This document shows, piece by piece, positions 1 through 64,000 of a stretch of DNA of 64,000 nt (position 1 is its first letter; every line of letters begins with the position of its first letter). Below the pieces are notes generated by a model. That model was given only the letters and a program-made list of their open reading frames with translations. It did not search any database and was not told the origin of the DNA. The DNA comes from Membranihabitans marinus. GTDB taxonomy: Bacteria; Bacteroidota; Bacteroidia; Chitinophagales; Saprospiraceae. Both the position numbers and the translations under genes were made by a program. The stretch is taken from assembly GCF_021729155.1 (NCBI RefSeq), contig NZ_JAJQYA010000016.1, forward strand, positions 1 to 64,000, in the 5' to 3' direction.

Positions 1-479
1 TGTTAATCCAAGTCTTTTCAAATTTTGATCTCTTTCTATTTCAATTTGATAAGCAAGTTTAGGATTTAAATCGACCTATGAATCTATTATGGAATTATTA
101 ATTAAAACCGTAAGCTTTTTGTAGGATGAGTCAAGATGATAATAGCAATATATTATTGGTTGATTATTACTAATAATGGTTTTGTTTGAAATTGTTGAGA
201 TACAGTAGAGTCGCACTACTAGTGCGGCTTGGTCAGGAAGTTAAATGATTGATTTGGCGGGTTTTTTGCTTCATCTGCCTTCAAGAACTGAAGTGTGGTA
301 TATTATCTATCCGTGAAATTTTAGATAAAGATATGCAGGCAAAAAGTGTGACAAATCTAGGTTCATATCTATTGTTTTCCGAGTGATTGCCCCGTACATT
401 GTATGCGATTAACCATTAACCGTGGCGACCAATGAGAAAGTTTGGCGGATGAGTAAATCATAATCTCAATTTACCGGAA
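1..479. other. Intergenic region at left edge
   Basis: No convincing gene was found. A short minus-strand open frame (about positions 1-75) runs off the left edge without a visible start codon and could be the first part of a gene or a remnant. A REP-like hairpin lies at 205-230. The rest is AT-rich with no recognisable RNA gene. Confidence 0.5.
205..230 (-). repeat. REP-like hairpin, copy 1
   Basis: Read on the minus strand this begins AAGCCGCA and ends CTCTAC. Its 8-base arms pair with one mismatch around a 3-base loop. The same outer words and a similar hairpin recur on the plus strand at 22923-22947, so this looks like a small dispersed palindromic repeat and not a gene-specific terminator. 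Only two copies are visible in the window. Confidence 0.5.
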
Positions 480-860
480 TTACCCTTTTTCAATAACGTG
501 GGTAATCCACCAAACATTGCCAAAGGCATCCAAAACGCCTCCACTGCGACCATAGGGTTGATTTTGAACTTCCATAATGGGTTGGGCACCAGCATTGACT
601 GCTTTGATAAATGAAGCATCGGCATCGTCGACATAGATAAATAATCCCGAGTTCATAGGCGGAAAGCGATCGCTAGCTTCCGATATCATTAGGGTGTTAT
701 CACCTATTTTGTATTCAGCATGCATGACGGTTCCATCTTCTCGTTGGTGATTATTTAGCAATTCCCCTTGAAAGACGGTTTCCAAAAAAGTCAAAAAATC
801 TTTCGCATTTTTAACAATTAGATAGGGCATTATTGTTTGATGATTGGTGGGAAGAGTCAT
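480..860 (-). CDS. VOC family protein (PhnB/glyoxalase-like)
   Basis: This 126-residue protein has the beta-alpha-beta-beta-beta layout of the vicinal oxygen chelate superfamily, closest in style to the PhnB-like branch. It begins with a PYLIVKNA strand, has a central AEYKIGDNTLMISEAS segment, and ends with a GGVLDAFGNVWWITH strand typical of the second half. Such proteins bind a small molecule, often through a metal; the substrate cannot be read from sequence. The frame stays open upstream to a TTG at 893, but the ATG at 860 is preferred because it gives the usual N-terminus. It lies downstream of and on the opposite strand from nothing obvious, so context does not help. It is probably cytoplasmic, as no signal peptide is present. 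Confidence 0.8.
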   Translation of the reverse strand: MTLPTNHQTIMPYLIVKNAKDFLTFLETVFQGELLNNHQREDGTVMHAEYKIGDNTLMISEASDRFPPMNSGLFIYVDDADASFIKAVNAGAQPIMEVQNQPYGRSGGVLDAFGNVWWITHVIEKG

Positions 861-930
861 ATTTATATGTTTTTGTAGTTTGTAAAAAATCAAAGGGAAT
901 TCATAGTTATATAGTTAACGAAGATTTAGA

Positions 931-3312
931 TTAAAATCTTTTTTGCCCAGAAAATTCCATCGCTTCCCCTTTGCCAAATCCATAACTAACACCGAAGGTA
1001 ACAAAGCGACCAGTGGTTCGTCTATTGGTCAGAATAAAATTACTTTGTTCGGTAATGCTTTCGTTTCTGCGAGAGGCAAAAACATCTCTTACACTTAGGT
1101 TAAGAATGGCTTTGCCTTTTAAGATCTTCTTCCTAATCCCCAAATCCATGTATGCATTGCTTTTTACTTTTTGCTGAACCGTTTGGTATTTGGAGCCATA
1201 ATTTCCAGCCAACTCAAGGTCAATTTCGGCAGGCAACTTAAATTTAGTCATTAATTTACTCATCCATTTGTCGCCGAAAAAATCAAATTGATCTTCGTTA
1301 AACTGCCCTGTTCTATTGAAATAATTGTAGTTGAAGTCCGCGGTAAATGAAGCCCATTTCAATGGACTGTACTTGGCATTTAATTCTAAGCCTGTGGTTT
1401 TACTTTGCCCCACGTTGTCGGGATAGGTATAGCTTATATTGTCTTCCGAGCGGACAACTCGTTCAATGACATCGCTGGTGTATCTGTAATAGACTCCAAA
1501 ATTAAGAGATATTTTTTCCTGAACCGAGATGGCCGTAACTTCATAGGAATCGGTAAACTCAGGTTGTAGGTTGGGATTTCCCGTAAATATGTTGTAATCA
1601 TCTACAGGATTGGTAAACGGATTTAAATCCCATAATCCAGGTCTAAATATTCTACTCGAATACCCTGCTTGTACGGAATATTTTTCTGATATTTTGTACG
1701 AAGTATGTACACTGGGGAATAAATTAGAGTAATTCTGGTGGTTTTTATTGCCGTTGTTAATCAACTGGGTATGAAGATCGGTATTCTCAAATCGAAGCCC
1801 CAATTTCAAGCCCCACTTATTTTTTTCATATGCACCTGTACCGTAAATGCCCAATACATTTTGTTGATATTCAAATTGATTGGAGACATTGAAATCTGTT
1901 ATCCATTCGTCGTTTATCAAGTCTTGGGTTGAAAAGTCATTGGAAATATCATTGATCACATATTGACTTCCTGTTTCCAAGGTGAATTCGTTATTGAAGG
2001 GCTGGGTGTAGTCCAATTTAAAGGTGTAATTGGCTGATCGATAATCGGTATGAATTTTTTCCTCACCGTTTCTATCGCTGCCACTAAGAGTGGAATTATT
2101 GTAATTGGCAAATTGATCTTTGCCAAAATAGGAGCCGAGTCCACTAAACAGTAGAAAATGATCTTCATTACTGTTAAATTCTTTTTTGTATTGCAATTCA
2201 TATTGCCATTTTGGATTTTCCGCTGTGGTGGATTCTTCACGCTTCCACATGTCAATCAAAGAGGAAGTAGGAGAGGGCGAAAAATGATATAGAAGGTCAG
2301 AGTTGGCATCTTCATCTTCGAAAGCAAAATGGCCAGTAAGTGTCAATACTTGACTGTTGTCGATATGGTAGTCTGTACCCAATACGAGGTTGAAGAATTT
2401 TTCATTTTTTTCTGTTTCCCCGTCCAGACTCAATTCGGATAGACTAATCAAATTGCGATTTAAGGTTGATATTTCTCGCGGCATGGAGCGCTTTCCGATA
2501 CCTAATTGTCCAAAAAGATTAAATTTTTCTGTGCGATTATTAAGACTGAGACCTAGACTGTGGTTGGTTGGAACTCCGGTGTTGATGGTTGCAGATCCAT
2601 TAAGACCTCTTTTTTCATCCTTTTTTAAAACGATGTTGATAATGCCAGAAGTACCTTCAGCCTCATATTTGGCTGAGGGATTGGTGATGACTTCTATTTT
2701 TTCTATCATATCAGAAGTAATAGTGCCCAGTGCAGATCCGTCACCCGTAGTGAGCACTGATGGTTTACCGTTGATTAATATTTGCACTCCCTGACTCCCT
2801 CGCAAACTGATCTGTCCCTCAATACTAACATTGACAGAAGGCACATTATTGAGCACTTCCAATGCACTTACCCCAGTATTGCCAATATCTTGGCCAACAT
2901 TAAATACCCGTTTGTCGAGTTTGAATTCGGAATAAGATTTGTCGCCTTGTACGACTATTTCTGCTAATTGCTGATGATCTTCCATGAGTTGGATGGTTCC
3001 CAATTGGATATTGCCCTTAGATTGGGAGAAATCTTTAATCTCAAGAGTTTTGAATCCTATAAAACTGATTTGAATTACAATATCTTCACTGGGGGAGGAG
3101 AGAGAAAACCGTCCATCAGTATCGGTAGTGGTTCCGGTTAATAAACTTTGATCTGTCGCCGAAAGCAGGGATACGGTTGCAAATTCTATTGGATTGTCAT
3201 AATATACTACTTGGCCGGTAATCACAATATTGTCGTTGTTTTGCCCAAATAGTGATCCAGATAAAGAGATTAAGACTATGGTGAGGCAGATAATATGTCT
3301 ACTAATTTTCAT
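931..3312 (-). CDS. TonB-dependent receptor-like outer-membrane beta-barrel protein
   Basis: This 793-residue outer-membrane protein has an ATG start and a clear signal peptide (residues 1-23, ending SLFG before Q). Residues about 30-110 form a carboxypeptidase-regulatory-like beta-sandwich (GQVVYYDNPIEFATVSLL, then a DGRFSL turn). Residues about 130-230 form the plug, with GTSGIINIVLKK near its end. The remainder is a beta-barrel of the outer membrane protein beta-barrel family (PF14905-like). The family takes up or binds unknown ligands at the cell surface; no SusD partner is adjacent, so a SusC-type glycan transporter is unlikely. It stands alone on the minus strand. The C-terminus MEFSGQKRF lacks the terminal aromatic of many barrels except for the final F. 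Confidence 0.9.
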   Translation of the reverse strand: MKISRHIICLTIVLISLSGSLFGQNNDNIVITGQVVYYDNPIEFATVSLLSATDQSLLTGTTTDTDGRFSLSSPSEDIVIQISFIGFKTLEIKDFSQSKGNIQLGTIQLMEDHQQLAEIVVQGDKSYSEFKLDKRVFNVGQDIGNTGVSALEVLNNVPSVNVSIEGQISLRGSQGVQILINGKPSVLTTGDGSALGTITSDMIEKIEVITNPSAKYEAEGTSGIINIVLKKDEKRGLNGSATINTGVPTNHSLGLSLNNRTEKFNLFGQLGIGKRSMPREISTLNRNLISLSELSLDGETEKNEKFFNLVLGTDYHIDNSQVLTLTGHFAFEDEDANSDLLYHFSPSPTSSLIDMWKREESTTAENPKWQYELQYKKEFNSNEDHFLLFSGLGSYFGKDQFANYNNSTLSGSDRNGEEKIHTDYRSANYTFKLDYTQPFNNEFTLETGSQYVINDISNDFSTQDLINDEWITDFNVSNQFEYQQNVLGIYGTGAYEKNKWGLKLGLRFENTDLHTQLINNGNKNHQNYSNLFPSVHTSYKISEKYSVQAGYSSRIFRPGLWDLNPFTNPVDDYNIFTGNPNLQPEFTDSYEVTAISVQEKISLNFGVYYRYTSDVIERVVRSEDNISYTYPDNVGQSKTTGLELNAKYSPLKWASFTADFNYNYFNRTGQFNEDQFDFFGDKWMSKLMTKFKLPAEIDLELAGNYGSKYQTVQQKVKSNAYMDLGIRKKILKGKAILNLSVRDVFASRRNESITEQSNFILTNRRTTGRFVTFGVSYGFGKGEAMEFSGQKRF

Positions 3313-3554
3313 AAAATATTATTTTGCTAAAATCAATTGATCCTGTGGTGAAATTACATAAAATATTGAATGAATATTTATTTAATTGTGGATATGTATG
3401 AGGTTATCTCACTTAACTTATAATGTCCGACTATAAGTTTGATTAGATTATAGATCGTTCAATTTAAATTAAGAAAAATAATAGGTAAATGATCTTAATA
3501 TATTGAAACTATGCTGGATAGAAATTAGGAGTTGAAAAGAGAATAGTATGTAAT

Positions 3555-4166
3555 TCAAAAAATGATTATTCGGTTATTGTCTGAATATTTCGCATGGAGT
3601 AGATGTAATGTGTTGTTATATAGTGTTTTAGGGGGGGTGTTGGTCAGAGTGTTTTTAAATGCTCTAAATTCAATCCCAAATTTACTGCCCCATTCAAACT
3701 TCCTGATTGATTTGTCGACATAAAACTCTCCCTCACTTCTATCGTCAATAAATCTTGCCCTAGTGTTATTGATATGATAGTATAATTTATACGGAAGATT
3801 CCTACCCCCATAAATGCCCATAAAAACAGTAAATTTACGACCTAAGTTATAATAAGTGGTGAGTGGAATGGATACTTGATAATATTGATATTTAAAATAT
3901 GCTCTGAAGTCAGGATATTTTTCACCATTTTCTCCGCCTTTATTTTGGAAATAGAGGCCTGAAACCAATCCCCATTTATTATATCTGACAATGTCGGTAT
4001 GTATACCTAGTGAATAACCAATGATTCTACTATTCTCATAACTAGAGAGGTAGGTATAACCACCGCCTAACTAAATCCCTGCTCGATTTTTCAGGCTTTG
4101 TCCCAGACTGGTATTCAGAAGGAATAAGGAGGAAATTAGGATGAAGGTGATGTGTTTACTAGTCAT
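3555..4166 (-). pseudogene. Degenerate copy of the adjacent outer-membrane beta-barrel gene
   Basis: Starting at the ATG at 4166, the frame encodes a signal peptide (MTSKHITFILISSLFLLNTS, cut near LGQ) and then meets an in-frame TAG at codon 32 (4071-4073). Beyond it the same frame stays open and is clearly homologous to the intact gene at 4188-4901: YTYLSSYENSR matches YSYLTNYENSR, and FQNKGGEN is identical. Similarity decays after FRAFKN, next to a run of seven G on the plus strand near 3631-3637, and the product is shorter than its paralogue at the C-terminus. This is best read as a tandem duplicate inactivated by a nonsense mutation, with a possible slip in the G run. Restart from a downstream codon could give a 137-residue fragment without a signal peptide. 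Confidence 0.85.
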
Positions 4167-4187
4167 TTGATCTATGTTTATATGTGA

Positions 4188-4901
4188 TTAATATTTAAAT
4201 AAATCCACTTTTACTGCTAAGCAATAGAAAGCATTTTTTGAATTTTTCATTTTGTGGTCCAATAAGCGTTTAAAAGGAAGGTTTAGGTCGACGGCATTTT
4301 TATCGGTTAATATCAGATAGTTAGAACTTGGTTGATCGATATAAAATGGCAGAAAGGCATGGGATATGGTTAATTCAAGGGAGAAATTTTTAAAAGGAGT
4401 AAATTCCAATCCGATTTTACTGCCGTTCTCCAATTTTCTAATTTCACGATGACCGTCAAAGTCCTTGTCATTGGGCTGGGATATAAACTTTATAATGTCG
4501 GATTCCATATCGTATTGCATTTTGTGAGGAATATTCCATCCGCAGTAAATACCTGCCTGTAAGATCAATTTTTTGCCGAGGCGATAAAAAAGGATAACGG
4601 GAACTGAATATTGATAATATTGGTAAGTAATGACTACTTCACGATCTTGGTATGATTCAATATTTTCTCCACCTTTGTTTTGAAAGAAAATTCCGGTATA
4701 CAAACCCCAATCATCAAATTTTAATACATCAGTTTGCAAGCCTGTGGAATATGTATACATTCGGCTATTTTCATAATTCGTTAGATAGCTATATGCTGGT
4801 CCAATACTTAGACTAATACGATGTTCATTGGTTTGACCCTCTATCTTGGTTGTACAACAAAACCAAAACAACAGATGAAGGACTTTAATCACTGTTTTCA
4901 T
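4188..4901 (-). CDS. Outer-membrane beta-barrel protein (PorT/OmpW-like size class)
   Basis: This 237-residue protein has an ATG start and a signal peptide (about 1-22, ending KIEG before Q). It has alternating beta-strand segments of a small barrel: SLSIGPAYSYLTNYEN, STGLQTDVLKFDDWGLYTG, YQYYQYSVPVILFYRLGKK, LILQAGIYCGWNIP and a final aromatic strand YCLAVKVDLFKY. The arrangement resembles the PorT-like/outer membrane beta-barrel domain proteins common in Bacteroidota, 200-250 residues long. Function is not known; many are of unknown role in the envelope. It is the intact member of a tandem pair, and the copy just downstream on the same strand is a pseudogene. The 5' region (4902-5575) is long and contains palindromes. 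Confidence 0.75.
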   Translation of the reverse strand: MKTVIKVLHLLFWFCCTTKIEGQTNEHRISLSIGPAYSYLTNYENSRMYTYSTGLQTDVLKFDDWGLYTGIFFQNKGGENIESYQDREVVITYQYYQYSVPVILFYRLGKKLILQAGIYCGWNIPHKMQYDMESDIIKFISQPNDKDFDGHREIRKLENGSKIGLEFTPFKNFSLELTISHAFLPFYIDQPSSNYLILTDKNAVDLNLPFKRLLDHKMKNSKNAFYCLAVKVDLFKY

Positions 4902-5575
4902 TAGGATCTTGGTTAATTAGCAAATACATGATTATGCACTCTTAGGGATATAGCTAATTAATCTTAGAAATTACTTTTCTTTAAACTCTTATCGAGATAA
5001 AAAGTAATCCAGGGGTTGGGCTTTTTTACGCTGAAAATTTTGAAAGGATTATCTCCTATTCTACTTTATGATGTTTAAAAAAAAACAACGTATTGATAGA
5101 TCTTTTATTCTACTATTTAGACTTGAATAAAGTATTGAAGTCACTTTGTATTATGTTAAAGTATACCGCAAAATATGGATAAATAGGTAGCTGGTGAAAA
5201 TTTAAAATCTGTTATTTGCACTTCATCAGAAGCTTATGATGAAGTATTGATTGAATTATTTTAATTTAAAATAATTCAATAAGATTATTGGGGTTAGAGG
5301 TGACTGGAGACATGGAACAGAACCTGAATGGGAAATATGGAATGAAAGGATTTTTTATTTCGTATAAATTAATATTATGCAACTGTTTTTGCTTGGTTTT
5401 ATAAATGTATTTTAAGGAGGTTGGTTTAGTAATTGGCTAGTACTGACCATATTTTGTAAATTTTTTATAAATTACACTACCTAAGTAATGTAAATTTATT
5501 GATGATAAGATGATCGTCTGATGGCTAACTGTATTTATTGGTCGATTCAGAGGATTATATTTTAAAATTACTATA
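4902..5575. other. 674-bp divergent intergenic region
   Basis: Separates a minus-strand barrel gene from the plus-strand sugar-oxidation locus, so it should hold promoters in both directions. No ORF is convincing. Two adjacent inverted repeats at 5221-5244 and 5251-5279 are the only structured parts seen. No match to the full Bacteroidota promoter consensus was found by eye. Confidence 0.5.
5221..5279. repeat. Two adjacent inverted repeats
   Basis: The first (5221-5244) has perfect 8-base arms CTTCATCA/TGATGAAG around an 8-base loop. The second (5251-5279) is a perfect palindrome with 14-base arms, TTGAATTATTTTAA and its complement, around one central T. Position about 300 bp upstream of the first gene of the plus-strand locus would suit an operator or a terminator, but no T-run follows either stem. 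Confidence 0.6.
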
Positions 5576-6913
5576 ATGAAAAAAAGAGACTTTTTAAAAA
5601 GTACTGCTGCGCTGGGATTATCAGCGATGTTGCCAACATCAATGTGGGCGCAAACAAGAAATGGTAGATTGCGAACCGCTCATATTGGAGTAAGCAATAT
5701 GGGAGGTGAAGATCTCAAGGCGATTTCATCTCATAAATCTGTAGACGTAGTTGCTTTGTGTGATGTGGATTCCAATGCTTTGGCCGCCGCTAAAAAATTG
5801 CATCCAAGAGCCAAGACTTATGCAGATTATAGAGTGATGTTAAATGAGATGCAAAATCAAATAGATGCAGTAATCGTCTCTACTCCAGATCATACCCATG
5901 CTCCAGCATCTATGTTGGCCATGGAAAAAGGTAAGCCGGTATATTGTCAAAAGCCTTTAACTCATCATGTTGCTGAAGCGAGAGCCATGAATAAAATGGC
6001 CAAAGAAAAAAATCTTGTAACTCAAATGGGGATACAAGTTCACTCGTTTTACGATTATAAATTGGCGACCTTATTGATTCAATCAGGCATCATCGGAAAG
6101 GTAAGTACAGTGCGGGCTTGGTCTCCCAAAAACTGGGGATATGATGGACCGGAACCCACTGGTTCAGATCCAGTTCCAGAAAACCTCGACTGGAATCTTT
6201 GGTTAGGTACTTCTGCTGAAAGACCGTACAAGGAAGGATATTACCATCCAGGTAATTGGAGAAAATTGTTAGACTATGGATGTGGAACCCTGGGGGATAT
6301 GGGCGTACACATCTTTGACACCCCGTACAATGCATTGGCATTGGACGTGCCCCGTACCATTAAAAATAAATGTAGAAAACCCAATGGCTATGGATTTCCA
6401 GAGCACAATACAGTAACCTATAAGTTTCCACAAACACCGTATACCACTAAGACATTGAAATGGGTGTGGTATGATGGGGAAGGAGCACCGAAGGATCACA
6501 AACAGCTTCGATTACCCAATGATGAAGAATTGCCCAGCCAAGGAGCCATGTTTATAGGAGAAAAAGGTCGTCTATTGCTTCCTCATTTTATGGAATTGCC
6601 TCGTCTGATAGTAAAAGGAGAATACAAGGAATTGGATTTGTCCATCATTAAAGACCAATCTGCAATTGGCGAACCCGTAAGAAACTATGCATCGGAAGGT
6701 AAAAAACACTACCATCAGTTTGTGGATGCATGTTTGGGTAAGGACGAGTGCAGTGCGCCATTTTCCTATGCCTCTCGATTGACAGAAACCATTCTATTGG
6801 GTGTGATTGCCGGACGATTCCCCAACAAAACCTTGCACTGGGATAGTGCAGCCGCAAGATTTTCAGAGGAAGAAGCCAATCAGTTTTTGGATGCCCCTTA
6901 TAGAGACTTTTAA
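5576..6913 (+). CDS. Secreted Gfo/Idh/MocA family oxidoreductase
   Basis: This 445-residue NAD(P)-dependent dehydrogenase-fold protein has a Tat-like leader (KKRDFLKSTAALGLSAMLP, cut near MWA-Q), so it is probably exported folded with its cofactor. The Rossmann domain follows: IGVSNMGGED at about 37-46 is the dinucleotide loop, CDVD at 62-65 follows the second strand, and QKP at 125-127 replaces the usual EKP with the lysine kept. The C-terminal substrate domain has GDMGVHIFD (240-248) with the Asp/His pair usual for these enzymes. The family oxidises or reduces sugars and polyols, or removes groups from glycosides; the substrate is unknown. It is the first gene of a plus-strand locus and is closed by a strong terminator at 6951. 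Confidence 0.92.
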   Translation: MKKRDFLKSTAALGLSAMLPTSMWAQTRNGRLRTAHIGVSNMGGEDLKAISSHKSVDVVALCDVDSNALAAAKKLHPRAKTYADYRVMLNEMQNQIDAVIVSTPDHTHAPASMLAMEKGKPVYCQKPLTHHVAEARAMNKMAKEKNLVTQMGIQVHSFYDYKLATLLIQSGIIGKVSTVRAWSPKNWGYDGPEPTGSDPVPENLDWNLWLGTSAERPYKEGYYHPGNWRKLLDYGCGTLGDMGVHIFDTPYNALALDVPRTIKNKCRKPNGYGFPEHNTVTYKFPQTPYTTKTLKWVWYDGEGAPKDHKQLRLPNDEELPSQGAMFIGEKGRLLLPHFMELPRLIVKGEYKELDLSIIKDQSAIGEPVRNYASEGKKHYHQFVDACLGKDECSAPFSYASRLTETILLGVIAGRFPNKTLHWDSAAARFSEEEANQFLDAPYRDF

Positions 6914-6950
6914 TACGGTTTAAATTAAAGTAATACAAAAGTTTAATATT

Positions 6951-6990
6951 GAAAAGTCCATGGTATTTTTGCCATGGACTTTTCATTTTT
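6951..6990 (+). terminator. Intrinsic terminator after the first Gfo/Idh/MocA gene
   Basis: Perfect 13-base arms (GAAAAGTCCATGG and its complement) enclose an 8-base loop, followed by ATTTTT. It lies 37 bases after the stop codon and separates the first dehydrogenase from the next gene. Confidence 0.85.
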
Positions 6991-7083
6991 GTATATTTCT
7001 CCTTTGGTTTAGCTTTTCATTTTATATATTTAACCATTGTCTTTTAAAGGGCTAAATATTATTATTATAAAACAATACAGAGT

Positions 7084-7716
7084 ATGAGATTGATGCGATT
7101 ATTATTTACCATTTCTTTATCAGTAGTTTTTTTGACTAGTGGATGGACACAGTATAGACCAGAGCGAGTGTTTAGAGAAGATTTTAAAGAAACTCCAGCC
7201 GAAATTCCCATCACTCAAGACCATATCGTTCAGGAGGATGTAGTTTTAGCTCTTCACGGACCGGGTAAGGATGTTATAAAAAAGAGCAATCACGAAAAGC
7301 CAGTAGATGATCCATTTTATGTATGGTCGGGTTTATGTGAAGGGAATTGGGCAGTTAGTTTGTCTCACAAAGAATATATGGTCGATCTCAGTAAATATGG
7401 AAAAATAAAATGGAGGTCAAAGCAAACCGGATTTCGACAATTGAGATTAATTCTTCAGTTGGCCGATGGCAGTTGGATAATTAGTGAGCAAAGTGATGGT
7501 CCATCTACAGATTGGCGTGAAGTAGAATGGAATATTTCCGATATTCAATGGTGGACCTTGGATATTGACAAAGTGGTTGAAAAAAAGCCAGCAAAGGATG
7601 TTGATTTGTCCAAAGTAGTAGCAGTAGGATGGACAGATTTGATGATAGGAGGCGGTAGTCCAGCTAGTTCTCGATTGGATTGGATAGAAATTTATGGCTT
7701 CCCAATAGAGAAGTAA
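7084..7716 (+). CDS. Secreted protein of unknown function (carbohydrate-binding-like fold)
   Basis: This 210-residue protein has a signal peptide (about 1-22, ending SGWT before Q). The mature part is rich in Trp and beta-strand segments (WSGLCEGNWAVSLS, YGKIKWRSKQTGFRQLRLIL, DWREVEWNISDIQWWTLD, SRLDWIEIYGFP), a pattern seen in galactose-binding-like beta-sandwiches that recognise sugars. No catalytic motif is recognised and no family name can be given with confidence. It sits between a secreted Gfo/Idh/MocA enzyme and a VOC protein, so a role in binding or processing a sugar in the periplasm is a reasonable guess. The start could also be the Met at codon 4. Whether it has its own promoter is not clear from sequence. 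Confidence 0.75.
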   Translation: MRLMRLLFTISLSVVFLTSGWTQYRPERVFREDFKETPAEIPITQDHIVQEDVVLALHGPGKDVIKKSNHEKPVDDPFYVWSGLCEGNWAVSLSHKEYMVDLSKYGKIKWRSKQTGFRQLRLILQLADGSWIISEQSDGPSTDWREVEWNISDIQWWTLDIDKVVEKKPAKDVDLSKVVAVGWTDLMIGGGSPASSRLDWIEIYGFPIEK

Positions 7717-7902
7717 AGATTTCATCTTTATTGCGCTATAAATGATTGTGTAAGCTTACTCTATGTGATCCTTTCATTGTCGGTAGCAATTGATGAAGAT
7801 TGCCTGATTCTATATTTTTGTAATAAAATACAAATTTTATTATTTTTTGAAATATAATTTTTGAATTTTTTTTATATTGAAAAATAACTAAAATTCAAAA
7901 TT

Positions 7903-8274
7903 ATGAAATTAGGTGCGTTTTCTGTCAGTCTTAGTGTCAAGGATCTTCAGGTTTCCAAAGCATTCTATGAAAAACTAGGATTTGTAGTATTTGCTGGAAA
8001 TATGGAAAGCCATTATTTGATTATGAAAAACGAAACGACCTTAATTGGACTGTTTCAAGGTATGTTCGACAACAATATTCTTACTTTTAATCCCGGTTGG
8101 AATGAGGAGGCCCATGAGTTGGAAGAATACGATGATGTTCGATGGATTCAAAAGCAATTAAAAAAAGAGGGATTAGAAATCCTTAACGAGGCAGATGAAA
8201 ATTCCACCGGTCCGGCTAGTTTTGTTGTAGTAGATCCAGATGGCAATGCTATTTTGATTGATCAGCATGTTTAG
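7903..8274 (+). CDS. VOC family protein (glyoxalase-like)
   Basis: This 123-residue cytoplasmic protein has the vicinal oxygen chelate fold. The N-terminal SVSLSVKDLQVSKAFYEKLG is the classic first module, and FVVVDPDGNAILIDQ the last strand of the second. The usual metal-binding His/Glu set is not obvious, so it may bind a ligand without metal or act as a resistance or binding protein. There is no signal peptide, unlike most of the surrounding locus, and it may be unrelated to the sugar genes. It has a separate AT-rich upstream region of about 190 bp. It is the second VOC protein in the window but is not close to the first at 480-860. Confidence 0.88.
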   Translation: MKLGAFSVSLSVKDLQVSKAFYEKLGFVVFAGNMESHYLIMKNETTLIGLFQGMFDNNILTFNPGWNEEAHELEEYDDVRWIQKQLKKEGLEILNEADENSTGPASFVVVDPDGNAILIDQHV

Positions 8275-8546
8275 CTAACCAGATGGCCAACAGTTTGTTT
8301 TGTTCATGATTAGCAATTTCATTTTTTAGAAATGGATCTTTCAATAGATAATATTATGGAATAGATAAGATCTTTCTATAATAATAGGTGTTGACCTTAT
8401 AATCTATGTCTTCCATTATTGAATGGAAGTAAGAATGTAATTGTAAATCATTTCATAGTTCATCGTGATTTTTATGGTGAAAAACAAAAAATAATTTAAT
8501 TTGCACTTGGATACATTCGAACATACTAAACAAAAACTTTTATAAA

Positions 8547-9335
8547 ATGATTAAATACCTGCCTGCTGTTTTATGCCTTTTTATTGCAGTATTAATTCAA
8601 AGTCCGCAGTGTTATAGCCAATCCGAACAAGAACGTGACTGGTTTGAATTGCGAATATATCATGTAGATAAAATCGATCAGATTAATGCCGTTGAAAAGT
8701 ATTTGGAGAAAACCCTTTTGCCCGCATTTCACTCTGCCGGTGTCGATGAGGTAGGTGTCTTTAAACCTGTGCCAACGAGCCCAGACTTTGGGAAAAAAAT
8801 ATACGTTTTTATCCCCTATAATAATTATGAAGATTTTATTAAAATCCCAAGGTGGATCCAGGAGAGTAAACGATACCATCGCAAGGGAAAAGATTATTTG
8901 ACTGCACCCCATGATAAACCACCTTTCAATAGAGTGGAAAAGATATTGATGAAAGCTTTTGACGGGATGCCAAAGTATCAGCCTTCACAGTTAGATGTGG
9001 ATCCTCAAAAACGAGTATATGAACTGCGCAGTTATGAAAGTCCTACCGAATATTTGGGTGATAACAAGATTAAAATGTTCAATGAAGGTGAAATAGATAT
9101 ATTTGATCGACTGGGATTTAATGCTATCTTTTATGGAGAAGTGGTTATCGGACCTAAGACGCCGAACTTGATGTATATGACTACTTTTGCCAGTCCTGAA
9201 GCCCAAGCCGAACACTGGGATGCATTCAGAAAAGATCCTGAATGGTTGAAATTAAAGGTGAAGCCCGAGTTTCAAGACAACGTATCTCATATCGACAAAA
9301 TAATCTTATATCCTACAAAATACTCTGATTTATAG
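8547..9335 (+). CDS. Secreted NIPSNAP family protein
   Basis: This 262-residue protein has a signal peptide (1-24, ending QCYS before Q) and two NIPSNAP-type ferredoxin-like (dimeric alpha/beta-barrel) modules. The first starts WFELRIYHVD (about residue 32), the second RVYELRSYESP (about residue 157), and each is followed by helices and a strand. NIPSNAP proteins have no settled biochemical activity; bacterial secreted versions are often found near sugar-oxidation and haem genes, as here. The gene stands alone with a strong terminator at 9409. The second module contains FNAIFYGEVVIGPKTPNLMY, which is the most conserved part of the family. Confidence 0.88.
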   Translation: MIKYLPAVLCLFIAVLIQSPQCYSQSEQERDWFELRIYHVDKIDQINAVEKYLEKTLLPAFHSAGVDEVGVFKPVPTSPDFGKKIYVFIPYNNYEDFIKIPRWIQESKRYHRKGKDYLTAPHDKPPFNRVEKILMKAFDGMPKYQPSQLDVDPQKRVYELRSYESPTEYLGDNKIKMFNEGEIDIFDRLGFNAIFYGEVVIGPKTPNLMYMTTFASPEAQAEHWDAFRKDPEWLKLKVKPEFQDNVSHIDKIILYPTKYSDL

Positions 9336-9673
9336 TCGTATGAATTAAAGAATATTCATTTTTATAAATGGTTATTCCAAGAGCTGTTATAGCTCTAAGA
9401 TTTAGATAAATGCCATTGAATCTGTAGTCATACAGACAATGGCATTTTTATTTATAGATACTTCATATTAACCCTAGTCATAGAAAAAAAGGATATAGGG
9501 TTATTCAGCTTGGTATTATATTGGCTATTTCATATAGAATTCTATTCTTTGCATCGTATATATTAAAATACTTTTATCTTTTAATAATGAAACGTTAAAT
9601 ATTGACGAGGAGTTAGTCATGACCTGGTCAACCTTTTAGCTTATATTATTTTAAAACTTCAATCAAACGAAAC
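9336..9673. other. Intergenic region with terminator
   Basis: Holds a small hairpin at 9381-9397 (AGAGCT/AGCTCT) and a strong terminator at 9409-9449. The remaining 220 bp before the next gene must carry its promoter, but no clear promoter consensus was found. Confidence 0.5.
9409..9449 (+). terminator. Intrinsic terminator after the NIPSNAP gene
   Basis: The stem AATGCCATTG/CAATGGCATT is extended inward by TCTGTA/TACAGA with a two-base bulge and a four-base loop. It is followed by a short T tract (TTTTTATTT). Confidence 0.8.
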
Positions 9674-12600
9674 GTGAAATCAACAATCAATATTTGGATT
9701 ATTGTCGTAAGCCTATGGTGTGGCGGATTATTATTGGGATGTCAGTCGGATGGCAAAAACGGAGGATTAAGCCCGAAAGATGCTTTATCTTCATTTGAAT
9801 TGGCAGAGGGATTCCAAATTGAATCTGTTGCCAGTGAGCCATTGATCTCCGACCCAATCGCTATGGAAATAGATGAGGAAGGACGTATGTACGTTCTTGA
9901 AATGCATGGCTATCCTTTGGATTTGAGTGGGAGCGGTGTGGTCAAATTGTTGTCTGATACCGACGGAGATGGGACAATGGATCAGAGTCAAGTATTTGTG
10001 GATAATCTAATATTGCCAACCGGTATTATGCGTTGGAAGCAGGGAATCTTGGTGACGGATCCACCCAATATATTGTATTTTGAGGATAAAGACCGAGATG
10101 GGCAAGCCGATTTTAGGGATACGATATTGACCGGTTTTGCTCGCACCAACCCCCAGCATAATTCCAATACCCCAATATATGGCTTCGACAATTGGATTTA
10201 TGTAGGCAATGAATCTGTGTACACGGCTAAAGTTTTTCCCGAACTTTTTGGTGGTGAAGGTGGAGATGTTTATTTCCCAAATGCAGTTGATGGACCTGTG
10301 CTCAAAAACAATGCCCAAGGACGGAGCCTTAGATTAAAGCCAGATGGATTTAAATTGGAAAACCTGTCTAGTGAAACTCAATATGGACAGTCTTTCGATC
10401 GCTGGGGTCGACATTTATTGGTGAGCAATGCCAATCACATATATCACGAAGTCATGGCTGCCCCTTACTTGCAGCGCAATCCTGATTTGTTGATTTCAGA
10501 TGCAACCAAATCTATTGCTGCTCATGGTGCAGCTGCCGATGTGTATCCCATTACCAAGAATCCCGAACATCAATTGTTAACCGATTTAGGTGTATTTACA
10601 TCTGCTTGTGGAGTTACGGCGTATTTGGGTGGACTATTCCCATCTGAATACAATCAAACCGCCTTTGTGGCCGAACCTGTGAGTAATCTTGTCCATGTTG
10701 ATCACTTGACAGAAGACGGTGCATCGTTTAAGGCGACGAGAGTATTCGAGGAAAAGGAATTTCTAGCATCTACCGATCCTTGGTTTAGACCGGTAAGTAT
10801 CTATACTGGCCCCGATGGTGCATTATATATTATCGATTATTATCGTCAGATTATTGAACATCCCGAGTGGATGGCCGATGATGTTATTCAATCTGGAGCT
10901 TTGTATAATGGAAACAATCAAGGCCGGATTTATAGAATCACGCCGAAAGGCACAGGAAAAATGGATTGGTCGGAGAAGATTGATTTGTCTGCAATGTCCA
11001 CTGAAGAATTGGTCTCTCTATTGGCCAATCCCAATATTTGGTTCCGAAAAAATGCCCAGCGATTATTGGTCGATCGACAAGATCAATCTGCTGTTGAATT
11101 ATTAGAAGAAATGGCCTTGTCTCAACCCATGGGAGAAGCTCGTTTTCATGCCTTATGGACATTGGATGGTTTAGATGCATTGTCTATTCCAGTCATCTCT
11201 GCAGCGCTAAAGGATCAGGTGCCAGGCATTCGAGAAAACGCAATAGTTTTATCTGAAGCATTTTTAGGAGAATCTATTCCACTTCAGAATATATTGTTGT
11301 CCATGGGAGAAGATAGCAATGCCAGAGTTCGGTTTCAGTTGATGTGTACCCTTGGATATTTGTCGTCCTCAACCTCTCAGTCCGTCCGGTCGGCTATGTT
11401 GTTTGACAATATGGATGATCCTTGGATGCAAATAGCAGCCCTTTCTGCACCTTCCGATGATAATATCGAATTATTATCACAATTTGTCCGGAAATATAAA
11501 CCTGATAATTCGGCATATGCTGCCTTTGGAGAAAGGTTGACCAGTATGTTGGTTTCCGAGAAGAATAAAGATATGATAACTTCTTGGATTAGAAGATCAT
11601 TACAAGCCAATAGGGTTGAAGCCAATTCATGGCAATCTGCCGTCATCAAAGGTGTGGTGACAGGGTTGAAGAACAAATCATCTCTAGCCATGGATTTGTC
11701 CGCCGAGCGAAGTTTGTTGACTAAGACGGTTTTTAATGACAGTCAAGCAGATGATCTTCGAAAAAATGCATTAGACCTATTGCTGATTGGGGATGAGAAT
11801 AATGAAGATAAAAATTTTATGGAAACCGCTCAAAATATCGTGACAGATGCCGAGAGTACCGATCTGTCTAAGGTGTTGTCTATTCGATATTTATCACATT
11901 ATGGAGATGGTGAGTTGACCGAAATGTATCGATCCAAATTGACACCGACAGAACCTCCTATGGTTCAACTCGCTGCATTGACTGCCCTCAGCGATTTGCC
12001 CAATTCCAATGTCGTAGCCTATCTTATCGAAAATTGGAGTAAACTGACACCGGAATTAAGGGATGCCGCTATTGATGTCATGGTAACCAATGACGATAGA
12101 ATCAAAAGCCTGATCGAGGCCATGGAGGCTGGTATAATAGATCCTGCAACCATTGGCTGGGGACGCAGTGTGGAATTAATGGCTCAACAAGAAGATGAAG
12201 TAATGAGAAATAGGGCTAGAGCTTTGTTTACCAATACAAATATGGATACCGATCGCAAAGATGTAATAGAAAAATACCAAGTTTCATTAAATTTGGAAGG
12301 ACAGAGCGAAAATGGTAAATTGGTTTTTGAAAAAAATTGTTCAATATGTCATCAAGTAGGAGGGGAAAATGGAGTGGCTTTTGGACCCGATCTAAAAACG
12401 ATTAAAAATCGCAGACCAGGTTCAATATTAAGTGATATTTTGGACCCTAATTTATCCATTGCAGATGGATATGATCGTTGGAAGATTTTATTGGATTCGG
12501 GAGAAACGGTGTATGGAGTGATAGCTTCCGAAGCGCCAAATGCCATTACTTTAAGATCAAATGCTGGAGAAGAAAAGGTGTTGCCGCGTTCTTCATTGGT

Positions 12601-12706
12601 TGAAGTAACCTCAACGGGAACTTCTCTAATGCCGGTAGGATTAGAAAATCAAATCGATGAACAAGGGATGGCTGATTTACTGAGTTTTATTAAAAATGGA
12701 AAATAA
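9674..12706 (+). CDS. PVC-type haem-binding lipoprotein with propeller, HEAT repeats and cytochrome c domain
   Basis: This 1010-residue protein starts with GTG and has a lipobox LLLGC (Cys23), so it is probably anchored in the envelope. Residues about 35-430 form a beta-propeller of the type called putative membrane-bound dehydrogenase in Planctomycetes and Bacteroidota (FEDKDRDGQADFRDT; YFEDKDRDG-like calcium loops; FAEPVSNLVH). Residues about 430-850 are alpha-helical HEAT-like repeats. The C-terminal domain has CSICH (889-893) for covalent haem c and a candidate axial Met in SLMPVG. It likely accepts electrons from an oxidised sugar or related substrate. The next gene begins one base after its stop codon, so they are co-transcribed. 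No PQQ motif was identified. Confidence 0.9.
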   Translation: MKSTINIWIIVVSLWCGGLLLGCQSDGKNGGLSPKDALSSFELAEGFQIESVASEPLISDPIAMEIDEEGRMYVLEMHGYPLDLSGSGVVKLLSDTDGDGTMDQSQVFVDNLILPTGIMRWKQGILVTDPPNILYFEDKDRDGQADFRDTILTGFARTNPQHNSNTPIYGFDNWIYVGNESVYTAKVFPELFGGEGGDVYFPNAVDGPVLKNNAQGRSLRLKPDGFKLENLSSETQYGQSFDRWGRHLLVSNANHIYHEVMAAPYLQRNPDLLISDATKSIAAHGAAADVYPITKNPEHQLLTDLGVFTSACGVTAYLGGLFPSEYNQTAFVAEPVSNLVHVDHLTEDGASFKATRVFEEKEFLASTDPWFRPVSIYTGPDGALYIIDYYRQIIEHPEWMADDVIQSGALYNGNNQGRIYRITPKGTGKMDWSEKIDLSAMSTEELVSLLANPNIWFRKNAQRLLVDRQDQSAVELLEEMALSQPMGEARFHALWTLDGLDALSIPVISAALKDQVPGIRENAIVLSEAFLGESIPLQNILLSMGEDSNARVRFQLMCTLGYLSSSTSQSVRSAMLFDNMDDPWMQIAALSAPSDDNIELLSQFVRKYKPDNSAYAAFGERLTSMLVSEKNKDMITSWIRRSLQANRVEANSWQSAVIKGVVTGLKNKSSLAMDLSAERSLLTKTVFNDSQADDLRKNALDLLLIGDENNEDKNFMETAQNIVTDAESTDLSKVLSIRYLSHYGDGELTEMYRSKLTPTEPPMVQLAALTALSDLPNSNVVAYLIENWSKLTPELRDAAIDVMVTNDDRIKSLIEAMEAGIIDPATIGWGRSVELMAQQEDEVMRNRARALFTNTNMDTDRKDVIEKYQVSLNLEGQSENGKLVFEKNCSICHQVGGENGVAFGPDLKTIKNRRPGSILSDILDPNLSIADGYDRWKILLDSGETVYGVIASEAPNAITLRSNAGEEKVLPRSSLVEVTSTGTSLMPVGLENQIDEQGMADLLSFIKNGK

Positions 12707-12707
12707 T

Positions 12708-13229
12708 ATGAAAATTCGTTTTTTACTTTTTATGGTGGCGATTTCTATTTCGTCAATAAATGCTGAAATTGTAAATACAATAGCTAGAGATACAGTGCCA
12801 ATACCTAAGTTGGTAGTCCCTGATGTAGATGGCTCTTTTACTTTGCACGCCGCTGATGGAGCTGCTATCGGTCCCAATATTAAGTATATGCCGGAATGGA
12901 TGGCCTACGGTTGGTTTACCAGTGAGGATCGAGTGGAGTGGGATGTCGATGTTCAATTAGATGCCACCTATGAAGTTTTTTTAGAGTGGTCTGTTTCCGA
13001 TGAAGGGGCTGGAAATCTCTATAAATTGGAAGCTGAGACAGGTTCATTGTTGGGTCATGTCAGAAGATCTGGTTCATGGTATACATTTAGATTGATGAGT
13101 ATAGGAGAATTGAAACTGGAAAAAGGTCAACAAAAAATCGTTTTAAAAGGGGTAAACGATACCATAAAAGAAGGATTATTTGATTTGCGAGCCTTGAGAT
13201 TTTTGCCTATTATTCCCTATGAGGATTAG
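12708..13229 (+). CDS. Small secreted protein, likely partner of the haem lipoprotein
   Basis: This 173-residue protein has a signal peptide (MKIRFLLFMVAISISSINA). The mature part looks like a carbohydrate-binding beta-sandwich (galactose-binding-like): DGSFTLHAADGAAIGP, VEWDVDVQLDATYEVFLEWS, RSGSWYTFRLMSIGEL and QQKIVLKG are in the order typical of CBM6-like modules that wrap a sugar. An upstream in-frame ATG at 12696 overlaps the previous gene; the ATG at 12708, directly after the previous stop, is preferred because it begins the signal peptide. Tight coupling with the haem lipoprotein suggests that it presents or recognises the substrate. No family name is claimed. Confidence 0.78.
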   Translation: MKIRFLLFMVAISISSINAEIVNTIARDTVPIPKLVVPDVDGSFTLHAADGAAIGPNIKYMPEWMAYGWFTSEDRVEWDVDVQLDATYEVFLEWSVSDEGAGNLYKLEAETGSLLGHVRRSGSWYTFRLMSIGELKLEKGQQKIVLKGVNDTIKEGLFDLRALRFLPIIPYED

Positions 13230-13298
13230 AAATAATAATCTATAAATTTTTTTTGGTATTATACCGTAAACTTGAAACTCACTTTAATTTACGACTTT

Positions 13299-15224
13299 AT
13301 GAAAAATATTTTTTTTCTAATCATTATGGCTTTTTTTAGTCTCAACCTTTATGGACAGGATGACGGGTCTGTAAGAAGTGATATTGAGATAGAGTTTCCA
13401 AGTTTTACCATTCAAAACATACCTTATTCGATTATCATAAAGGATGTTGAGGCCATGGATGGGCAAGGAGAAGTTAAGGTTAATGGGGTTGATCAAAAAT
13501 TGGTTTTTGAGGACGGTCAGGGTGTGGTGGAGCATCAATCTAATCAGTCGGAAACGGTAATGGTGGAATATCTCAGTGCGAAAACAGAAGAAGTAGTCCA
13601 TCCAGTACCTTTATGGTGGTCGATATTGCCTCCATTACTGGCTATTTTTGCAGCATTGCTGTTTAGAGAAGTGGTGACGTCCTTGTTTTTTGGAGTCTTT
13701 TTTGGCGCTTCTATTTTATATATTTATTCTGAAGGTTTTTGGGGTATTGTTCTCGGATTTATGCGAACCATTGATCATTATATTGTGGCGGCTATTTCAG
13801 ATAGCGGTCATGTTTCGATTATTTTATTTTCCATGTTGATCGGAGCCATGGTGGCTATTATTTCCAAAAATGGAGGTATGCAAGGAGTGGTAAATTATAT
13901 TTCAAGGTATGCCAATAATCCAAAAAATGGACAGTTAGCTACTTGGATATTGGGTATTGCTATATTTTTTGACGACTATGCCAATACCCTGGTAGTGGGG
14001 AATACGATGAGGCCAGTGACCGATGGATTGAAGGTGTCTAGGGAAAAACTGGCATATATAGTCGATTCTACAGCAGCCCCAATTGCAGCCATTGCATTTG
14101 TGACTACTTGGATTGGAGCAGAATTGGGATATATAGAGAGTGGTATCGAATCTTTGGATACCCTGAATGAAGGCGTTTATGCAACCTTTATTAATTCACT
14201 GCAGTATTCGTTTTATCCTATTTATACGTTGATTTTTGTATTGATGTTGGTGTTGTTTCAAAAAGATTTTGGTCCCATGTACACTGCAGAGCACAGAGCG
14301 AGGACAACAGGTGTTGTATCTTCGGTGCGGTCAGAGACAAAATTAGACGAGGATGATCTTTCCGAATTTACCCCCGATCCAGGTGTTGAAACAAGGTGGT
14401 ACAATGCTGTCGTTCCTGTTTTTACGGTAGTTTTGGGCACCATTGCAGGGCTTTTGTACACGGGATGGGATGTCGATGTTTGGGCCAATCAAGATATGAG
14501 CCTGGGATTGAAGTTGTCGGAAATAATAGGTCAGGCTGATTCTTATCAAGCATTATTATGGTCTTCCTTAGGAGGTGTGATGATAGCGGTAATTATGACT
14601 TTGTATCAACGAATTATGAATTTGGAGTCATTGATTCGGTCGGCAACTAGCGGTTTTAAAACCATGTTGTCTGCCATTATTATATTATCTCTTGCTTGGA
14701 GCTTGGCTGCTGTAACTGAAGACTTGCACACTGCAGATTTTTTAACACAATTGATGTCTGACAATGTTGCTCCATGGGTGATTCCCACGATTACTTTTTT
14801 GCTGGCTGCTTTAGTGGCCTTTTCAACCGGATCTTCTTGGGGAACAATGGCTATATTATATCCATTGATGTTGCCAGCTACTTGGATGTTGGCTCATTCT
14901 GCCGGATATGATTACGATGTAAGTTTAATTATTTTTCACAATGTTGTGGCTAGTGTATTGGCAGGAAGTGTATTGGGCGACCACTGTTCTCCGATTTCTG
15001 ACACTACGATATTGAGTTCATTGGCGAGTTCATGTCATCATATCGATCACGTCAAGACCCAATTGCCCTATGCATTATTGGTGGGCATGGTGGCAATCTT
15101 TATTGGGGTTTTACCGGCTTCCTTGGGTGTGTCATCCTGGATTCTCTTTCCCACGGGCATATTGGTTATGTATTTTATTATTCGAAAATTTGGAAAGTCT
15201 ACGGTTTTAATGCCGAATGATTAA
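13299..15224 (+). CDS. NhaC family Na+/H+ antiporter with N-terminal signal and extracytoplasmic domain
   Basis: The 641-residue protein begins at the ATG at 13299; the frame is open to a TTG at 13272, but the ATG starts a clear signal peptide (MKNIFFLIIMAFFSLNLYG, then Q). About 85 extracytoplasmic residues follow before WWSILPPLLAIFAALLF, the first of about a dozen membrane segments. NhaC-type motifs are plain: FFDDYANTLVVGNTMRP in the middle, STGSSWGTMAILYPL and GDHCSPISDTTILSS near the end. Members exchange sodium or organic anions for protons. It is the third gene of the haem-lipoprotein unit, 69 bp after its neighbour, so it may import or balance ions for that pathway. The extra N-terminal domain is not part of the transporter proper. 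Confidence 0.9.
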   Translation: MKNIFFLIIMAFFSLNLYGQDDGSVRSDIEIEFPSFTIQNIPYSIIIKDVEAMDGQGEVKVNGVDQKLVFEDGQGVVEHQSNQSETVMVEYLSAKTEEVVHPVPLWWSILPPLLAIFAALLFREVVTSLFFGVFFGASILYIYSEGFWGIVLGFMRTIDHYIVAAISDSGHVSIILFSMLIGAMVAIISKNGGMQGVVNYISRYANNPKNGQLATWILGIAIFFDDYANTLVVGNTMRPVTDGLKVSREKLAYIVDSTAAPIAAIAFVTTWIGAELGYIESGIESLDTLNEGVYATFINSLQYSFYPIYTLIFVLMLVLFQKDFGPMYTAEHRARTTGVVSSVRSETKLDEDDLSEFTPDPGVETRWYNAVVPVFTVVLGTIAGLLYTGWDVDVWANQDMSLGLKLSEIIGQADSYQALLWSSLGGVMIAVIMTLYQRIMNLESLIRSATSGFKTMLSAIIILSLAWSLAAVTEDLHTADFLTQLMSDNVAPWVIPTITFLLAALVAFSTGSSWGTMAILYPLMLPATWMLAHSAGYDYDVSLIIFHNVVASVLAGSVLGDHCSPISDTTILSSLASSCHHIDHVKTQLPYALLVGMVAIFIGVLPASLGVSSWILFPTGILVMYFIIRKFGKSTVLMPND

Positions 15225-15646
15225 TGATCCATGGTTAATTATCAATTATCAATTATTAATTATCAGGGGCTTAAATCGATGGGTGGGATTCACCACTGTG
15301 GACACTAAGCTTATCACAAAGCACGGTAAACGATGTAACATTGATGTCATGTTGAATGGATAGTGATACAGAACACAGTATCCCTACCTCAGACTTATAC
15401 CTTCTCAATCTCCTCCCACGGTTTAAACTTTTGATTTTACCCTAAATTTTTTTTGCGAACAAGGATTTACTTAATCGTTTACGCTTTTTTGGTATTTTTT
15501 TTAAAATTATAGGGGGTAAATATTTTTTATAAATATTTTTACTTCTATATTAGTTTCCTAATATTGTAGGTGTATTTAAGTCATATGCCATTTTTAAGTT
15601 AATAATGGTGAGGACTTAAATTCTGATTGTTTAAAAAAAATTATAT
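15225..15646. other. Intergenic region with short tandem repeat
   Basis: Directly after the antiporter gene is a microsatellite-like tract of AATTATC units (about 15235-15264). A weak palindrome AAATATTT-TTTAT-AAATATTT occurs at 15518-15538. No gene or clear promoter was recognised; the promoter of the ThuA operon must lie here. Confidence 0.5.
15235..15264. repeat. AATTATC short tandem repeat
   Basis: Four imperfect copies of a 7-10 base unit (TTAATTATCA, ATTATCA, ATTA, TTAATTATCA). The units are contiguous, without spacers, so it is not a CRISPR. Confidence 0.6.
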
Positions 15647-16468
15647 ATGACCAATTTTTGCCATCTTAAATTACTTTGTTTTTTTATCTTTTTTATGAGT
15701 TTTGGCTTTACTAAAACGATTGAAGCCCAGACGAGCAAACAAGAAAAAATAGCCCAGAAATTATTGAAAAAAGCACACATCCTTATTTACACCAAAAACG
15801 GAGAAGGGTTTGTCCATGACAATATTGCCAGCAGTGTAAAAGGATTAGAAAAACTGGCCGAAGACCATGGATTTACTGTTGATGTAAGTGATGATCCATC
15901 TATATTTATGCCGGGAAAGATTGATCAATACGATTTACTTATTTTTTCCAATACCAATAATGAAGCTTTTGACAATCAATCGCAAAGAGACGTATTCAAA
16001 AATTATATACAGCAGGGGGGCGGTTTACTCGGCATTCACTCGGCCAGTGGATCGGAGCGAGATTGGCCATGGTTTTGGAAAGTGATCGGAGGTAAGTTTT
16101 TAAGACATTCGAAGTTTCAATCGTTTTCAATAGTCAAAATAGACCCTCATCATATTTCAGCTCAAGTAGTCCCCGACACTTGGGTTAGAGAAGACGAAAG
16201 CTATTACCTCAAAGAACTAAACCCCGACATTCAGGTAGTTTTGGCCACCGATCTGACAACAATTGAGGATGAAAAAGCAAAAAATGAATATCCCTCTAAT
16301 ACATTTGGTAACTATTTTCCTGTAACATGGTGTCATAATTTCGACGGTGGACATCAATGGTATACTTCATTGGGGCATCGAAAAGATCACTATGAAGATC
16401 CCGTGTTTATGAACCATATACTGAGTGGGATAAAATGGATTTTACTGTCCCAAGCTGGGAAGTTGTAA
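15647..16468 (+). CDS. ThuA-like domain protein (secreted)
   Basis: This 273-residue protein has a signal peptide (about 1-28, ending TIEA before Q) and a ThuA-like glutamine amidotransferase-type fold. HILIYTKNGEGFVHDN (about 44-59) is the N-terminal strand-loop, YDLLIFSNTN the central strand, and GGGLLGIHSASG (about 124-135) takes the nucleophile-elbow position, where a Ser/His pair replaces the amidotransferase Cys. FPVTWCHNFDGGHQWYTSLGHR near the C-terminus is the conserved GRVFYTSLGH-like block. In rhizobia ThuA works with ThuB in trehalose/sucrose utilisation through 3-keto sugars. It starts a tight operon with two Gfo/Idh/MocA genes and a DUF6807 gene, a familiar combination for secreted sugar oxidation. 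Confidence 0.9.
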   Translation: MTNFCHLKLLCFFIFFMSFGFTKTIEAQTSKQEKIAQKLLKKAHILIYTKNGEGFVHDNIASSVKGLEKLAEDHGFTVDVSDDPSIFMPGKIDQYDLLIFSNTNNEAFDNQSQRDVFKNYIQQGGGLLGIHSASGSERDWPWFWKVIGGKFLRHSKFQSFSIVKIDPHHISAQVVPDTWVREDESYYLKELNPDIQVVLATDLTTIEDEKAKNEYPSNTFGNYFPVTWCHNFDGGHQWYTSLGHRKDHYEDPVFMNHILSGIKWILLSQAGKL

Positions 16469-16492
16469 TATAAATGACAAAATAAAAAAAGG

Positions 16493-17899
16493 ATGAAAAA
16501 TAAAAAAAATCTTAGCCGACGAAAATTTATTAGAAATTCTGCTTATGCGGCCACCGGTAGTTTGGTAGTCCCTAGCATAATTCCTGCTTCGGTAATCGGA
16601 GCCAATCCACCCAGTGAAAAAATTCAAATCGCTCAGATTGGTTTTGGTCGCATCGCCAGTTCACACGATTTGCCCGAGACCATGAAAAACGATATTGCTC
16701 GAATAGTTGCCGTATGTGATGTAGATACCAAAAGGATGAAGGATGGTAAACAATTTATAGAGAAATACTATCGAGAAAAAAAGGGTATGTCTTCTTATAT
16801 GGATGTGAAAATGTACCAAGACTATAGAGAAATGCTCAAAGATTCTGGTGTGGATGCCGTCATTATCAGTACCCCAGATCACTGGCATGCACGACCAACT
16901 ATGGATGCTGCACTTGCTGGAAAAGATATATATTTACAAAAACCAACCTCCCTTACCATAGCTGAAGGACGTGCTATGGCTGATGCTGTCGCTCGAAATG
17001 GGGCAGTCTTCCAAATCGGTAGTCAGCAGCGTTCAGCTACACCTTGGCCGCAATTTAAAAAAGCCTGTGAATTGGTGAGAAATGGCAGAATAGGTAAGGT
17101 TCATACTATAAAAATTGGTTTGCCCGGCGATCCTGGAGGTGATGAAGAGCCAGAAATGGATATTCCGAGCAATCTAGATTACGAAATGTGGTTGGGCTCA
17201 ACTCCATATCAGTATTATACAGAAAAAAGAGTGCATCCTCAACACGATTATTCTAGACCAGGTTGGTTGCGCTGCGAGCAATTTGGAGCGGGAATGATTA
17301 CCGGATGGGGTGCCCATCATATCGATATAGCTCATTGGGGAATGGGAACAGAATTTACTGGTCCTATTGAAATCGAAGGGACGGCCGAATTCCCAAAATC
17401 TGGTTTGTGGAATGTTCATGGGGATTTCTTAATCAAAGCCAAATACGCCAATGGAGTAACCATGGAAGTGGGAGGGGACAACCCCAATGGAGTTAGATTT
17501 GAAGGAAGTGAGGGATGGATATTTGTCACAAGAGGCAATGTCGGGGTGACTTCTTCTGATCCTACGTCGGGAAATAGTGATAAATCTCCATTTCAAGCCT
17601 CAGATCCTCGCATCCTCTCTTCTGTAATTGGACCAAATGAAGTACATTTGTACGAGAGTCCAGAACAGCATAAAAATTGGTTAGACTGTATTAAATCTCG
17701 ATCGCTAACGGTTGCACCAGCGGAAGTGGCACATAGATCTTGTTCTACTTGTCTTTTGTTTCACACCGCTATGAAGATTCCAAGAAAATTGTATTGGGAT
17801 CCCGTTAGAGAGAAATTTAAAAATGACGACGAAGCCAATGCCATGCTGTACAGACCTCAGCGTCACCCTTGGGGGACGAATTATGCAATGGAACATTAA
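16493..17899 (+). CDS. Secreted Gfo/Idh/MocA family oxidoreductase with Tat signal
   Basis: This 468-residue dehydrogenase-fold protein has a full twin-arginine leader (SRRKFIRN at residues 8-15, then a hydrophobic stretch to about ASVIGA), so it is exported folded. The Rossmann loop is IAQIGFGRIASS (about 46-57), the second strand ends in CDVD, and QKP is at 149-151. The second domain has GWGAHHIDIAHWG (about 271-283). It is most like the large secreted dehydrogenases of Bacteroidota and Planctomycetes with unknown substrate. It begins 24 bases after the thuA-like gene and 12 bases precede the next one. The two Tat-type enzymes in the locus (here and at 5576) are related but not recent duplicates. 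Confidence 0.93.
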   Translation: MKNKKNLSRRKFIRNSAYAATGSLVVPSIIPASVIGANPPSEKIQIAQIGFGRIASSHDLPETMKNDIARIVAVCDVDTKRMKDGKQFIEKYYREKKGMSSYMDVKMYQDYREMLKDSGVDAVIISTPDHWHARPTMDAALAGKDIYLQKPTSLTIAEGRAMADAVARNGAVFQIGSQQRSATPWPQFKKACELVRNGRIGKVHTIKIGLPGDPGGDEEPEMDIPSNLDYEMWLGSTPYQYYTEKRVHPQHDYSRPGWLRCEQFGAGMITGWGAHHIDIAHWGMGTEFTGPIEIEGTAEFPKSGLWNVHGDFLIKAKYANGVTMEVGGDNPNGVRFEGSEGWIFVTRGNVGVTSSDPTSGNSDKSPFQASDPRILSSVIGPNEVHLYESPEQHKNWLDCIKSRSLTVAPAEVAHRSCSTCLLFHTAMKIPRKLYWDPVREKFKNDDEANAMLYRPQRHPWGTNYAMEH

Positions 17900-17911
17900 A
17901 AAAATTAATCT

Positions 17912-19282
17912 GTGAAAAAACTTTGTGCCTTTTTATTGATGACTAGCTTGGCAGTTACAGGCTGTAAAGACCAAGGGTCTACACCAACTGAAAAACAATA
18001 TCCTGTTCATTTGATGACGGTAGATCCCGGTCATTTTCACGCCTCTTTGGTACAGCGGGATATGTACCCAGAAGTAGATCCTGTAGTTCATGTCTATGCC
18101 CCTAAAGGGAAGGATGTGGAGAGTTATTTGAATCTTGTAGAACAGTTTAACACCAGATCAGAAAATCCTACTCAATGGGAAGAAGTGGTCTACGGTGGGG
18201 GAGACTTTTTTGATAAGATGTTATCCGAGAAGCCAGGGAATGTAATGGTTGTAGCTGGTAATAATCAGAAAAAAACCGAATACATCTTAGAAGCGGTGAA
18301 AAACGATATCCATGTTTATGCTGATAAACCCATGGTCATCGATAGCAAGGGATATGAATTGTTAAAGCAGGCCATGAAATTGGCCGATGAGAAAGGGCTA
18401 TTGGTCTATGATATTATGACGGAGCGTTTTGAAGTTACTTCAATGTTGCAAAAGCGTTTGTCAGAATCCAAAGAATTGTTTGGAGAAATAGTCAATGGAA
18501 GTGTCGACAATCCAGCGATTACCAAAGAAAGTGTTCACCATTTCTTCAAAGAAGTAAATGGTAAGCCTTTGGTTCGACCAGCTTGGTTTTTTGATGTAGA
18601 ACAGCAAGGAGCTGGTATCGTTGATGTGGCCACTCACTTGGTTGATTTAATCCTTTGGTCTTGTTTCTCTGGCGAAATGGTGGGAACCGATCGAGTAGCA
18701 GTAAAAACCGCTCGTCAATGGACCACGGCTTTGGATCCTGCACAATTTAAGCAAGTAACAGGACTGGATAGTTACCCAGGCTACCTCAAGAAGGATGTGG
18801 ATAGTGATAATGTATTGAATGTCAATGCCAATGGAGAATTTGTGTTTACGGTAGATGATATTCACGGCAAAGTTTCTGTGATATGGAATTTTGAAGCTCC
18901 CGCAGGAACCAAAGATACCCACTTCTCAATTATCAGAGGTAGTAAAGCCAATTTGATAATTCGTCAAAATGCTGAGACCAATTATCAAACGGTGTTGTTT
19001 GTTGAGCCTACTTCGGATAAAGAAGATCTCGAACCTGCACTTCGAAAATTGGTAGATGATATTCAAGGTGAATTCCCGGGGTTGGGTTTCGAAAAAGCTT
19101 CCAATGGATGGAGTATGGTCATTCCCGATGCCCTGAAGATTGGACATGAGGCTCATTTTGCTCAAGTAACTAGAAAATACTTAGATTTTATGAAAGCTGG
19201 AGAAATTCCTGCTTGGGAGAAGCAATTTATATTGACGAAGTATTTTTTGACTACTCAGGCATTTAATCAAAGTAAAAATTAA
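17912..19282 (+). CDS. Lipoprotein Gfo/Idh/MocA-type putative oxidoreductase
   Basis: This 456-residue protein begins with GTG 12 bases after the preceding gene. A lipobox AVTGC places the lipid on Cys18, so unlike its two relatives it is membrane-attached. The dinucleotide domain is divergent: DPGHFHASLVQRDMYP (about 38-53) resembles the N-terminus of the putative-oxidoreductase subgroup often found with ThuA and DUF6807, and ADKPMV (137-142) is its version of the EKP loop. The second half includes AGIVDVATHLVDLILW, the equivalent of the GxxxDxxxH helix. It presumably acts in the periplasm on the same substrate as its neighbours. The weak cofactor loop may mean a non-catalytic or altered role. 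Confidence 0.85.
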   Translation: MKKLCAFLLMTSLAVTGCKDQGSTPTEKQYPVHLMTVDPGHFHASLVQRDMYPEVDPVVHVYAPKGKDVESYLNLVEQFNTRSENPTQWEEVVYGGGDFFDKMLSEKPGNVMVVAGNNQKKTEYILEAVKNDIHVYADKPMVIDSKGYELLKQAMKLADEKGLLVYDIMTERFEVTSMLQKRLSESKELFGEIVNGSVDNPAITKESVHHFFKEVNGKPLVRPAWFFDVEQQGAGIVDVATHLVDLILWSCFSGEMVGTDRVAVKTARQWTTALDPAQFKQVTGLDSYPGYLKKDVDSDNVLNVNANGEFVFTVDDIHGKVSVIWNFEAPAGTKDTHFSIIRGSKANLIIRQNAETNYQTVLFVEPTSDKEDLEPALRKLVDDIQGEFPGLGFEKASNGWSMVIPDALKIGHEAHFAQVTRKYLDFMKAGEIPAWEKQFILTKYFLTTQAFNQSKN

Positions 19283-19288
19283 ACGAAT

Positions 19289-20551
19289 ATGAAAATTGTT
19301 TTTTCGACGACCATAATACTTTTTGTTTTTCTAAGTCTTGTTTTTAGTCAGGAGGATGCAATGGAGTATCCTTTTACCATGGAAGTGAAACAGCCATTGA
19401 TGAGTGGTTCTGTCGTGTCTTATGATGTGGCAGGATTGCAAGTAGGCTTGGAAGACAGTACATTGGAATGGAGAGTTATGCAGCGAAAAAACAATGAGTT
19501 GTTGCCTCTTCTCACCCAAATTGATATCGATGGAGGTACCAAAGTTTACTGGAGATTGGCTGATGCTTGCTCTAAGGGTGAAAAGTTGGATTTTGTATTA
19601 AAGAAAATAGTGAAAACGAAGGAAAATCAGGTGATATCTTATGTCGATAACGGCAAAGATATCACCTTTCTTTCTGAGTCTGGGCAAGGGATTTTTACTT
19701 ATAGGTATACCGATATGCCAGTACCTGAGGGCGTATCTCAAGTATTTAGTAGATCGGGTTTTGTTCACCCACTCAAGACTTTGCAAGGCAATGTGGTGAC
19801 TAGGATTCAACCCTCAGACCATTACCACCATTACGGTTTATGGGGACCTTGGGTGCAAACAGAATACAGAGGTGAAGAAATCGATTTTTGGAATTTGTCC
19901 AGAGAATTGGGTACGGTGCGTCACAGTGAAATCGTAAGTATCAGTACCGGTCCATTATTTCAAGAATTGAAAGTTCTTCTCCATCATATCATCCACCCAG
20001 GTAGAGGCGAGGAAGTGGTTATGCAAGAATTGCGTACCTATAGAATTTGGCTCTCTGCTGGAGAAAAATCCACATGGTTTTTAGATGCCGAATCCCAGTA
20101 CAATATGCAGGGCAGTGATCCACTTACCATTAAAGAATATAGGTATCAAGGTTTTTCATTTAGAGGTCCGCAGCATTGGAACGATGAAGATGTAACGGTC
20201 ATCACTTCTCAAGGCAAAAACAAGTCGGATGGAAACGCTACAAGGGCGCGTTGGATTCAAGTGGCAGGGCCGGGTGATGTCTCTGGGCAAGCCTCTATAG
20301 TGACCATGACTTATCCCAGCAATTTCAACTATCCAGAACTATTGAGGATATGGCCTACGGGCACCAATAATAGTAAAGGGAATGTCTTTGTCAATTTCAA
20401 TCCAACACAAGACCGAGATTGGATCTTCTATCCCGGACAGACTTATACTTTGAGGTATAGAATTGTTTTGTCGGATCAAACCTGGACTACAGACCAGCTC
20501 AATCAATGGCACGATAATTATATCCAGAAGAATTATCAGATATTGCGTTAA
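19289..20551 (+). CDS. DUF6807 family secreted protein (often mislabelled PmoA)
   Basis: This 420-residue protein has a signal peptide (1-20, ending LVFS before Q). SRSGFVHPLKT (about 154-164) and DHYHHYGLWGPW (177-188) are the hallmark motifs of the DUF6807 family; the histidine cluster could bind metal. Databases often call these methane oxygenase PmoA, but there are no membrane helices and no link to methane; that name should be ignored. Bacterial members sit in sugar-utilisation loci. It starts 6 bases after the lipoprotein dehydrogenase and ends the four-gene ThuA operon. Its stop lies only 13 bases from the stop of the convergent DUF389 gene, with no terminator between. Confidence 0.87.
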   Translation: MKIVFSTTIILFVFLSLVFSQEDAMEYPFTMEVKQPLMSGSVVSYDVAGLQVGLEDSTLEWRVMQRKNNELLPLLTQIDIDGGTKVYWRLADACSKGEKLDFVLKKIVKTKENQVISYVDNGKDITFLSESGQGIFTYRYTDMPVPEGVSQVFSRSGFVHPLKTLQGNVVTRIQPSDHYHHYGLWGPWVQTEYRGEEIDFWNLSRELGTVRHSEIVSISTGPLFQELKVLLHHIIHPGRGEEVVMQELRTYRIWLSAGEKSTWFLDAESQYNMQGSDPLTIKEYRYQGFSFRGPQHWNDEDVTVITSQGKNKSDGNATRARWIQVAGPGDVSGQASIVTMTYPSNFNYPELLRIWPTGTNNSKGNVFVNFNPTQDRDWIFYPGQTYTLRYRIVLSDQTWTTDQLNQWHDNYIQKNYQILR

Positions 20552-20564
20552 ATCAACACTCAGA

Positions 20565-21896
20565 TTATTCCGGTTCAGCGCTTTCAATAAAAAGGTGAAC
20601 TTTGTTTTTATCGAGGCGCTTTCTCAGCCAGTTCAATAACCTTTCTTTGGATTCTGCCGATATGGTTTCACTGGCTTTTAATACCACGACGGCCAATGGT
20701 TCGGTATCGTCGCTGTTTTTGTATTCTACGGTTTCTGAAAAAGTACAAGCCGTCACTTCAGGGTAGAGAATATTGATTTCAGAAAGCAATGATTTTCCCA
20801 TTTCATTGCGTTGATTGATGGAATCTCTTTGATTTTCCATTTGTTGAATAATGGATTTTAGTTTTACTATTTCTTCGTTAAGACTGAGATTCTCATTCAT
20901 TTTAGAGCTGACATCACTAAAATTAAAGCCCTCTTGGATGATGATATTGGCATCATCGAGATTGAAGATCTTAGATTGCTCATTGATTCGATTTCGATCT
21001 CTATCTGTAATGGCATTTCCACCATAAACGAGGACTATTTCATGTCTGTCGCTGCGAATCTCATGATTCAACAAATAATTGGCTCCCATGACGTCAATAC
21101 TTTTTACAAATAATGAGGCATTTTCCTGAAATCTCTCTTTCTGTACTAGGCTATACCCAAAATACAAGCTGGGTAATAGGATAATAATTATAACAATTGA
21201 TATCCATTTATTCACTTGTTTCTTTCGTTCTTCTTGAACTAGAGTTCTAAAAGGAAATTTTAGGATTTGCGAGATTAGAATCGATGAAATCCCTATAAAT
21301 ACAGTGTTTATCGTAAACAAGAACATGGCCCCGAAAAAGTAATTGAATTGTGCGGTGGCTAGACTATAGCCAGCGGTACAAAGCGGTGGCATCAAGGCTG
21401 TAGCAATGGCCACACCAGGGATCACATTACCCTTTTGTTTACTGGTCAAAGCGACAATTCCTGCCAAGCCTCCAAAAAAGGCAATCAAAACATCGTAAAT
21501 ACTCGGACTGGTTCGAGCGAGTAATTCGGAATGAGCAGTAGATATCGGGCTGATTAAAAAATATAGAAATGAAGCCGTTAAACTGGCTCCCACTGCAAAT
21601 CCATAGTTTTTTAGTGATCGTTGTAACAGGGGAAAGTTGTATGTGGCTATACTATATCCCATTCCTATAATAGGACCCATTAAAGGCGATATTAACATGG
21701 CACCGATGACTACTGCCGTCGAATTCATATTGAGGCCAATAGAGGCTACGATAATGGCAAACATCAGAATCCATAGGTTGGTACCTCTAAATTCAATGTC
21801 TTTAATGATGTTTTCATGGATGATTTCATAATCATCTATTTGACTGTCCAGATTAAAGTAGTGTAAGATCGTGTTAATGGTCTTTCGTGCTTGCAT
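20565..21896 (-). CDS. DUF389 family membrane protein
   Basis: This 443-residue protein has a TTG at 21932 available upstream, but the ATG at 21896 (MQARKTINTILHY) is preferred. The first half holds about six membrane segments of the DUF389 family, including IVASIGLNMNSTAVVIGAMLISPLMGPI with its conserved polar positions, GGLAGIVALTS and GVAIATALMPPLCTAGYSLA. A long C-terminal part (about 250-443) has a coiled-coil-like stretch (LNEEIVKLKSIIQQMENQRDS) and an alpha/beta end. The family has no established function; transport or signalling has been guessed. It points toward the DUF6807 gene and has a promoter-like sequence and a palindrome upstream. Confidence 0.88.
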   Translation of the reverse strand: MQARKTINTILHYFNLDSQIDDYEIIHENIIKDIEFRGTNLWILMFAIIVASIGLNMNSTAVVIGAMLISPLMGPIIGMGYSIATYNFPLLQRSLKNYGFAVGASLTASFLYFLISPISTAHSELLARTSPSIYDVLIAFFGGLAGIVALTSKQKGNVIPGVAIATALMPPLCTAGYSLATAQFNYFFGAMFLFTINTVFIGISSILISQILKFPFRTLVQEERKKQVNKWISIVIIIILLPSLYFGYSLVQKERFQENASLFVKSIDVMGANYLLNHEIRSDRHEIVLVYGGNAITDRDRNRINEQSKIFNLDDANIIIQEGFNFSDVSSKMNENLSLNEEIVKLKSIIQQMENQRDSINQRNEMGKSLLSEINILYPEVTACTFSETVEYKNSDDTEPLAVVVLKASETISAESKERLLNWLRKRLDKNKVHLFIESAEPE

Positions 21897-21920
21897 ATGT
21901 TTTTTTAAATCCGGTGTATC

Positions 21921-21933
21921 CTTGATTATCAAG
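21921..21933. promoter_or_regulatory. Perfect palindrome in the DUF389 leader
   Basis: CTTGAT-T-ATCAAG, a 13-base perfect inverted repeat 25 bases upstream of the preferred ATG. It could be an operator or mRNA hairpin. Function is not known. Confidence 0.4.
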
Positions 21934-22012
21934 GTGAATATCTAAAGATTTCTCCAGTAGTATTCTATTTTTATTAAAATTTTATTCCCTATTCCATCCA
22001 TCAGGCTTTTAG

Positions 22013-22047
22013 CAAAAGTAGAAAGATAGACCATTGCAAAATACAAA
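22013..22047 (-). promoter_or_regulatory. Candidate Bacteroidota promoter for the DUF389 gene
   Basis: On the minus strand TTTG is followed, 23 bases later, by TACTTTTG, which fits the TTTG-N19-23-TAnnTTTG pattern. It would give a leader of about 110 bases that includes the palindrome at 21921. Confidence 0.35.
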
Positions 22048-22178
22048 TTAAAATAAATATGATTTATAGCAAATTGTTAAAATGCAATAAATTAGTTGTT
22101 TATAAATGAAATAAAATCTTAATTTGTTCTGAATTATTGAGATTTTCTCCATCTTTGATCGACATTAATTGTTTTATT

Positions 22179-22676
22179 ATGACTACTCTATTACGCTATA
22201 TTTTTTTATTTGCCCTTGCAACTACATTATTTCACTGCAGTCCAAAAGTAAAATCGGTCGGCCATAGCAAAGAAAATAGCAACGTGAGACAAGAGGTGGT
22301 AGCAACGGCTTATGATCAAGTCGGTGCTCCTTATCGATACGGTGGGGCATCCAATAAGGGATTCGATTGTTCTGGTCTGGTATACTACAGTTTTGTCAAA
22401 CACAATTTTACCTTGCCTAGAACAGCACATGATATGATGAATTACGGTAAAAAGGTAGATCGACAAAAGGTTATGCCAGGAGATTTGGCCTTCTTTAAGA
22501 ATGTGGGAAGAAAGATTGATCACGTAGCCATTGTTTATAAAACGGATAAAACAGGGGTCTGGCTACTCCACAGCACTACATCGAAGGGAGTGGTACTGCA
22601 ATCTTTAGATGAATCGAAATATTGGTCAAAGCGATTGGTCCAATTTAATCGTATAATCTCCGATCAAGCATTATAA
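22179..22676 (+). CDS. C40 family peptidase (NlpC/P60), lipoprotein
   Basis: This 165-residue protein starts at the ATG at 22179; an upstream TTG at 22137 would hide the signal. A lipobox (TLFHC, Cys20) suggests an envelope lipoprotein. The NlpC/P60 domain covers about 38-160: PYRYGGASNKGFDCSGLVYY gives the catalytic Cys64, KIDHVAIVY His115, and LLHST the third polar residue His131. Members cleave the D-gamma-glutamyl-diaminopimelate bond in peptidoglycan. The gene is alone, divergent from the DUF389 gene. All catalytic residues are present, so it is probably active in cell-wall remodelling. The size is typical of single-domain Spr/NlpC lipoproteins. Confidence 0.93.
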   Translation: MTTLLRYIFLFALATTLFHCSPKVKSVGHSKENSNVRQEVVATAYDQVGAPYRYGGASNKGFDCSGLVYYSFVKHNFTLPRTAHDMMNYGKKVDRQKVMPGDLAFFKNVGRKIDHVAIVYKTDKTGVWLLHSTTSKGVVLQSLDESKYWSKRLVQFNRIISDQAL

Positions 22677-22758
22677 AAATTATACGATTTACATTTTATG
22701 ATGACGGAAAAGATTTCGAAAATATTTGGAGTTAGACGAGGCTAAAAACACAGGCATA

Positions 22759-22861
22759 GCCGTAGCTACGGCGTGATTGAGTAAAGTTGCCAGAATGGCA
22801 ACCAAAGGTCGTAAATCGACCTTTGATGAAGGAACCGAGGCCACTGTGCCGAGGCGTGATT
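22759..22861. repeat. Compact multi-hairpin element
   Basis: Three perfect inverted repeats follow one another: GCCGTAGCTACGGC (22759-22772), GTTGCCAGAATGGCAAC (22786-22802) and AAAGGTCG...CGACCTTT (22804-22824). After them come direct repeats of CCGAGG (22835-22840 and 22849-22854), and GCGTGATT occurs at both 22771-22778 and 22854-22861. It is GC-richer than the surroundings. This could be a small structured RNA, a MITE-like repeat or a regulatory element; it does not match a class that can be named by eye. Confidence 0.55.
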
Positions 22862-22922
22862 GCCCTAAAATTCCTTGTTAAGATACTATCAATATAGCAT
22901 AACGTCTTAATCCACAATATTT

Positions 22923-22947
22923 AAGCCGCAATGCTTTGCGGCTCTAC
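22923..22947 (+). repeat. REP-like hairpin, copy 2
   Basis: Perfect 8-base arms AGCCGCAA/TTGCGGCT with a four-base loop, flanked by the word CTCTAC. Its outer words match copy 1 at 205-230 on the opposite strand. Confidence 0.5.
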
Positions 22948-22996
22948 AATAAATCGAAAGATTTCCGTTAATTATAAATGTAATTCGTATTACCTA

Positions 22997-23482
22997 TTAG
23001 GATTTGATTTTTCTTTGGACGATTAAGGCAACCAATGCTGAGGTAATGATTCCCATGCCCAATGCACCTACGATGGATTGCATAATATAGGTCTTGAGAC
23101 TAAAATAAGATTTAGCCGATTCTAAACTTAATCTATTGTTGTCTACCGCATATTGGATGGCATTCTCAAAATAAGAAGGCGAAATAATCTTGTGTACAAT
23201 AAGTTGGGTAACTGGAGTAAAAACAGCTACAATAACACTGATCAATAATCCGGTTACAAATCCTTGTTTCCAAGTCATGTACCCATTGTAAAAATTTTGT
23301 CGCTTATCGATCAATGCACAAAAATAAATGATGATGGCTAGGATGCCAAATAAGTTGGTGTATATGGCGTGTTTTGCGATATTTTCATCGTGCCAACCCA
23401 TCCATTTTTCCAATCCCATCCACAGAAGAGTAGTTAGAAGAAATATTAATGCCCATTTCCATTCAATTGTATTTTTTTTCAT
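22997..23482 (-). CDS. DUF4199 family membrane protein
   Basis: This 161-residue protein has four membrane segments: about 10-24, 42-58 (LFGILAIIIYFCALIDKRQ), 72-92 (GFVTGLLISVIVAVFTPVTQL) and 134-155. The order, the FYNGYMTWKQGFVTGLLIS block and the Bacteroidota context fit DUF4199. No function is known for this family; it is found almost only in Bacteroidota. It is a single gene without operon partners: 177 bp separate its start from the stop of metF upstream, and the multi-hairpin element lies downstream. The ATG at 23482 gives a charged, non-cleaved N-terminus, as expected. Confidence 0.87.
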   Translation of the reverse strand: MKKNTIEWKWALIFLLTTLLWMGLEKWMGWHDENIAKHAIYTNLFGILAIIIYFCALIDKRQNFYNGYMTWKQGFVTGLLISVIVAVFTPVTQLIVHKIISPSYFENAIQYAVDNNRLSLESAKSYFSLKTYIMQSIVGALGMGIITSALVALIVQRKIKS

Positions 23483-23659
23483 AGTCCTGTTCTTTTATAA
23501 ATCCAATGTATAGCCTACATTAATGCATTTGGTATAAGTAGCTAAAATAAGGAATTATTATCAATAACATGATTTCTTTTGATCTGGACCTATACTTCTC
23601 TAACGGGATAATGTCCAATAAAAGGATTATCCATTCAGTTGATCTGGGAACAATATTGA

Positions 23660-24619
23660 TTAATATATGGCTTCTACTATTTTACGAACAGTTATGGAAT
23701 CTCCCATGGTGTAAAAATGAATACACGGCACACCGGCGGCCTTGAGTTCTTGGCATTGGTGAATGGCCCATTCAATACCCACTTCTTTGAGTTTCTTCTT
23801 GTTGTCCTTTACTTTGAGGATTTCCTTGGATAAATCACTGGGAAGATTCACAAAAAAGTGACGTGGAATGGAACTCAATTGGTAAAATTTAGTCAGAGGT
23901 TTGATGCCAGGCACGATAGGAACATTAATTCCGCTTTGTTTGCATTTTTCTCGGTATTTTAAAAAGGCAGAATTGTCGAAAAACATTTGAGTGACGATGT
24001 ATTCTCCTCCTGCATCGATTTTTTCTTTGGTAAATTCGATATCGATATCGTGGTTTGGAGCTTCGAAGTGTTTTTCTGGATATCCGGCTATTCCGATACA
24101 GAAATTGGTTTTTTGTCCATTTTCAATGTTATCGTCCAAGTATTGTCCTTGATTCATATTTTTGATCTGTCTGACCAGATCAATGGAGAGGGAATGTCCT
24201 CCTTCTGTCGGGACAAAGGTTGTTTCAAATTTGCGTGCGTCTCCTCTAAGCGCTAAAACATTTTTAATACCCAAAAAGTGAAGATCGATTAATACATCTT
24301 CCGTTTCTTCTTTGGTAAATCCTCCACAGAGCAAGTGTGGTACGGCTTCTACACCATAGCGATGCATAATAGCGGTACAGATTCCTACCGTACCAGGACG
24401 TTTTCTAATGGATGCTTTTTCGTAAAACCCATTCTTGTTTTCCTTGTAGACGTATTCCTCACGGTGGTAGGTGACATCAATAAATGGGGGTTTAAATTCC
24501 ATTAAGGGGTCTAGTGTCTTAAAGATTGACTCTATTCCACCTCCCTTCATCGGGGGTAAAATTTCGAAGGATATTAAACTTTTGCCTTTGGCTTTTTCAA
24601 AATATTCTGTGACTTTCAT
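23660..24619 (-). CDS. metF: Methylenetetrahydrofolate reductase
   Basis: This 319-residue flavoenzyme reduces 5,10-methylene-THF to 5-methyl-THF for methionine synthesis. Family features include SFEILPPMKGG at about 17-27 with the catalytic Glu, PFIDVTYHREEYV, and LALRGD for FAD and folate binding, and VTQMFFDNSAFLKY; the end EWAIHQCQELKAAGVPCIHFYTMG is highly typical. The length is right for the short bacterial form, which uses NADH and lacks the eukaryotic regulatory domain. A good promoter lies 57-88 bases upstream. A GGATAAT/ATTATCC hairpin at 23606-23632, after the stop, lacks a T-run. Confidence 0.96.
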   Translation of the reverse strand: MKVTEYFEKAKGKSLISFEILPPMKGGGIESIFKTLDPLMEFKPPFIDVTYHREEYVYKENKNGFYEKASIRKRPGTVGICTAIMHRYGVEAVPHLLCGGFTKEETEDVLIDLHFLGIKNVLALRGDARKFETTFVPTEGGHSLSIDLVRQIKNMNQGQYLDDNIENGQKTNFCIGIAGYPEKHFEAPNHDIDIEFTKEKIDAGGEYIVTQMFFDNSAFLKYREKCKQSGINVPIVPGIKPLTKFYQLSSIPRHFFVNLPSDLSKEILKVKDNKKKLKEVGIEWAIHQCQELKAAGVPCIHFYTMGDSITVRKIVEAIY

Positions 24620-24675
24620 CCTAGGATTTGCTTTGTTAATGCGAATTCAACGCCTTTGATTCAATACAATACTGG

Positions 24676-24707
24676 CAAAGATAGTTAAAACTGTACTTTG
24701 CTTCAAT
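24676..24707 (-). promoter_or_regulatory. Bacteroidota-type promoter of metF
   Basis: On the minus strand ATTG is followed after 20 bases by TATCTTTG, close to the TTTG-N19-23-TAnnTTTG consensus. Transcription would start near 24669, leaving a leader of about 50 bases. No SAM riboswitch was recognised in that leader. Confidence 0.5.
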
Positions 24708-24786
24708 GATTGCTTGCCCAACTCTATGGTATTATATCATCGATGAATTCTAATGGGAGGTAAAGTTAAGTAATCCCTTTATTATT

Positions 24787-25446
24787 TTAATTAGACTTCT
24801 TTTTAAAATCACCGTCTTTGATGGATTTTATAAATTTCGCCCAGGCCAAAGGACTAAAGATATTTTGCGGTGGGGTCTGTCCAATGTAGTAATAGGTTTT
24901 AGCTTGTTGTTGTAAGTAGAATGCAGAGGTTTCTCCACCACTTCTCGGCAAAGATTTTCTCAAGGCGATGAGTCGTTCTTCAGATAGATTTTCATCGGCT
25001 ATGTATTCCAACTCTTGGTTCGGCACTTCTAATGCCAAAAATTCTTCTTTGAAATGTTCTTTACTAGGCCATGGATAAATGGTAGCTTGAGGTAATATAA
25101 TGCTGTCTTGACTTAACATTTGGACGATGGAATATCGATCTGTGGTCAAGGTGTCGGGAATTACATAGACTTGTTTTTGAAATCCCACGGCAGAGAACTC
25201 TATAGTCTGTCCCTTTTTGGCCACTATGGAAAAGAAACCATCTAAATTGGAGTAAGTTCCACGTCCGGTGCCAGGAAGATAAATATTGGCAAATGGAATA
25301 GGGGATATGGTATCATTCTGGTCTAGACCAACGACTATACCTGAAAACTGTACTAATTTCTCAGTATCTTTTTCGGTTTGGGCATTGACGGTTGATATCG
25401 TCAATATAGTCATCAATGCAATAATAAGAGTATGGTATAACTTCAT
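24787..25446 (-). CDS. Secreted carboxypeptidase-regulatory-like domain protein
   Basis: This 219-residue protein has a signal peptide (1-22, ending TVNA before Q). Residues about 32-110 form the CarboxypepD_reg-like beta-sandwich (VQFSGIVVGLDQ, PFANIYLPGTGRGTYSNLDGFFSIVA, GQTIEFSAVGFQKQVYVIP). The C-terminal half (about 115-219) is helical and polar with no recognised domain; its end, FSPLAWAKFIKSIKDGDFKKK, is typical of a Bacteroidota family without function. Such proteins may be envelope or surface components. It is a single gene following lon on the same strand; a terminator at 25547 separates them. No T9SS sorting domain is seen. Confidence 0.85.
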   Translation of the reverse strand: MKLYHTLIIALMTILTISTVNAQTEKDTEKLVQFSGIVVGLDQNDTISPIPFANIYLPGTGRGTYSNLDGFFSIVAKKGQTIEFSAVGFQKQVYVIPDTLTTDRYSIVQMLSQDSIILPQATIYPWPSKEHFKEEFLALEVPNQELEYIADENLSEERLIALRKSLPRSGGETSAFYLQQQAKTYYYIGQTPPQNIFSPLAWAKFIKSIKDGDFKKKSN

Positions 25447-25546
25447 CTGTATCCTTAGTTAATTAATTGTACTGTGAATGTAACGATTTTTACCGTGAAC
25501 TAATCTTTTGGCAGCCATATATTTAACCACAGTTTAACGAAATAGC

Positions 25547-25590
25547 AAAACCCGCCCTTAGACATTTACCTAAGAAAGCGGGTTTTATTA
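25547..25590 (-). terminator. Terminator after lon
   Basis: Perfect arms AAAACCCGC/GCGGGTTTT with an inner CTTAG/CTAAG pair. On the minus strand the stem is followed by TTTTGC and it lies 28 bases after the lon stop codon. It can also work in the opposite direction. Confidence 0.8.
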
Positions 25591-25617
25591 TGGTATTATT
25601 CAGTCGTATGATAATAT

Positions 25618-28026
25618 TTATTTATCGACAGCAATGTCAATAACTTGATTCATATCTTCCACATAGTGTATGGTAAGACCTTCTAAATATGCGTCATCGA
25701 TTTCTTTAATATTCTTTCTGTTTTTCTCACATAGAATCAGTTCTACTATCCCAGCTCGCTTGGCAGCTAAGACTTTTTCTTTGATCCCACCTACCGGAAG
25801 GACTTTTCCTCGTAAGGTGATTTCCCCTGTCATGGCCAAGTATGGTTTAAGAGGTTTTTGTTTGATTAACGATACCAAACTACTCAACATGGTAATACCT
25901 GCAGACGGACCGTCTTTGGGAATAGCACCTTCGGGAACGTGAATATGAATATCTAATTCATCAAAAATTTTGTGGTCTATGCCCAATTCTGCTGCATTGG
26001 ATTTAATGTAGCTCAAGGCTGTGGAAGCAGATTCTTTCATCACATCACCTAGGTTTCCAGTCAAGGTCAATTTCCCTTTCCCTTTGGACGAAGAGGATTC
26101 TATAAATAAGATATCGCCACCCACTGAAGTCCAAGCCAGTCCTACTGCAACGCCGGGAACATTGGTTTCTTTGTACATATCCGAAGAAAATAAGCTCGGC
26201 CCGAGTATATCTTCTAGGTCGGTAATTTTGATTCCTACGGTTTTGGCATTTTCCAAAGCAATTTCCTTGGCTGTATATCTCATCAATGCTGCGATCTGAC
26301 GATTGAGATTTCGCACCCCTGATTCCTTGGTATAGTCGCTGATCACTTTTTGTAATACCGCATCTCCTATGCGAACATGTTTGGATTTTAATCCATGGGC
26401 CAGCCGCTGTTCGGGGATAAGGTGGCGTTTGGCAATTTCCAATTTTTCCTCTTGTGAATACCCACTGACCTGAATGATCTCCATCCGATCTCGCAAGGCA
26501 GGCTGAATACTACCCAATGAGTTGGCCGTAGCAATAAACATGATTTTTGATAAATCGTATTCTTGCTCCAGATAATTGTCGTAGAAAGTACTGTTTTGTT
26601 CAGGATCCAAGACCTCTAATAAGGCAGAGGAGGGATCCCCTCTAAAGTCTTTGCCGATTTTGTCTACTTCGTCAAGAATGAATACAGGATTTGACGATTT
26701 GGCTTTTTTCAAAGATTGAATGATTCTACCGGGCATTGCCCCAATATAGGTTTTTCGGTGTCCTCTGATTTCAGATTCGTCGTGTAATCCCCCTAGAGAC
26801 ATTCTAATGTATTTGCGCCCAACGGCTTCAGCTACGCTCTTGCCCAATGATGTTTTACCAACACCAGGAGGGCCCACTAAGCATAGAATGGGAGCCTTCA
26901 TATCTCCTTTTAATTTTAAAACGGCTAGGTGTTCGATAATTCGATCTTTGATTTTCTCAAGACCGTAATGATCCTTATCTAGTTTCTCTCGAACTTGCTT
27001 CAAATCGAAATTGTCATTGGTGTATTCACCCCATGGCAAGTCCAATAAAACCTCTAAATGAGTTAGGGTGATGCCGTATTCTGCTACTTGAGGATTGAGT
27101 CGTTGTAGCTTACTTATTTCTTTATCGAATGTTTTTTGAACTTTTTCATTCCATTTTTTATCTCTGGCTTTGGCCTTCATCTGATTGATGACTTCCATCT
27201 GTGGATTGTCGCCCAGTTCTTCCTGTATGGTTTTTAGCTGTTGGTTGAGGAAGTAGTCGCGTTGTTGCTTTTCGATATCCACTTTAACCTTGGTCTCAAT
27301 CTGATTTTTTAATTCCAATACTCGACGCTCATTATTGAGGACATCTAGCACTTTTCGAGCCTTGGATTTGAGATCATTTTCCTCTAAAATGGCTTGTTTT
27401 ACCGTTAATTTTAGATTTAGATTGGAAGAGATAAAATCCAATAAAAAGACAGGACTGTCGATATTCTTCAACATCATCACCGCTTCTGCAGGAATTTGGG
27501 GAGAAAGATCGATGATCTGCTTCGAAGTATCATTGATGGACGATATCAATGCCTGCAATTCGAAATCATCATTATCGACCGACAACTTAGGTAAATACTT
27601 AACTTTCCCATATAGAAATGGATGGTCGGATAATATTTCTTCCAACTCAAATCTATGTTTACCCTGTAGAATGGCAGTTAGACTTCCGTCATTTGTGTGA
27701 ATTAATTTTACAATTCTCGCCACTGTCCCTATGTTGAACAATTCCTCGGGAAGGGGATCTTCTATCTCGGCTTTGCGCTGGGACAATACCCCTATCCACA
27801 TCGATTTGTCATAGGCTTCCTTCACTGCTCGCATCGATTTGTCCCGACCTACAGTAATGGGGATTACCACGCCAGGAAAAAGTACTGTATTGCGAAGTGC
27901 CACCATAGGTAATTCCTTTTTTTCATCGAAATCATCTATGGAGAAATCATCTTGATCTTCTGGGTGAATGTTGATTATATCCTCCTTCTCACTTAACTCA
28001 TCAAAAAATATCATTTTATCAAACAT
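25618..28026 (-). CDS. lon: ATP-dependent protease Lon
   Basis: This 802-residue cytoplasmic protease degrades damaged and regulatory proteins. The N-terminal substrate-binding LON domain (about 40-230) begins PMVALRNTVLFPGVVIPITVG. The AAA+ module has GPPGVGKTS as Walker A and VFILDEVDKIG as Walker B. The C-terminal protease domain has the catalytic dyad Ser708 (KDGPSAGI) and Lys751 (GGIKEKVLAAKR). A short acidic N-terminal extension before the LON domain is common in Bacteroidota. The start is the ATG at 28026; Met5 is an alternative. Upstream lies an inverted repeat at 28136 that may be a regulatory site. Confidence 0.97.
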   Translation of the reverse strand: MFDKMIFFDELSEKEDIINIHPEDQDDFSIDDFDEKKELPMVALRNTVLFPGVVIPITVGRDKSMRAVKEAYDKSMWIGVLSQRKAEIEDPLPEELFNIGTVARIVKLIHTNDGSLTAILQGKHRFELEEILSDHPFLYGKVKYLPKLSVDNDDFELQALISSINDTSKQIIDLSPQIPAEAVMMLKNIDSPVFLLDFISSNLNLKLTVKQAILEENDLKSKARKVLDVLNNERRVLELKNQIETKVKVDIEKQQRDYFLNQQLKTIQEELGDNPQMEVINQMKAKARDKKWNEKVQKTFDKEISKLQRLNPQVAEYGITLTHLEVLLDLPWGEYTNDNFDLKQVREKLDKDHYGLEKIKDRIIEHLAVLKLKGDMKAPILCLVGPPGVGKTSLGKSVAEAVGRKYIRMSLGGLHDESEIRGHRKTYIGAMPGRIIQSLKKAKSSNPVFILDEVDKIGKDFRGDPSSALLEVLDPEQNSTFYDNYLEQEYDLSKIMFIATANSLGSIQPALRDRMEIIQVSGYSQEEKLEIAKRHLIPEQRLAHGLKSKHVRIGDAVLQKVISDYTKESGVRNLNRQIAALMRYTAKEIALENAKTVGIKITDLEDILGPSLFSSDMYKETNVPGVAVGLAWTSVGGDILFIESSSSKGKGKLTLTGNLGDVMKESASTALSYIKSNAAELGIDHKIFDELDIHIHVPEGAIPKDGPSAGITMLSSLVSLIKQKPLKPYLAMTGEITLRGKVLPVGGIKEKVLAAKRAGIVELILCEKNRKNIKEIDDAYLEGLTIHYVEDMNQVIDIAVDK

Positions 28027-28135
28027 ATCTTGTTTCTAGTATCTTTTTATATTTAAATTCTTGCTTTAATAAGAAGTTCAACTTTTATGCCACCTCGTTA
28101 TTTTGTTAAATGTTGGACACATTGGCTTTGTTTTT

Positions 28136-28148
28136 TGACATTCTGTCA
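28136..28148. promoter_or_regulatory. Inverted repeat upstream of lon
   Basis: TGACA-TTC-TGTCA, a perfect 13-base dyad about 110 bases upstream of the lon ATG. A second dyad TGCC-N7-GGCA follows at 28151-28165. A repressor or activator site for lon is plausible but unproven. Confidence 0.4.
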
Positions 28149-28184
28149 GTTGCCTAGATATGGCATAGGAATTGACAAAGCCCA

Positions 28185-28234
28185 TAAAAAAATGCAACAT
28201 GACTCTTTTGTTAAAAAATCAGGTTGCGTTTTTT
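28185..28234 (-). terminator. Terminator after parE
   Basis: The stem GCAAC/GTTGC is flanked by A-rich and T-rich tracts that extend pairing. On the minus strand it ends in a run of seven T. It lies about 95 bases after the parE stop codon. Confidence 0.7.
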
Positions 28235-28326
28235 CAGTCTTCAAATAGGAATTAAATATTGTCCTTATGGAAAATATTTACAGACTCCCAGTAGGGGAGA
28301 AGGCATATTTAACGAATAGTTATCGA

Positions 28327-30231
28327 TTATTCTGTCAGGGCCATGGATTCAACAAGAGGGGCAATATCTTCGCTATCTTCTTCCACCTCATCCAACTCAA
28401 ATCGAAGATTATCAATGATAAATTCCTGCCTTTCCATGGTGTTCTTGCCCATGTAGTAGGTGAGTAAATCTTCTATCTTGATCTTGTTGTTGAGGTGTAC
28501 AGGAGCTAGACGGATATTTTCATTAATGAAATTTTCGAATTCATCTGGACTAATCTCACCCAATCCTTTGAATCGCGTAATTTCTGCGTTCTTACCGATT
28601 TTTTCAATGGCTAATTTTCTCTCTTCTTCCGTATAACAATATAGGGTTTCCTTCTTATTCCTAACCCTAAAGAGAGGGGTCTCTAGGATGTATAAATGGC
28701 CTTCGCGAACCAAATCAGGGAAAAATTGTAAAAAGAATGTGAGAATTAACAATCGAATATGCATACCATCCACATCGGCATCTGAAGCAATAACCACTTG
28801 ATTGTACCTCAATCCATCTAGTCCATCTTCGATTTTGAGGGCGTGTTGGAGTAAATTGAGCTCTTCGTTTTGGTAAACGATTTTTTTACTCATCCCAAAG
28901 CAATTTAAGGGTTTCCCTCGCAAGCTAAAGATGGCTTGATATCTCACATCACGGGCTTGGGTAATGGAACCACTGGCTGAATCTCCCTCTGTAATAAAGA
29001 TGGTCGACTTTAGTCTCTCTTCGAGATCTTTTTTGGTGTCGCTAAGGTGAATTTTACAATCGCGCAATTTTTTATTGTGAACATTGGCTTTTTTTGCTTT
29101 TTCACGTGCAAGTGTTTTTATACCTGCGATTTCTTTGCGTTCGCGCTCGGATTGCTTGATTTTTTTATGAATAATCTCGGCAACTTCTGTATTTCTATAT
29201 AAAAAGTTTTCCAGTTTATTGGAAAGGAAGTCGTTGATAAAACTTTTTAAAGTCGGCCCATCTGGACTCATATGAGTAGACCCCAGTTTGGTTTTGGTTT
29301 GGGATTCGAATATCGGTTCTTCCACTTTTATACTAATGGCTGCAATCACCGATGTTCGGATATCTCTAACGTCGTAGTTTTTATTGAAAAAATTTCTAAT
29401 CGTTGCCACCAATGCTTCTCTAAAGGCCATTAAGTGGGTTCCACCCTGAGTGGTGTGTTGACCGTTGACGAAGGAATAGTATTCTTCTCCATAGGCTGAG
29501 CAGTGGGAGATAGCCATTTCTATATCATCATCTTTGAGGTGGATAATGGGGTATAGTAGCTGATCGACATTGGTCTGATTGGTTAACAAATCTCGCAGAC
29601 CGTTGTCAGATCGAATTTTAGTCCCATTGAACACTATGGTTAGACCTGCATTTAAGTAGGCGTAATTCCACAACTGTTCTTCGATATATTCGGGATTAAA
29701 GCTATAGTTTTTGAATATATTGGGGTCGGGTTCAAATTCGGTATAGGTTCCGTTGCGTTCACTAGTCATGGTGATCTCGTGGTCTTCTGTCAATACCCCT
29801 TTTGAAAAACGGGCTACCTTCTTTTGACCTTCACGCACCGAATATACTTCGAAGTAAGTAGATAAAGCATTGACAGCTTTGGTACCCACACCATTCAATC
29901 CAACCGATTTTTTGAAGGCTTTGGAATCGTATTTTCCACCGGTATTTATTTTGGAAACACAGTCTATTACCTTACCCAAAGGAATACCCCTTCCGTAGTC
30001 TCGAATCTGAATTTTGCCGTCTTCAGTTGTTTTAATTTCTATTTTTTTGCCATTTCCCATGACAAATTCATCGATAGAATTGTCTAATATCTCTTTAATA
30101 AGGATGTAGATTCCATCGTCCTTGGACTTGCCATCGCCCAATTTTCCAATGTACATCCCGGGACGCATACGGATGTGTTCACGCCAATCTAATGACCTAA
30201 TATTGTCTTCTGTATAATTTAAATCTGCCAT
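28327..30231 (-). CDS. parE: DNA topoisomerase IV subunit B (type IIA, ParE/GyrB family)
   Basis: This 634-residue protein forms the ATPase half of a type II topoisomerase. The GHKL ATP domain is at the N-terminus ([36 protein letters not shown]) and the TOPRIM domain at about 410-520 ([10 protein letters not shown] and [17 protein letters not shown]). The length, about 635, fits the Bacteroidota subunit normally paired with ParC; a GyrB would be similar in size, so parE is preferred by comparison but not proved. No parC gene is adjacent. The -7-like box TATATTTG lies 35-45 bases before the start. A terminator follows at 28185. Confidence 0.93.
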
Positions 30232-30266
30232 AATGCCAGTTGTAATGTATTTTGATAATCGTAATA

Positions 30267-30274
30267 CAAATATA
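30267..30274 (-). promoter_or_regulatory. Candidate -7 box of parE
   Basis: TATATTTG on the minus strand, 36-43 bases upstream of the ATG, fits TAnnTTTG. No matching TTTG at the usual -33 distance was found. Confidence 0.3.
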
Positions 30275-30318
30275 AAATTAATTTAATGAAACTGTAGAAT
30301 AGACTTTCTCCTTGCCAG

Positions 30319-30819
30319 TTACTTGTTGGCTTCTAAGGGTTTTCCCCCAAAGGAGGGAAATGAAGCACTACCAGAGTGGTTAAAAGGACTTTCGGCGCTC
30401 ACTTCCATCTTAAACTGTCCAATAAAAGATTTGAAAAAGGCCTCTAATTCCTTGTCATTGATATTTTTTGAGTAAGGCTTTTTAAAGTATTGAAAGTAGT
30501 CAATATGGCCTTTTTCATCCAAAAACACGTTGATCCAAATTTTTAATCCCTTAATGTCAAAGTCCAATAATTCGGCATGTGATTCCATAGCGTAAATCAT
30601 ATTTAGCCATTTTTCGAAAGCGGCATTCATATTATTATTGGTTACACTGAGGAGAAATCCAGGATAAGCTTTATATAATTCTGGATAGAGGTTCTCGTAT
30701 TCTCCAATGTGAAACACCGGTGGCAATTGACCAATGGTTAGTGGTTTTTCCACGTCTTGTCCATATAAGGCTTGACTTAACAGGAAGAAACTTATGGTAA
30801 TATAATGTCTTATATTCAA
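30319..30819 (-). CDS. Secreted protein of unknown function with TonB-C-like region
   Basis: This 166-residue protein seems to start at TTG (30819), since no ATG exists before the signal peptide (MNIRHYITISFFLLSQALYG). The mature part has LKIWINVFLDEKGHIDYFQYF and LEAFFKSFIGQFKMEV, which resemble the strand-helix-strand pattern of the TonB C-terminal domain seen in many Bacteroidota proteins; this is a weak similarity. No transmembrane anchor or proline-rich spacer is present, so it is not a TonB protein. It is a single gene between parE and a divergently transcribed CvpA-like gene. The frame stays open upstream of the TTG. Confidence 0.7.
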   Translation of the reverse strand: MNIRHYITISFFLLSQALYGQDVEKPLTIGQLPPVFHIGEYENLYPELYKAYPGFLLSVTNNNMNAAFEKWLNMIYAMESHAELLDFDIKGLKIWINVFLDEKGHIDYFQYFKKPYSKNINDKELEAFFKSFIGQFKMEVSAESPFNHSGSASFPSFGGKPLEANK

Positions 30820-30917
30820 TCCTTTTAGATCTGATTCAATAATAAATATAAGAAAAAAAAGATAGATCTGACTTTCTCTAGTGAATATTAATTATTTTTA
30901 ACCAAAGGTTAGGGTTG

Positions 30918-31340
30918 ATGATATACGATATTATAATTTTATGCGTCACGTTGATGGCCATTCTCGTAGCGTGGTATTTGAAAATTAGTTTTGATTGGAT
31001 TTCCTTTGTATTGGCATTGGCATCTTGTGTGTTAGTGTATTATGTAAGTCCCTATGTCGTAGATTTTGCCGAACACAGTACGACAGATTTTTCTCAGGAG
31101 TATTGGTATTTTTTTCTGGTCTTAGTGATTTTAGTACTTTTTTTAGCCGGCTGGTTAATGTTGAAATCAAAATTGGGGTCTCAAATTATTCTCAATCGAA
31201 TTTTGGGATCATTAATTTTTGGGACAATGATATGGTTGGCTTGCGGTTTATTATTGTTTACATTGTATCAATATAAGATTGTCCCTGAACAGGATAGCCA
31301 AATATTATCATGGTTTTTTCATTGGCGAACAATAGTTTAG
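30918..31340 (+). CDS. Small CvpA-like membrane protein
   Basis: This 140-residue protein starts at the ATG at 30918 (a TTG sits one codon earlier). It has four hydrophobic segments: about 3-20, 27-47 (FVLALASCVLVYYVSPYVVDF), 64-80 and 94-118 (LNRILGSLIFGTMIWLACGLLLF). The spacing and the NRILGSLIFGTMIWL helix recall CvpA-family proteins (colicin V production, now linked to envelope integrity), but the match is judged by eye only. It lies 125 bp upstream of a TonB receptor on the same strand and may be separate from it. Otherwise it should be called a small membrane protein of unknown function. Confidence 0.72.
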   Translation: MIYDIIILCVTLMAILVAWYLKISFDWISFVLALASCVLVYYVSPYVVDFAEHSTTDFSQEYWYFFLVLVILVLFLAGWLMLKSKLGSQIILNRILGSLIFGTMIWLACGLLLFTLYQYKIVPEQDSQILSWFFHWRTIV

Positions 31341-31465
31341 TAATTTGACTTAAAAAGGTCATGTCTTGGGTCGATAAGACCTCTGTAATCAGGCCGTTGT
31401 AATACCGTGATATTTTTATATATTGGCAGCTTTTGAATTCATATAACACTGAAAATAGGACAAGA

Positions 31466-33541
31466 ATGAAACAATTATGTTGGTTGATAGCCATGATTTT
31501 TTGCACAATTAATACTTTTGCCCAAACCGATACTGTATTGCATTCTGTCTTATCTGAGTTAAGAGTAGTCGGTTACGACTCTGATCGTCGCTTATTAGAG
31601 ACTCCTGGAGCCGTGAGTAAAATTTCATCTAAGGAATTGAATATGTTTCAAAGTGACAACATTCTTTATGGACTAAATTTAAGTCCTGGGGTGAGGATGG
31701 AAGAGCGGTCTCCGGGCAGTTATCGCATAGCAATTCGCGGAAGTAGTTTGCGTTCTCCTTTTGGGGTGAGAAATGTAAAGGTGTATTGGAATGGTATTCC
31801 ATTTACCGATCCTACGGGAAGTACAGCATTTAATTTACTCGACCCGGTCAACATCAGTGAAATCGATTTGATTAGAGGACCTGCAGGTAGTATCTACGGA
31901 GCGGGAAATGGGGGAGTGTTGCAGATTAAAAGTCGACTTGATATGGATAGTTTGACCTATGTGGAAGCCAATGCCGGTCTGGGATCATACGGTTATCAGA
32001 AGTGGGCTTTGAAGTGGAATCAGAAAATAAAAAATGGAGTAATCAATACTAAAATAGCTCGACAATCCTCTGATGGATATAGAGAACATTCTAGCTTGGA
32101 GCGCAATACCGTGGAGATAAATGCCGGCTTGCGACCATCTCAATCTCGGAAAATAGGTTTGCATTTTCTGTTCTCAGATCTGGCTTATGATATTCCAGGT
32201 GGCTTGGATATCGAGCAATACCAAGAGGATAGACGTCAAGCCCGACCGGGCAATCCCTTTGTCTTGGGAAGTGTAGATGCCAAATCAGGCATCGACCAGC
32301 AATACATGTTGTTGGGTTTTCAGCAACAATATATGTGGAAAAACTCTTGGCAGAATCACACCTTGATATATGGAGATTTAAGTCGTTTTAATAATCCGTT
32401 TAATCTGGATTACAAACGCGAATTGAGAACGGGCTACGGTATTCGAAGTAGACAGGACTATTTTACCAATATCGCTGGAAAACCGATTAAATTTTCTGTG
32501 GGTACAGAATTTCAACAGGGATATACGGTTGCTAGAAATTTTGAAAATGATTTGGGGCAGGCTGGTGATTTAAATTTTGATGACGAGATTAATTCATTTC
32601 AATGGTTGGTTTTTGCGAGGACTGAGTTAGAGTTGAGCGATGATATGTTTGTTACCTTGGGCATTAGTCAGAATCAATTGGAATACGATATCAATCGATT
32701 GGTCGATCGCAGTTTGGATTCGGCTTATCGAGTGAACAAGACTTTTGAACCTGTTTACGTACCGAGGTTGGGTTGGTCGATGCAGCTGAATGAGTGGGCC
32801 CTACATGCCAGTGTGAGTTACGGTTTTTCACCGCCGACTATAGAAGAGATTCGAACCAATGAAGGCAGTATCAATGAAGCATTGGAGGCAGAGCGGGGCA
32901 GTAATTTCGAGTTGGGACTTCGCAAATTTTTCATTCAAGATAGACTGTACGTAGACGCGACAGCATTTTATTATTTACTCGACGAAACCATAGTTCAGCA
33001 ACAATCCGAACGGGGTACGGTACTGTTTTTAAATGCGGGATCTACAGAACAAACCGGTATCGAATTGCAGACAAAATACAAAGTCATCAATAGTGCGATG
33101 ACATTTGTAGAAGGATGGGATTTGGGGATGAATTATACCTTTCATCATTTCAAGTTTAAGGATTATCTGAAGTTTGAAAATGGAGAAGATCAAGATTATT
33201 CTGGCAATACCTTGCCCGGAGTATCTCCGAATAATTTTACCTTTTATTCGATAACAAATTTTAAAGGCAATTGGTATTTCAACGCTTCCTATCAATATGT
33301 AGATGGTATATATTTGGACGATGCCAATACGGTACAGACAGATAGTTTTGACGATGTTAAACTCAAAGCGGGATGGAGGTTTAATCTTCCCGGTATCCGG
33401 GCAGGAGAATTCTATATAGGGGTAAATAATCTATTCGATCAGGCCTATAGTTTGGGTAATGATTTGAATGCCTTTGGAGGCAGATATTATCAACCTGCAC
33501 CGGGGATTAACTATTACGGAGGTGTTGTTATTAGAATCTAA
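31466..33541 (+). CDS. TonB-dependent receptor (iron/cofactor-type)
   Basis: The 691-residue receptor starts at the ATG at 31466 with a signal peptide (MKQLCWLIAMIFCTINTFA, then Q); a TTG at 31433 is in frame. The plug covers about 30-165: ETPGAVSKISSKELN, SPGSYRIAIRGSSLRSPFG and VYWNGIPFTDPTGSTAFNLL, with GPAGSIYGAGNGGVLQI near its end. These motifs resemble siderophore or haem-type receptors, not SusC. The barrel ends in YYGGVVIRI, a normal terminal strand. Unlike the receptor at 931-3312 it has no carboxypeptidase-regulatory domain. A TonB box is not obvious. Ligand unknown; no SusD or ABC genes nearby. Confidence 0.93.
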   Translation: MKQLCWLIAMIFCTINTFAQTDTVLHSVLSELRVVGYDSDRRLLETPGAVSKISSKELNMFQSDNILYGLNLSPGVRMEERSPGSYRIAIRGSSLRSPFGVRNVKVYWNGIPFTDPTGSTAFNLLDPVNISEIDLIRGPAGSIYGAGNGGVLQIKSRLDMDSLTYVEANAGLGSYGYQKWALKWNQKIKNGVINTKIARQSSDGYREHSSLERNTVEINAGLRPSQSRKIGLHFLFSDLAYDIPGGLDIEQYQEDRRQARPGNPFVLGSVDAKSGIDQQYMLLGFQQQYMWKNSWQNHTLIYGDLSRFNNPFNLDYKRELRTGYGIRSRQDYFTNIAGKPIKFSVGTEFQQGYTVARNFENDLGQAGDLNFDDEINSFQWLVFARTELELSDDMFVTLGISQNQLEYDINRLVDRSLDSAYRVNKTFEPVYVPRLGWSMQLNEWALHASVSYGFSPPTIEEIRTNEGSINEALEAERGSNFELGLRKFFIQDRLYVDATAFYYLLDETIVQQQSERGTVLFLNAGSTEQTGIELQTKYKVINSAMTFVEGWDLGMNYTFHHFKFKDYLKFENGEDQDYSGNTLPGVSPNNFTFYSITNFKGNWYFNASYQYVDGIYLDDANTVQTDSFDDVKLKAGWRFNLPGIRAGEFYIGVNNLFDQAYSLGNDLNAFGGRYYQPAPGINYYGGVVIRI

Positions 33542-33563
33542 AGAAGTCTAGGTCACATTATTG

Positions 33564-33600
33564 TTGTAATACCGATGTCATGTAGGCATTGGTATTACAA
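33564..33600. terminator. Hairpin between convergent receptor and obgE genes
   Basis: A 14-base stem (TTGTAATACCGATG pairing with CATTGGTATTACAA with one wobble) lies 23 bases after the receptor stop. There is no T-run on either strand, so termination is uncertain. Confidence 0.5.
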
Positions 33601-33665
33601 TGAACAATAATTCTGTTCATCTCCATTGGCCTCAGCTTAGAAGAGACCATCCTAATTGAATCTCC

Positions 33666-34700
33666 TTATTCTTCCTCGTCTTCGAAAGCTATTTGGATGG
33701 TTTTTTCAGTTTTGTTCATCAACGGCCACAAGGCATCCTTTAACTCTTGAAGACCAGTCTCTGAAGCAGAACTGAAAAATACATAGGGAATATCTAGATC
33801 CAAATCTTTAATGATTAACTGTTTTAATTCTTCGTCAATTAAGTCAGATTTCGATATGGCCAATAGACGGGGTTTGTGGATAAGCTCTTTATTGTATTTT
33901 TCGAGTTCAGCCAATAAAATATGGTATTGCTTTACAATGTCATCGGCATCGGCAGGTACTAAAAACAAAAGCGCTGCATTGCGCTCTATATGGCGAAGGA
34001 ATCTCGTTCCTAGGCCTTTGCCCTCTCCGGCTCCCTCAATAATTCCCGGGATGTCGGCCATGACAAAAGATTGATCATCTCTATACGATACCATGCCCAA
34101 GTTGGGTACTAAAGTGGTAAATGCATAGCTGGCTATTTTGGGTTTGGCAGCAGATATCACGGACAATAAAGTTGATTTTCCAGCATTGGGAAAACCTACT
34201 AATCCAACATCGGCTAAGAGTTTTAACTCTAAAATAATTTCTCGCTCAATGCCGGCTTCACCCGGTTGAGCATATCTCGGTGTTTGATTGGTAGAAGATT
34301 TAAAATGGTTGTTGCCCAGTCCTCCTCTTCCTCCAGGAACCAATATTTCTTTTTGGCCGTGTTCGGATATTTCCATTAGAAATTCCCCAGTAATAGCGTC
34401 CTTAGCTATGGTTCCCAAGGGAACTTCTAATACAATATCCGCACCATTGGCGCCAGTTTTTAGAGCACCTCCTCCATATTCACCGACGCCAGCCTTGACA
34501 TGCTTTCTGTATTTTAGATGAAGTAGAGTCCATTTTTGCTGATTACCTTGTAAGATAATGTGACCACCTCGTCCACCATCGCCTCCATCAGGTCCTCCTT
34601 TGGGAATATACTTTTCTCGGCGAAAATGTGTCGATCCAGCTCCGCCTTTCCCACTCTTGGTGTATATCTTAACGTAATCTATAAAATTTCTTCCACTCAT
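33666..34700 (-). CDS. obgE: GTPase ObgE/CgtA
   Basis: This 344-residue ribosome-assembly GTPase has the glycine-rich Obg domain (1-158: [42 protein letters not shown]). The G domain follows with GFPNAGKST (P-loop), the [17 protein letters not shown] switch II block, and SKSD as the G4 equivalent. The C-terminal extension seen in some bacteria is short and acidic here (FEDEEE). It starts 8 bases after the adk stop codon, so both are one transcript. Bacteroidota usually have hpt-adk-obg order; here hpt is absent. No sign of damage. Confidence 0.97.
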
Positions 34701-34708
34701 ATAGTTTT

Positions 34709-35293
34709 TTATTCTTCTACGGTTACTTGGTCAATAACTGCGCATAATGACTCAAATATTTCATCGATATCTCCTGATCCCTTAATGGTTAATGCTTTGT
34801 CATGGGCATCATAATAGGCGTATACCGGTTGTGTCTCTTTTTTGTATACCTCTATTCTGCTCTGAATAATGGCCTCGTCCTTATCGTCTGCTCTACCCGA
34901 ACTTTCACCGCGCTTAATGATTCTTTCGATGATTTCTTTGTCTTCTACTTTTAGGGAGATCAATACATCGATTTCATCTTCGCTTTCCTCTAGCATCTCA
35001 TCCAATGCTTTGGCTTGGTCAACCGTTCTTGGAAATCCATCATAGATAACACCGAAAGTTGAACCATGTCGAGCTAAAGCCGCTTTCAACATGCCGATGG
35101 TTACTTCATCAGGTACCAATTCTCCTTTTTGAATATAACTGGTGGCCAATAGACCCAATTCTGATTTGTCTCCAATTTCTTTTCGAAATAAATCGCCAGT
35201 GCTTATGTGAAGTAATCCATACTTCTCAGCTAACTTTTTGGCTTGCGTGCCTTTTCCCGATCCCGGAGGGCCGAATAATACTAAATTGATCAT
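34709..35293 (-). CDS. adk: Adenylate kinase
   Basis: This 194-residue enzyme converts AMP and ATP to two ADP. It begins with the P-loop [19 protein letters not shown]. The NMP-binding block [13 protein letters not shown] and the [16 protein letters not shown] loop are present. A short LID ([12 protein letters not shown]) replaces the longer zinc-binding LID of Gram-positive enzymes, typical for the 190-residue Bacteroidota type. Key arginines lie in [14 protein letters not shown]. It is the first gene of the adk-obgE unit and is 64 bp downstream of a nitrilase-family gene. Confidence 0.97.
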
Positions 35294-35357
35294 TAATGTT
35301 TTCGTTTTTAATAGGTAATGAAAAGATGGTACATTATCGGGTCAAAAGTAGTTAATA

Positions 35358-36149
35358 TCATTCATTCTCCAAAATTGTAAATGCATCACCATCTAATAAA
35401 AAGGGATATTTGTTTCTGTACGCCTTTAATTCGGATTTTGAGAGGGCAATAGAATACATTCCTTCTTCCTCTTTGGTATCTATCAGTATTTGACCATCGG
35501 CGTTTATAACCATTGAATGACCGCCATATTCAATACCTTCTAGATCTCGACCCAAGCCATTGACTGCAATTAAGTAACACTGATTCTCTATTGCTCTCGC
35601 CTTGCACAATTGAATCCAGTGGTTTATCCTCGATTTAGGAAAATTGGCCACACCGATCAATACATCGTATTCGTTGTTGTTGCGCAACCAGACTGGAAAT
35701 CGAATGTCGTAACATATAAAAGGACGTATAGCGAATTGACTATTTAGGGCTATGTTCACGACTTCTTGTCCAGGGGTAAAGTAATCGTTTTCATGAGCAT
35801 AGCTAAACAAGTGAGCTTTGTGATAGATGGATAAAATGCCACTGCCTGAGACTAAGACAAATGTGTTGTAATATTTGCCATCGATCAAAGTACATAAGCT
35901 GGCAGCAATTTTACTGTCTTTAATCTTGGCTAATTGAATTAATCGCTGCACAGAAGGACCATTTAACGCTTCGGCTATCGGCTCTGGATGGGTGTGAAAT
36001 CCAGTATTGAACATTTCTGGCAATACATATAAATCAATGGATTCCCTGTTGTTTAGAATTAATTCGGAAATTTTTTCCAAATTACCTTCTTTATCTAACC
36101 ACTTCAATGAATATTGAACTAAGCCAATATTTAATTTTTCATCCATCAT
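35358..36149 (-). CDS. Nitrilase-family amidohydrolase (omega-amidase-like)
   Basis: The 263-residue protein starts at the tandem ATG at 36149/36146; a TTG at 36188 is in frame but lies inside the preceding terminator. The catalytic Glu-Lys-Cys triad is plain: LPEMFNTGFH, YHKAHLFSYAHEND and ICYDIRFPVW. This is the carbon-nitrogen hydrolase fold, closest in style to bacterial omega-amidases that deaminate alpha-keto-glutaramate and similar compounds. It acts in the cytoplasm as a likely dimer. It is upstream of adk on the same strand; the pairing seems accidental. Substrate is inferred from family only. Confidence 0.9.
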   Translation of the reverse strand: MMDEKLNIGLVQYSLKWLDKEGNLEKISELILNNRESIDLYVLPEMFNTGFHTHPEPIAEALNGPSVQRLIQLAKIKDSKIAASLCTLIDGKYYNTFVLVSGSGILSIYHKAHLFSYAHENDYFTPGQEVVNIALNSQFAIRPFICYDIRFPVWLRNNNEYDVLIGVANFPKSRINHWIQLCKARAIENQCYLIAVNGLGRDLEGIEYGGHSMVINADGQILIDTKEEEGMYSIALSKSELKAYRNKYPFLLDGDAFTILENE

Positions 36150-36162
36150 ATTATATAAACAT

Positions 36163-36197
36163 AAAAAAAAGGTTGCGAATAATCGCAACCTTTTTTA
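36163..36197 (-). terminator. Terminator after rplY
   Basis: A perfect stem AAGGTTGCGA/TCGCAACCTT with a four-base AT loop is flanked by A-runs and T-runs on both sides. It lies 25 bases after the L25 stop and can work in both directions. Confidence 0.9.
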
Positions 36198-36221
36198 TAC
36201 TTATCTTGATTGAAAGCTAAA

Positions 36222-36809
36222 TTATGCCTTCTCTTTTTCCGCTTTAGCAGAGGCTGATTTCAATGCTCTTGGTATTTCAATTGAAGCCACAGGGATGTTC
36301 ATTGAATTCAAGATTGAAATATTTTCGCCGACGGTAATATCTTTTACTCTTTTCGTTCCACCCAAAACCATATCTGAAATATCAACTGATAATTCATCTA
36401 CCAAATTCTCAGGAGTGGTTTTGATTAAGATCTCACGAACTTTTTGGATCAATTTACCCCCTTCTTTAACACCAGGTGCATTTCCTACACAACGCAAAGG
36501 AACGTTTACTTTTACAGTTGTTCCCTCAGTCAATGTTAGAAAGTCTAAGTGTTCAACTTTCTCAGAAACAGGGTGGAATTGTGAATCCTTAAGGATAGAA
36601 GTATATTTTTTACCATCTATGGTCAATTCAGCCAATTTAAACTCAGGGGTAAAAACCAAAGTTTTCACCTGTTTTGGATCTGTATAGAAATGAATATTCT
36701 CTTCCGCACCATATAGTACACACGGAATCTGACCTTCTCTTCTCAATCTCTTAGAGTTCTTCTTGCCCAAACCATCTCTCAGGTTGCCGGTAATGTTCAC
36801 TTTTTGCAT
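36222..36809 (-). CDS. rplY: Ribosomal protein L25/general stress protein Ctc
   Basis: This 195-residue protein starts at the ATG at 36809 (MQKVNITGNLRDGLGKK); a TTG at 36839 is in frame. The L25 domain (1-95: KKNSKRLRREGQIPCVLYGAEENIHF, LAELTIDGKKYTSILKD) binds 5S rRNA. The C-terminal Ctc (TL5) domain follows (VKVNVPLRCVGNAPGVKEGGKL, VGENISILNSM). A basic tail ends KSASAKAEKEKA. It belongs to the long type found in most bacteria other than E. coli. It is alone on the minus strand, with a strong terminator after it. No pth or prs gene is close. Confidence 0.96.
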   Translation of the reverse strand: MQKVNITGNLRDGLGKKNSKRLRREGQIPCVLYGAEENIHFYTDPKQVKTLVFTPEFKLAELTIDGKKYTSILKDSQFHPVSEKVEHLDFLTLTEGTTVKVNVPLRCVGNAPGVKEGGKLIQKVREILIKTTPENLVDELSVDISDMVLGGTKRVKDITVGENISILNSMNIPVASIEIPRALKSASAKAEKEKA

Positions 36810-37200
36810 AATAGATACATTATTTGTAATGGAGCGCAAATATATGTTATTTATTTACATTATCAAACTGTCTTTGAGATTATTATTGATTAAAAATAAA
36901 ATTTTATTGAGAAAATGTCTTATCTACTTTGTTTTTATCTGTATATTACTGGTTGTTTATATAATCAGTCAGAATAGTTTAACTTCTATCTGGATATGTA
37001 CTAGGTAGAATAGTAGGACTAGATTTCTTTCTTTTTCATTGAATATCATACTTTGTAATATAGAATTGGTCATAAAACTAATCGGATAAATTTGCCGTTA
37101 GGATATAATTGTAAATGCCCTTGGCGAAACTATTAGAATTTTATTAGAAAATTATAATTTCAAATTGGTTTTGCTAAATTTGGCTCAATTATTAAGAATT
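36810..37200. other. 391-bp divergent intergenic region
   Basis: Lies between rplY (minus) and the cytochrome/lipoprotein unit (plus). Two TAAATTTG boxes (37087-37094 and 37175-37182) are the only promoter-like words. No gene. Confidence 0.5.
37065..37094 (+). promoter_or_regulatory. Candidate promoter of the CX4CH lipoprotein unit
   Basis: ATTG (37065-37068), an 18-base spacer and TAAATTTG (37087-37094) fit the Bacteroidota consensus well. A second TAAATTTG at 37175-37182, closer to the start, has no -33 partner. Confidence 0.4.
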
Positions 37201-37536
37201 ATGAAAAGATTAGTATTTGCCATCTCATTTTTGTATTTTTCTGTATTGTCTTGTACCAAAGATCAAGTACCACCAAGAGAAAAATGTACCGATGCTGTGA
37301 CGTATGAAGATATAGAATTTTTGATTGAACGCAGTTGTGCTACTAGTGGATGTCATGACGGTTCGAGTGGATATGGAGACTATCATAATTTTGAGGGAAT
37401 GAAAACCGATATTGCCAATGGGGGTTTTGAAGCAGAGGTAATCTTAAACGGGACTATGCCCAAGGACGATACATTGTCCACTGAAGAATTTAGACTCTTT
37501 CAATGTTGGGTCGATAATGGATATTTAGAGGAATAA
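37201..37536 (+). CDS. Small lipoprotein with CX4CH haem-like motif
   Basis: This 111-residue lipoprotein starts at the ATG at 37201 (a TTG at 37165 is in frame) and has a lipobox VLSC (Cys18). The motif CATSGCH (46-52) is CX4CH, where two extra residues separate the cysteines compared with CxxCH; Met86 in GTMPKD is a candidate axial ligand, and an additional Cys102 lies near the end. Small Bacteroidota proteins with SCATSGCH are often annotated as cytochrome c-like. It could bind haem if a suitable lyase exists, or be a vestigial or metal-binding form. It begins an operon with a beta-barrel and a two-haem cytochrome (12 bases to the next gene). Confidence 0.85.
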   Translation: MKRLVFAISFLYFSVLSCTKDQVPPREKCTDAVTYEDIEFLIERSCATSGCHDGSSGYGDYHNFEGMKTDIANGGFEAEVILNGTMPKDDTLSTEEFRLFQCWVDNGYLEE

Positions 37537-37548
37537 CGAAAGTATAAA

Positions 37549-38409
37549 ATGATTAAAAATTGGATTTTTATCGCATGTAGCTTGTTTTTTGTTAACCTAA
37601 TACAAGCTCAGGAAAAGACAGATTACATTTACAAGGATCGCAGAATTATCAATTCGTGGTCCACAGAAGTACTGCCTAAGCGAGTGCTCGATTTTCGAGT
37701 AGGACATAGGTTTGGCGATATTTCTGGCTCTAGTGGTGGATGGCAAACTTTTTATGGTTTGGAAAATTCTACAGATGTTTTAATTGGCTTTGATTATGGA
37801 TTGACAGATAAGATTACCATTGGGGTAAGTCGTGCCAAGGGAGCGGGGCCACTTGGACAGTTGGTCAATGGTCAATTGCTTTGGCAGATAGCCAGCCGTG
37901 GTACAGATAGACCTGCTTCATTGGGGCTAATGGGTATGGCTACTATGTCTACGATGGCTAAAAGTACCAATCCCTCAGCACTAAGTTATTTCCCAAAATT
38001 TGAACACCGGTTTATATATTATGGCGAATTAGTGGCGGCAAAACGTATGGCTAGATGGTTGTCTGGTTCTTTGGGTTTGAATTATGTCCATAGAAATTAT
38101 GTGGGATTGAATGGCGAAACCGATCTCTTTGCAGTTACTGTAGGTGGAAGAATTCAATTAAGTCGATCTATTTCTTTAATTGCAGAAGCGACCTATCCTA
38201 TAAGTGTAAACTTATCAAAGGACGATAATTATTACTTTCCCCTTGGTTTTGGATTGGAGTGGGAGACCGGAGGAGGTCATATCTTCCAAATTAATTTAAT
38301 CAATTCCAAAGGGATGATAGAAACCGATTATATTCCCTATTCTACCTCTAATTGGGAAGATGGCGGAATACGAATGGGCTTCACTATTTCTAGAAAATTT
38401 AAGACTTAA
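37549..38409 (+). CDS. DUF5777 family outer-membrane beta-barrel protein
   Basis: This 286-residue protein has a signal peptide (1-20, ending IQA before Q). The mature part is an all-beta barrel: VLPKRVLDFRVGHRFGDI is the family signature, followed by STDVLIGFDYGLTDKITIGVSR, FEHRFIYYGELVAAKRM and a terminal strand GIRMGFTISRKF. DUF5777 proteins occur in Bacteroidota, often beside c-type cytochromes. The function is unknown; an outer-membrane pore is the natural reading. It sits between a CX4CH lipoprotein and a two-CxxCH cytochrome on one transcript. The barrel could house or contact the cytochromes. Confidence 0.87.
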   Translation: MIKNWIFIACSLFFVNLIQAQEKTDYIYKDRRIINSWSTEVLPKRVLDFRVGHRFGDISGSSGGWQTFYGLENSTDVLIGFDYGLTDKITIGVSRAKGAGPLGQLVNGQLLWQIASRGTDRPASLGLMGMATMSTMAKSTNPSALSYFPKFEHRFIYYGELVAAKRMARWLSGSLGLNYVHRNYVGLNGETDLFAVTVGGRIQLSRSISLIAEATYPISVNLSKDDNYYFPLGFGLEWETGGGHIFQINLINSKGMIETDYIPYSTSNWEDGGIRMGFTISRKFKT

Positions 38410-38496
38410 TAGATACTATAAAGTAAGAAAAGGGCTGAATGTTTAACTTTTATAGACTTGGTCCAATAATTGGAATGATGGTAAAATGATTAATAG

Positions 38497-39534
38497 ATGA
38501 GAAAAGTCATATATAGTGGTGTAATTATCCTAGCTGTGCTGTTGATGGGATGGCAAAAGGCGTCTATCAATTTTACATTGAGTGAGGATATGCCTTTAGC
38601 GGAAATTGTAGAACAATTGGAAGGGAAACCCAATCCCTATCATCCGGATGAATCATTGGAAGGAGTATCTGCTGAAAGCGGAAGAGAATTGTTTTTTGAA
38701 GGCGAGACAAAACAGCCAGGTAGTTTTTTTAATACCAGAAGAGTAAGTAAATATTTTACTTGTAACGCCTGCCATAATACTGAGCGCGAAGATGCAGATC
38801 TTACCAACCTAGATCCCGAGGCTAGATTGCAGTATGTGATTGATAACAATTTGCCCTTCTTGCCGGGAACAACATTATGGGGTGCTGTCAATAGAGAAGA
38901 ATTCTATAACGATGATTATTTTAAAAAATATGGGCAATTGGTCTATCCCGCTCGAGATAATTTAAGAGAAGCCATTCAATTATGTGCCATAGAATGTTCT
39001 CAAGGTCGTCCTTTAGAAAAATGGGAAGTAGAATCTATTCTCGCATATTTTTGGGAAATTGATTTGAAAATTGGAGATTTAGATTTAAGTGAGAGTGAGA
39101 AGTTATCTATCGAAAAGGCTATTCAAGATAGAGACCCAGAACAGTCCAGTGAAGTGCTAAAATTGTTGAAAACAAAATATCCTCTAAAATCTCCAGCTAC
39201 ATTCCTAGATCCTCCTTCTACCAAAGAGGAGAGAATATTTGTATCTGGTGACCCCATTAGAGGTCAACATATATTTAAATCTTCTTGTCAATACTGCCAC
39301 TATGATAACAATTTTAGTTTTTTTGAATTGAATGATGACAAAATGACGATGAAATACCTCTACCGTCATTTGGCAGATTACGATATTAAGTCAGTCTATC
39401 AAGTATTGCGCTATGGGACGCCACCCAAGGCGGGGAAATACGCTTATATGCCTCAATATACCGAAGAGCGAATGAGTAAGGCTCAAGTAGTCGATTTGAT
39501 TACTTATATCAGACGAGAAGCGGGAAAATTATAA
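38497..39534 (+). CDS. Two-haem c-type cytochrome protein
   Basis: This 345-residue envelope protein has an N-terminal hydrophobic anchor or uncleaved leader (about 5-20) and two CxxCH motifs: CNACH (89-93) and CQYCH (264-268). Candidate axial Met residues include YAYMPQY near the end. A CAIEC pair lies between the two haem sites. Separate domains of about 120 and 100 residues are joined by an acidic helical linker (LSESEKLSIEKAIQDRD). It resembles diheme cytochrome family proteins of Bacteroidota that oxidise small compounds or carry electrons. It follows the DUF5777 barrel by 87 bases and precedes a GNAT gene by 5. The electron partner is unknown. Confidence 0.88.
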   Translation: MRKVIYSGVIILAVLLMGWQKASINFTLSEDMPLAEIVEQLEGKPNPYHPDESLEGVSAESGRELFFEGETKQPGSFFNTRRVSKYFTCNACHNTEREDADLTNLDPEARLQYVIDNNLPFLPGTTLWGAVNREEFYNDDYFKKYGQLVYPARDNLREAIQLCAIECSQGRPLEKWEVESILAYFWEIDLKIGDLDLSESEKLSIEKAIQDRDPEQSSEVLKLLKTKYPLKSPATFLDPPSTKEERIFVSGDPIRGQHIFKSSCQYCHYDNNFSFFELNDDKMTMKYLYRHLADYDIKSVYQVLRYGTPPKAGKYAYMPQYTEERMSKAQVVDLITYIRREAGKL

Positions 39535-39539
39535 AAATT

Positions 39540-39986
39540 ATGAGTGTATTGATTAGAAAAGGTGAGGCCAGTGATTTGCCCAGTGTGTTTGAACTGGTAA
39601 AAGAACTCGCCGCCTACGAAAAAGCACCTGAACAGGTTACGGCTACTTTAGCGGATTATCAACGCGACTTTGACGAAAATATATACGATTTTATCGTAGC
39701 GGTTCAAAACGATGACATAGTGGGTATAGCATTGTTCTATATGACGTACTCCACGTGGAAAGGCAGAATGTTGTTTTTGGAAGATTTCGTGGTAAGAGAA
39801 GAATTGAGAGGGCAGGGATTAGGCCAATTGCTTTTTGATGCGACAATAGAAGAAGCCAAACGAAGAGAATGCAAATTGTTGAAGTGGGAAGTATTGGATT
39901 GGAATGAACCCGCTATCCAATTTTACCTAAAAAATAATGCCGTCCTAGAGAAGAATTGGTGGGACGGCAAAATCTATTTTAATTAA
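39540..39986 (+). CDS. GNAT N-acetyltransferase (diamine acetyltransferase-like)
   Basis: This 148-residue acetyl-CoA-dependent enzyme has all the GNAT marks: LIRKGEASDLPSVFELVKEL at the N-terminus, then LEDFVVREELRGQGLGQLLF with the acetyl-CoA loop RGQGLG, and the final AIQFYLKNNAVLE strand-helix. The YEKAPEQV motif and size suggest the spermidine/spermine or thialysine type (SAT family), which is common in bacteria. It is cytoplasmic. It starts 5 bases after the cytochrome gene, so it may be a passenger of that operon; there is no functional link that can be seen. Confidence 0.92.
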   Translation: MSVLIRKGEASDLPSVFELVKELAAYEKAPEQVTATLADYQRDFDENIYDFIVAVQNDDIVGIALFYMTYSTWKGRMLFLEDFVVREELRGQGLGQLLFDATIEEAKRRECKLLKWEVLDWNEPAIQFYLKNNAVLEKNWWDGKIYFN

Positions 39987-40004
39987 TGGATTATTGGCTT
40001 GTTG

Positions 40005-40748
40005 TTATACACATTTTTTAAAGGCCTTCATCCAATGGCTGGCCATTAATTGAGCGCCGGCAATCGATGGATGAACCCCGTCTGGAGCCCAATACGATAC
40101 AGGGGCAGTTTTCATGGCTTTGTCGAATATTGATTGATAGGGTATAAATTCAGCCTTGAATTCTGAGGCCAATGCCTTTGCCGTAGCTCGGTATTCATCA
40201 AATATGGGCAACCATTTTTTTAAGTCTATAGCTGTACCTCCTTTGAGAATAAAAGGTTCACCGATAATAAGTTTTACATCGCCCAAAGTATCCTTGGTTT
40301 GAGTTAACAATGCCTTGTAATCATTGCGGTATATATCGATGGTGCCATTGTATTTGCCATTGATGGTATGCCAATGATCGTTCACCCCTATGAGAATGCT
40401 TACCAAATCGGGCTTTATGTCTATGGCATCTTCCCCCCACCGGTCTATCAACTGATTGACCTTGTTTCCACTAATGCCCTTGTTGTATATTTGTGGCTGT
40501 AATTCTGGATAGTTTTCTAGGATGGAGGCCGATGCTAAAAAAGCATATCCCTTGCCTAGGGCACTTGAATGATTGGCTTTGTGTACTTTTCTGTCTCGTC
40601 CTGCATCAGTAATCGAATCCCCTTGGAATAATATTGTTTTTATATTTTTGGAAGGCTTGGGGCTGATTGGATTACCATTCATCTGGGGTAAAATAGAAGC
40701 TGTCGCCAAAATAGCTGATGTAGTCTGTACAAATTTTCTTCGTTTCAT
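40005..40748 (-). CDS. Secreted SGNH/GDSL hydrolase
   Basis: This 247-residue esterase-fold protein has a Tat-like leader (KRRKFVQTTSAILATASILP). The four SGNH blocks are present: FQGDSITDAGRD with Ser45, KGISGNKV, IGVNDHW with the Asn, and DGVHPS with Asp223 and His226. These enzymes deacetylate sugars, or cleave ester lipids; the substrate is not readable from sequence. It ends a three-gene minus-strand unit with FUSC and TRIC-type genes (6 bases from the latter). Its secretion fits carbohydrate ester hydrolysis, as in the nearby Bacteroidota style, but there are no polysaccharide genes beside it. Confidence 0.92.
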   Translation of the reverse strand: MKRRKFVQTTSAILATASILPQMNGNPISPKPSKNIKTILFQGDSITDAGRDRKVHKANHSSALGKGYAFLASASILENYPELQPQIYNKGISGNKVNQLIDRWGEDAIDIKPDLVSILIGVNDHWHTINGKYNGTIDIYRNDYKALLTQTKDTLGDVKLIIGEPFILKGGTAIDLKKWLPIFDEYRATAKALASEFKAEFIPYQSIFDKAMKTAPVSYWAPDGVHPSIAGAQLMASHWMKAFKKCV

Positions 40749-40754
40749 ATTTAT

Positions 40755-41372
40755 TTAACTGTTTTTAGGAATAAATGCCAAAGACCATTTCTTTTTAACG
40801 GCCAATATGCGTATAAAAATAATTAAAATTATAGTTATAATAATATTAAAAGCCTGGTTGTCATATATTTTTTCTAGTAAAATATAACATATCCCTCCTG
40901 TTAAACAAGCTGTTGCATAAATCTCCTTTCTAAAAATCAAGGGTACTATATTGGTGATTAAATCTCTAAGTACACCGCCAAAAACCGCTGAGATAACCCC
41001 CATGGTTAGGGCTATAGAGGCTGGGAATCCCAAAGAAATAGTCTTTTCCAGTCCTATTATGGTAAATAATCCGATGCCTATGGTGTCGAATAAAAACATG
41101 GTTCGGCGCAGTTTGAGAATGTGAGATTGAAACAATAGTGCCAGTAAGTATCCGATCACTACATAAGTCAAATACTGGGGCTGACTCACCCATAGGACAG
41201 GGGTGGCACCCAATAGAAGGTCTCTAATCATTCCTCCGCCCAAAGCGGTGACAAAGGCTATGACAAGGGAACCAAATAAGTCAAATCGATTGTTGATGGC
41301 AGTCAAGGTGCCACTGATGGCAAATACGATGGTTCCAATGATGTCTAGATATAGGACAAAGGTGATGTTCAT
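40755..41372 (-). CDS. TRIC-type (UPF0126) membrane protein
   Basis: This 205-residue protein has seven membrane segments in two inverted TRIC repeats: YLDIIGTIVFAISGTLTAIN then GSLVIAFVTALGGGMIRDLLLG, and TIGIGLFTIIGLEK then ISAVFGGVLRDLI. The GGG-x-xRDLL motifs are the hallmark. Bacterial TRIC channels pass K+ and other cations; the older name is UPF0126/YicG. It lies between FUSC and SGNH genes (16 and 6 bases), so they are co-transcribed. The unit may deal with envelope stress but the link is weak. Confidence 0.92.
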   Translation of the reverse strand: MNITFVLYLDIIGTIVFAISGTLTAINNRFDLFGSLVIAFVTALGGGMIRDLLLGATPVLWVSQPQYLTYVVIGYLLALLFQSHILKLRRTMFLFDTIGIGLFTIIGLEKTISLGFPASIALTMGVISAVFGGVLRDLITNIVPLIFRKEIYATACLTGGICYILLEKIYDNQAFNIIITIILIIFIRILAVKKKWSLAFIPKNS

Positions 41373-41388
41373 GTCTTAATACGGTTGA

Positions 41389-43656
41389 TTAACTATATTT
41401 TATGGCTATGCTGTGGTCGTCTTGAACTGGGAAATGACGAATTGTGTGATCTAGGTTTTCTAAAAGTTCTAAGGCTTTGTAAAGTTCCTCCACAAATATC
41501 ATCTCTTGTATATAATGAATAGTAATCTCAGTATAGCCACCAGATAATTTTGCAATTTGATCTTGAAGACGATTAATGTCAGAACTCATTTCCATTTTCA
41601 TGGAGGCAATTTCATTGTTAACGTCTTCAATTTCCTTATTGGATGTGGTAGCCATATCTAATATTTTGTCCCAATAGCTTATTATTTTTTCAAAATAATC
41701 AATAATATACATTCTTTCTAATACATAGTTGGGGTGTCTTTGCAGAAATAGGCCGAGATTGGAGCAAACAGAAAGTAGGGAGGACGATATCATGATCCAA
41801 GAAGCATAGTCATTGACATTTCCCTGTTTAGACTTGGGTTCTGTGAGAATTCGTTGGTATGTCGTCATTAGATTACTCATCTTCAACTGGGCCTCTTTTC
41901 GGTCAATTTTATAGGGAGTAATATCTTGATTTTTAGTTAATAGTCCTTTGTAAATACTTACAAAATAGGTTTTGCTCGCCTGAAGACTATCTACTAAGAA
42001 ATATTTAATACTCTTATTTTCCCAAAAAGGGAATAATAAACGAATGGAGAATATACATAGAATCGCTGCCAAACCGGTGTCGAGAAACCTAAATAAGGCT
42101 GAGGGAATAAAGGCTCTATCCAGGAAGCGATATAGAAATAAGATATACATGGTGAAAAAAATGGAGGCTATAGCGTAGTTTTTATTTAAAAAGGCAAAAC
42201 CGCCAAAAAATGCTATGAGGAAGAGTAAAATGTTCCATTCGTGACTAGGGGCGATTACTACGAAAATCACAAAGGACAAAATTACCCCTATTCCAGTTCC
42301 CAATACCCTGTACAACAATCGTTTTTGAGAGACTTTAAATCCCGGTTTTAATATGACTAATGAGGTGAATAGTGCCCAATTGGGATTTTGAAAATTCAAT
42401 AACATGGCAATGAAGTATGCCGTCATGGCCGTAAAAGCCACTCTCAATGCATATCTAAAGTAACCCGACTTCAGTGTGAGATGACTAGCAAGTCGATGAA
42501 TATCTAGTCGATCATGGGTTTGAAAATGACGTATGCTTTCTGGATTAACCCCTTGCATTGTGGTGTGGACTTGATCCTTAAGGTAAGAGAATAGTAGGTC
42601 CAAAGTCTTCATTTGTTGATCCATATAGATTTGGATACTCTTAAATGTCCTGTAATCATATTCGGTATTTTGTTCAGATTGGACTCCGTCCCTCCATTGA
42701 ATCATATATTCTTCTAGCCGTACTATTTTTTGCCTCAAGGTATTGCGCACAGTCTCTTCCTCTAACACCAATTGTGGATGGTTGATTTTTTCCTGTAAAT
42801 GATTCAGAGAGGTAATAAATAGATCATTGATGTCTATTAACATTTTTTTGACCTCATCATGATCTTCAATTTGAACCAATTCCATGAGTTTCCCAGTTGA
42901 GGCAATAGCTTCATCAAATAGATCGACTAAGGCTGCGAAAATATGAAGCAATTTGCCCATCCTACTCTTAGGGGATACTCGATAACCGTAGTCTCGCATC
43001 AACATGCCCCTTACCTTTTCATGACTTTCTGAGATCTGAGCTTGCTTTTTTGAGAGTTCTAATGTTGTCGCCTTGCTTACATTGGTGGCGGATAGGAGTT
43101 GTTGTCTAAGGGCCAAATACTCTGCAGTCAGTTGGATGGTTCTAGAGATTCTGCGAGAGGATTGGATGGGGCGTTGAATAAAATGCATAACACTGGCAAA
43201 AATCATGTACCATAAACCACCACAGAATAATAAAATGGTTGCCCTTAAGATTTCTTCATAGCCAGAGATATTGGCAGCAAACCCAAGGGAAAGCATGATG
43301 GCCAAATTGGACATAAATGCTACCTTGCCAAAATGATAGCTAAAAGGGGCTAAAAAACTCAGCATGAAAATTAGCATAAATATAAGGAGGTACATCACCG
43401 CAGGTATGGCAGCAGAAAATGAAATTAATGCAAATATAAGTGGGGTAGATATTAGGGAAAATGACATAAGTCCCAATTTGCGTGGGAGTTCTGCTGGTAG
43501 ATCAATTCCGGATATAAAAGAAGAGCCCAGCATTACCAGTAATCCTTCTTGCCCATATCCCAAATAGGTTAAGACCAGTAGAGGAATAGCCCCTCCAATG
43601 ACTATTCTAAAGGCAAATTCCGTATCTTCAGATCTGATAAAACTACGTAAGGACAT
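41389..43656 (-). CDS. FUSC family protein (YccS-like)
   Basis: This 755-residue membrane protein starts at the ATG at 43656; a TTG at 43677 is in frame. It has two blocks of about six membrane segments (about 20-175 and 395-540) separated by a long cytoplasmic helical region, as in YccS/FUSC. The second block contains FQNPNWALFTSLVILKPGF, the family signature (NPNWA..T...V). The C-terminal 200 residues form another coiled region (NEIASMKMEMSSDINRLQDQ). Members are possible exporters of aromatic acids or other toxic compounds. It heads a unit with TRIC and SGNH genes. Confidence 0.91.
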   Translation of the reverse strand: MSLRSFIRSEDTEFAFRIVIGGAIPLLVLTYLGYGQEGLLVMLGSSFISGIDLPAELPRKLGLMSFSLISTPLIFALISFSAAIPAVMYLLIFMLIFMLSFLAPFSYHFGKVAFMSNLAIMLSLGFAANISGYEEILRATILLFCGGLWYMIFASVMHFIQRPIQSSRRISRTIQLTAEYLALRQQLLSATNVSKATTLELSKKQAQISESHEKVRGMLMRDYGYRVSPKSRMGKLLHIFAALVDLFDEAIASTGKLMELVQIEDHDEVKKMLIDINDLFITSLNHLQEKINHPQLVLEEETVRNTLRQKIVRLEEYMIQWRDGVQSEQNTEYDYRTFKSIQIYMDQQMKTLDLLFSYLKDQVHTTMQGVNPESIRHFQTHDRLDIHRLASHLTLKSGYFRYALRVAFTAMTAYFIAMLLNFQNPNWALFTSLVILKPGFKVSQKRLLYRVLGTGIGVILSFVIFVVIAPSHEWNILLFLIAFFGGFAFLNKNYAIASIFFTMYILFLYRFLDRAFIPSALFRFLDTGLAAILCIFSIRLLFPFWENKSIKYFLVDSLQASKTYFVSIYKGLLTKNQDITPYKIDRKEAQLKMSNLMTTYQRILTEPKSKQGNVNDYASWIMISSSLLSVCSNLGLFLQRHPNYVLERMYIIDYFEKIISYWDKILDMATTSNKEIEDVNNEIASMKMEMSSDINRLQDQIAKLSGGYTEITIHYIQEMIFVEELYKALELLENLDHTIRHFPVQDDHSIAIKYS

Positions 43657-43754
43657 AAAACCATATTTTATATGCAAAGGTTGGTATTTAAGATTGGTTT
43701 TTAAATTATATGACTAATTTTTTAATTTTTAATTTATAAATATTTTGTAAGTCT

Positions 43755-44117
43755 ATGGATGCGTCTACTTATATAGAGTATTGTCTTTCTTTGCCTTATA
43801 CTGAGGAATCTTTTCCTTTTAATGAAACGACCATTGTATTCAAAGTTGGAAATAAAATATATTCTCTGGCAAATATAGAGCCTTTTGAGTCATTTAATGT
43901 TAAATGTGATCCGGAAATGGCTATTGAATTGCGGTCTAGATATGCAGAAGTCAAACCTGGGTATCATATGAATAAACGACATTGGAATACTGTGGAAGTC
44001 AACGGACATCTATCTGATACATTGTTAAAAGAATGGATTCTCAATTCTTATATTGCAGTAAAATCTTCTTTGCCTAAAAAAGTTTTGGCTGCCTTGGAAG
44101 CCGAGGATGAAGAATAA
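43755..44117 (+). CDS. MmcQ/YjbR family protein
   Basis: This 120-residue protein belongs to the MmcQ/YjbR double-wing DNA-binding-like family. The typical start is YIEYCLSLPYTEESFPF, the middle FKVGNKIYSLANIEPF, and the end includes PGYHMNKRHWNTVEVNGHLSD. These proteins have a fold similar to DNA-binding regulators, but their role is not settled. It stands alone, divergent from the FUSC gene with 98 bp between. The length matches the family. No operon partner. Confidence 0.93.
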   Translation: MDASTYIEYCLSLPYTEESFPFNETTIVFKVGNKIYSLANIEPFESFNVKCDPEMAIELRSRYAEVKPGYHMNKRHWNTVEVNGHLSDTLLKEWILNSYIAVKSSLPKKVLAALEAEDEE

Positions 44118-44223
44118 TATCGGTATTGATATTTTGCAAGACTGAATTAAAGTATTGGATTTCTATTTGTTCTAAATGTGAAAAAAATGTTGTCGACTCA
44201 TGATCTATTGGCCGCCATTTCAC

Positions 44224-45144
44224 TTACCCTGTTGGGCTGGATTTTAGTGACAATATCGGTTCGCAATGTAAGGGAATAATGGCCTGAAAAGCGGTAGCGA
44301 TCTGATCAAATAATCCGTGGTGATAGGAGATAGATCTACCGTCGATTTCTATTACTGGAGTAAGTTCTCCCATACTTCCTGTGGCAAATACACTATCGGC
44401 ACTGTAGGCTTCGGATAAACTAATATTTTTTTCGACGATGGGAATGGACAGGGATTGGCAGATGGACATTACCATGGATCTGGTAATGCCGTTGAGACAG
44501 GCATCGGCAGTAGGAGTATACACTACGCCTTTTCGAATCACAAAGAGATTGCTGCCGTTTAATTCTGCCAAAAATCCATAGGCATCCAACATCAGTCCTG
44601 CATCGACACCAGCAAAATTGGCTTGAATTTTGGCTAAAATATTATTGAGCAAATTGTTGTGATGAATTTTTGAGTCTAAATGTCTAGGCGAGTTTCGTTG
44701 GACCGCAGTACTGATGACTTTGATTCCTGTTTGATTGTTGTATACTAGTGGTTTGTGTTCAGCGAGTACAATAAGACAGCAACCAAATTGGTTGAGTCGG
44801 GGATCCATGCCACTGGTTATTTTTTCTCCACGGGTTAAGGTCAGCCGAATGTGTACTTCATCTTTCATTTGGTTTTGGGTTAAAGTTTCATAGATGGCAT
44901 TTTTTATAAAAGCTTCAGAAGGAATGTCCTCAAAAGCCAAGGCTTTGGCCGAATGATATAATCGATTTAAATGTTGGTCTAAACAAAACAAACCATCGGA
45001 ATAAAGTCGTATGCCTTCCCATACAGCATCACCACCTTGGACCGAGCTGTCAAAGACAGAGACCTTGGCGTCACTTCTTTTGAATAGTCCATCCTTTACC
45101 CATATCTCAATGTCCTTGTTTTTAGGATTAAATGTTTGTAGCAT
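44224..45144 (-). CDS. Class IV aminotransferase (branched-chain/D-amino-acid type)
   Basis: This 306-residue PLP enzyme has the fold of branched-chain and D-amino-acid aminotransferases and of aminodeoxychorismate lyase. Lys159 in RHLDSKIHHNNLLNN is the likely PLP Schiff-base residue, and FLAELNGSNLFVI (191-203) is the phosphate- and cofactor-binding signature. GGDAVWEGIRLYSDGLFCLDQHLNRL near the start is standard. It starts 5 bases after a sulfotransferase-like gene, so the two act as a pair. Substrate is uncertain: valine/leucine/isoleucine is the default guess, but the pairing suggests a special role. A second class IV enzyme lies at 47597. Confidence 0.9.
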   Translation of the reverse strand: MLQTFNPKNKDIEIWVKDGLFKRSDAKVSVFDSSVQGGDAVWEGIRLYSDGLFCLDQHLNRLYHSAKALAFEDIPSEAFIKNAIYETLTQNQMKDEVHIRLTLTRGEKITSGMDPRLNQFGCCLIVLAEHKPLVYNNQTGIKVISTAVQRNSPRHLDSKIHHNNLLNNILAKIQANFAGVDAGLMLDAYGFLAELNGSNLFVIRKGVVYTPTADACLNGITRSMVMSICQSLSIPIVEKNISLSEAYSADSVFATGSMGELTPVIEIDGRSISYHHGLFDQIATAFQAIIPLHCEPILSLKSSPTG

Positions 45145-45149
45145 AGCTG

Positions 45150-45860
45150 TTATATCTTAAATTGGCTTAGGTAATCATAGTGATGAATCTGACTGTTTAA
45201 CAGAGGTTGTAGTCGGGGGCTTAAAGGAGGAATGATGGTTTGCGGACTTTGGACAAATCCCGTGGATTGATGAACGGAATGGTACCAATATGGAGCCCAT
45301 ACCCCGTCGTAGGGTTTAGGACCTTTGGGCCAAGACAACATTAATTTTTCAAAAGGTAATTTGAGTTCAGCGCAGAGTTTTTGTAGAATCTCTCTGGGGT
45401 GATTTACGATATCTGTCGAATCTATGACGATGGGGTGATGACCTTGATTGATTAAATAATCGTAGAACATTCGTTGTTTTTCAAGTCCTAAATCCTCGGA
45501 TTTTACATCGGGAATAACTTTGGCAAAAGATTGAATAATGCGTTTGGGATGTCGAATAAGAAAGCAGTGTTTCCAGCTGTTTTGGTTTTTGATGTCGTCA
45601 AGAGTTAGGTGATGAGCCATATTTTTTATAAACAATACCATAGTCTTATTGCTTAGTTCCTGTAATTGTTGACGAACTATACTTCGATCGGTAGACTGTG
45701 ATTCTAGGATGATTTCTTGAGCTGGGTGATTTTTATTAGAGAACTGAAGATAACAGCTGTAGTAAGGTTCATCCACGCATAGGGTATCTGATCTTTGACC
45801 AAAACTATACATTAAGGCAGTGGAAACATTCCTTGGACTGGATATTAGTTGAATTATCAT
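45150..45860 (-). CDS. Sulfotransferase-like P-loop protein
   Basis: This 236-residue protein begins with ISSPRNVSTALMYSFGQR, the 5'-phosphosulfate-binding loop of sulfotransferases (a P-loop variant), and has FLIRHPKRIIQSF, the 3'-phosphate-binding block (RxPxxxxxSF). It is thus in the PAPS-dependent sulfotransferase superfamily, of the small branch found in Bacteroidota beside class IV aminotransferases. Acceptor and even donor are unproven; some members have other roles. It is cytoplasmic. It is the first gene of a two-gene unit, and an 11-base inverted repeat lies in its leader (45878-45941). Confidence 0.85.
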   Translation of the reverse strand: MIIQLISSPRNVSTALMYSFGQRSDTLCVDEPYYSCYLQFSNKNHPAQEIILESQSTDRSIVRQQLQELSNKTMVLFIKNMAHHLTLDDIKNQNSWKHCFLIRHPKRIIQSFAKVIPDVKSEDLGLEKQRMFYDYLINQGHHPIVIDSTDIVNHPREILQKLCAELKLPFEKLMLSWPKGPKPYDGVWAPYWYHSVHQSTGFVQSPQTIIPPLSPRLQPLLNSQIHHYDYLSQFKI

Positions 45861-45877
45861 ATCTCCATAATAGATTT

Positions 45878-45941
45878 GCCTCTTAAAAATGGTGAAAAAA
45901 AATGATTTTTAGTCAGATGTAAGTCTTTAATTTTAAGAGGC
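45878..45941 (-). promoter_or_regulatory. Long-loop inverted repeat in the sulfotransferase leader
   Basis: Perfect 11-base arms GCCTCTTAAAA (45878-45888) and TTTTAAGAGGC (45931-45941) enclose a 42-base loop upstream of the ATG at 45860. If transcribed, the stem would end about 17 bases before the start codon and could affect translation. Confidence 0.4.
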
Positions 45942-46065
45942 TGCGTTGAAATGATGAATATTTAACTGAGGTTTTTGAAATAATAATTATGTTGTGACCG
46001 CATTCGGGAAATGTGTTGAATAGGATACTACCGACACTATAGTGGAATATAATTAATGACGAGTA

Positions 46066-47376
46066 TTGAAGAAGAGCAGAAAATTAAATCTTGAGATATG
46101 GCGACTAGCCTTGCCCAATATTATTAGCAATGTATCGGTGCCCTTATTGAGTACTGTAGACACCGCACTTATGGGGCGGTTGTCGGCTGCACATTTGGGT
46201 GCGGTAGGCATTAGTGCTATGATTTTTAATTTTTTATATTGGAATTTTGGGTTTTTGAGAATGGGCACTACAGGAATGACGGCACAGGCATATGGTGCGG
46301 AAAATCGTAAAAATATGTTGCTGGTCTTGTGGCGATCCCTCAGTTTGGGGATGTTGATCTCTGTGGTTTTGTTTTTGTTTAGGCACATATTGATGGATTG
46401 GTCATTATTGGCCTTTCAGGTCGATGAATCTCAGGTGGATTTTGTTCGTGAATATTTCTATATAAGGATATGGGCAGCTCCAGCATATATGGGGCTTCTG
46501 TGTTTGTTGGGGTGGTTTTTTGGTATGCAAAATGCGGTATTGCCTTTGGTGATTACCATTGTGATCAATGGGGTCAATATGTTGTTGAGCTATTACTTCG
46601 TCTATCAGTTGGAATACGGAATTCGAGGAGTGGCTTTAGGGACCTTGATCGCACAATATCTCGGACTATTACTTTCTCTTGTATTTTTTCTTGCTCGATA
46701 TAGATTTATTATTGTACCCATAAGTTGGACGTCATTCTTAAAGTGGGATGAGTTTAAGGAATTCTTACTGACCAATCAAGACCTATTTATTAGGACAGTA
46801 CTTCTCACTTTTGTATTTGCGTTTTTTTATAGTCAATCTTCTTATTTTGGAGTGATTTCACTGGCTATTAGCGTGGTGATTATGCAGTTTGTAAATTGGA
46901 TGTCTTATGGAATCGACGGCATAGCCTTTGCGGCAGAAAGTGTGGTTGGAAAATACAAAGGGGCGGCAGATAATCAGAATCTAAAAATGGCCATCCGATA
47001 TTTAATGTTTTGGGGCATGGGGTTTGCTGTGATATACAGTGCTATTTATGGAATGGGGGCCGATGTATTGGTCAAGGTGTTTTCTTCAGATACTGAAGTT
47101 ATTGACGGCTTTGGAGATTATTTTTTTTGGTTGATTATAATTCCTATTCTAGCTTTTCCCTCATATATATGGGACGGTGTTTTTATTGGACTAACGGCAT
47201 CGAAGTCCATGCGCAATGCAATGATATTGCCTTTTGCATTGTTTTTAGCAGTATTTTATATGTTTAGAGAAGCCCTGGGATTGCACGCACTTATGTTGGC
47301 GCTATCATTGTTTTTATTGGCCAGAGGATTGATTCAGACCTGGATGTACAGACAGAAAGGGACTGATTTGATGTGA
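46066..47376 (+). CDS. MATE family efflux transporter (DinF-like)
   Basis: This 436-residue transporter seems to begin with TTG at 46066, as the frame has a stop just upstream and no ATG before LEIWRLALPNIISNVSVPL, the usual MATE N-terminus. Twelve membrane segments follow. The motifs LSTVDTALMGRLSAAHLGAVG and MTAQAYGAENRK are typical of the DinF-like branch, which exports drugs or metabolites by Na+ or H+ coupling. An ATG at 46056 lies in another frame and gives only 12 codons; a frameshift sequencing error near the start is possible but not needed. It is convergent with the second class IV aminotransferase gene. Confidence 0.92.
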   Translation: MKKSRKLNLEIWRLALPNIISNVSVPLLSTVDTALMGRLSAAHLGAVGISAMIFNFLYWNFGFLRMGTTGMTAQAYGAENRKNMLLVLWRSLSLGMLISVVLFLFRHILMDWSLLAFQVDESQVDFVREYFYIRIWAAPAYMGLLCLLGWFFGMQNAVLPLVITIVINGVNMLLSYYFVYQLEYGIRGVALGTLIAQYLGLLLSLVFFLARYRFIIVPISWTSFLKWDEFKEFLLTNQDLFIRTVLLTFVFAFFYSQSSYFGVISLAISVVIMQFVNWMSYGIDGIAFAAESVVGKYKGAADNQNLKMAIRYLMFWGMGFAVIYSAIYGMGADVLVKVFSSDTEVIDGFGDYFFWLIIIPILAFPSYIWDGVFIGLTASKSMRNAMILPFALFLAVFYMFREALGLHALMLALSLFLLARGLIQTWMYRQKGTDLM

Positions 47377-47524
47377 TTGGACTTTTGCAGGTCAATGCTT
47401 CGAAATGGAATATTCACAACCATGGTCACTTTGGAGGATAATCATAGCTATAATTGAAGTCGTTAGGTTATAATACGAAGTATATTTATAATTCCAATCG
47501 CATTTGGTATAGGTTATATGAATT

Positions 47525-47561
47525 AAAATGGTCGGATTATTCTATCGTAACCGACCATTTT
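47525..47561. terminator. Bidirectional terminator
   Basis: Perfect stem AAAATGGTCGG/CCGACCATTTT with a 15-base loop between the convergent MATE and aminotransferase genes. A T-run occurs on both strands. Confidence 0.85.
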
Positions 47562-47596
47562 GATTCAATTCGCTAAATTATTCTTCCTTGTGGATT

Positions 47597-48442
47597 TTAG
47601 ATAAGGGCTTCTTGGTAGGATTGAACTAGTTTTAAGAATGAAGTTTGCAATTCTTTACATATTGGGAAGCCGGAGTCGATGCCGATCTGTAAATCGTCCA
47701 CTTGAGCTACTGGCATTACGCCTTTCGTGGTACTGGTTAAGAAAGCTTCTTTGGCCTGGCCTAAGTCGTCCAAGGTTATATCTTTTACTGAGACGGGCAT
47801 GATTTTACTAGCTATTTCCAATACTTTCTTTCTAGTTATCCCAGCTAATACCCCTGTTTCTGAAGTTTGTAATTCACCATCTGCATTGATAATAAAAAAA
47901 TTCGATCTCGATGATTCACTAATTTTACCATTAAGTGTAAATAATACATCTTGAGCACCTTCCTGTTTTAGTCGTTTTTGCTCCAGTAATACTTTGACGT
48001 AGTTAATGGATTTAATTTGGGGAAATTCTCTGATGTACTCGGTAGAGAGCAATTTGACCCCGTCGCTGTAATAAGTCGAGGGATAGTTGACCAAGGCAAC
48101 GGGTAGGATCATAATATTGGTTTGACCTGAAGGTGAAAAACCATTATCTGAATATCCTCCTGTCAACAATAATCTCATATAACCGGACTCCATTTCATTG
48201 CTGGAAATAACCTTGGCTATCATGGTTTTTATTTCATCGTTGGAATATCCTACTTCCAAGTTCATCTGTGAAGCTGAAGACGTAAATCTTTGGATATAAT
48301 CGTCAACGAATATGGGTTGGCCATTGACAACGGGAAGGAAATCGAAAATGCCATAGCCTCTCAATAAGCCAAGATCACTTAGTCCTATAGATGCTGTGGC
48401 AATGGTTTGAATCTGATTGTTAAATAAGCAGTAATTGAACAT
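47597..48442 (-). CDS. Class IV aminotransferase-fold PLP enzyme (second copy type)
   Basis: This 281-residue PLP enzyme has LLRGYGIFDFLPVVNGQPIFVDDYIQRF at the N-terminus (D-amino-acid transaminase/ADC lyase style), a Schiff-base Lys144 in PQIKSINYVK, and GKISESSRSNFFII (172-185) with the conserved Glu/Ser/Asn. It is clearly different from the one at 44224 and more like D-alanine transaminase or branched-chain-type proteins with unknown substrate. It starts 11 bases after the ggt stop codon, so it is co-transcribed with gamma-glutamyltransferase. Together they might release and transaminate amino acids, but that is inference. Confidence 0.9.
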   Translation of the reverse strand: MFNYCLFNNQIQTIATASIGLSDLGLLRGYGIFDFLPVVNGQPIFVDDYIQRFTSSASQMNLEVGYSNDEIKTMIAKVISSNEMESGYMRLLLTGGYSDNGFSPSGQTNIMILPVALVNYPSTYYSDGVKLLSTEYIREFPQIKSINYVKVLLEQKRLKQEGAQDVLFTLNGKISESSRSNFFIINADGELQTSETGVLAGITRKKVLEIASKIMPVSVKDITLDDLGQAKEAFLTSTTKGVMPVAQVDDLQIGIDSGFPICKELQTSFLKLVQSYQEALI

Positions 48443-48453
48443 ATTGTTTTTGT

Positions 48454-50157
48454 TTAATATCCTTCGGCTGTACTATCTCCTCGATGGCGATCAGCACCTC
48501 CTTCTAATTGATTGTTGGGCCAAATAAGAATGGCATCGACCATGCCAATCTGTCCTCTTTCCTGTATGGTAAATCCTCTTCGAATTAATTCATTTTTATC
48601 TTCTTCTGAAAAAGTATCGTCTTCACATATAATCACATCAGGTAACCATTGATGGTGAAATCTCTTGGCATCGACAGCTTGCTGCATCGTCATATCAAAT
48701 TCTACACAATTGAGGATGGTTTGTAAAACAGATGTGATGATGGTCGATCCTCCCGGACTCCCTACGACCATATACAATTTTCCTTTGTGTTCGATGATGG
48801 TTGGAGTCATGGAGCTCAACATTCTTTTTTGTGGCTCGATTCCGTTGATCTCATTGCCTATCAGCCCAAATTGATTGGGTATTCCTGGTTTTGCACTGAA
48901 GTCGTCCATTTCATTATTTAGAAAAAAGCCAGCACCGTCTACCCATGTTTTAGAGCCAAAATACGAATTGATGGTTGTGGTAATAGCTACCGCATTGTTC
49001 CATCGATCGACGACAGAAAAGTGGGTTGTTTCTACCGATTCAATAACATCGACCATACCTTCTTTAATGGAGGTTGATGGGCTAGGATGAGTTAGATTTA
49101 TATCCTTCATTCTTTCTTGGACGTAAGCCTTGCTATACAACATGTCCGTGGGTACTTCTTCAAAATCGGGATCTCCCAAGTAAGTCGCTCTATCGGCATA
49201 AGCGCGTTTTTCTATTTCTGTTAACAAATGGACATAGTCGGGAGAGTTGTGTTTGTACTGTGAAAGTGGGTATTCCTTTAATGCCTCCAATATTTGTGCG
49301 AGAACTACACCTCCACTACTGGGAGGGGGCATGGAGTAAATGGTATATTTATCGTATTCCATTTTGATGGGTTGACGCCATTCCGCCCTGTAGTTTTCCA
49401 AATCTAGATAATCGATTAAACCTCCTCCTGATTCCATTTCCCTTACCAATAATTCAGCTGTCCGACCAGCATAGAAGCCCTTGTTTTTATCGTAGGAAAT
49501 ACGTTCAAGAGTATTGGCTAAATCTGGTAATTGAATCCGATCTGATGCCTTCCAGCCGCCTTTTTTGTAAAATGGGATTTCGTGGCCATTGACTTCCATA
49601 AATATATCTTGAAATCGATTGAAGATTCCGGCTTGGATGGTCGTTAGTTGAAATCCCTCTCTAGCAAGATCTATGGCTGGTTGAAGGACTTGAGCCCAGG
49701 GTAAAAGACCTCCGGATTCGTGCAATGCGACCATGCCAGCAACACTTCCCGGTACTCCGCTGGCTAGATGACCCTCGAGACTGAGACGAGGAATAATATT
49801 GCCATCTTTATCCAAATACATATCTGGCTTTGCCTTCCTAGATGCACGTTCTCTAAAGTCTAGAGTGGATACCTTGCCAGTACTATCTCGAATAACGGCA
49901 AATCCACCACCTCCAATATTCCCAGCCCTGGGGTATGCTACGGCCAAGGCAAATTGTACAGCCACAGCTGCATCTATTGCATTGCCGCCTTGTTGGAGGA
50001 TGTTTTTCCCGATTTCAGATGCTAGGGGAGATGCCGAAACCACCATGCCGTATTGTGCAAGTGGTCCAGCTTTTTCGGTCAACAATTTAGAGGATTGACA
50101 TCCAAATACCCAAAAAAACATCAATAATATTGGAACGAATCTACCTATCTGTGTCAT
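48454..50157 (-). CDS. ggt: Gamma-glutamyltransferase, lipoprotein
   Basis: This 567-residue Ntn hydrolase cleaves the gamma-glutamyl bond of glutathione and related peptides. A lipobox FWVFGC (Cys20) indicates attachment to the envelope. The proenzyme self-cleaves before Thr377 in ETTHFSVVD. Other markers are GGNAIDAAVAVQFALAV, GGGGFAVI, PPPSSGGVVLAQIL, and MLSSMTPTII with the Ser-Ser pair, plus GSPGGSTIITSV. All key residues are intact. TATCTTTG lies only 5-12 bases before the ATG; if it is the promoter, the message would be almost leaderless. It leads a two-gene unit with a class IV aminotransferase. Confidence 0.96.
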   Translation of the reverse strand: MTQIGRFVPILLMFFWVFGCQSSKLLTEKAGPLAQYGMVVSASPLASEIGKNILQQGGNAIDAAVAVQFALAVAYPRAGNIGGGGFAVIRDSTGKVSTLDFRERASRKAKPDMYLDKDGNIIPRLSLEGHLASGVPGSVAGMVALHESGGLLPWAQVLQPAIDLAREGFQLTTIQAGIFNRFQDIFMEVNGHEIPFYKKGGWKASDRIQLPDLANTLERISYDKNKGFYAGRTAELLVREMESGGGLIDYLDLENYRAEWRQPIKMEYDKYTIYSMPPPSSGGVVLAQILEALKEYPLSQYKHNSPDYVHLLTEIEKRAYADRATYLGDPDFEEVPTDMLYSKAYVQERMKDINLTHPSPSTSIKEGMVDVIESVETTHFSVVDRWNNAVAITTTINSYFGSKTWVDGAGFFLNNEMDDFSAKPGIPNQFGLIGNEINGIEPQKRMLSSMTPTIIEHKGKLYMVVGSPGGSTIITSVLQTILNCVEFDMTMQQAVDAKRFHHQWLPDVIICEDDTFSEEDKNELIRRGFTIQERGQIGMVDAILIWPNNQLEGGADRHRGDSTAEGY

Positions 50158-50482
50158 CTATCAAAGATATTTTAACGCAGTAAATTTAGAGAATAAAATT
50201 CGAGAAAAGTTGATTTAGATATGGATTGCTATAAAAATATCAGGAGGTTTGGGGGAAAGTAGAAAAAATACCGGGTAGGAATTCGGGTCGGTTTTTGAGA
50301 TGGCCTCTCTCCCTAGCCCGGATTTTTCATTTTGTAGATACTAAATTATAGTATATTATAATATATCAAAAATCAAGCCAAATATCTTTTTCGATATTTT
50401 AAAAAATATGTCTAAGTAATAATGAAGACGAAAGGTTGGGGGAGGGGGATTTAGGAAAATTGACAATTAAAATATAAGTACT
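50158..50482. other. 325-bp intergenic region
   Basis: No gene recognised. Contains the 15-base word AAAATACCGGGTAGG (50265-50279), which also occurs at 60547-60561, and a GC-rich patch at 50280-50325. Otherwise AT-rich. Confidence 0.5.
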
Positions 50483-50833
50483 TTACACAAAATCAGAGTC
50501 TTTCCATTCTTTTCTTAATTCTTTAAAATCATTGAGGTCCAGTTTTTCATCAAAAGTTTCTTTATCTTCTTTTTGATGAGGTCGATAGTCCTCCATTAAA
50601 TCGTATTCCTTAGATATGGGATCTGGGTCGGCATGTATGATATCAATGCCTTTGTGAATAAGAGAAATTGCCCAAGGTATACCTATGGCGAATAAGATAA
50701 AGGCAGGTATAGAATTGAATGCGAAGAAAAATCCTAGAAAGGGGATCATGATAAGGAAGGATACTAGACTTTTCTGAAAGTCTTTGATGAGTTCTTTTTT
50801 TGTCCTATTATTTTGTTTATTTTCTTCTGCCAT
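50483..50833 (-). CDS. Small 2TM domain protein
   Basis: This 116-residue protein has two membrane segments (about 24-41 and 43-60) with a short turn, a charged N-terminus and an acidic soluble tail (DPDPISKEYDLMEDY and DFKELRKEWKDSDFV). This fits the 2TM domain family (PF13239-like) of Bacteroidota, small proteins sometimes linked to histidine kinases or envelope functions. No partner of that type is near. It is 32 bp downstream of the previous membrane gene and probably part of the acylase unit. No function can be assigned. Confidence 0.75.
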   Translation of the reverse strand: MAEENKQNNRTKKELIKDFQKSLVSFLIMIPFLGFFFAFNSIPAFILFAIGIPWAISLIHKGIDIIHADPDPISKEYDLMEDYRPHQKEDKETFDEKLDLNDFKELRKEWKDSDFV

Positions 50834-50865
50834 TGAATCTCATTTATTGAATAACGGATTAAAAG

Positions 50866-51228
50866 CTAACTTCGTTCTTTGTTTTTTAAAAAATGATGTA
50901 AAAAATATCCTGTACTACCTCCAGCTCCAGCAATTAGACCACCAATGATGCCTGTGATGGTGAATATTGTAATTGAATTTGACATAGAAAACAGTGAAGT
51001 CATCCGATCGGTTAATAAATGATGGTTGGTACTACTCAAAAAATAACTGTAACCGGTCCACACTATAAAAATGGAAAAAAAACAAAATAAGAAATCTAAG
51101 ATTACATTTCTCTCAGGCAAAATAAAGGTTATAGCCATGGGGATGAGGACTGTCATCCTCCAGCCAAACCAATAGCAAGCCAACCAAGTACCCAAAGTAA
51201 TTAGCATAAATTTTATGAACTTTTTCAT
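50866..51228 (-). CDS. Small membrane protein of unknown function
   Basis: This 120-residue protein has three hydrophobic segments: about 4-34, 45-66 and 86-110, the last with GIIGGLIAGAGGSTGYFLHHF, a glycine-rich helix. It is not recognised as a member of a named family. Its ATG overlaps the stop codon of the acylase gene by four bases (ATGA), a strong sign of translational coupling. It may assist the acylase in the membrane, or simply share the transcript. A charged C-terminal LKNKERS is cytoplasmic. Short and real by coupling and coding look. Confidence 0.75.
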   Translation of the reverse strand: MKKFIKFMLITLGTWLACYWFGWRMTVLIPMAITFILPERNVILDFLFCFFSIFIVWTGYSYFLSSTNHHLLTDRMTSLFSMSNSITIFTITGIIGGLIAGAGGSTGYFLHHFLKNKERS

Positions 51229-53627
51229 GGTAGTTGAAATTCTATGGTTTGAAGGACACGAGAAGGGGAGATATCGTCATCGATAAGTTCGATATCGTAA
51301 TAGTCATTCGAAAGCCAAGGTTGAATAAAATTGTCGTAGTAAGGTGAACCGGGATTGCCAGATTGACCACCGGGATAGATAACTTTTGCTCTGGTTTTAT
51401 GCGGGCTCAATTCAACAATCATTTTCCAGCTCGGACCATTGGTTTTAGTGATGGCACTAATGGTGTTGCCATTCCCTCCCGTCATAAGCTGTTGATGTGA
51501 GAATGATGGAATTTGCAGTAGGTGTTTGATAGACAATCCTTCTCTTTTTCCCCATTTACGATCAACGTCTTCTATGGTTTCAAATTTTTCTAAAGCCCTT
51601 TGCCAGCTCATTGTGATATTCTCGCTAGCATTTTCTTTTTTGTCTTTAGTGTTGATTATATCGAATATCGCATGATTGGGTGTTGATTGAATGAGTTCTC
51701 TCAGCCTCCATATCTGAGGAGTCGCAGAAATAGGTGATTGGGAGATTTCATCAAAAACTGCTATCGATAATTCATCTAGCCAGATTTCACACAGGGTAGG
51801 TAGACTACTAAAGGCCGAATATTCAAAATTCCAACGAGCAAGCGAGTCCAAAAGTGGATGACTCATTCCAGCAGCTGTGACTTCTCTGACCAAAAGAGGT
51901 ATGCATTCTGCCGCTTTCATATTGTAAACACTATTTTGAATGTCGGCCATTTTTTCAAGATTCAGGGGTTGGTTTTTGAGTAAAAGTTGTTCAATGGTTC
52001 TACCACGATATTGATCAAAATGACCAGAGTATGGAAAGGGATAATCTCTGTCTGTAGGCCATTCATTGGCCGAAATGAGGTAACCTTCTGGAGGATTGAT
52101 TTGTCTGGGAAGGAGGGAGTCTGGGATAAAACCCGACCAATCATTTTCTTTATTACTCCCATCTTGAATAAATCTATCCCTATTGGGATGCTTTATTGGG
52201 AATTTTCCTTGGATGGTAATCCCAATAGAATCGTTGTGGTCAGCGAATATGATATTTTGTCCAGGGATGTAGAAATTTTGAATGGCCTGTTGATAATCAT
52301 TTAGGTTTTGGGCTTTCATCAATTCGTAAAATGTTCTAAAGTCACAGTGTTTGTCGACCATATGGCTTACCCATCTTACAGCTACATTTTGACGGATACC
52401 AGCACTATCGTCGTACAATATCGGTCCCCAATATGTTTCCAAAATTTCTTCAATATGGTTTTCTTCATTCTTAACTTCAATGATTTCTCTTCGGACACTT
52501 GCGGATAAAGTATCATTATCAAGCAGATAGCTATGGGTATCTTTGTTGACCCAATTTATGGAATAGCTATCCAATACATCGATCGAGGTGTTGGTTAGGC
52601 CCCAAGCAACATGTTTATTGAATCCTATAATAATACCAGCCATGCCTGGAATACTTACCCCATGGCTGTGCATTTGCGGTGTTTTTATTTCTACTTCGTA
52701 CCATATACTGGGCAAATTGAGTGGGAGGTGGGGGTCATTGGCCAAAATAGGGAGTCCGTTTTCTGTCAAGTCGGCATTGACAGCCCAATTGTTGCTTCCT
52801 ACATGATGGTCATGGATAGGGATATCAACTGTAGTAGGAGTGGTTGATTGGCTATGTTGAATAAATCGATCTAAATCCGATTGAGGTTTGGGCCAATTTT
52901 GTGATATTATCGGTCTATAGAATTCTGGTGTCAATGGAAAAAGATCATTAAATAGACTGTCGCCAAGTTGATTCAGTGCCTCAGTGTGGCCAAAATCTCT
53001 GAGATTGAGATTTAGGGTGGCGGCAAGCGATATTGAAATCGCTGCTGTTTTTTCGACAGTCCATTCACTAGGTTTGCAGTTGAGTAACTTGTATTCTAGT
53101 GGCCAATCCTTTTTACTCATAGAAGATATCCATTCATTCACCCCTGAGGTGTAGGCATTTAAGAGGATCATCATGTCGGGGTGGTTTTTCCAACTTTCTA
53201 TCTTATTGGTGATGGCCTTTTTAAAATTTATACGCCTTGCAAATATGTCTTTTTCCAGTGCTACTGGACCCAAAATTGCAGATAGCTCCCCAGTAATGGC
53301 CCTTTGGGTGAGGTCCATTTGAAAAAGTCGATTTTTACCGTGCAGGTAGCCTAAGGCAAAGAATGCATCGGCTTCAGTTTGAGTATATATATGGGGTACC
53401 ATACGGTCATCTAGGTAGACGCGAATGTTATTATCGATATTTTTTGAAGGTATCAATAGGTCTGGTAAGGAGGCATCTATGGGGTCAGCCAATGTCCAAA
53501 ATCCGGTAAAAGGATTCAATAGAGGGGCTATCGCTGGTAGACCTTGTTTGGGTAACGGCGTTGATAGTAGGATAAGTAATAATAAGCAAGTAAATAATGC
53601 GAATACGAATTTCCAGCGGTAGGTCAT
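51225..53627 (-). CDS. Penicillin acylase family protein
   Basis: This 800-residue Ntn hydrolase has a signal or anchor segment (about 8-22), the alpha-chain region (ADAFFALGYLHGKNRLFQMDL, ITGELSAILG), and the beta-chain start at Ser278 (HHVGSNNWAV), the nucleophile freed by self-cleavage. GLPILANDPHLPL and MAGIIIGFNKHVAWGLTNTSIDVLD follow. Members cut amide bonds of penicillins, acyl-homoserine lactones or lipid amides. A large conserved domain order and intact nucleophile suggest activity in the periplasm. It is the first gene of a unit with two small membrane proteins; the next ORF overlaps by four bases. Substrate unknown. Confidence 0.94.
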   Translation of the reverse strand: MTYRWKFVFALFTCLLLLILLSTPLPKQGLPAIAPLLNPFTGFWTLADPIDASLPDLLIPSKNIDNNIRVYLDDRMVPHIYTQTEADAFFALGYLHGKNRLFQMDLTQRAITGELSAILGPVALEKDIFARRINFKKAITNKIESWKNHPDMMILLNAYTSGVNEWISSMSKKDWPLEYKLLNCKPSEWTVEKTAAISISLAATLNLNLRDFGHTEALNQLGDSLFNDLFPLTPEFYRPIISQNWPKPQSDLDRFIQHSQSTTPTTVDIPIHDHHVGSNNWAVNADLTENGLPILANDPHLPLNLPSIWYEVEIKTPQMHSHGVSIPGMAGIIIGFNKHVAWGLTNTSIDVLDSYSINWVNKDTHSYLLDNDTLSASVRREIIEVKNEENHIEEILETYWGPILYDDSAGIRQNVAVRWVSHMVDKHCDFRTFYELMKAQNLNDYQQAIQNFYIPGQNIIFADHNDSIGITIQGKFPIKHPNRDRFIQDGSNKENDWSGFIPDSLLPRQINPPEGYLISANEWPTDRDYPFPYSGHFDQYRGRTIEQLLLKNQPLNLEKMADIQNSVYNMKAAECIPLLVREVTAAGMSHPLLDSLARWNFEYSAFSSLPTLCEIWLDELSIAVFDEISQSPISATPQIWRLRELIQSTPNHAIFDIINTKDKKENASENITMSWQRALEKFETIEDVDRKWGKREGLSIKHLLQIPSFSHQQLMTGGNGNTISAITKTNGPSWKMIVELSPHKTRAKVIYPGGQSGNPGSPYYDNFIQPWLSNDYYDIELIDDDISPSRVLQTIEFQLP

Positions 53628-53979
53628 ATTGATTAGTCTTATTATTCCATGTAAAATATTAAAAAATGTTTAGATGTTAAGGATGTTTTAATACTTTTTT
53701 GCTTTTATAGTCTATGTCTTAAGATTTTCGAAACATATGGTCAGTTTTAATTTTTAACTCCACAAGTAGAATTATTCTCATACTCTGTGTTTCAATTATG
53801 TATTAATGCCTCTGATATCAAAAATATAGTCAGTGGAAAAAAACATGATAGATTAGAACAATTGATGAGGAAAAATATAATGGGGTGAAAAAAAATATCC
53901 CCGACCTTTGAATCAAGTCGAGGATATAAAATTTAAGTCAGAATATAATATTATTGAAGACAGTTAGTCTTCATTTTTA
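53628..53979. other. 352-bp intergenic region
   Basis: Upstream of the acylase and downstream of the T9SS protein gene, both on the minus strand. Contains a terminator at 53886-53930. No gene. Confidence 0.5.
53886..53930 (-). terminator. Terminator after the T9SS cargo gene
   Basis: Stem ATATCCCCGAC/GTCGAGGATAT (one mismatch) with an 11-base loop. On the minus strand it is followed by a run of T, 52 bases after the stop codon. Confidence 0.8.
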
Positions 53980-55032
53980 CTAATGTTGGACTAGAAGTTT
54001 TTTATTTACATTGTCAATGGATAGGTAGTATAAACCAGATGGAATGGCAGAAAGGTCCATAATTAATTGGTTGGTACTGCCCAAAGAAAAATTAATGGCA
54101 GAAGTTAAATTTTTCCCTGTAGAACTGTAGATTCTAACCTTGTCGGCCTGGATGTTTTTTAAAGACACAGTTGTATATTGTTGTGCAGGATTGGGATATA
54201 CATTAAGTTCATTTGTGTCGATATGAGATGAATTGTCCACTAATACGGTGTTTGAAAAAGTGAAACTGCCATCTACATCGATTTGTTTGATTCGGTAGAA
54301 TACATATTTACTAGCTTCTTTAGGTAACATTTGACTATAGCTCGTTGTAGTATTGGCTTCACCCTTGGCTGAAGTCTCTGCTATGACCTCCCAATGGACA
54401 TTGTCCGTAGAACGCTCTATTTCAAATTTGTCACAATTAATTTCTGAGAAAGTAGACCAATTAACTTCATTTTTGGAGTATTGATTGTTGTATTTTACTG
54501 AAAAATTTTCCCAAACTAATGGCAGTGAACCAGAAGCAGTACAAGATTTAGTTTCCCAATTCAACGATGGTCCTTGGGCGGTAACCTTGGTTGACATAAT
54601 TGCGCAACCCAAAGAAATAGGAGTGGCAGTACTACAGTCGTTGTTGTTGCGATAATCTTGACTGGATAGAGTAGTTCCAGAGCCTCCACTATTTGGCAAA
54701 TCAAAGAAGATTTCAGTGCCGTTGCAATTGATTTTGCCTTGTAATGTGTAAAGATTACTTGGAATATTAACACCTGTGAAAGTGATATCGTAGTCAATCT
54801 CAACTTTGTAATTATATCCATTGGTGCATGGTGCCCCGGGATCGGAAAGTACAATATCTCCAAAGGTTAAGTCTACGATGACTTGGTATCCATTGGAAGA
54901 GGTGAATACTGATCTACATGTTTGACTTTGGGTTATTTTTGGAGTAAATAATAATAGAATAAACACCATATTAAGACTAAATATGGAAAAATAATGCATA
55001 GCATTGACCTTGGGGTTAAATGTGTTTTTCAT
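53980..55032 (-). CDS. T9SS-secreted protein with type A sorting domain
   Basis: This 350-residue protein has a signal peptide (about 1-36, with an alternative start at Met12; it ends TQSQ before T). The middle has six or so cysteines and beta-strands (CRSVFTSSNGYQVIVDLTFGDIVLSD, YKVEIDYDITFTGVNIP), with no named domain. Residues about 175-270 form the usual fibronectin-like linker before T9SS tags (VNWSTFSEINCDKFEIERSTD, YVFYRIKQIDVDGSFTFSN). The C-terminal type A sorting domain runs from about 275 (LNVYPNPAQQYTTVSL, DLSAIPSGLYYLSI). It would cross the outer membrane and be attached to or released from the surface. Role unknown. An inverted repeat lies 17 bases upstream of the ATG. Confidence 0.9.
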   Translation of the reverse strand: MKNTFNPKVNAMHYFSIFSLNMVFILLLFTPKITQSQTCRSVFTSSNGYQVIVDLTFGDIVLSDPGAPCTNGYNYKVEIDYDITFTGVNIPSNLYTLQGKINCNGTEIFFDLPNSGGSGTTLSSQDYRNNNDCSTATPISLGCAIMSTKVTAQGPSLNWETKSCTASGSLPLVWENFSVKYNNQYSKNEVNWSTFSEINCDKFEIERSTDNVHWEVIAETSAKGEANTTTSYSQMLPKEASKYVFYRIKQIDVDGSFTFSNTVLVDNSSHIDTNELNVYPNPAQQYTTVSLKNIQADKVRIYSSTGKNLTSAINFSLGSTNQLIMDLSAIPSGLYYLSIDNVNKKLLVQH

Positions 55033-56052
55033 AATAAGTTAATTAATATTAATTCTGTCTGTAGAATTAATAGGGGGTGTATGTGTAATTTTGGAAATTA
55101 AATATCGCTATGTGGCGATTTTATAATGTGATCTTAGTTTTTAAAGGTTTTTTAATTTTGCTGTCCTAAATTTTATAAGTGAGTAATGATTTTACATTTT
55201 TTCAATTCAATTATTGACTTAGAGTTAGAAATGTAATGCAAATCTTATGTAAAAAGTTTTTGAATTTGAATTTTTTGACAAAAAAAATTGAATTTTAACT
55301 TTTTAATACATCACTGAGTTTTGATTTTTATTGAAAATATCTCCACTGACTAAGTCTTTTGTATTTCTTTATCTTTTGATTGTATCTATGCTCAACAGGC
55401 TGATTTATCCTTGAGACGTTGCAAATGGTAGAATGGGTACGGGTTTTAAACAGTTTTTTTGTAAGTTTTTTGTTTTTTATTAAAAAACAGGATGTTTGGA
55501 TGTGTCGTAAACGTTGTCCAATTGAATGGTGAAATAATTGATTGTTAGTATATTTTGTGATTTTATAATATACCTTGTATGTATTATTGAAATAGATTAT
55601 TGCTTTGCTTTCTCAAATAGGTAATTTTATGTTAATTGAAATCATTGAGTAGATACTTTGAATGATGTGTTGAGTGTTTTCTTACAGAATAAAAACTCTT
55701 TAATCCAATTGTTATTTAATGGTCTTTAATATGGATAATAAAACAGTTCAGGTCTATAGTGGTATTGTGTCACTTTTCGGTGTTAGTCCTTTGTCTTTCT
55801 CGGCGATTTTAGATTTAAGTGAGATTGATGATTGTATATTTTAAAAATGATTTATTGGCGTCCTTGAAACTATGTGAACTTCGGTTAATGTATCGGTAAA
55901 TATGTTTTTGTTGTGTTGTTTGTGATTAGTTTTGAAATATGTGTTTATTTTGAAATGAATATTTGTTAATGTTTGTTTTGTTGTGTTAATCGTTGGCAAA
56001 ATTGCCGATATTCCATTTTTATCAATGAGCTCCAAAAATTTAGTACAGCAAT
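55033..56052. other. 1-kb AT-rich divergent intergenic region
   Basis: The largest gap in the window, with 8-base arms TTAATTCT/AGAATTAA at 55049-55070 close to the T9SS gene. The rest is poor in G+C and has many short poly-T tracts. A 64-codon minus-strand frame (55841-56035) is not believed. No RNA gene was recognised by eye, though a structured RNA cannot be excluded. Confidence 0.5.
55049..55070. promoter_or_regulatory. Inverted repeat upstream of the T9SS cargo gene
   Basis: TTAATTCT-GTCTGT-AGAATTAA: perfect 8-base arms, 17 bases from the start codon. It may be an operator or a leader hairpin. Confidence 0.4.
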
Positions 56053-56895
56053 ATGATGAATGAAAGTATTATTCACAGTGATTATGGGGACTTAAATCAC
56101 CACCTAGCAAAGTGGTCTGAACAATATCAGAATAATTATCCCTTTCCCAATATTTATGTAGATGACTTTTTTGACCCTAGATATTTAAAAAAGGTGTTAG
56201 AAGAATTTCCCGATATTGATGCCCTTCAACAAAAAGTTCAGTATAATAATCCCAATGAATTGAAGCAGGGTACCAAAGGGGAGAGTCAATTTGGTCCCTA
56301 CACTAAAAATTTGGTCCACTATTTGAATTCAGAACCTTTTTTAGTCTTTTTGCAATCAATGACAGGGATAAAAGAAACTCTGATTCCAGATCCTTATTTT
56401 GAAGGAGGTGGTTTTCATGAGATTAAACCTGGAGGATTTTTAAAACTTCATGTTGATTTTCATAAACACAGGAGAATGCAGCTGTGTAGACGTCTCAATT
56501 TGTTAATCTATTTAAATGAGGATTGGGAAGAGGATTTTGGTGGACATTTTGAATTATGGGAAAAAGATATGTCAAAATGCGCTCTGCGTATCTTGCCAAA
56601 ATTTAATCGAATCGCTCTATTTTCTACCAATGGCGATTCATGGCACGGCCATCCAAATCCGTTGAAATGCCCAGAAGGACGATCGAGAAAATCCTTGGCG
56701 CTGTATTATTATACATCGAGTAGACCGGAAAATGAATTGTCATCCGCTCAAGCCAATAAAATCACTACTACCTTTGTGGCAAGGAAAGGAGAAGATTCCA
56801 AAAAAATGAGGATGTACAATAAATTAGTGGAATCGGTAACGGAAATTCTGCCCGATAAACTTCTGTATTTTATTAAGGGGAGGAGGAATAAGTAG
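56053..56895 (+). CDS. 2OG-Fe(II) oxygenase family protein
   Basis: This 280-residue protein has the double-stranded beta-helix of 2-oxoglutarate/Fe(II) oxygenases. The metal triad is His133 and Asp135 in LHVDFH and His198 in SWHGHP, and the 2OG-binding Arg is probably R210 or R212 in EGRSRKSLALYYY. An N-terminal helical domain of about 110 residues precedes it (FPNIYVDDFFDPRYLKKVLEEF). It is like the prolyl-hydroxylase-type 2OG family and could act on a protein, small molecule or glycan. No partner gene is next to it. The start is ATG with a second ATG directly after. Confidence 0.9.
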   Translation: MMNESIIHSDYGDLNHHLAKWSEQYQNNYPFPNIYVDDFFDPRYLKKVLEEFPDIDALQQKVQYNNPNELKQGTKGESQFGPYTKNLVHYLNSEPFLVFLQSMTGIKETLIPDPYFEGGGFHEIKPGGFLKLHVDFHKHRRMQLCRRLNLLIYLNEDWEEDFGGHFELWEKDMSKCALRILPKFNRIALFSTNGDSWHGHPNPLKCPEGRSRKSLALYYYTSSRPENELSSAQANKITTTFVARKGEDSKKMRMYNKLVESVTEILPDKLLYFIKGRRNK

Positions 56896-56955
56896 CATTA
56901 TATATATACTCTAATCCTAGATTTGCTTCATTAATCCCTATCATATTTTCTTGAT

Positions 56956-58170
56956 TTATTCCATGATGGAAGATTGTATTTTCACCCCGTTGGTCAAGGT
57001 TCTATGTACAGGGCATTTAGCTGATATTTCCAGTAGTCGCTGACGTTGGTCCTCCGTTAAATCCCCTATAAATTTCAATTTCTTTTCTATAAAATCTATT
57101 TTGTTTTTACTCGAATCTTCTCCAGTTTCCATATGCTTTTTCGAATGAGTCAAGTAAACATATACTTCTTTTAAATCCCATTTCTTTCGATTGGCATAAA
57201 GTTTTAATGTCATCGTCGTACATGCTGCCAATCCCGCAACCAATAATTCATAGGGTGAAGGACCAAAATCATCTCCGCCGACATCAATAGGTTCATCAGC
57301 AATTAAAGCATGTGTTTTGGTCTGAATACTGGTGGTGAATTCGTCATCCATTAAGTTGAGATGTCCAACCAATTGTTCGCCCTCAGTATCCAATATCACA
57401 TTGTCAAGGGAAGGATAGTATTTTTTTACCCACGCACCTATAACATTGCCCACATATACACTATCTTCTTTTGAAGTGAGTAGGTGATCGGCTTGATCGA
57501 GTGAAATAAAGCTTTTGGGGTGATATGCATGATGGTAAAGTTCTCGAGCATGTTCGATTCCAACAATTTTATCGAATGGAGAATGCATGATAAGGATGGG
57601 TTTTTTGAGTTCTTTGACGATGTCCAGTAATGCTATGGTATTAAAACCCTCTACAAATTCTTTGTTGATAACAAATGGCCGACCACCTATTTTGACATCA
57701 GCTTGACCTTGTTGTAATACCTCGTTGATCTTGTGTTCAAAATGGTGCTTGACGTGACCTACATTGGATGGAGCACCTATAGTAGCCACTGCTCTGATGT
57801 ACTTTAGTTGATGACTAGCCACAATAGCTGCCGCTCCTCCTAAGGAATGCCCTATGAGGAGAGTGGGTTTTATATATTTTTGGCTTATATATTGGCAGAC
57901 ATCAACGAGGTCTTGGACATTGGCCGAAAAGTGACTATCTGAAAATTCTCCACCACTTTTCCCTAAGCCAGTAAAGTCAAATCTCACCACCCCAAATCCG
58001 TAATTCGTCAATTCTCTCGTAATATGTCTTACCGGAGCAAAGGATCCACTACAGGTAAAGCAGTGGGCAAAGACGGCCAAATAGCTGGGCTTTTGGTTGG
58101 CAGGTAGTTCTATATAGGCAGATAGTTGATGTCCACTCGAGTTGGGAATACTTATGCGTTCACTTTTCAT
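56956..58170 (-). CDS. Fused alpha/beta hydrolase and OsmC-family peroxidase
   Basis: This 404-residue protein joins two enzymes. Residues about 1-250 are an alpha/beta hydrolase with the nucleophile Ser109 in LIGHSLGGAAA, an early FAHCFTCSGSF oxyanion region, and a late His in DQADHLL. Residues about 260-404 are OsmC/Ohr-like with the peroxidatic cysteines Cys317 (GLAACTTMTL) and Cys386 (ISAKCPVHRTL), which reduce organic hydroperoxides. The fusion is known from several bacteria (bifunctional alpha/beta hydrolase/OsmC). The start overlaps the stop of the msrA-like gene by 11 bases, so the two are translationally coupled; a combined peroxide and methionine repair role fits. Confidence 0.93.
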   Translation of the reverse strand: MKSERISIPNSSGHQLSAYIELPANQKPSYLAVFAHCFTCSGSFAPVRHITRELTNYGFGVVRFDFTGLGKSGGEFSDSHFSANVQDLVDVCQYISQKYIKPTLLIGHSLGGAAAIVASHQLKYIRAVATIGAPSNVGHVKHHFEHKINEVLQQGQADVKIGGRPFVINKEFVEGFNTIALLDIVKELKKPILIMHSPFDKIVGIEHARELYHHAYHPKSFISLDQADHLLTSKEDSVYVGNVIGAWVKKYYPSLDNVILDTEGEQLVGHLNLMDDEFTTSIQTKTHALIADEPIDVGGDDFGPSPYELLVAGLAACTTMTLKLYANRKKWDLKEVYVYLTHSKKHMETGEDSSKNKIDFIEKKLKFIGDLTEDQRQRLLEISAKCPVHRTLTNGVKIQSSIME

Positions 58171-58672
58171 GTCTAATATTTTTTTTAAATTTTTGTTGAA
58201 TGAGTAGCAATTTGGGTTCTATATAGGTTTTGCAAAAAGGTTTTTCTGGTTGTTTGGTGTAGTAATTAATATAGGCGGGTTTATTGGGTTTGAAAGATTG
58301 AAAGGGCAAAATTTTGGTAATTAGTTTTCCTTTAAATTCCTTTTGGAATTCTGACAAAAGAGCTATTGCTTCTTCTTTGGATTTTTCGCTGAAATAATAA
58401 GCTGCAGATCTATATTTATTTCGTAAACTGTGTTGAGAAGTAGCGCTATGGGTGTAAAGATGTACGGCTAAGAGTGTTTTTAAATCGATGATGTCTGGTT
58501 GGAAATTCACCAAAACAGCCTCGGAGAAATCATCATAAGGCCGAATTGAATTGATCCAGCCTTGAGACACTTTGTCTACTCCAATAAGTGATTGAAAAAC
58601 CGCTTCTGTGCACCAGTGGCAGCCACCTCCAAATCCTATGACATCCATTTGATTTGATATTTTGTTATACAT
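58160..58672 (-). CDS. msrA: MsrA-type peptide methionine sulfoxide reductase, variant motif
   Basis: This 170-residue protein reduces methionine-S-sulfoxide. The catalytic block is GGCHWCTEAVF (Cys18, with Glu23) where most MsrAs have GCFWG/C; His19 instead of Phe is unusual. A later SATSQHSLRNKYRSAAYYFSE block matches the HDPTTLNRQGGDVGTQYRS region only partly. A Cys in FCKTYIEPKLLLIQQKF lies at the usual resolving position. Start is ATG at 58672; Met9 is an alternative. It overlaps the fused hydrolase-OsmC gene. It is likely a divergent MsrA subtype with different substrate or redox partner; the second, canonical copy lies at 60748. Confidence 0.87.
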   Translation of the reverse strand: MYNKISNQMDVIGFGGGCHWCTEAVFQSLIGVDKVSQGWINSIRPYDDFSEAVLVNFQPDIIDLKTLLAVHLYTHSATSQHSLRNKYRSAAYYFSEKSKEEAIALLSEFQKEFKGKLITKILPFQSFKPNKPAYINYYTKQPEKPFCKTYIEPKLLLIQQKFKKNIRHEK

Positions 58673-58827
58673 TTATTAATTCCCAAAACTATTTGAAGCT
58701 TCTAATATTTTTTGTCTAAGCAACTTTATTTTATTCTGTGACAACGATCTTGTAAATAACAATTGGGTTATTGGAATTTTCTATATTATTCTAATCTAAC
58801 TGTTGTATTGATTAATCATCCTCAAAT

Positions 58828-60411
58828 CTATGAACTACAAGATAGCATGGAGCAACCAATTTTGTCTCTGGCCCAATCCGGGCGCTTGACAAACCATTGG
58901 GCGGCTTCTGGTTGTTCGTCATAGGGCTTTTTCAAAATTTCAGCTAGGCTTTTAATTAATTCATAGTCTCCTTTATCAGCATCGTCTATTGCCAACTGAG
59001 CCATATAGTTTCTCAATACATATTTGGGATTTACACTATTCATTTTTTTAGATCTGGCAGCTGGTGATTGGTTTTCTGAATCCAAGCGGTTGCGGTATTT
59101 GTCTAGCCAATCTAACCACGCCACATTGTGTTCTTCTTTTAATAATAAAGGTTCATAAAATGCTTCAGTAAGATATGCCGGTATTTCTTCTAGTTTTTCA
59201 GAATAGTTGTTTTCATCGAATTGGGCCAGATTTCTAAAAAATATCGTCATGTCGGTTTCATGCAGTTGGAGTAGTTCTTCCAGTTCTACAATTAAATCTT
59301 CATCTCCTGACAGGGATTGATTGAAGCCTAATTTTTCAGCCATCATATTGCTGTGTTTTATTTTGTAGTCCGCTTGTGCCTGCTCTAAAATGGCTTCCAG
59401 TGGTTGGCTTTCTTCAATTAATAAAAACAGAGAATTGGCCAGTTGATATAGATTCCATAGGGCAATATAACCTTGATGACCAAATCGATATCTCCGTTGG
59501 TGTCTGTCTGTGGTATTAGGGGTCCAAAGGTGGTCGTATCCATCTAGCCAGCCATAAGGACCGTAGTCTATGGTGAGTCCATGGATGGACATGTTGTCGG
59601 TATTCATTACTCCGTGAACAAATCCTACCCGATTCCAGTGAATGACCATATCGATAGTAGTGTTGACTACATCTTGAAAAAATTGTAGGTAGCTGATTTT
59701 GGGATCTAGGTGGGAAAGATGAGGAAAATATTCATTGATCGTGTAATCGGTTAAAATTTTTAAATTTTTGAAATCTCGTCTGGCCGCAAATATTTGAAAG
59801 TTTCCAAATCGAATAAATGATGGGGCTGCTCGGCATACAATAGCCCCTTTTTCATAGGCTGGGTGACCATCGTACATAATATCTCTCAATACTCGATCCC
59901 CTGTCAAAACCAGGGACAATGATCGAGTGGTCGGTACGCCGAGATAGTGCATTGCCTCACTGCATAAATGCTCTCTAATGGATGATCTGAGTACGGCCAA
60001 TCCATCAGCTTGACGTGAATACGGTGTCGGTCCCGCACCCTTTAGTTGTAATTGCCAGCGCTGGTCATGGTGTTCTATTTCACCCAAATTTATGGCTCTA
60101 CCATCGCCCAATTGGCCAGCCCAGTTGCCAAATTGATGACCTCCGTAACACATGGCATAGGGTTGGGTATTGACCATGACTTGCTTCCCCGAGAAAATAT
60201 TTAGAAAATCCTGAGAATAGAGTTGATCTTTGGTAATGCCCATTTCTTCGGCTAAGTCTAGGCTAGCGTGGATGAGGCTGGGATTCGAAGGTTTTTTTGG
60301 TTCGACAAAGGAATAGCAGGCATTGTAAACTTGTCTAGGGGTATTGGTTGTGTCGCTATCTCCCGGCAGGGATTTTGTGAAATCATTTTTTAATTGAAAT
60401 GAAATTTTCAT
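58828..60411 (-). CDS. selO: SelO-type protein adenylyltransferase (YdiU/UPF0061)
   Basis: This 527-residue pseudokinase-fold enzyme transfers AMP to proteins in redox control. The N-terminal block includes YAMCYGGHQFGNWAGQLGDGRAI and LQLKGAGPTPYSRQADGLAVLRSSIREHL; VHGVMNTDNMSIHG holds the catalytic Asn/Asp region; YGPYGWLDGYDH follows. The C-terminus GCSMLSCSS ends with the CxS-type tail, where some homologues have selenocysteine; here it is Cys, and no TGA is involved. It lies between two msrA genes, which fits a stress-response role. The start is ATG; a 336-bp gap lies upstream. Confidence 0.95.
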   Translation of the reverse strand: MKISFQLKNDFTKSLPGDSDTTNTPRQVYNACYSFVEPKKPSNPSLIHASLDLAEEMGITKDQLYSQDFLNIFSGKQVMVNTQPYAMCYGGHQFGNWAGQLGDGRAINLGEIEHHDQRWQLQLKGAGPTPYSRQADGLAVLRSSIREHLCSEAMHYLGVPTTRSLSLVLTGDRVLRDIMYDGHPAYEKGAIVCRAAPSFIRFGNFQIFAARRDFKNLKILTDYTINEYFPHLSHLDPKISYLQFFQDVVNTTIDMVIHWNRVGFVHGVMNTDNMSIHGLTIDYGPYGWLDGYDHLWTPNTTDRHQRRYRFGHQGYIALWNLYQLANSLFLLIEESQPLEAILEQAQADYKIKHSNMMAEKLGFNQSLSGDEDLIVELEELLQLHETDMTIFFRNLAQFDENNYSEKLEEIPAYLTEAFYEPLLLKEEHNVAWLDWLDKYRNRLDSENQSPAARSKKMNSVNPKYVLRNYMAQLAIDDADKGDYELIKSLAEILKKPYDEQPEAAQWFVKRPDWARDKIGCSMLSCSS

Positions 60412-60747
60412 ATTTTTTATTTCAGGTATTTATTAAACCTAACTAATTTACTTCGATTTAGTTGGCGAGGAAGGACTTTTTTCCTCTTTCGCATTAATTC
60501 AGATCCACCTATATATGTAGGCTGTAGCGGTGATGATGTGTGGAGCAAAATACCGGGTAGGCAATAATCTTTGAATAGTTAATACGTATAAAATGTAAAC
60601 TATTATTGTTTAATCGATCACCATCGATCTAGATTTTTACTCTATGTCAATGATTGAAATTGAAGTATGAATAGCATCAACTGCCATATTCAAAATAGCA
60701 GTTGATGCTTATTTATTTTGGCTAAATCCAATGTTGGGACAATCTAA
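60412..60747. other. 336-bp intergenic region
   Basis: Contains the dispersed word AAAATACCGGGTAGG (60547-60561, also at 50265-50279) and a strong hairpin at 60673-60709. No gene seen. Confidence 0.5.
60673..60709. terminator. Hairpin downstream of msrA
   Basis: Perfect 12-base arms AGCATCAACTGC/GCAGTTGATGCT with a 13-base loop, 38 bases after the stop of the canonical msrA. T-rich on the plus side only, so it may act weakly for msrA. Confidence 0.6.
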
Positions 60748-61296
60748 TTAAGACTGAATCTCCTCTTCTTTGAGGAAAGACTTGTATTTTTCTTTTAATT
60801 TATTGACTTTGGGATTGATTACTACTTGACAGTATCGAGCAGATCCATTGTTGTTGAAGTAGTCGTAGTGATATTGCTCAGCGGGATAAAATACTTCCAA
60901 GGGTTGTAATTCTGTGACAATAGGATCCGGATAAGTCGGTTGAACTTCATCAATCACCGACAACGCAGTTTTGTGTTGACTGGGATTGTGAAATAAGATA
61001 ATGGATCGATATTGTGTTCCCACATCTCCACCTTGTCTGTTGAGGGTGGTTGGGTCGTGACTGGTCATGAAGATGGTTAGTAAATCACGGTACGATATAG
61101 TATCGGCATCAAAGTGTACTTGTATGACTTCTGCGTGGCCTGTAAGTCCAGAACATACTTCTTTGTAGGTTGGATTCGCAGTTTTTCCTGCGGCATAACC
61201 GGGTTCGATTTTTTGAACTCCTTTAAGGCGTTGAATCACAGCCTCAACACACCAAAAACAGCCGCCTCCAAAAGTAGCAATTTGAATATTCTCCAT
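60748..61296 (-). CDS. msrA: Peptide methionine sulfoxide reductase MsrA
   Basis: This 182-residue canonical MsrA has the catalytic motif GGGCFWCVEAV (Cys13) and GYAAGKTANPTYKEVCSGLTGHAEV, then SHDPTTLNRQGGDVGTQYRS, and EQYHYDYFNNNGSARYCQVVINPKV with a resolving Cys. It repairs oxidised methionine with thioredoxin. It is cytoplasmic, as it has no signal peptide. No msrB is attached or nearby. It is one of two MsrA genes in this stretch, with SelO between them. Start is ATG. Confidence 0.96.
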   Translation of the reverse strand: MENIQIATFGGGCFWCVEAVIQRLKGVQKIEPGYAAGKTANPTYKEVCSGLTGHAEVIQVHFDADTISYRDLLTIFMTSHDPTTLNRQGGDVGTQYRSIILFHNPSQHKTALSVIDEVQPTYPDPIVTELQPLEVFYPAEQYHYDYFNNNGSARYCQVVINPKVNKLKEKYKSFLKEEEIQS

Positions 61297-61468
61297 GATT
61301 GTAATTTTATTGATACTCCATTAATACAATAGTGTATCTCATTTTGTTTTATAGATTTGAATGTATTTACATGAAATGTAGTCAATCCTTGGATTTTAAC
61401 ATGATAAGATCGATACTCATTTGCCAAAACTACGATGGTATGATGACCTTAGTAATTATCAAAGATTG

Positions 61469-62230
61469 TTATTTAGTAAAAAACCATTGGTTGTCACTAG
61501 AAAGTTCACGATTGTAGTGGTAGTCTTCCCAATCAAATCCCTTGAGGTCTTCTGGTTCTGTCAATTTGTTTTTTATAATATATCTGGCCATTAAACCTCT
61601 GGCTTTTTTTGCATTGAAGGATACGAATTGCCATTTTTCATTGCGCCATTCTCTAAATTGGATTTCGAGTACAGGGCTAGTTATATCCTTTAGTTGTACC
61701 GCTTTGCTATATTCTTGAGAAGCGAGATTGATCACTACTGGTTTGTCTTGTTTTGCCACCGCATCATTAATGGCTTCAGTTATGGTAGAATCCCAAAAAG
61801 CATAGAGATTTTCTTTTCGTCCAACTTTGAGCTTACTGCCCATTTCCAACCGATAAGGTTGAATTTGAGTACTGGGTTTGAGCAATCCATATAAGCCAGA
61901 AAGTATAAACAGGTGGTCTTCGGCAAAGAGTAAGTCATCGGTGTTGAAATCTTGAGCTTGAAGACCGAGAAAAACATCTCCATTGAAGGTGTGGATGGCT
62001 GCACTTCCTATCTCGGCTGCAAAATCGGTATTAAATGATTGGAAGCGTTGGTGGTTTAGGACGGTGAGTTTGTCTGAAATACTCATAAGAGCCTTTATCT
62101 TTGGTTTGGACAAAGTTTTGAGTTTTCGTGCAATTTGACTTGTTTTTTCTTCAAATAATGGTCGAGTAAGCGGTAAGGCGGACTCGGGGTTTTCATTTAA
62201 GGATTTCGAGGGAGATAATAAAATGATCAT
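61469..62230 (-). CDS. yaaA: Peroxide stress protein YaaA (UPF0246)
   Basis: This 253-residue protein limits iron available for Fenton chemistry in E. coli under peroxide stress. Markers are ILLSPSKSLNE at the start, IARKLKTLSKPKIKALMSISDKL, FNGDVFLGLQAQDF, YGLLKPSTQIQPYRLEMGSKL, and the end DLKGFDWEDYHYNRELSS. It contains the helix-hairpin-helix-like DNA-binding region of the family. It follows the stress genes on the same strand, with 172 bp between its stop and the msrA start. The two may still be separate transcripts. Confidence 0.95.
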   Translation of the reverse strand: MIILLSPSKSLNENPESALPLTRPLFEEKTSQIARKLKTLSKPKIKALMSISDKLTVLNHQRFQSFNTDFAAEIGSAAIHTFNGDVFLGLQAQDFNTDDLLFAEDHLFILSGLYGLLKPSTQIQPYRLEMGSKLKVGRKENLYAFWDSTITEAINDAVAKQDKPVVINLASQEYSKAVQLKDITSPVLEIQFREWRNEKWQFVSFNAKKARGLMARYIIKNKLTEPEDLKGFDWEDYHYNRELSSDNQWFFTK

Positions 62231-62259
62231 TTAAAAACTGTGATTTAGGAATATAAAAA

Positions 62260-62289
62260 AAGCCCTTAAACACATGTGTTCAAGGGCTT
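62260..62289 (-). terminator. Terminator after the DUF1573 gene
   Basis: A near-perfect 30-base palindrome (AAGCCCTTAAACACA and its complement, one mismatch). On the minus strand a run of seven T follows. It lies 19 bases after the stop codon. Confidence 0.9.
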
Positions 62290-62308
62290 CGAAATTACTA
62301 TAATATTT

Positions 62309-62773
62309 TTAAAAAGCGGCATCGTCTTGTTTGGGAACGCTTTTGTTTTCTACTCTGTGAACTTTACCCTTGATATTGAGAATTATGGTCTCGTCAGTGG
62401 TGGTCACCAATGTGACAGTTTTGGCGAAGGATCCAACGCGCTCAGTGTCGTATCTCACTTTAACAACATTTTTTTCACCAGGCATAATGGGTTCTTTTGG
62501 ATATTCAGGTACAGTACAGCCACAAGATCCTTTGGCACTTTTTATAGCTACCGGTGCATCAGAAGTATTTTCAAATGCAAACGACCTATAAGGGTCAGAA
62601 CCTTTTTCAATTTCACCATAGTCAATAGTCAATTGATCAAATTTTAAAGCTGATTTTGCTTTAGGACTGTCAAAGGTTGTGTTTTTATCGGCATCACTTA
62701 ATGTGGCATTTTGCGCATTAACATAAACAGCACAACACAAAAGGATGGATAATGAAAGGACAATATGCTTCAT
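62309..62773 (-). CDS. DUF1573 domain protein (secreted)
   Basis: This 154-residue protein has a signal peptide (1-20, ending YVNA before Q). The mature part is one Ig-like DUF1573 module (about 42-145): FDQLTIDYGEIEKGSDPYRSF, TSDAPVAIKSAKGSCGCTVPEYPKEPI with the GSCGCT motif, GEKNVVKVRYDT and TTDETIILNIKGKV. The Cys pair may coordinate metal or make a disulphide. Bacteroidota have many; some sit beside cytochromes or secretion genes. It is a single gene here. Function is unknown. Confidence 0.92.
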   Translation of the reverse strand: MKHIVLSLSILLCCAVYVNAQNATLSDADKNTTFDSPKAKSALKFDQLTIDYGEIEKGSDPYRSFAFENTSDAPVAIKSAKGSCGCTVPEYPKEPIMPGEKNVVKVRYDTERVGSFAKTVTLVTTTDETIILNIKGKVHRVENKSVPKQDDAAF

Positions 62774-63019
62774 AATTGTAAATAAGTTTTTGAATTAAAC
62801 GTAAAATATAAGGCTAAGGTATATGATTATACGAATTTACTAAAAAAATGCTACTAAATAAAAAGTTAATTTTGGGCAATTTTAAATAAAGAAGTATTTG
62901 ATATAAAATTTGTGTTAATTTTGCTTTGTCGAAATTATTGTGCGTAGGTTATTTTTTTATACTAGGTAGTCGAAGAATGATTTTGATTCGTGTTAATTTT
63001 ATTATAACTTTATGCAGTT

Positions 63020-64000
63020 ATGAATACAATGGGAATGGTAGAAGAACTTAAGAATCTCGAGATAGTAAATGACAAGGAGATTGAGAATCCTTATGTCAAA
63101 GAAGTTTTAAAAGATTTCTGGATTTGCTGCGTGAGTAGAGAAGCCTCGCTATTGGTGCGAAGGGAAGTGCTCTCAGGTAAAGCAAAATTTGGGATATCCG
63201 GTGACGGAAAAGAGGTGGCCCAAGTAGCCATGGCTCGAGCTTTTAGAAAAGGAGATTTTAGATCTGGTTATTACAGAGATCAAACCTTTATGTTTGCTTT
63301 AGGTGTAGCCACCCTCGAGGAATATTTTGCCCAAGTTTTTGGAGATTGTGAGCAAGATCCTTTTTCATCCGGTAGACAGATGGCTAGTCATTTTGGTTCC
63401 GCTTTTATAGATAGTGAAGGCAACTGGGAAGATTTGCCCAATAAATACAATATTTCCTCCGATATATCTTGTACGGCAGGCCAGGTCAACCGAGGTCTGG
63501 GATTGGCATTGGCCTCTAAAAAATTTAGAGATGTCAAGGAGTTGGCCGATCATCCATTGAACGATGGAGGCAACGCTGTTTCTTTTCTTACCATAGGCGA
63601 TGGTTCTACTTCAGAGGGTGCATTTTGGGAAATGGTTAATGCAGCCGCTGTGATGAAGGTGCCATTGGCCATTAATGTCTGGGATGACGGATATGCTATA
63701 TCAGTTCCTTTAAAGTATCAAACGGTAAAAGAAAGTATTTCTAAAGCATTGGAGGGTTTTTTACTCGATGAAAATAATGATGGAATAAGGATATATACTG
63801 CCAAAGCTTGGGATTATCCCGGTCTGGTAGATCTTTATCAACGCGCCATATCCAAGGTGAGATTTGAATATATACCAGCCCTTATACATGTTCAAGGGAT
63901 GACTCAACCATTGGGTCATAGTACTTCGGGCTCCCATGAGCGATATAAATCTGCTGAGCGACTTCAGTGGGAAAAGGATCACGATTGTATTGAACAATTC
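63020..64000 (+). CDS. 2-oxoacid dehydrogenase E1 (alpha-part start; runs off edge)
   Basis: The ATG at 63020 opens a frame that continues to the end of the window (327 codons seen). It is the thiamine-pyrophosphate-binding alpha domain of a branched-chain 2-oxoacid dehydrogenase E1: GKAKFGISGDGKEVAQVAMA, RSGYYRDQTFMFALG, GRQMASHFGS, IGDGSTSEGAFWEMVNAAAV (the GDG...N TPP motif) and INVWDDGYAISVP. HSTSGSHERY holds the active-site histidine and phosphorylation-loop region. In Bacteroidota this type is commonly one long chain of alpha plus beta parts, about 660-700 residues; only the first half is visible. It decarboxylates 2-oxoisovalerate and relatives. No E2 or E3 gene is in the window. Confidence 0.93.
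   Translation, partial: MNTMGMVEELKNLEIVNDKEIENPYVKEVLKDFWICCVSREASLLVRREVLSGKAKFGISGDGKEVAQVAMARAFRKGDFRSGYYRDQTFMFALGVATLEEYFAQVFGDCEQDPFSSGRQMASHFGSAFIDSEGNWEDLPNKYNISSDISCTAGQVNRGLGLALASKKFRDVKELADHPLNDGGNAVSFLTIGDGSTSEGAFWEMVNAAAVMKVPLAINVWDDGYAISVPLKYQTVKESISKALEGFLLDENNDGIRIYTAKAWDYPGLVDLYQRAISKVRFEYIPALIHVQGMTQPLGHSTSGSHERYKSAERLQWEKDHDCIEQF

Follow-up and report, generated by a model that had tools for sequence, protein, structure and literature searches.

A probable redox-repair module of MsrA, SelO, a variant MsrA, and an esterase-OsmC fusion recurs in Bacteroidota

Does a run of oxidative-stress genes surrounding SelO in Membranihabitans marinus represent a functional unit, and which of the genes belong to it? 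The run lies in the window, by which we mean the whole 64,000-nucleotide stretch analyzed (contig NZ_JAJQYA010000016.1, positions 1 to 64,000). The original prediction, made from the sequence alone, grouped five of its genes into a redox island. All five are present and intact on the minus strand, and each product scores above the curated Pfam cutoff. They encode an EstO-type fusion of an alpha/beta-hydrolase esterase to OsmC, hereafter EstO (56956..58170; Pfam OsmC, 65.9 bits; Hydrolase_4, 59.8 bits); a variant MsrA with the PMSR fold and the motif GGCHWCTEA, hereafter MsrAv (58160..58672; Pfam PMSR, 75 bits); SelO (YdiU), of the pseudokinase AMPylase family (58828..60411; Pfam SelO, 422 bits; NF000658); a canonical MsrA (60748..61296; PMSR, 203 bits; TIGR00401, 185.6 bits against a cutoff of 108.1); and YaaA (61469..62230; 277 bits to the Pfam family, there named H2O2_YaaD; NF002542, 314.6 bits against 278). 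In our judgment, the run is probably one instance of a redox-repair module that recurs in Bacteroidota and has a core of MsrA (often accompanied by MsrB), SelO, MsrAv, and EstO, with YaaA as a bystander.

Within the window, tight coupling is confined to MsrAv and EstO, whose genes share 11 bases (58160-58170), as had been noted at the outset. The other module gaps, 155 bases between SelO and MsrAv and 336 bases between MsrA and SelO, count against a single transcript. A sigma-70 promoter scan of the run found sites to be no more common than in shuffled sequences, and a scan for Bacteroidota-type promoters returned isolated TAnnTTTG boxes only, at 61432 (upstream of MsrA) and 58691 (just before MsrAv).

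Among 149 related genomes (source genome included), SelO was found in 48 and MsrAv in 13, with the other 12 MsrAv copies sharing 47 to 56% identity with that of the window. SelO occurs in 9 of the 13 MsrAv genomes versus 39 of the 136 others (Fisher p = 0.005). In five of these nine genomes (the window genome, G068, G064, G054, and G006), no more than 2 kb separates the two genes, a proximity with a binomial p of ∼2e-12 under random placement, albeit among genomes of one family that are partly nonindependent. MsrAv lies directly downstream of SelO in G068, downstream with an intervening extra MsrA in G064, and upstream in G054; in G006, an aldo/keto reductase and a redoxin lie between the two genes. 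These varying orders, all from one taxonomic family, point to repeated association and not to a single frozen arrangement. Of the 41 SelO genomes in a phylum-wide sample of 297, at least 11 (window genome counted) carry canonical MsrA in the same orientation as SelO and at most 1.5 kb upstream of it; the other ten all belong to one family (f25).

A search of 84,980 species genomes with an MsrAv alignment yielded 568 confirmed stretches, of which the best 80, chosen by likeness to the window MsrAv, formed our locus set. MsrA or a second MsrA (MsrA2) was present in 50 of these loci, MsrB in 44, SelO in 30, and EstO in 27, joined by an aldo/keto reductase and a glutaredoxin-type gene (22 loci each) and by redoxins of the AhpC type (14 loci) or a second type (3 loci); because these are best-match loci dominated by one class (59/80 from Flavobacteriia), part of the conservation reflects shared descent and the counts are inflated. 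A representative glutaredoxin-type gene encodes a glutaredoxin-GNAT fusion by Pfam. Every matched core-family gene is on the same strand as MsrAv in the 80 loci, and the usual order is MsrB-MsrA-(redoxin)-(Grx-GNAT)-SelO-(AKR, MsrA2, or DUF427)-MsrAv-EstO. Median gaps are near or below zero, as expected of an operon (-4 for MsrB-MsrA, 11 for MsrAv-EstO, -10 for AKR-MsrAv, and 15 for Grx-SelO). The redoxin, glutaredoxin-GNAT, aldo/keto reductase, second MsrA, and EgtB-like genes are lineage-specific additions to the module. The Cytophagia and Sphingobacteriia MsrAv loci within the 80 contain no module partner, and an Msr gene is absent nearby in 32 of 40 Saprospirales SelO loci; thus, the association is common, not obligatory.

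A chromosome order inherited throughout the Flavobacteriaceae, with no functional module behind it, might produce a similar pattern. Indeed, three flanking genes (c3, a metallophosphoesterase; c5; and HD/PycTM) are about equally frequent around MsrAv, at 22 to 27 loci each, and among the 80 loci they occur in Flavobacteriia only. However, the Saprospiria copies lack these flanks but retain the redox genes, in a different order and with different spacing; the sole exception is an HD match at L182, a SelO locus that has no module. Two Saprospiria copies, L094 and G006, retain the same gene set without the flanks typical of Flavobacteriia, with L094 reading MsrB-MsrA-redoxin-Grx-SelO-MsrAv-EstO. 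MsrA also switches locus within one genus and is again found with MsrAv: it occupies three different loci in the genus, two of them with MsrAv. The congener G001 has MsrA-redoxin-Grx/GNAT-DUF427-MsrAv at a separate locus. In the congener G002, MsrA overlaps MsrB and adjoins an aspartate-kinase-like gene; the source genome has MsrB alone at a locus with a similar aspartate-kinase-like neighbor, a match judged by eye on the first residues of the neighboring proteins. Recurrence across classes without common flanks already contradicts a reading based on shared descent only, and we consider that reading unlikely.

Phylogenetic trees were also considered for the origin of the window copies. Flavobacteriia SelO proteins form one supported group; the window SelO lies outside of it, among Saprospiria copies whose backbone is unresolved. 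The SelO tree thus gives no support to a transfer of the entire island from Flavobacteriia. The window EstO falls in the clade of island copies, which a fully supported branch sets apart from generic relatives, but its own branch is long, unresolved, and placed outside the Flavobacteriia group. The MsrAv tree is poorly resolved and offers too few supported pairs for a sign test of correlated gain of SelO and the fusion.

The inclusion of YaaA in the island did not withstand the same comparison. As first proposed, the run would be a five-gene redox regulon, a reading that draws on the position of YaaA 172 bases upstream of MsrA and on a YaaA-MsrA pair shared by G093 and G114, both from one other family. 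Against this, YaaA is present in 0 of the 80 module loci, 18 of 20 YaaA loci from relatives are without Msr genes, and none of the 20 contains SelO, MsrAv, or the fusion. The stable partners of YaaA are instead a DUF1573 protein and a penicillin amidase, which in the window are encoded at 62309..62773 (minus strand; Pfam, 100.7 bits), immediately upstream of YaaA, and at 51225..53627 (minus strand; Pfam, 584.7 bits). A DUF1573 gene lies within ∼2 kb of YaaA in 10 of the 20 loci, and the pairing is also found in congeners G001 and G002. YaaA directly adjoins the penicillin amidase in G001, G019, and G072; the G001 locus (L193) reads DUF1573-YaaA-penicillin amidase, with a YaaA-amidase gap of 155 bases. 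In the window, the amidase and YaaA are parted by MsrA, SelO, MsrAv, EstO, a 2OG-Fe(II) oxygenase, and a T9SS-tail protein. Given the adjacency in G001, the most economical interpretation is that an older YaaA-amidase neighborhood, with YaaA as an ancestral resident, has been interrupted by the redox genes; YaaA and its DUF1573 and amidase flanks lie outside the module. We therefore regard a regulon that includes YaaA as highly improbable. The refuting condition set with the original prediction, a lack of co-occurrence in relatives, does not hold for MsrA, SelO, MsrAv, and the hydrolase-OsmC fusion, which recur together across marine Bacteroidota in both Flavobacteriia and Saprospiria; YaaA drops out of the proposed island.

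Parts of this module have precedents. Dudkiewicz et al. (PMC3281104) described msrB as significant in the SelO neighborhood and msrA as a trend, and, together with the ProFaNA study (PMC10364804), that work establishes that oxidative-stress genes, including methionine sulfoxide reductases and gpx, are overrepresented near SelO/ydiU; the general SelO-msr association is therefore already known. That association is statistical and was drawn from a 22-kb window across microbes, unlike the arrangement found here. An MsrAv subfamily and a fixed gene order are not among the features described in the portions of these papers available to us, and OsmC was absent from the full text searched. In msrAB operons and fusions (PilB and Helicobacter MsrA/B), MsrA and MsrB are likewise joined in one transcript or protein; the present module differs in adding SelO, MsrAv, EstO, and variable redoxins. 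A search of the open-access literature for a described SelO-Msr-OsmC system returned only the SelO neighborhood work (PMC3281104 and PMC10364804). Within that literature, the fixed module, the esterase-OsmC link, and the MsrAv subfamily appear to be new.

The esterase-OsmC fusion itself belongs to a known family, EstO (PMC5113044), with which the window protein shares the domain order, the Ser-Asp-His triad, and the two OsmC cysteines. In the island alignment, Ser109, Asp200, and His229 (esterase triad) and Cys317 and Cys386 (both OsmC cysteines) are identical in 27/27 rows. The available portion of the EstO paper places each family member in a distinct genomic context, unlike the present module, and does not list a SelO or Msr link among the described features. 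It also reports that the single EstO protein tested, from R. marinus, is an esterase with no detectable peroxidase activity. Consequently, peroxide removal should not be assumed for the fusion, and the earlier statement that OsmC removes organic peroxides is weakened in its application to this protein.

MsrAv differs from canonical MsrA (PF01625 and TIGR00401) in ways that bear on its substrate. Its PMSR domain scores 75.2 bits in the window protein, well above the Pfam cutoff of 23.7, whereas the same protein reaches only 61.8 bits against the MsrA equivalog TIGR00401 (cutoff, 108.1). Eight further members score 58 to 86 bits, such that 9/9 tested fall below the cutoff. In a 54-row alignment, Cys18, Glu51, and Tyr87 are invariant and correspond to Cys51, Glu94, and Tyr134 of E. 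coli MsrA; Cys147 is also invariant, and a resolving Cys is retained. MsrA residues that contact the substrate include Phe52/Trp53 and Glu94/Tyr82/Tyr134 (PMC8417374 and PMC6210582). Among these, Phe52 (of GCFW) is replaced by an invariant His19 in MsrAv, Tyr82 by Trp39 in nearly all rows shown, and the loop preceding Glu94 is lost. An AlphaFold model of MsrAv (pLDDT, 94) has the MsrA fold, with top PDB matches to Helicobacter MsrA/B, PilB, and other MsrA structures (E ∼1e-11). At E<=0.001 there are 45 PDB matches, and all but 7c13 are structures of MsrA or MsrA/B; the title of the 7c13 entry names cGrx1, yet its chain A is listed as MsrA.

These features can be read in two ways. MsrAv may be a duplicated MsrA of the ordinary kind that retains the usual activity on peptide methionine-S-sulfoxide, in which case the cluster would be an extended msr operon with SelO as a coexpressed passenger. 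The fold, with its matches to PilB MsrA, and the invariant equivalents of the catalytic Cys, Glu94, and Tyr134 are in keeping with this explanation, as is the absence of SelO from most MsrAv loci (50/80). The invariant Phe52-to-His change, the usual Tyr82-to-Trp change, the lost loop, and the scores below the MsrA cutoff argue against it, as does the frequent presence of a canonical MsrA beside MsrAv (50/80 loci), which points to divided labor. We give the duplicate-and-passenger explanation somewhat less than an even chance; it concerns mechanism and is compatible with a real module. From the conserved catalytic residues and remodeled pocket, we infer that MsrAv is a functional reductase whose substrate has changed. 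The 568 matching stretches suggest that MsrAv is a large subfamily, and its altered pocket points to a substrate hidden by the standard MsrA annotation.

SelO is an AMPylase conserved from bacteria to humans, and to our knowledge few of its substrates have been identified. The conserved operon points to a few candidates for SelO substrates or partners, namely, MsrA, MsrAv, the redoxin, the glutaredoxin-GNAT protein, and EstO. We infer every biochemical activity in the module, and the regulatory role of SelO, from the respective protein families. On that basis, MsrA would reduce protein Met-S-sulfoxide; MsrAv, which keeps the catalytic Cys, the acid Glu, one Tyr, and the resolving Cys in a remodeled substrate pocket, would reduce a different S-sulfoxide; EstO may hydrolyze oxidized (thio)esters; and SelO may tune the supply of reductant by AMPylating a protein in the same thiol pathway. 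Regulation of the module enzymes by SelO, as the original prediction supposed, is a hypothesis. The fuller proposal is that MsrAv constitutes a separate reductase subfamily for a nonpeptidyl or otherwise unusual S-sulfoxide and that its operon forms a repair unit under the control of SelO, which would AMPylate a coencoded redox protein (MsrA, redoxin, glutaredoxin-GNAT, or EstO); we advance this combination tentatively, as a less likely possibility.

The window SelO retains the features of its family with some departures from the E. coli type. It scores above the cutoff of the broader YdiU subfamily model NF000658 (555 bits against 431) in addition to its 422-bit SelO domain match but falls short of the E. 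coli-type equivalog NF040880 (390 bits against 900). In E. coli SelO, Cys272 pairs with the tail Cys; the matching position is Pro in the window SelO (68 of the 70 Bacteroidota copies examined). The pseudokinase motifs described for SelO (xxLK, HGVMNTDN, and DYG/DFG; PMC12599244) are all present, with K124, H266-N273, and D282/G284 identical in 70/70 copies. The C-terminal tail, GCSMLSCSS, carries two cysteines and is nearly invariant (65/70 Bacteroidota copies); a C-x(3-10)-C tail type has been described (PMC3281104).

The C-terminal tail of SelO (window copy at 58828-60411), GCSMLSCSS, is identical in 65/70 Bacteroidota copies, and the position equivalent to Cys272 of the Escherichia coli protein is occupied by proline in 68/70. 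Judging from these residues, a redox switch in SelO, if one exists, would need to rely on the two tail cysteines. In one related genome, G045 (locus L043 and G045:C7:36744-38305), three genes are damaged: MsrAv carries two internal stops, SelO is divided between two frames, and esterase-OsmC is likewise broken. This may reflect either decay or poor assembly.

Additional genes accompany the module in some public loci. An EgtB-like gene with DinB_2 and FGE-sulfatase domains (L130:9731-10873; also L123, L146, L114, and L116) occurs in 5 of the 80 best MsrAv loci among 568 confirmed stretches. In three of these five it lies immediately 3' of the esterase-OsmC gene, with zero gap; this pattern suggests a link to low-molecular-weight thiols. 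A glutaredoxin-GNAT (Acetyltransf_CG) fusion (L120:418-945) repeatedly adjoins SelO or a redoxin within the module.

Between the penicillin amidase and esterase-OsmC genes, the window encodes a secreted protein sorted through the T9SS, as well as a 2OG-Fe(II) oxygenase (53980-56895); both are missing at the corresponding site of the congener G001. YaaA and the upstream DUF1573 gene (61469-62773) form a conserved pair in Saprospirales, present in 10 of 20 relatives surveyed; in some cases a penicillin amidase gene lies immediately downstream. MsrA directly follows YaaA in two genomes from another family of the same order (G093:C19 and G114:C123).
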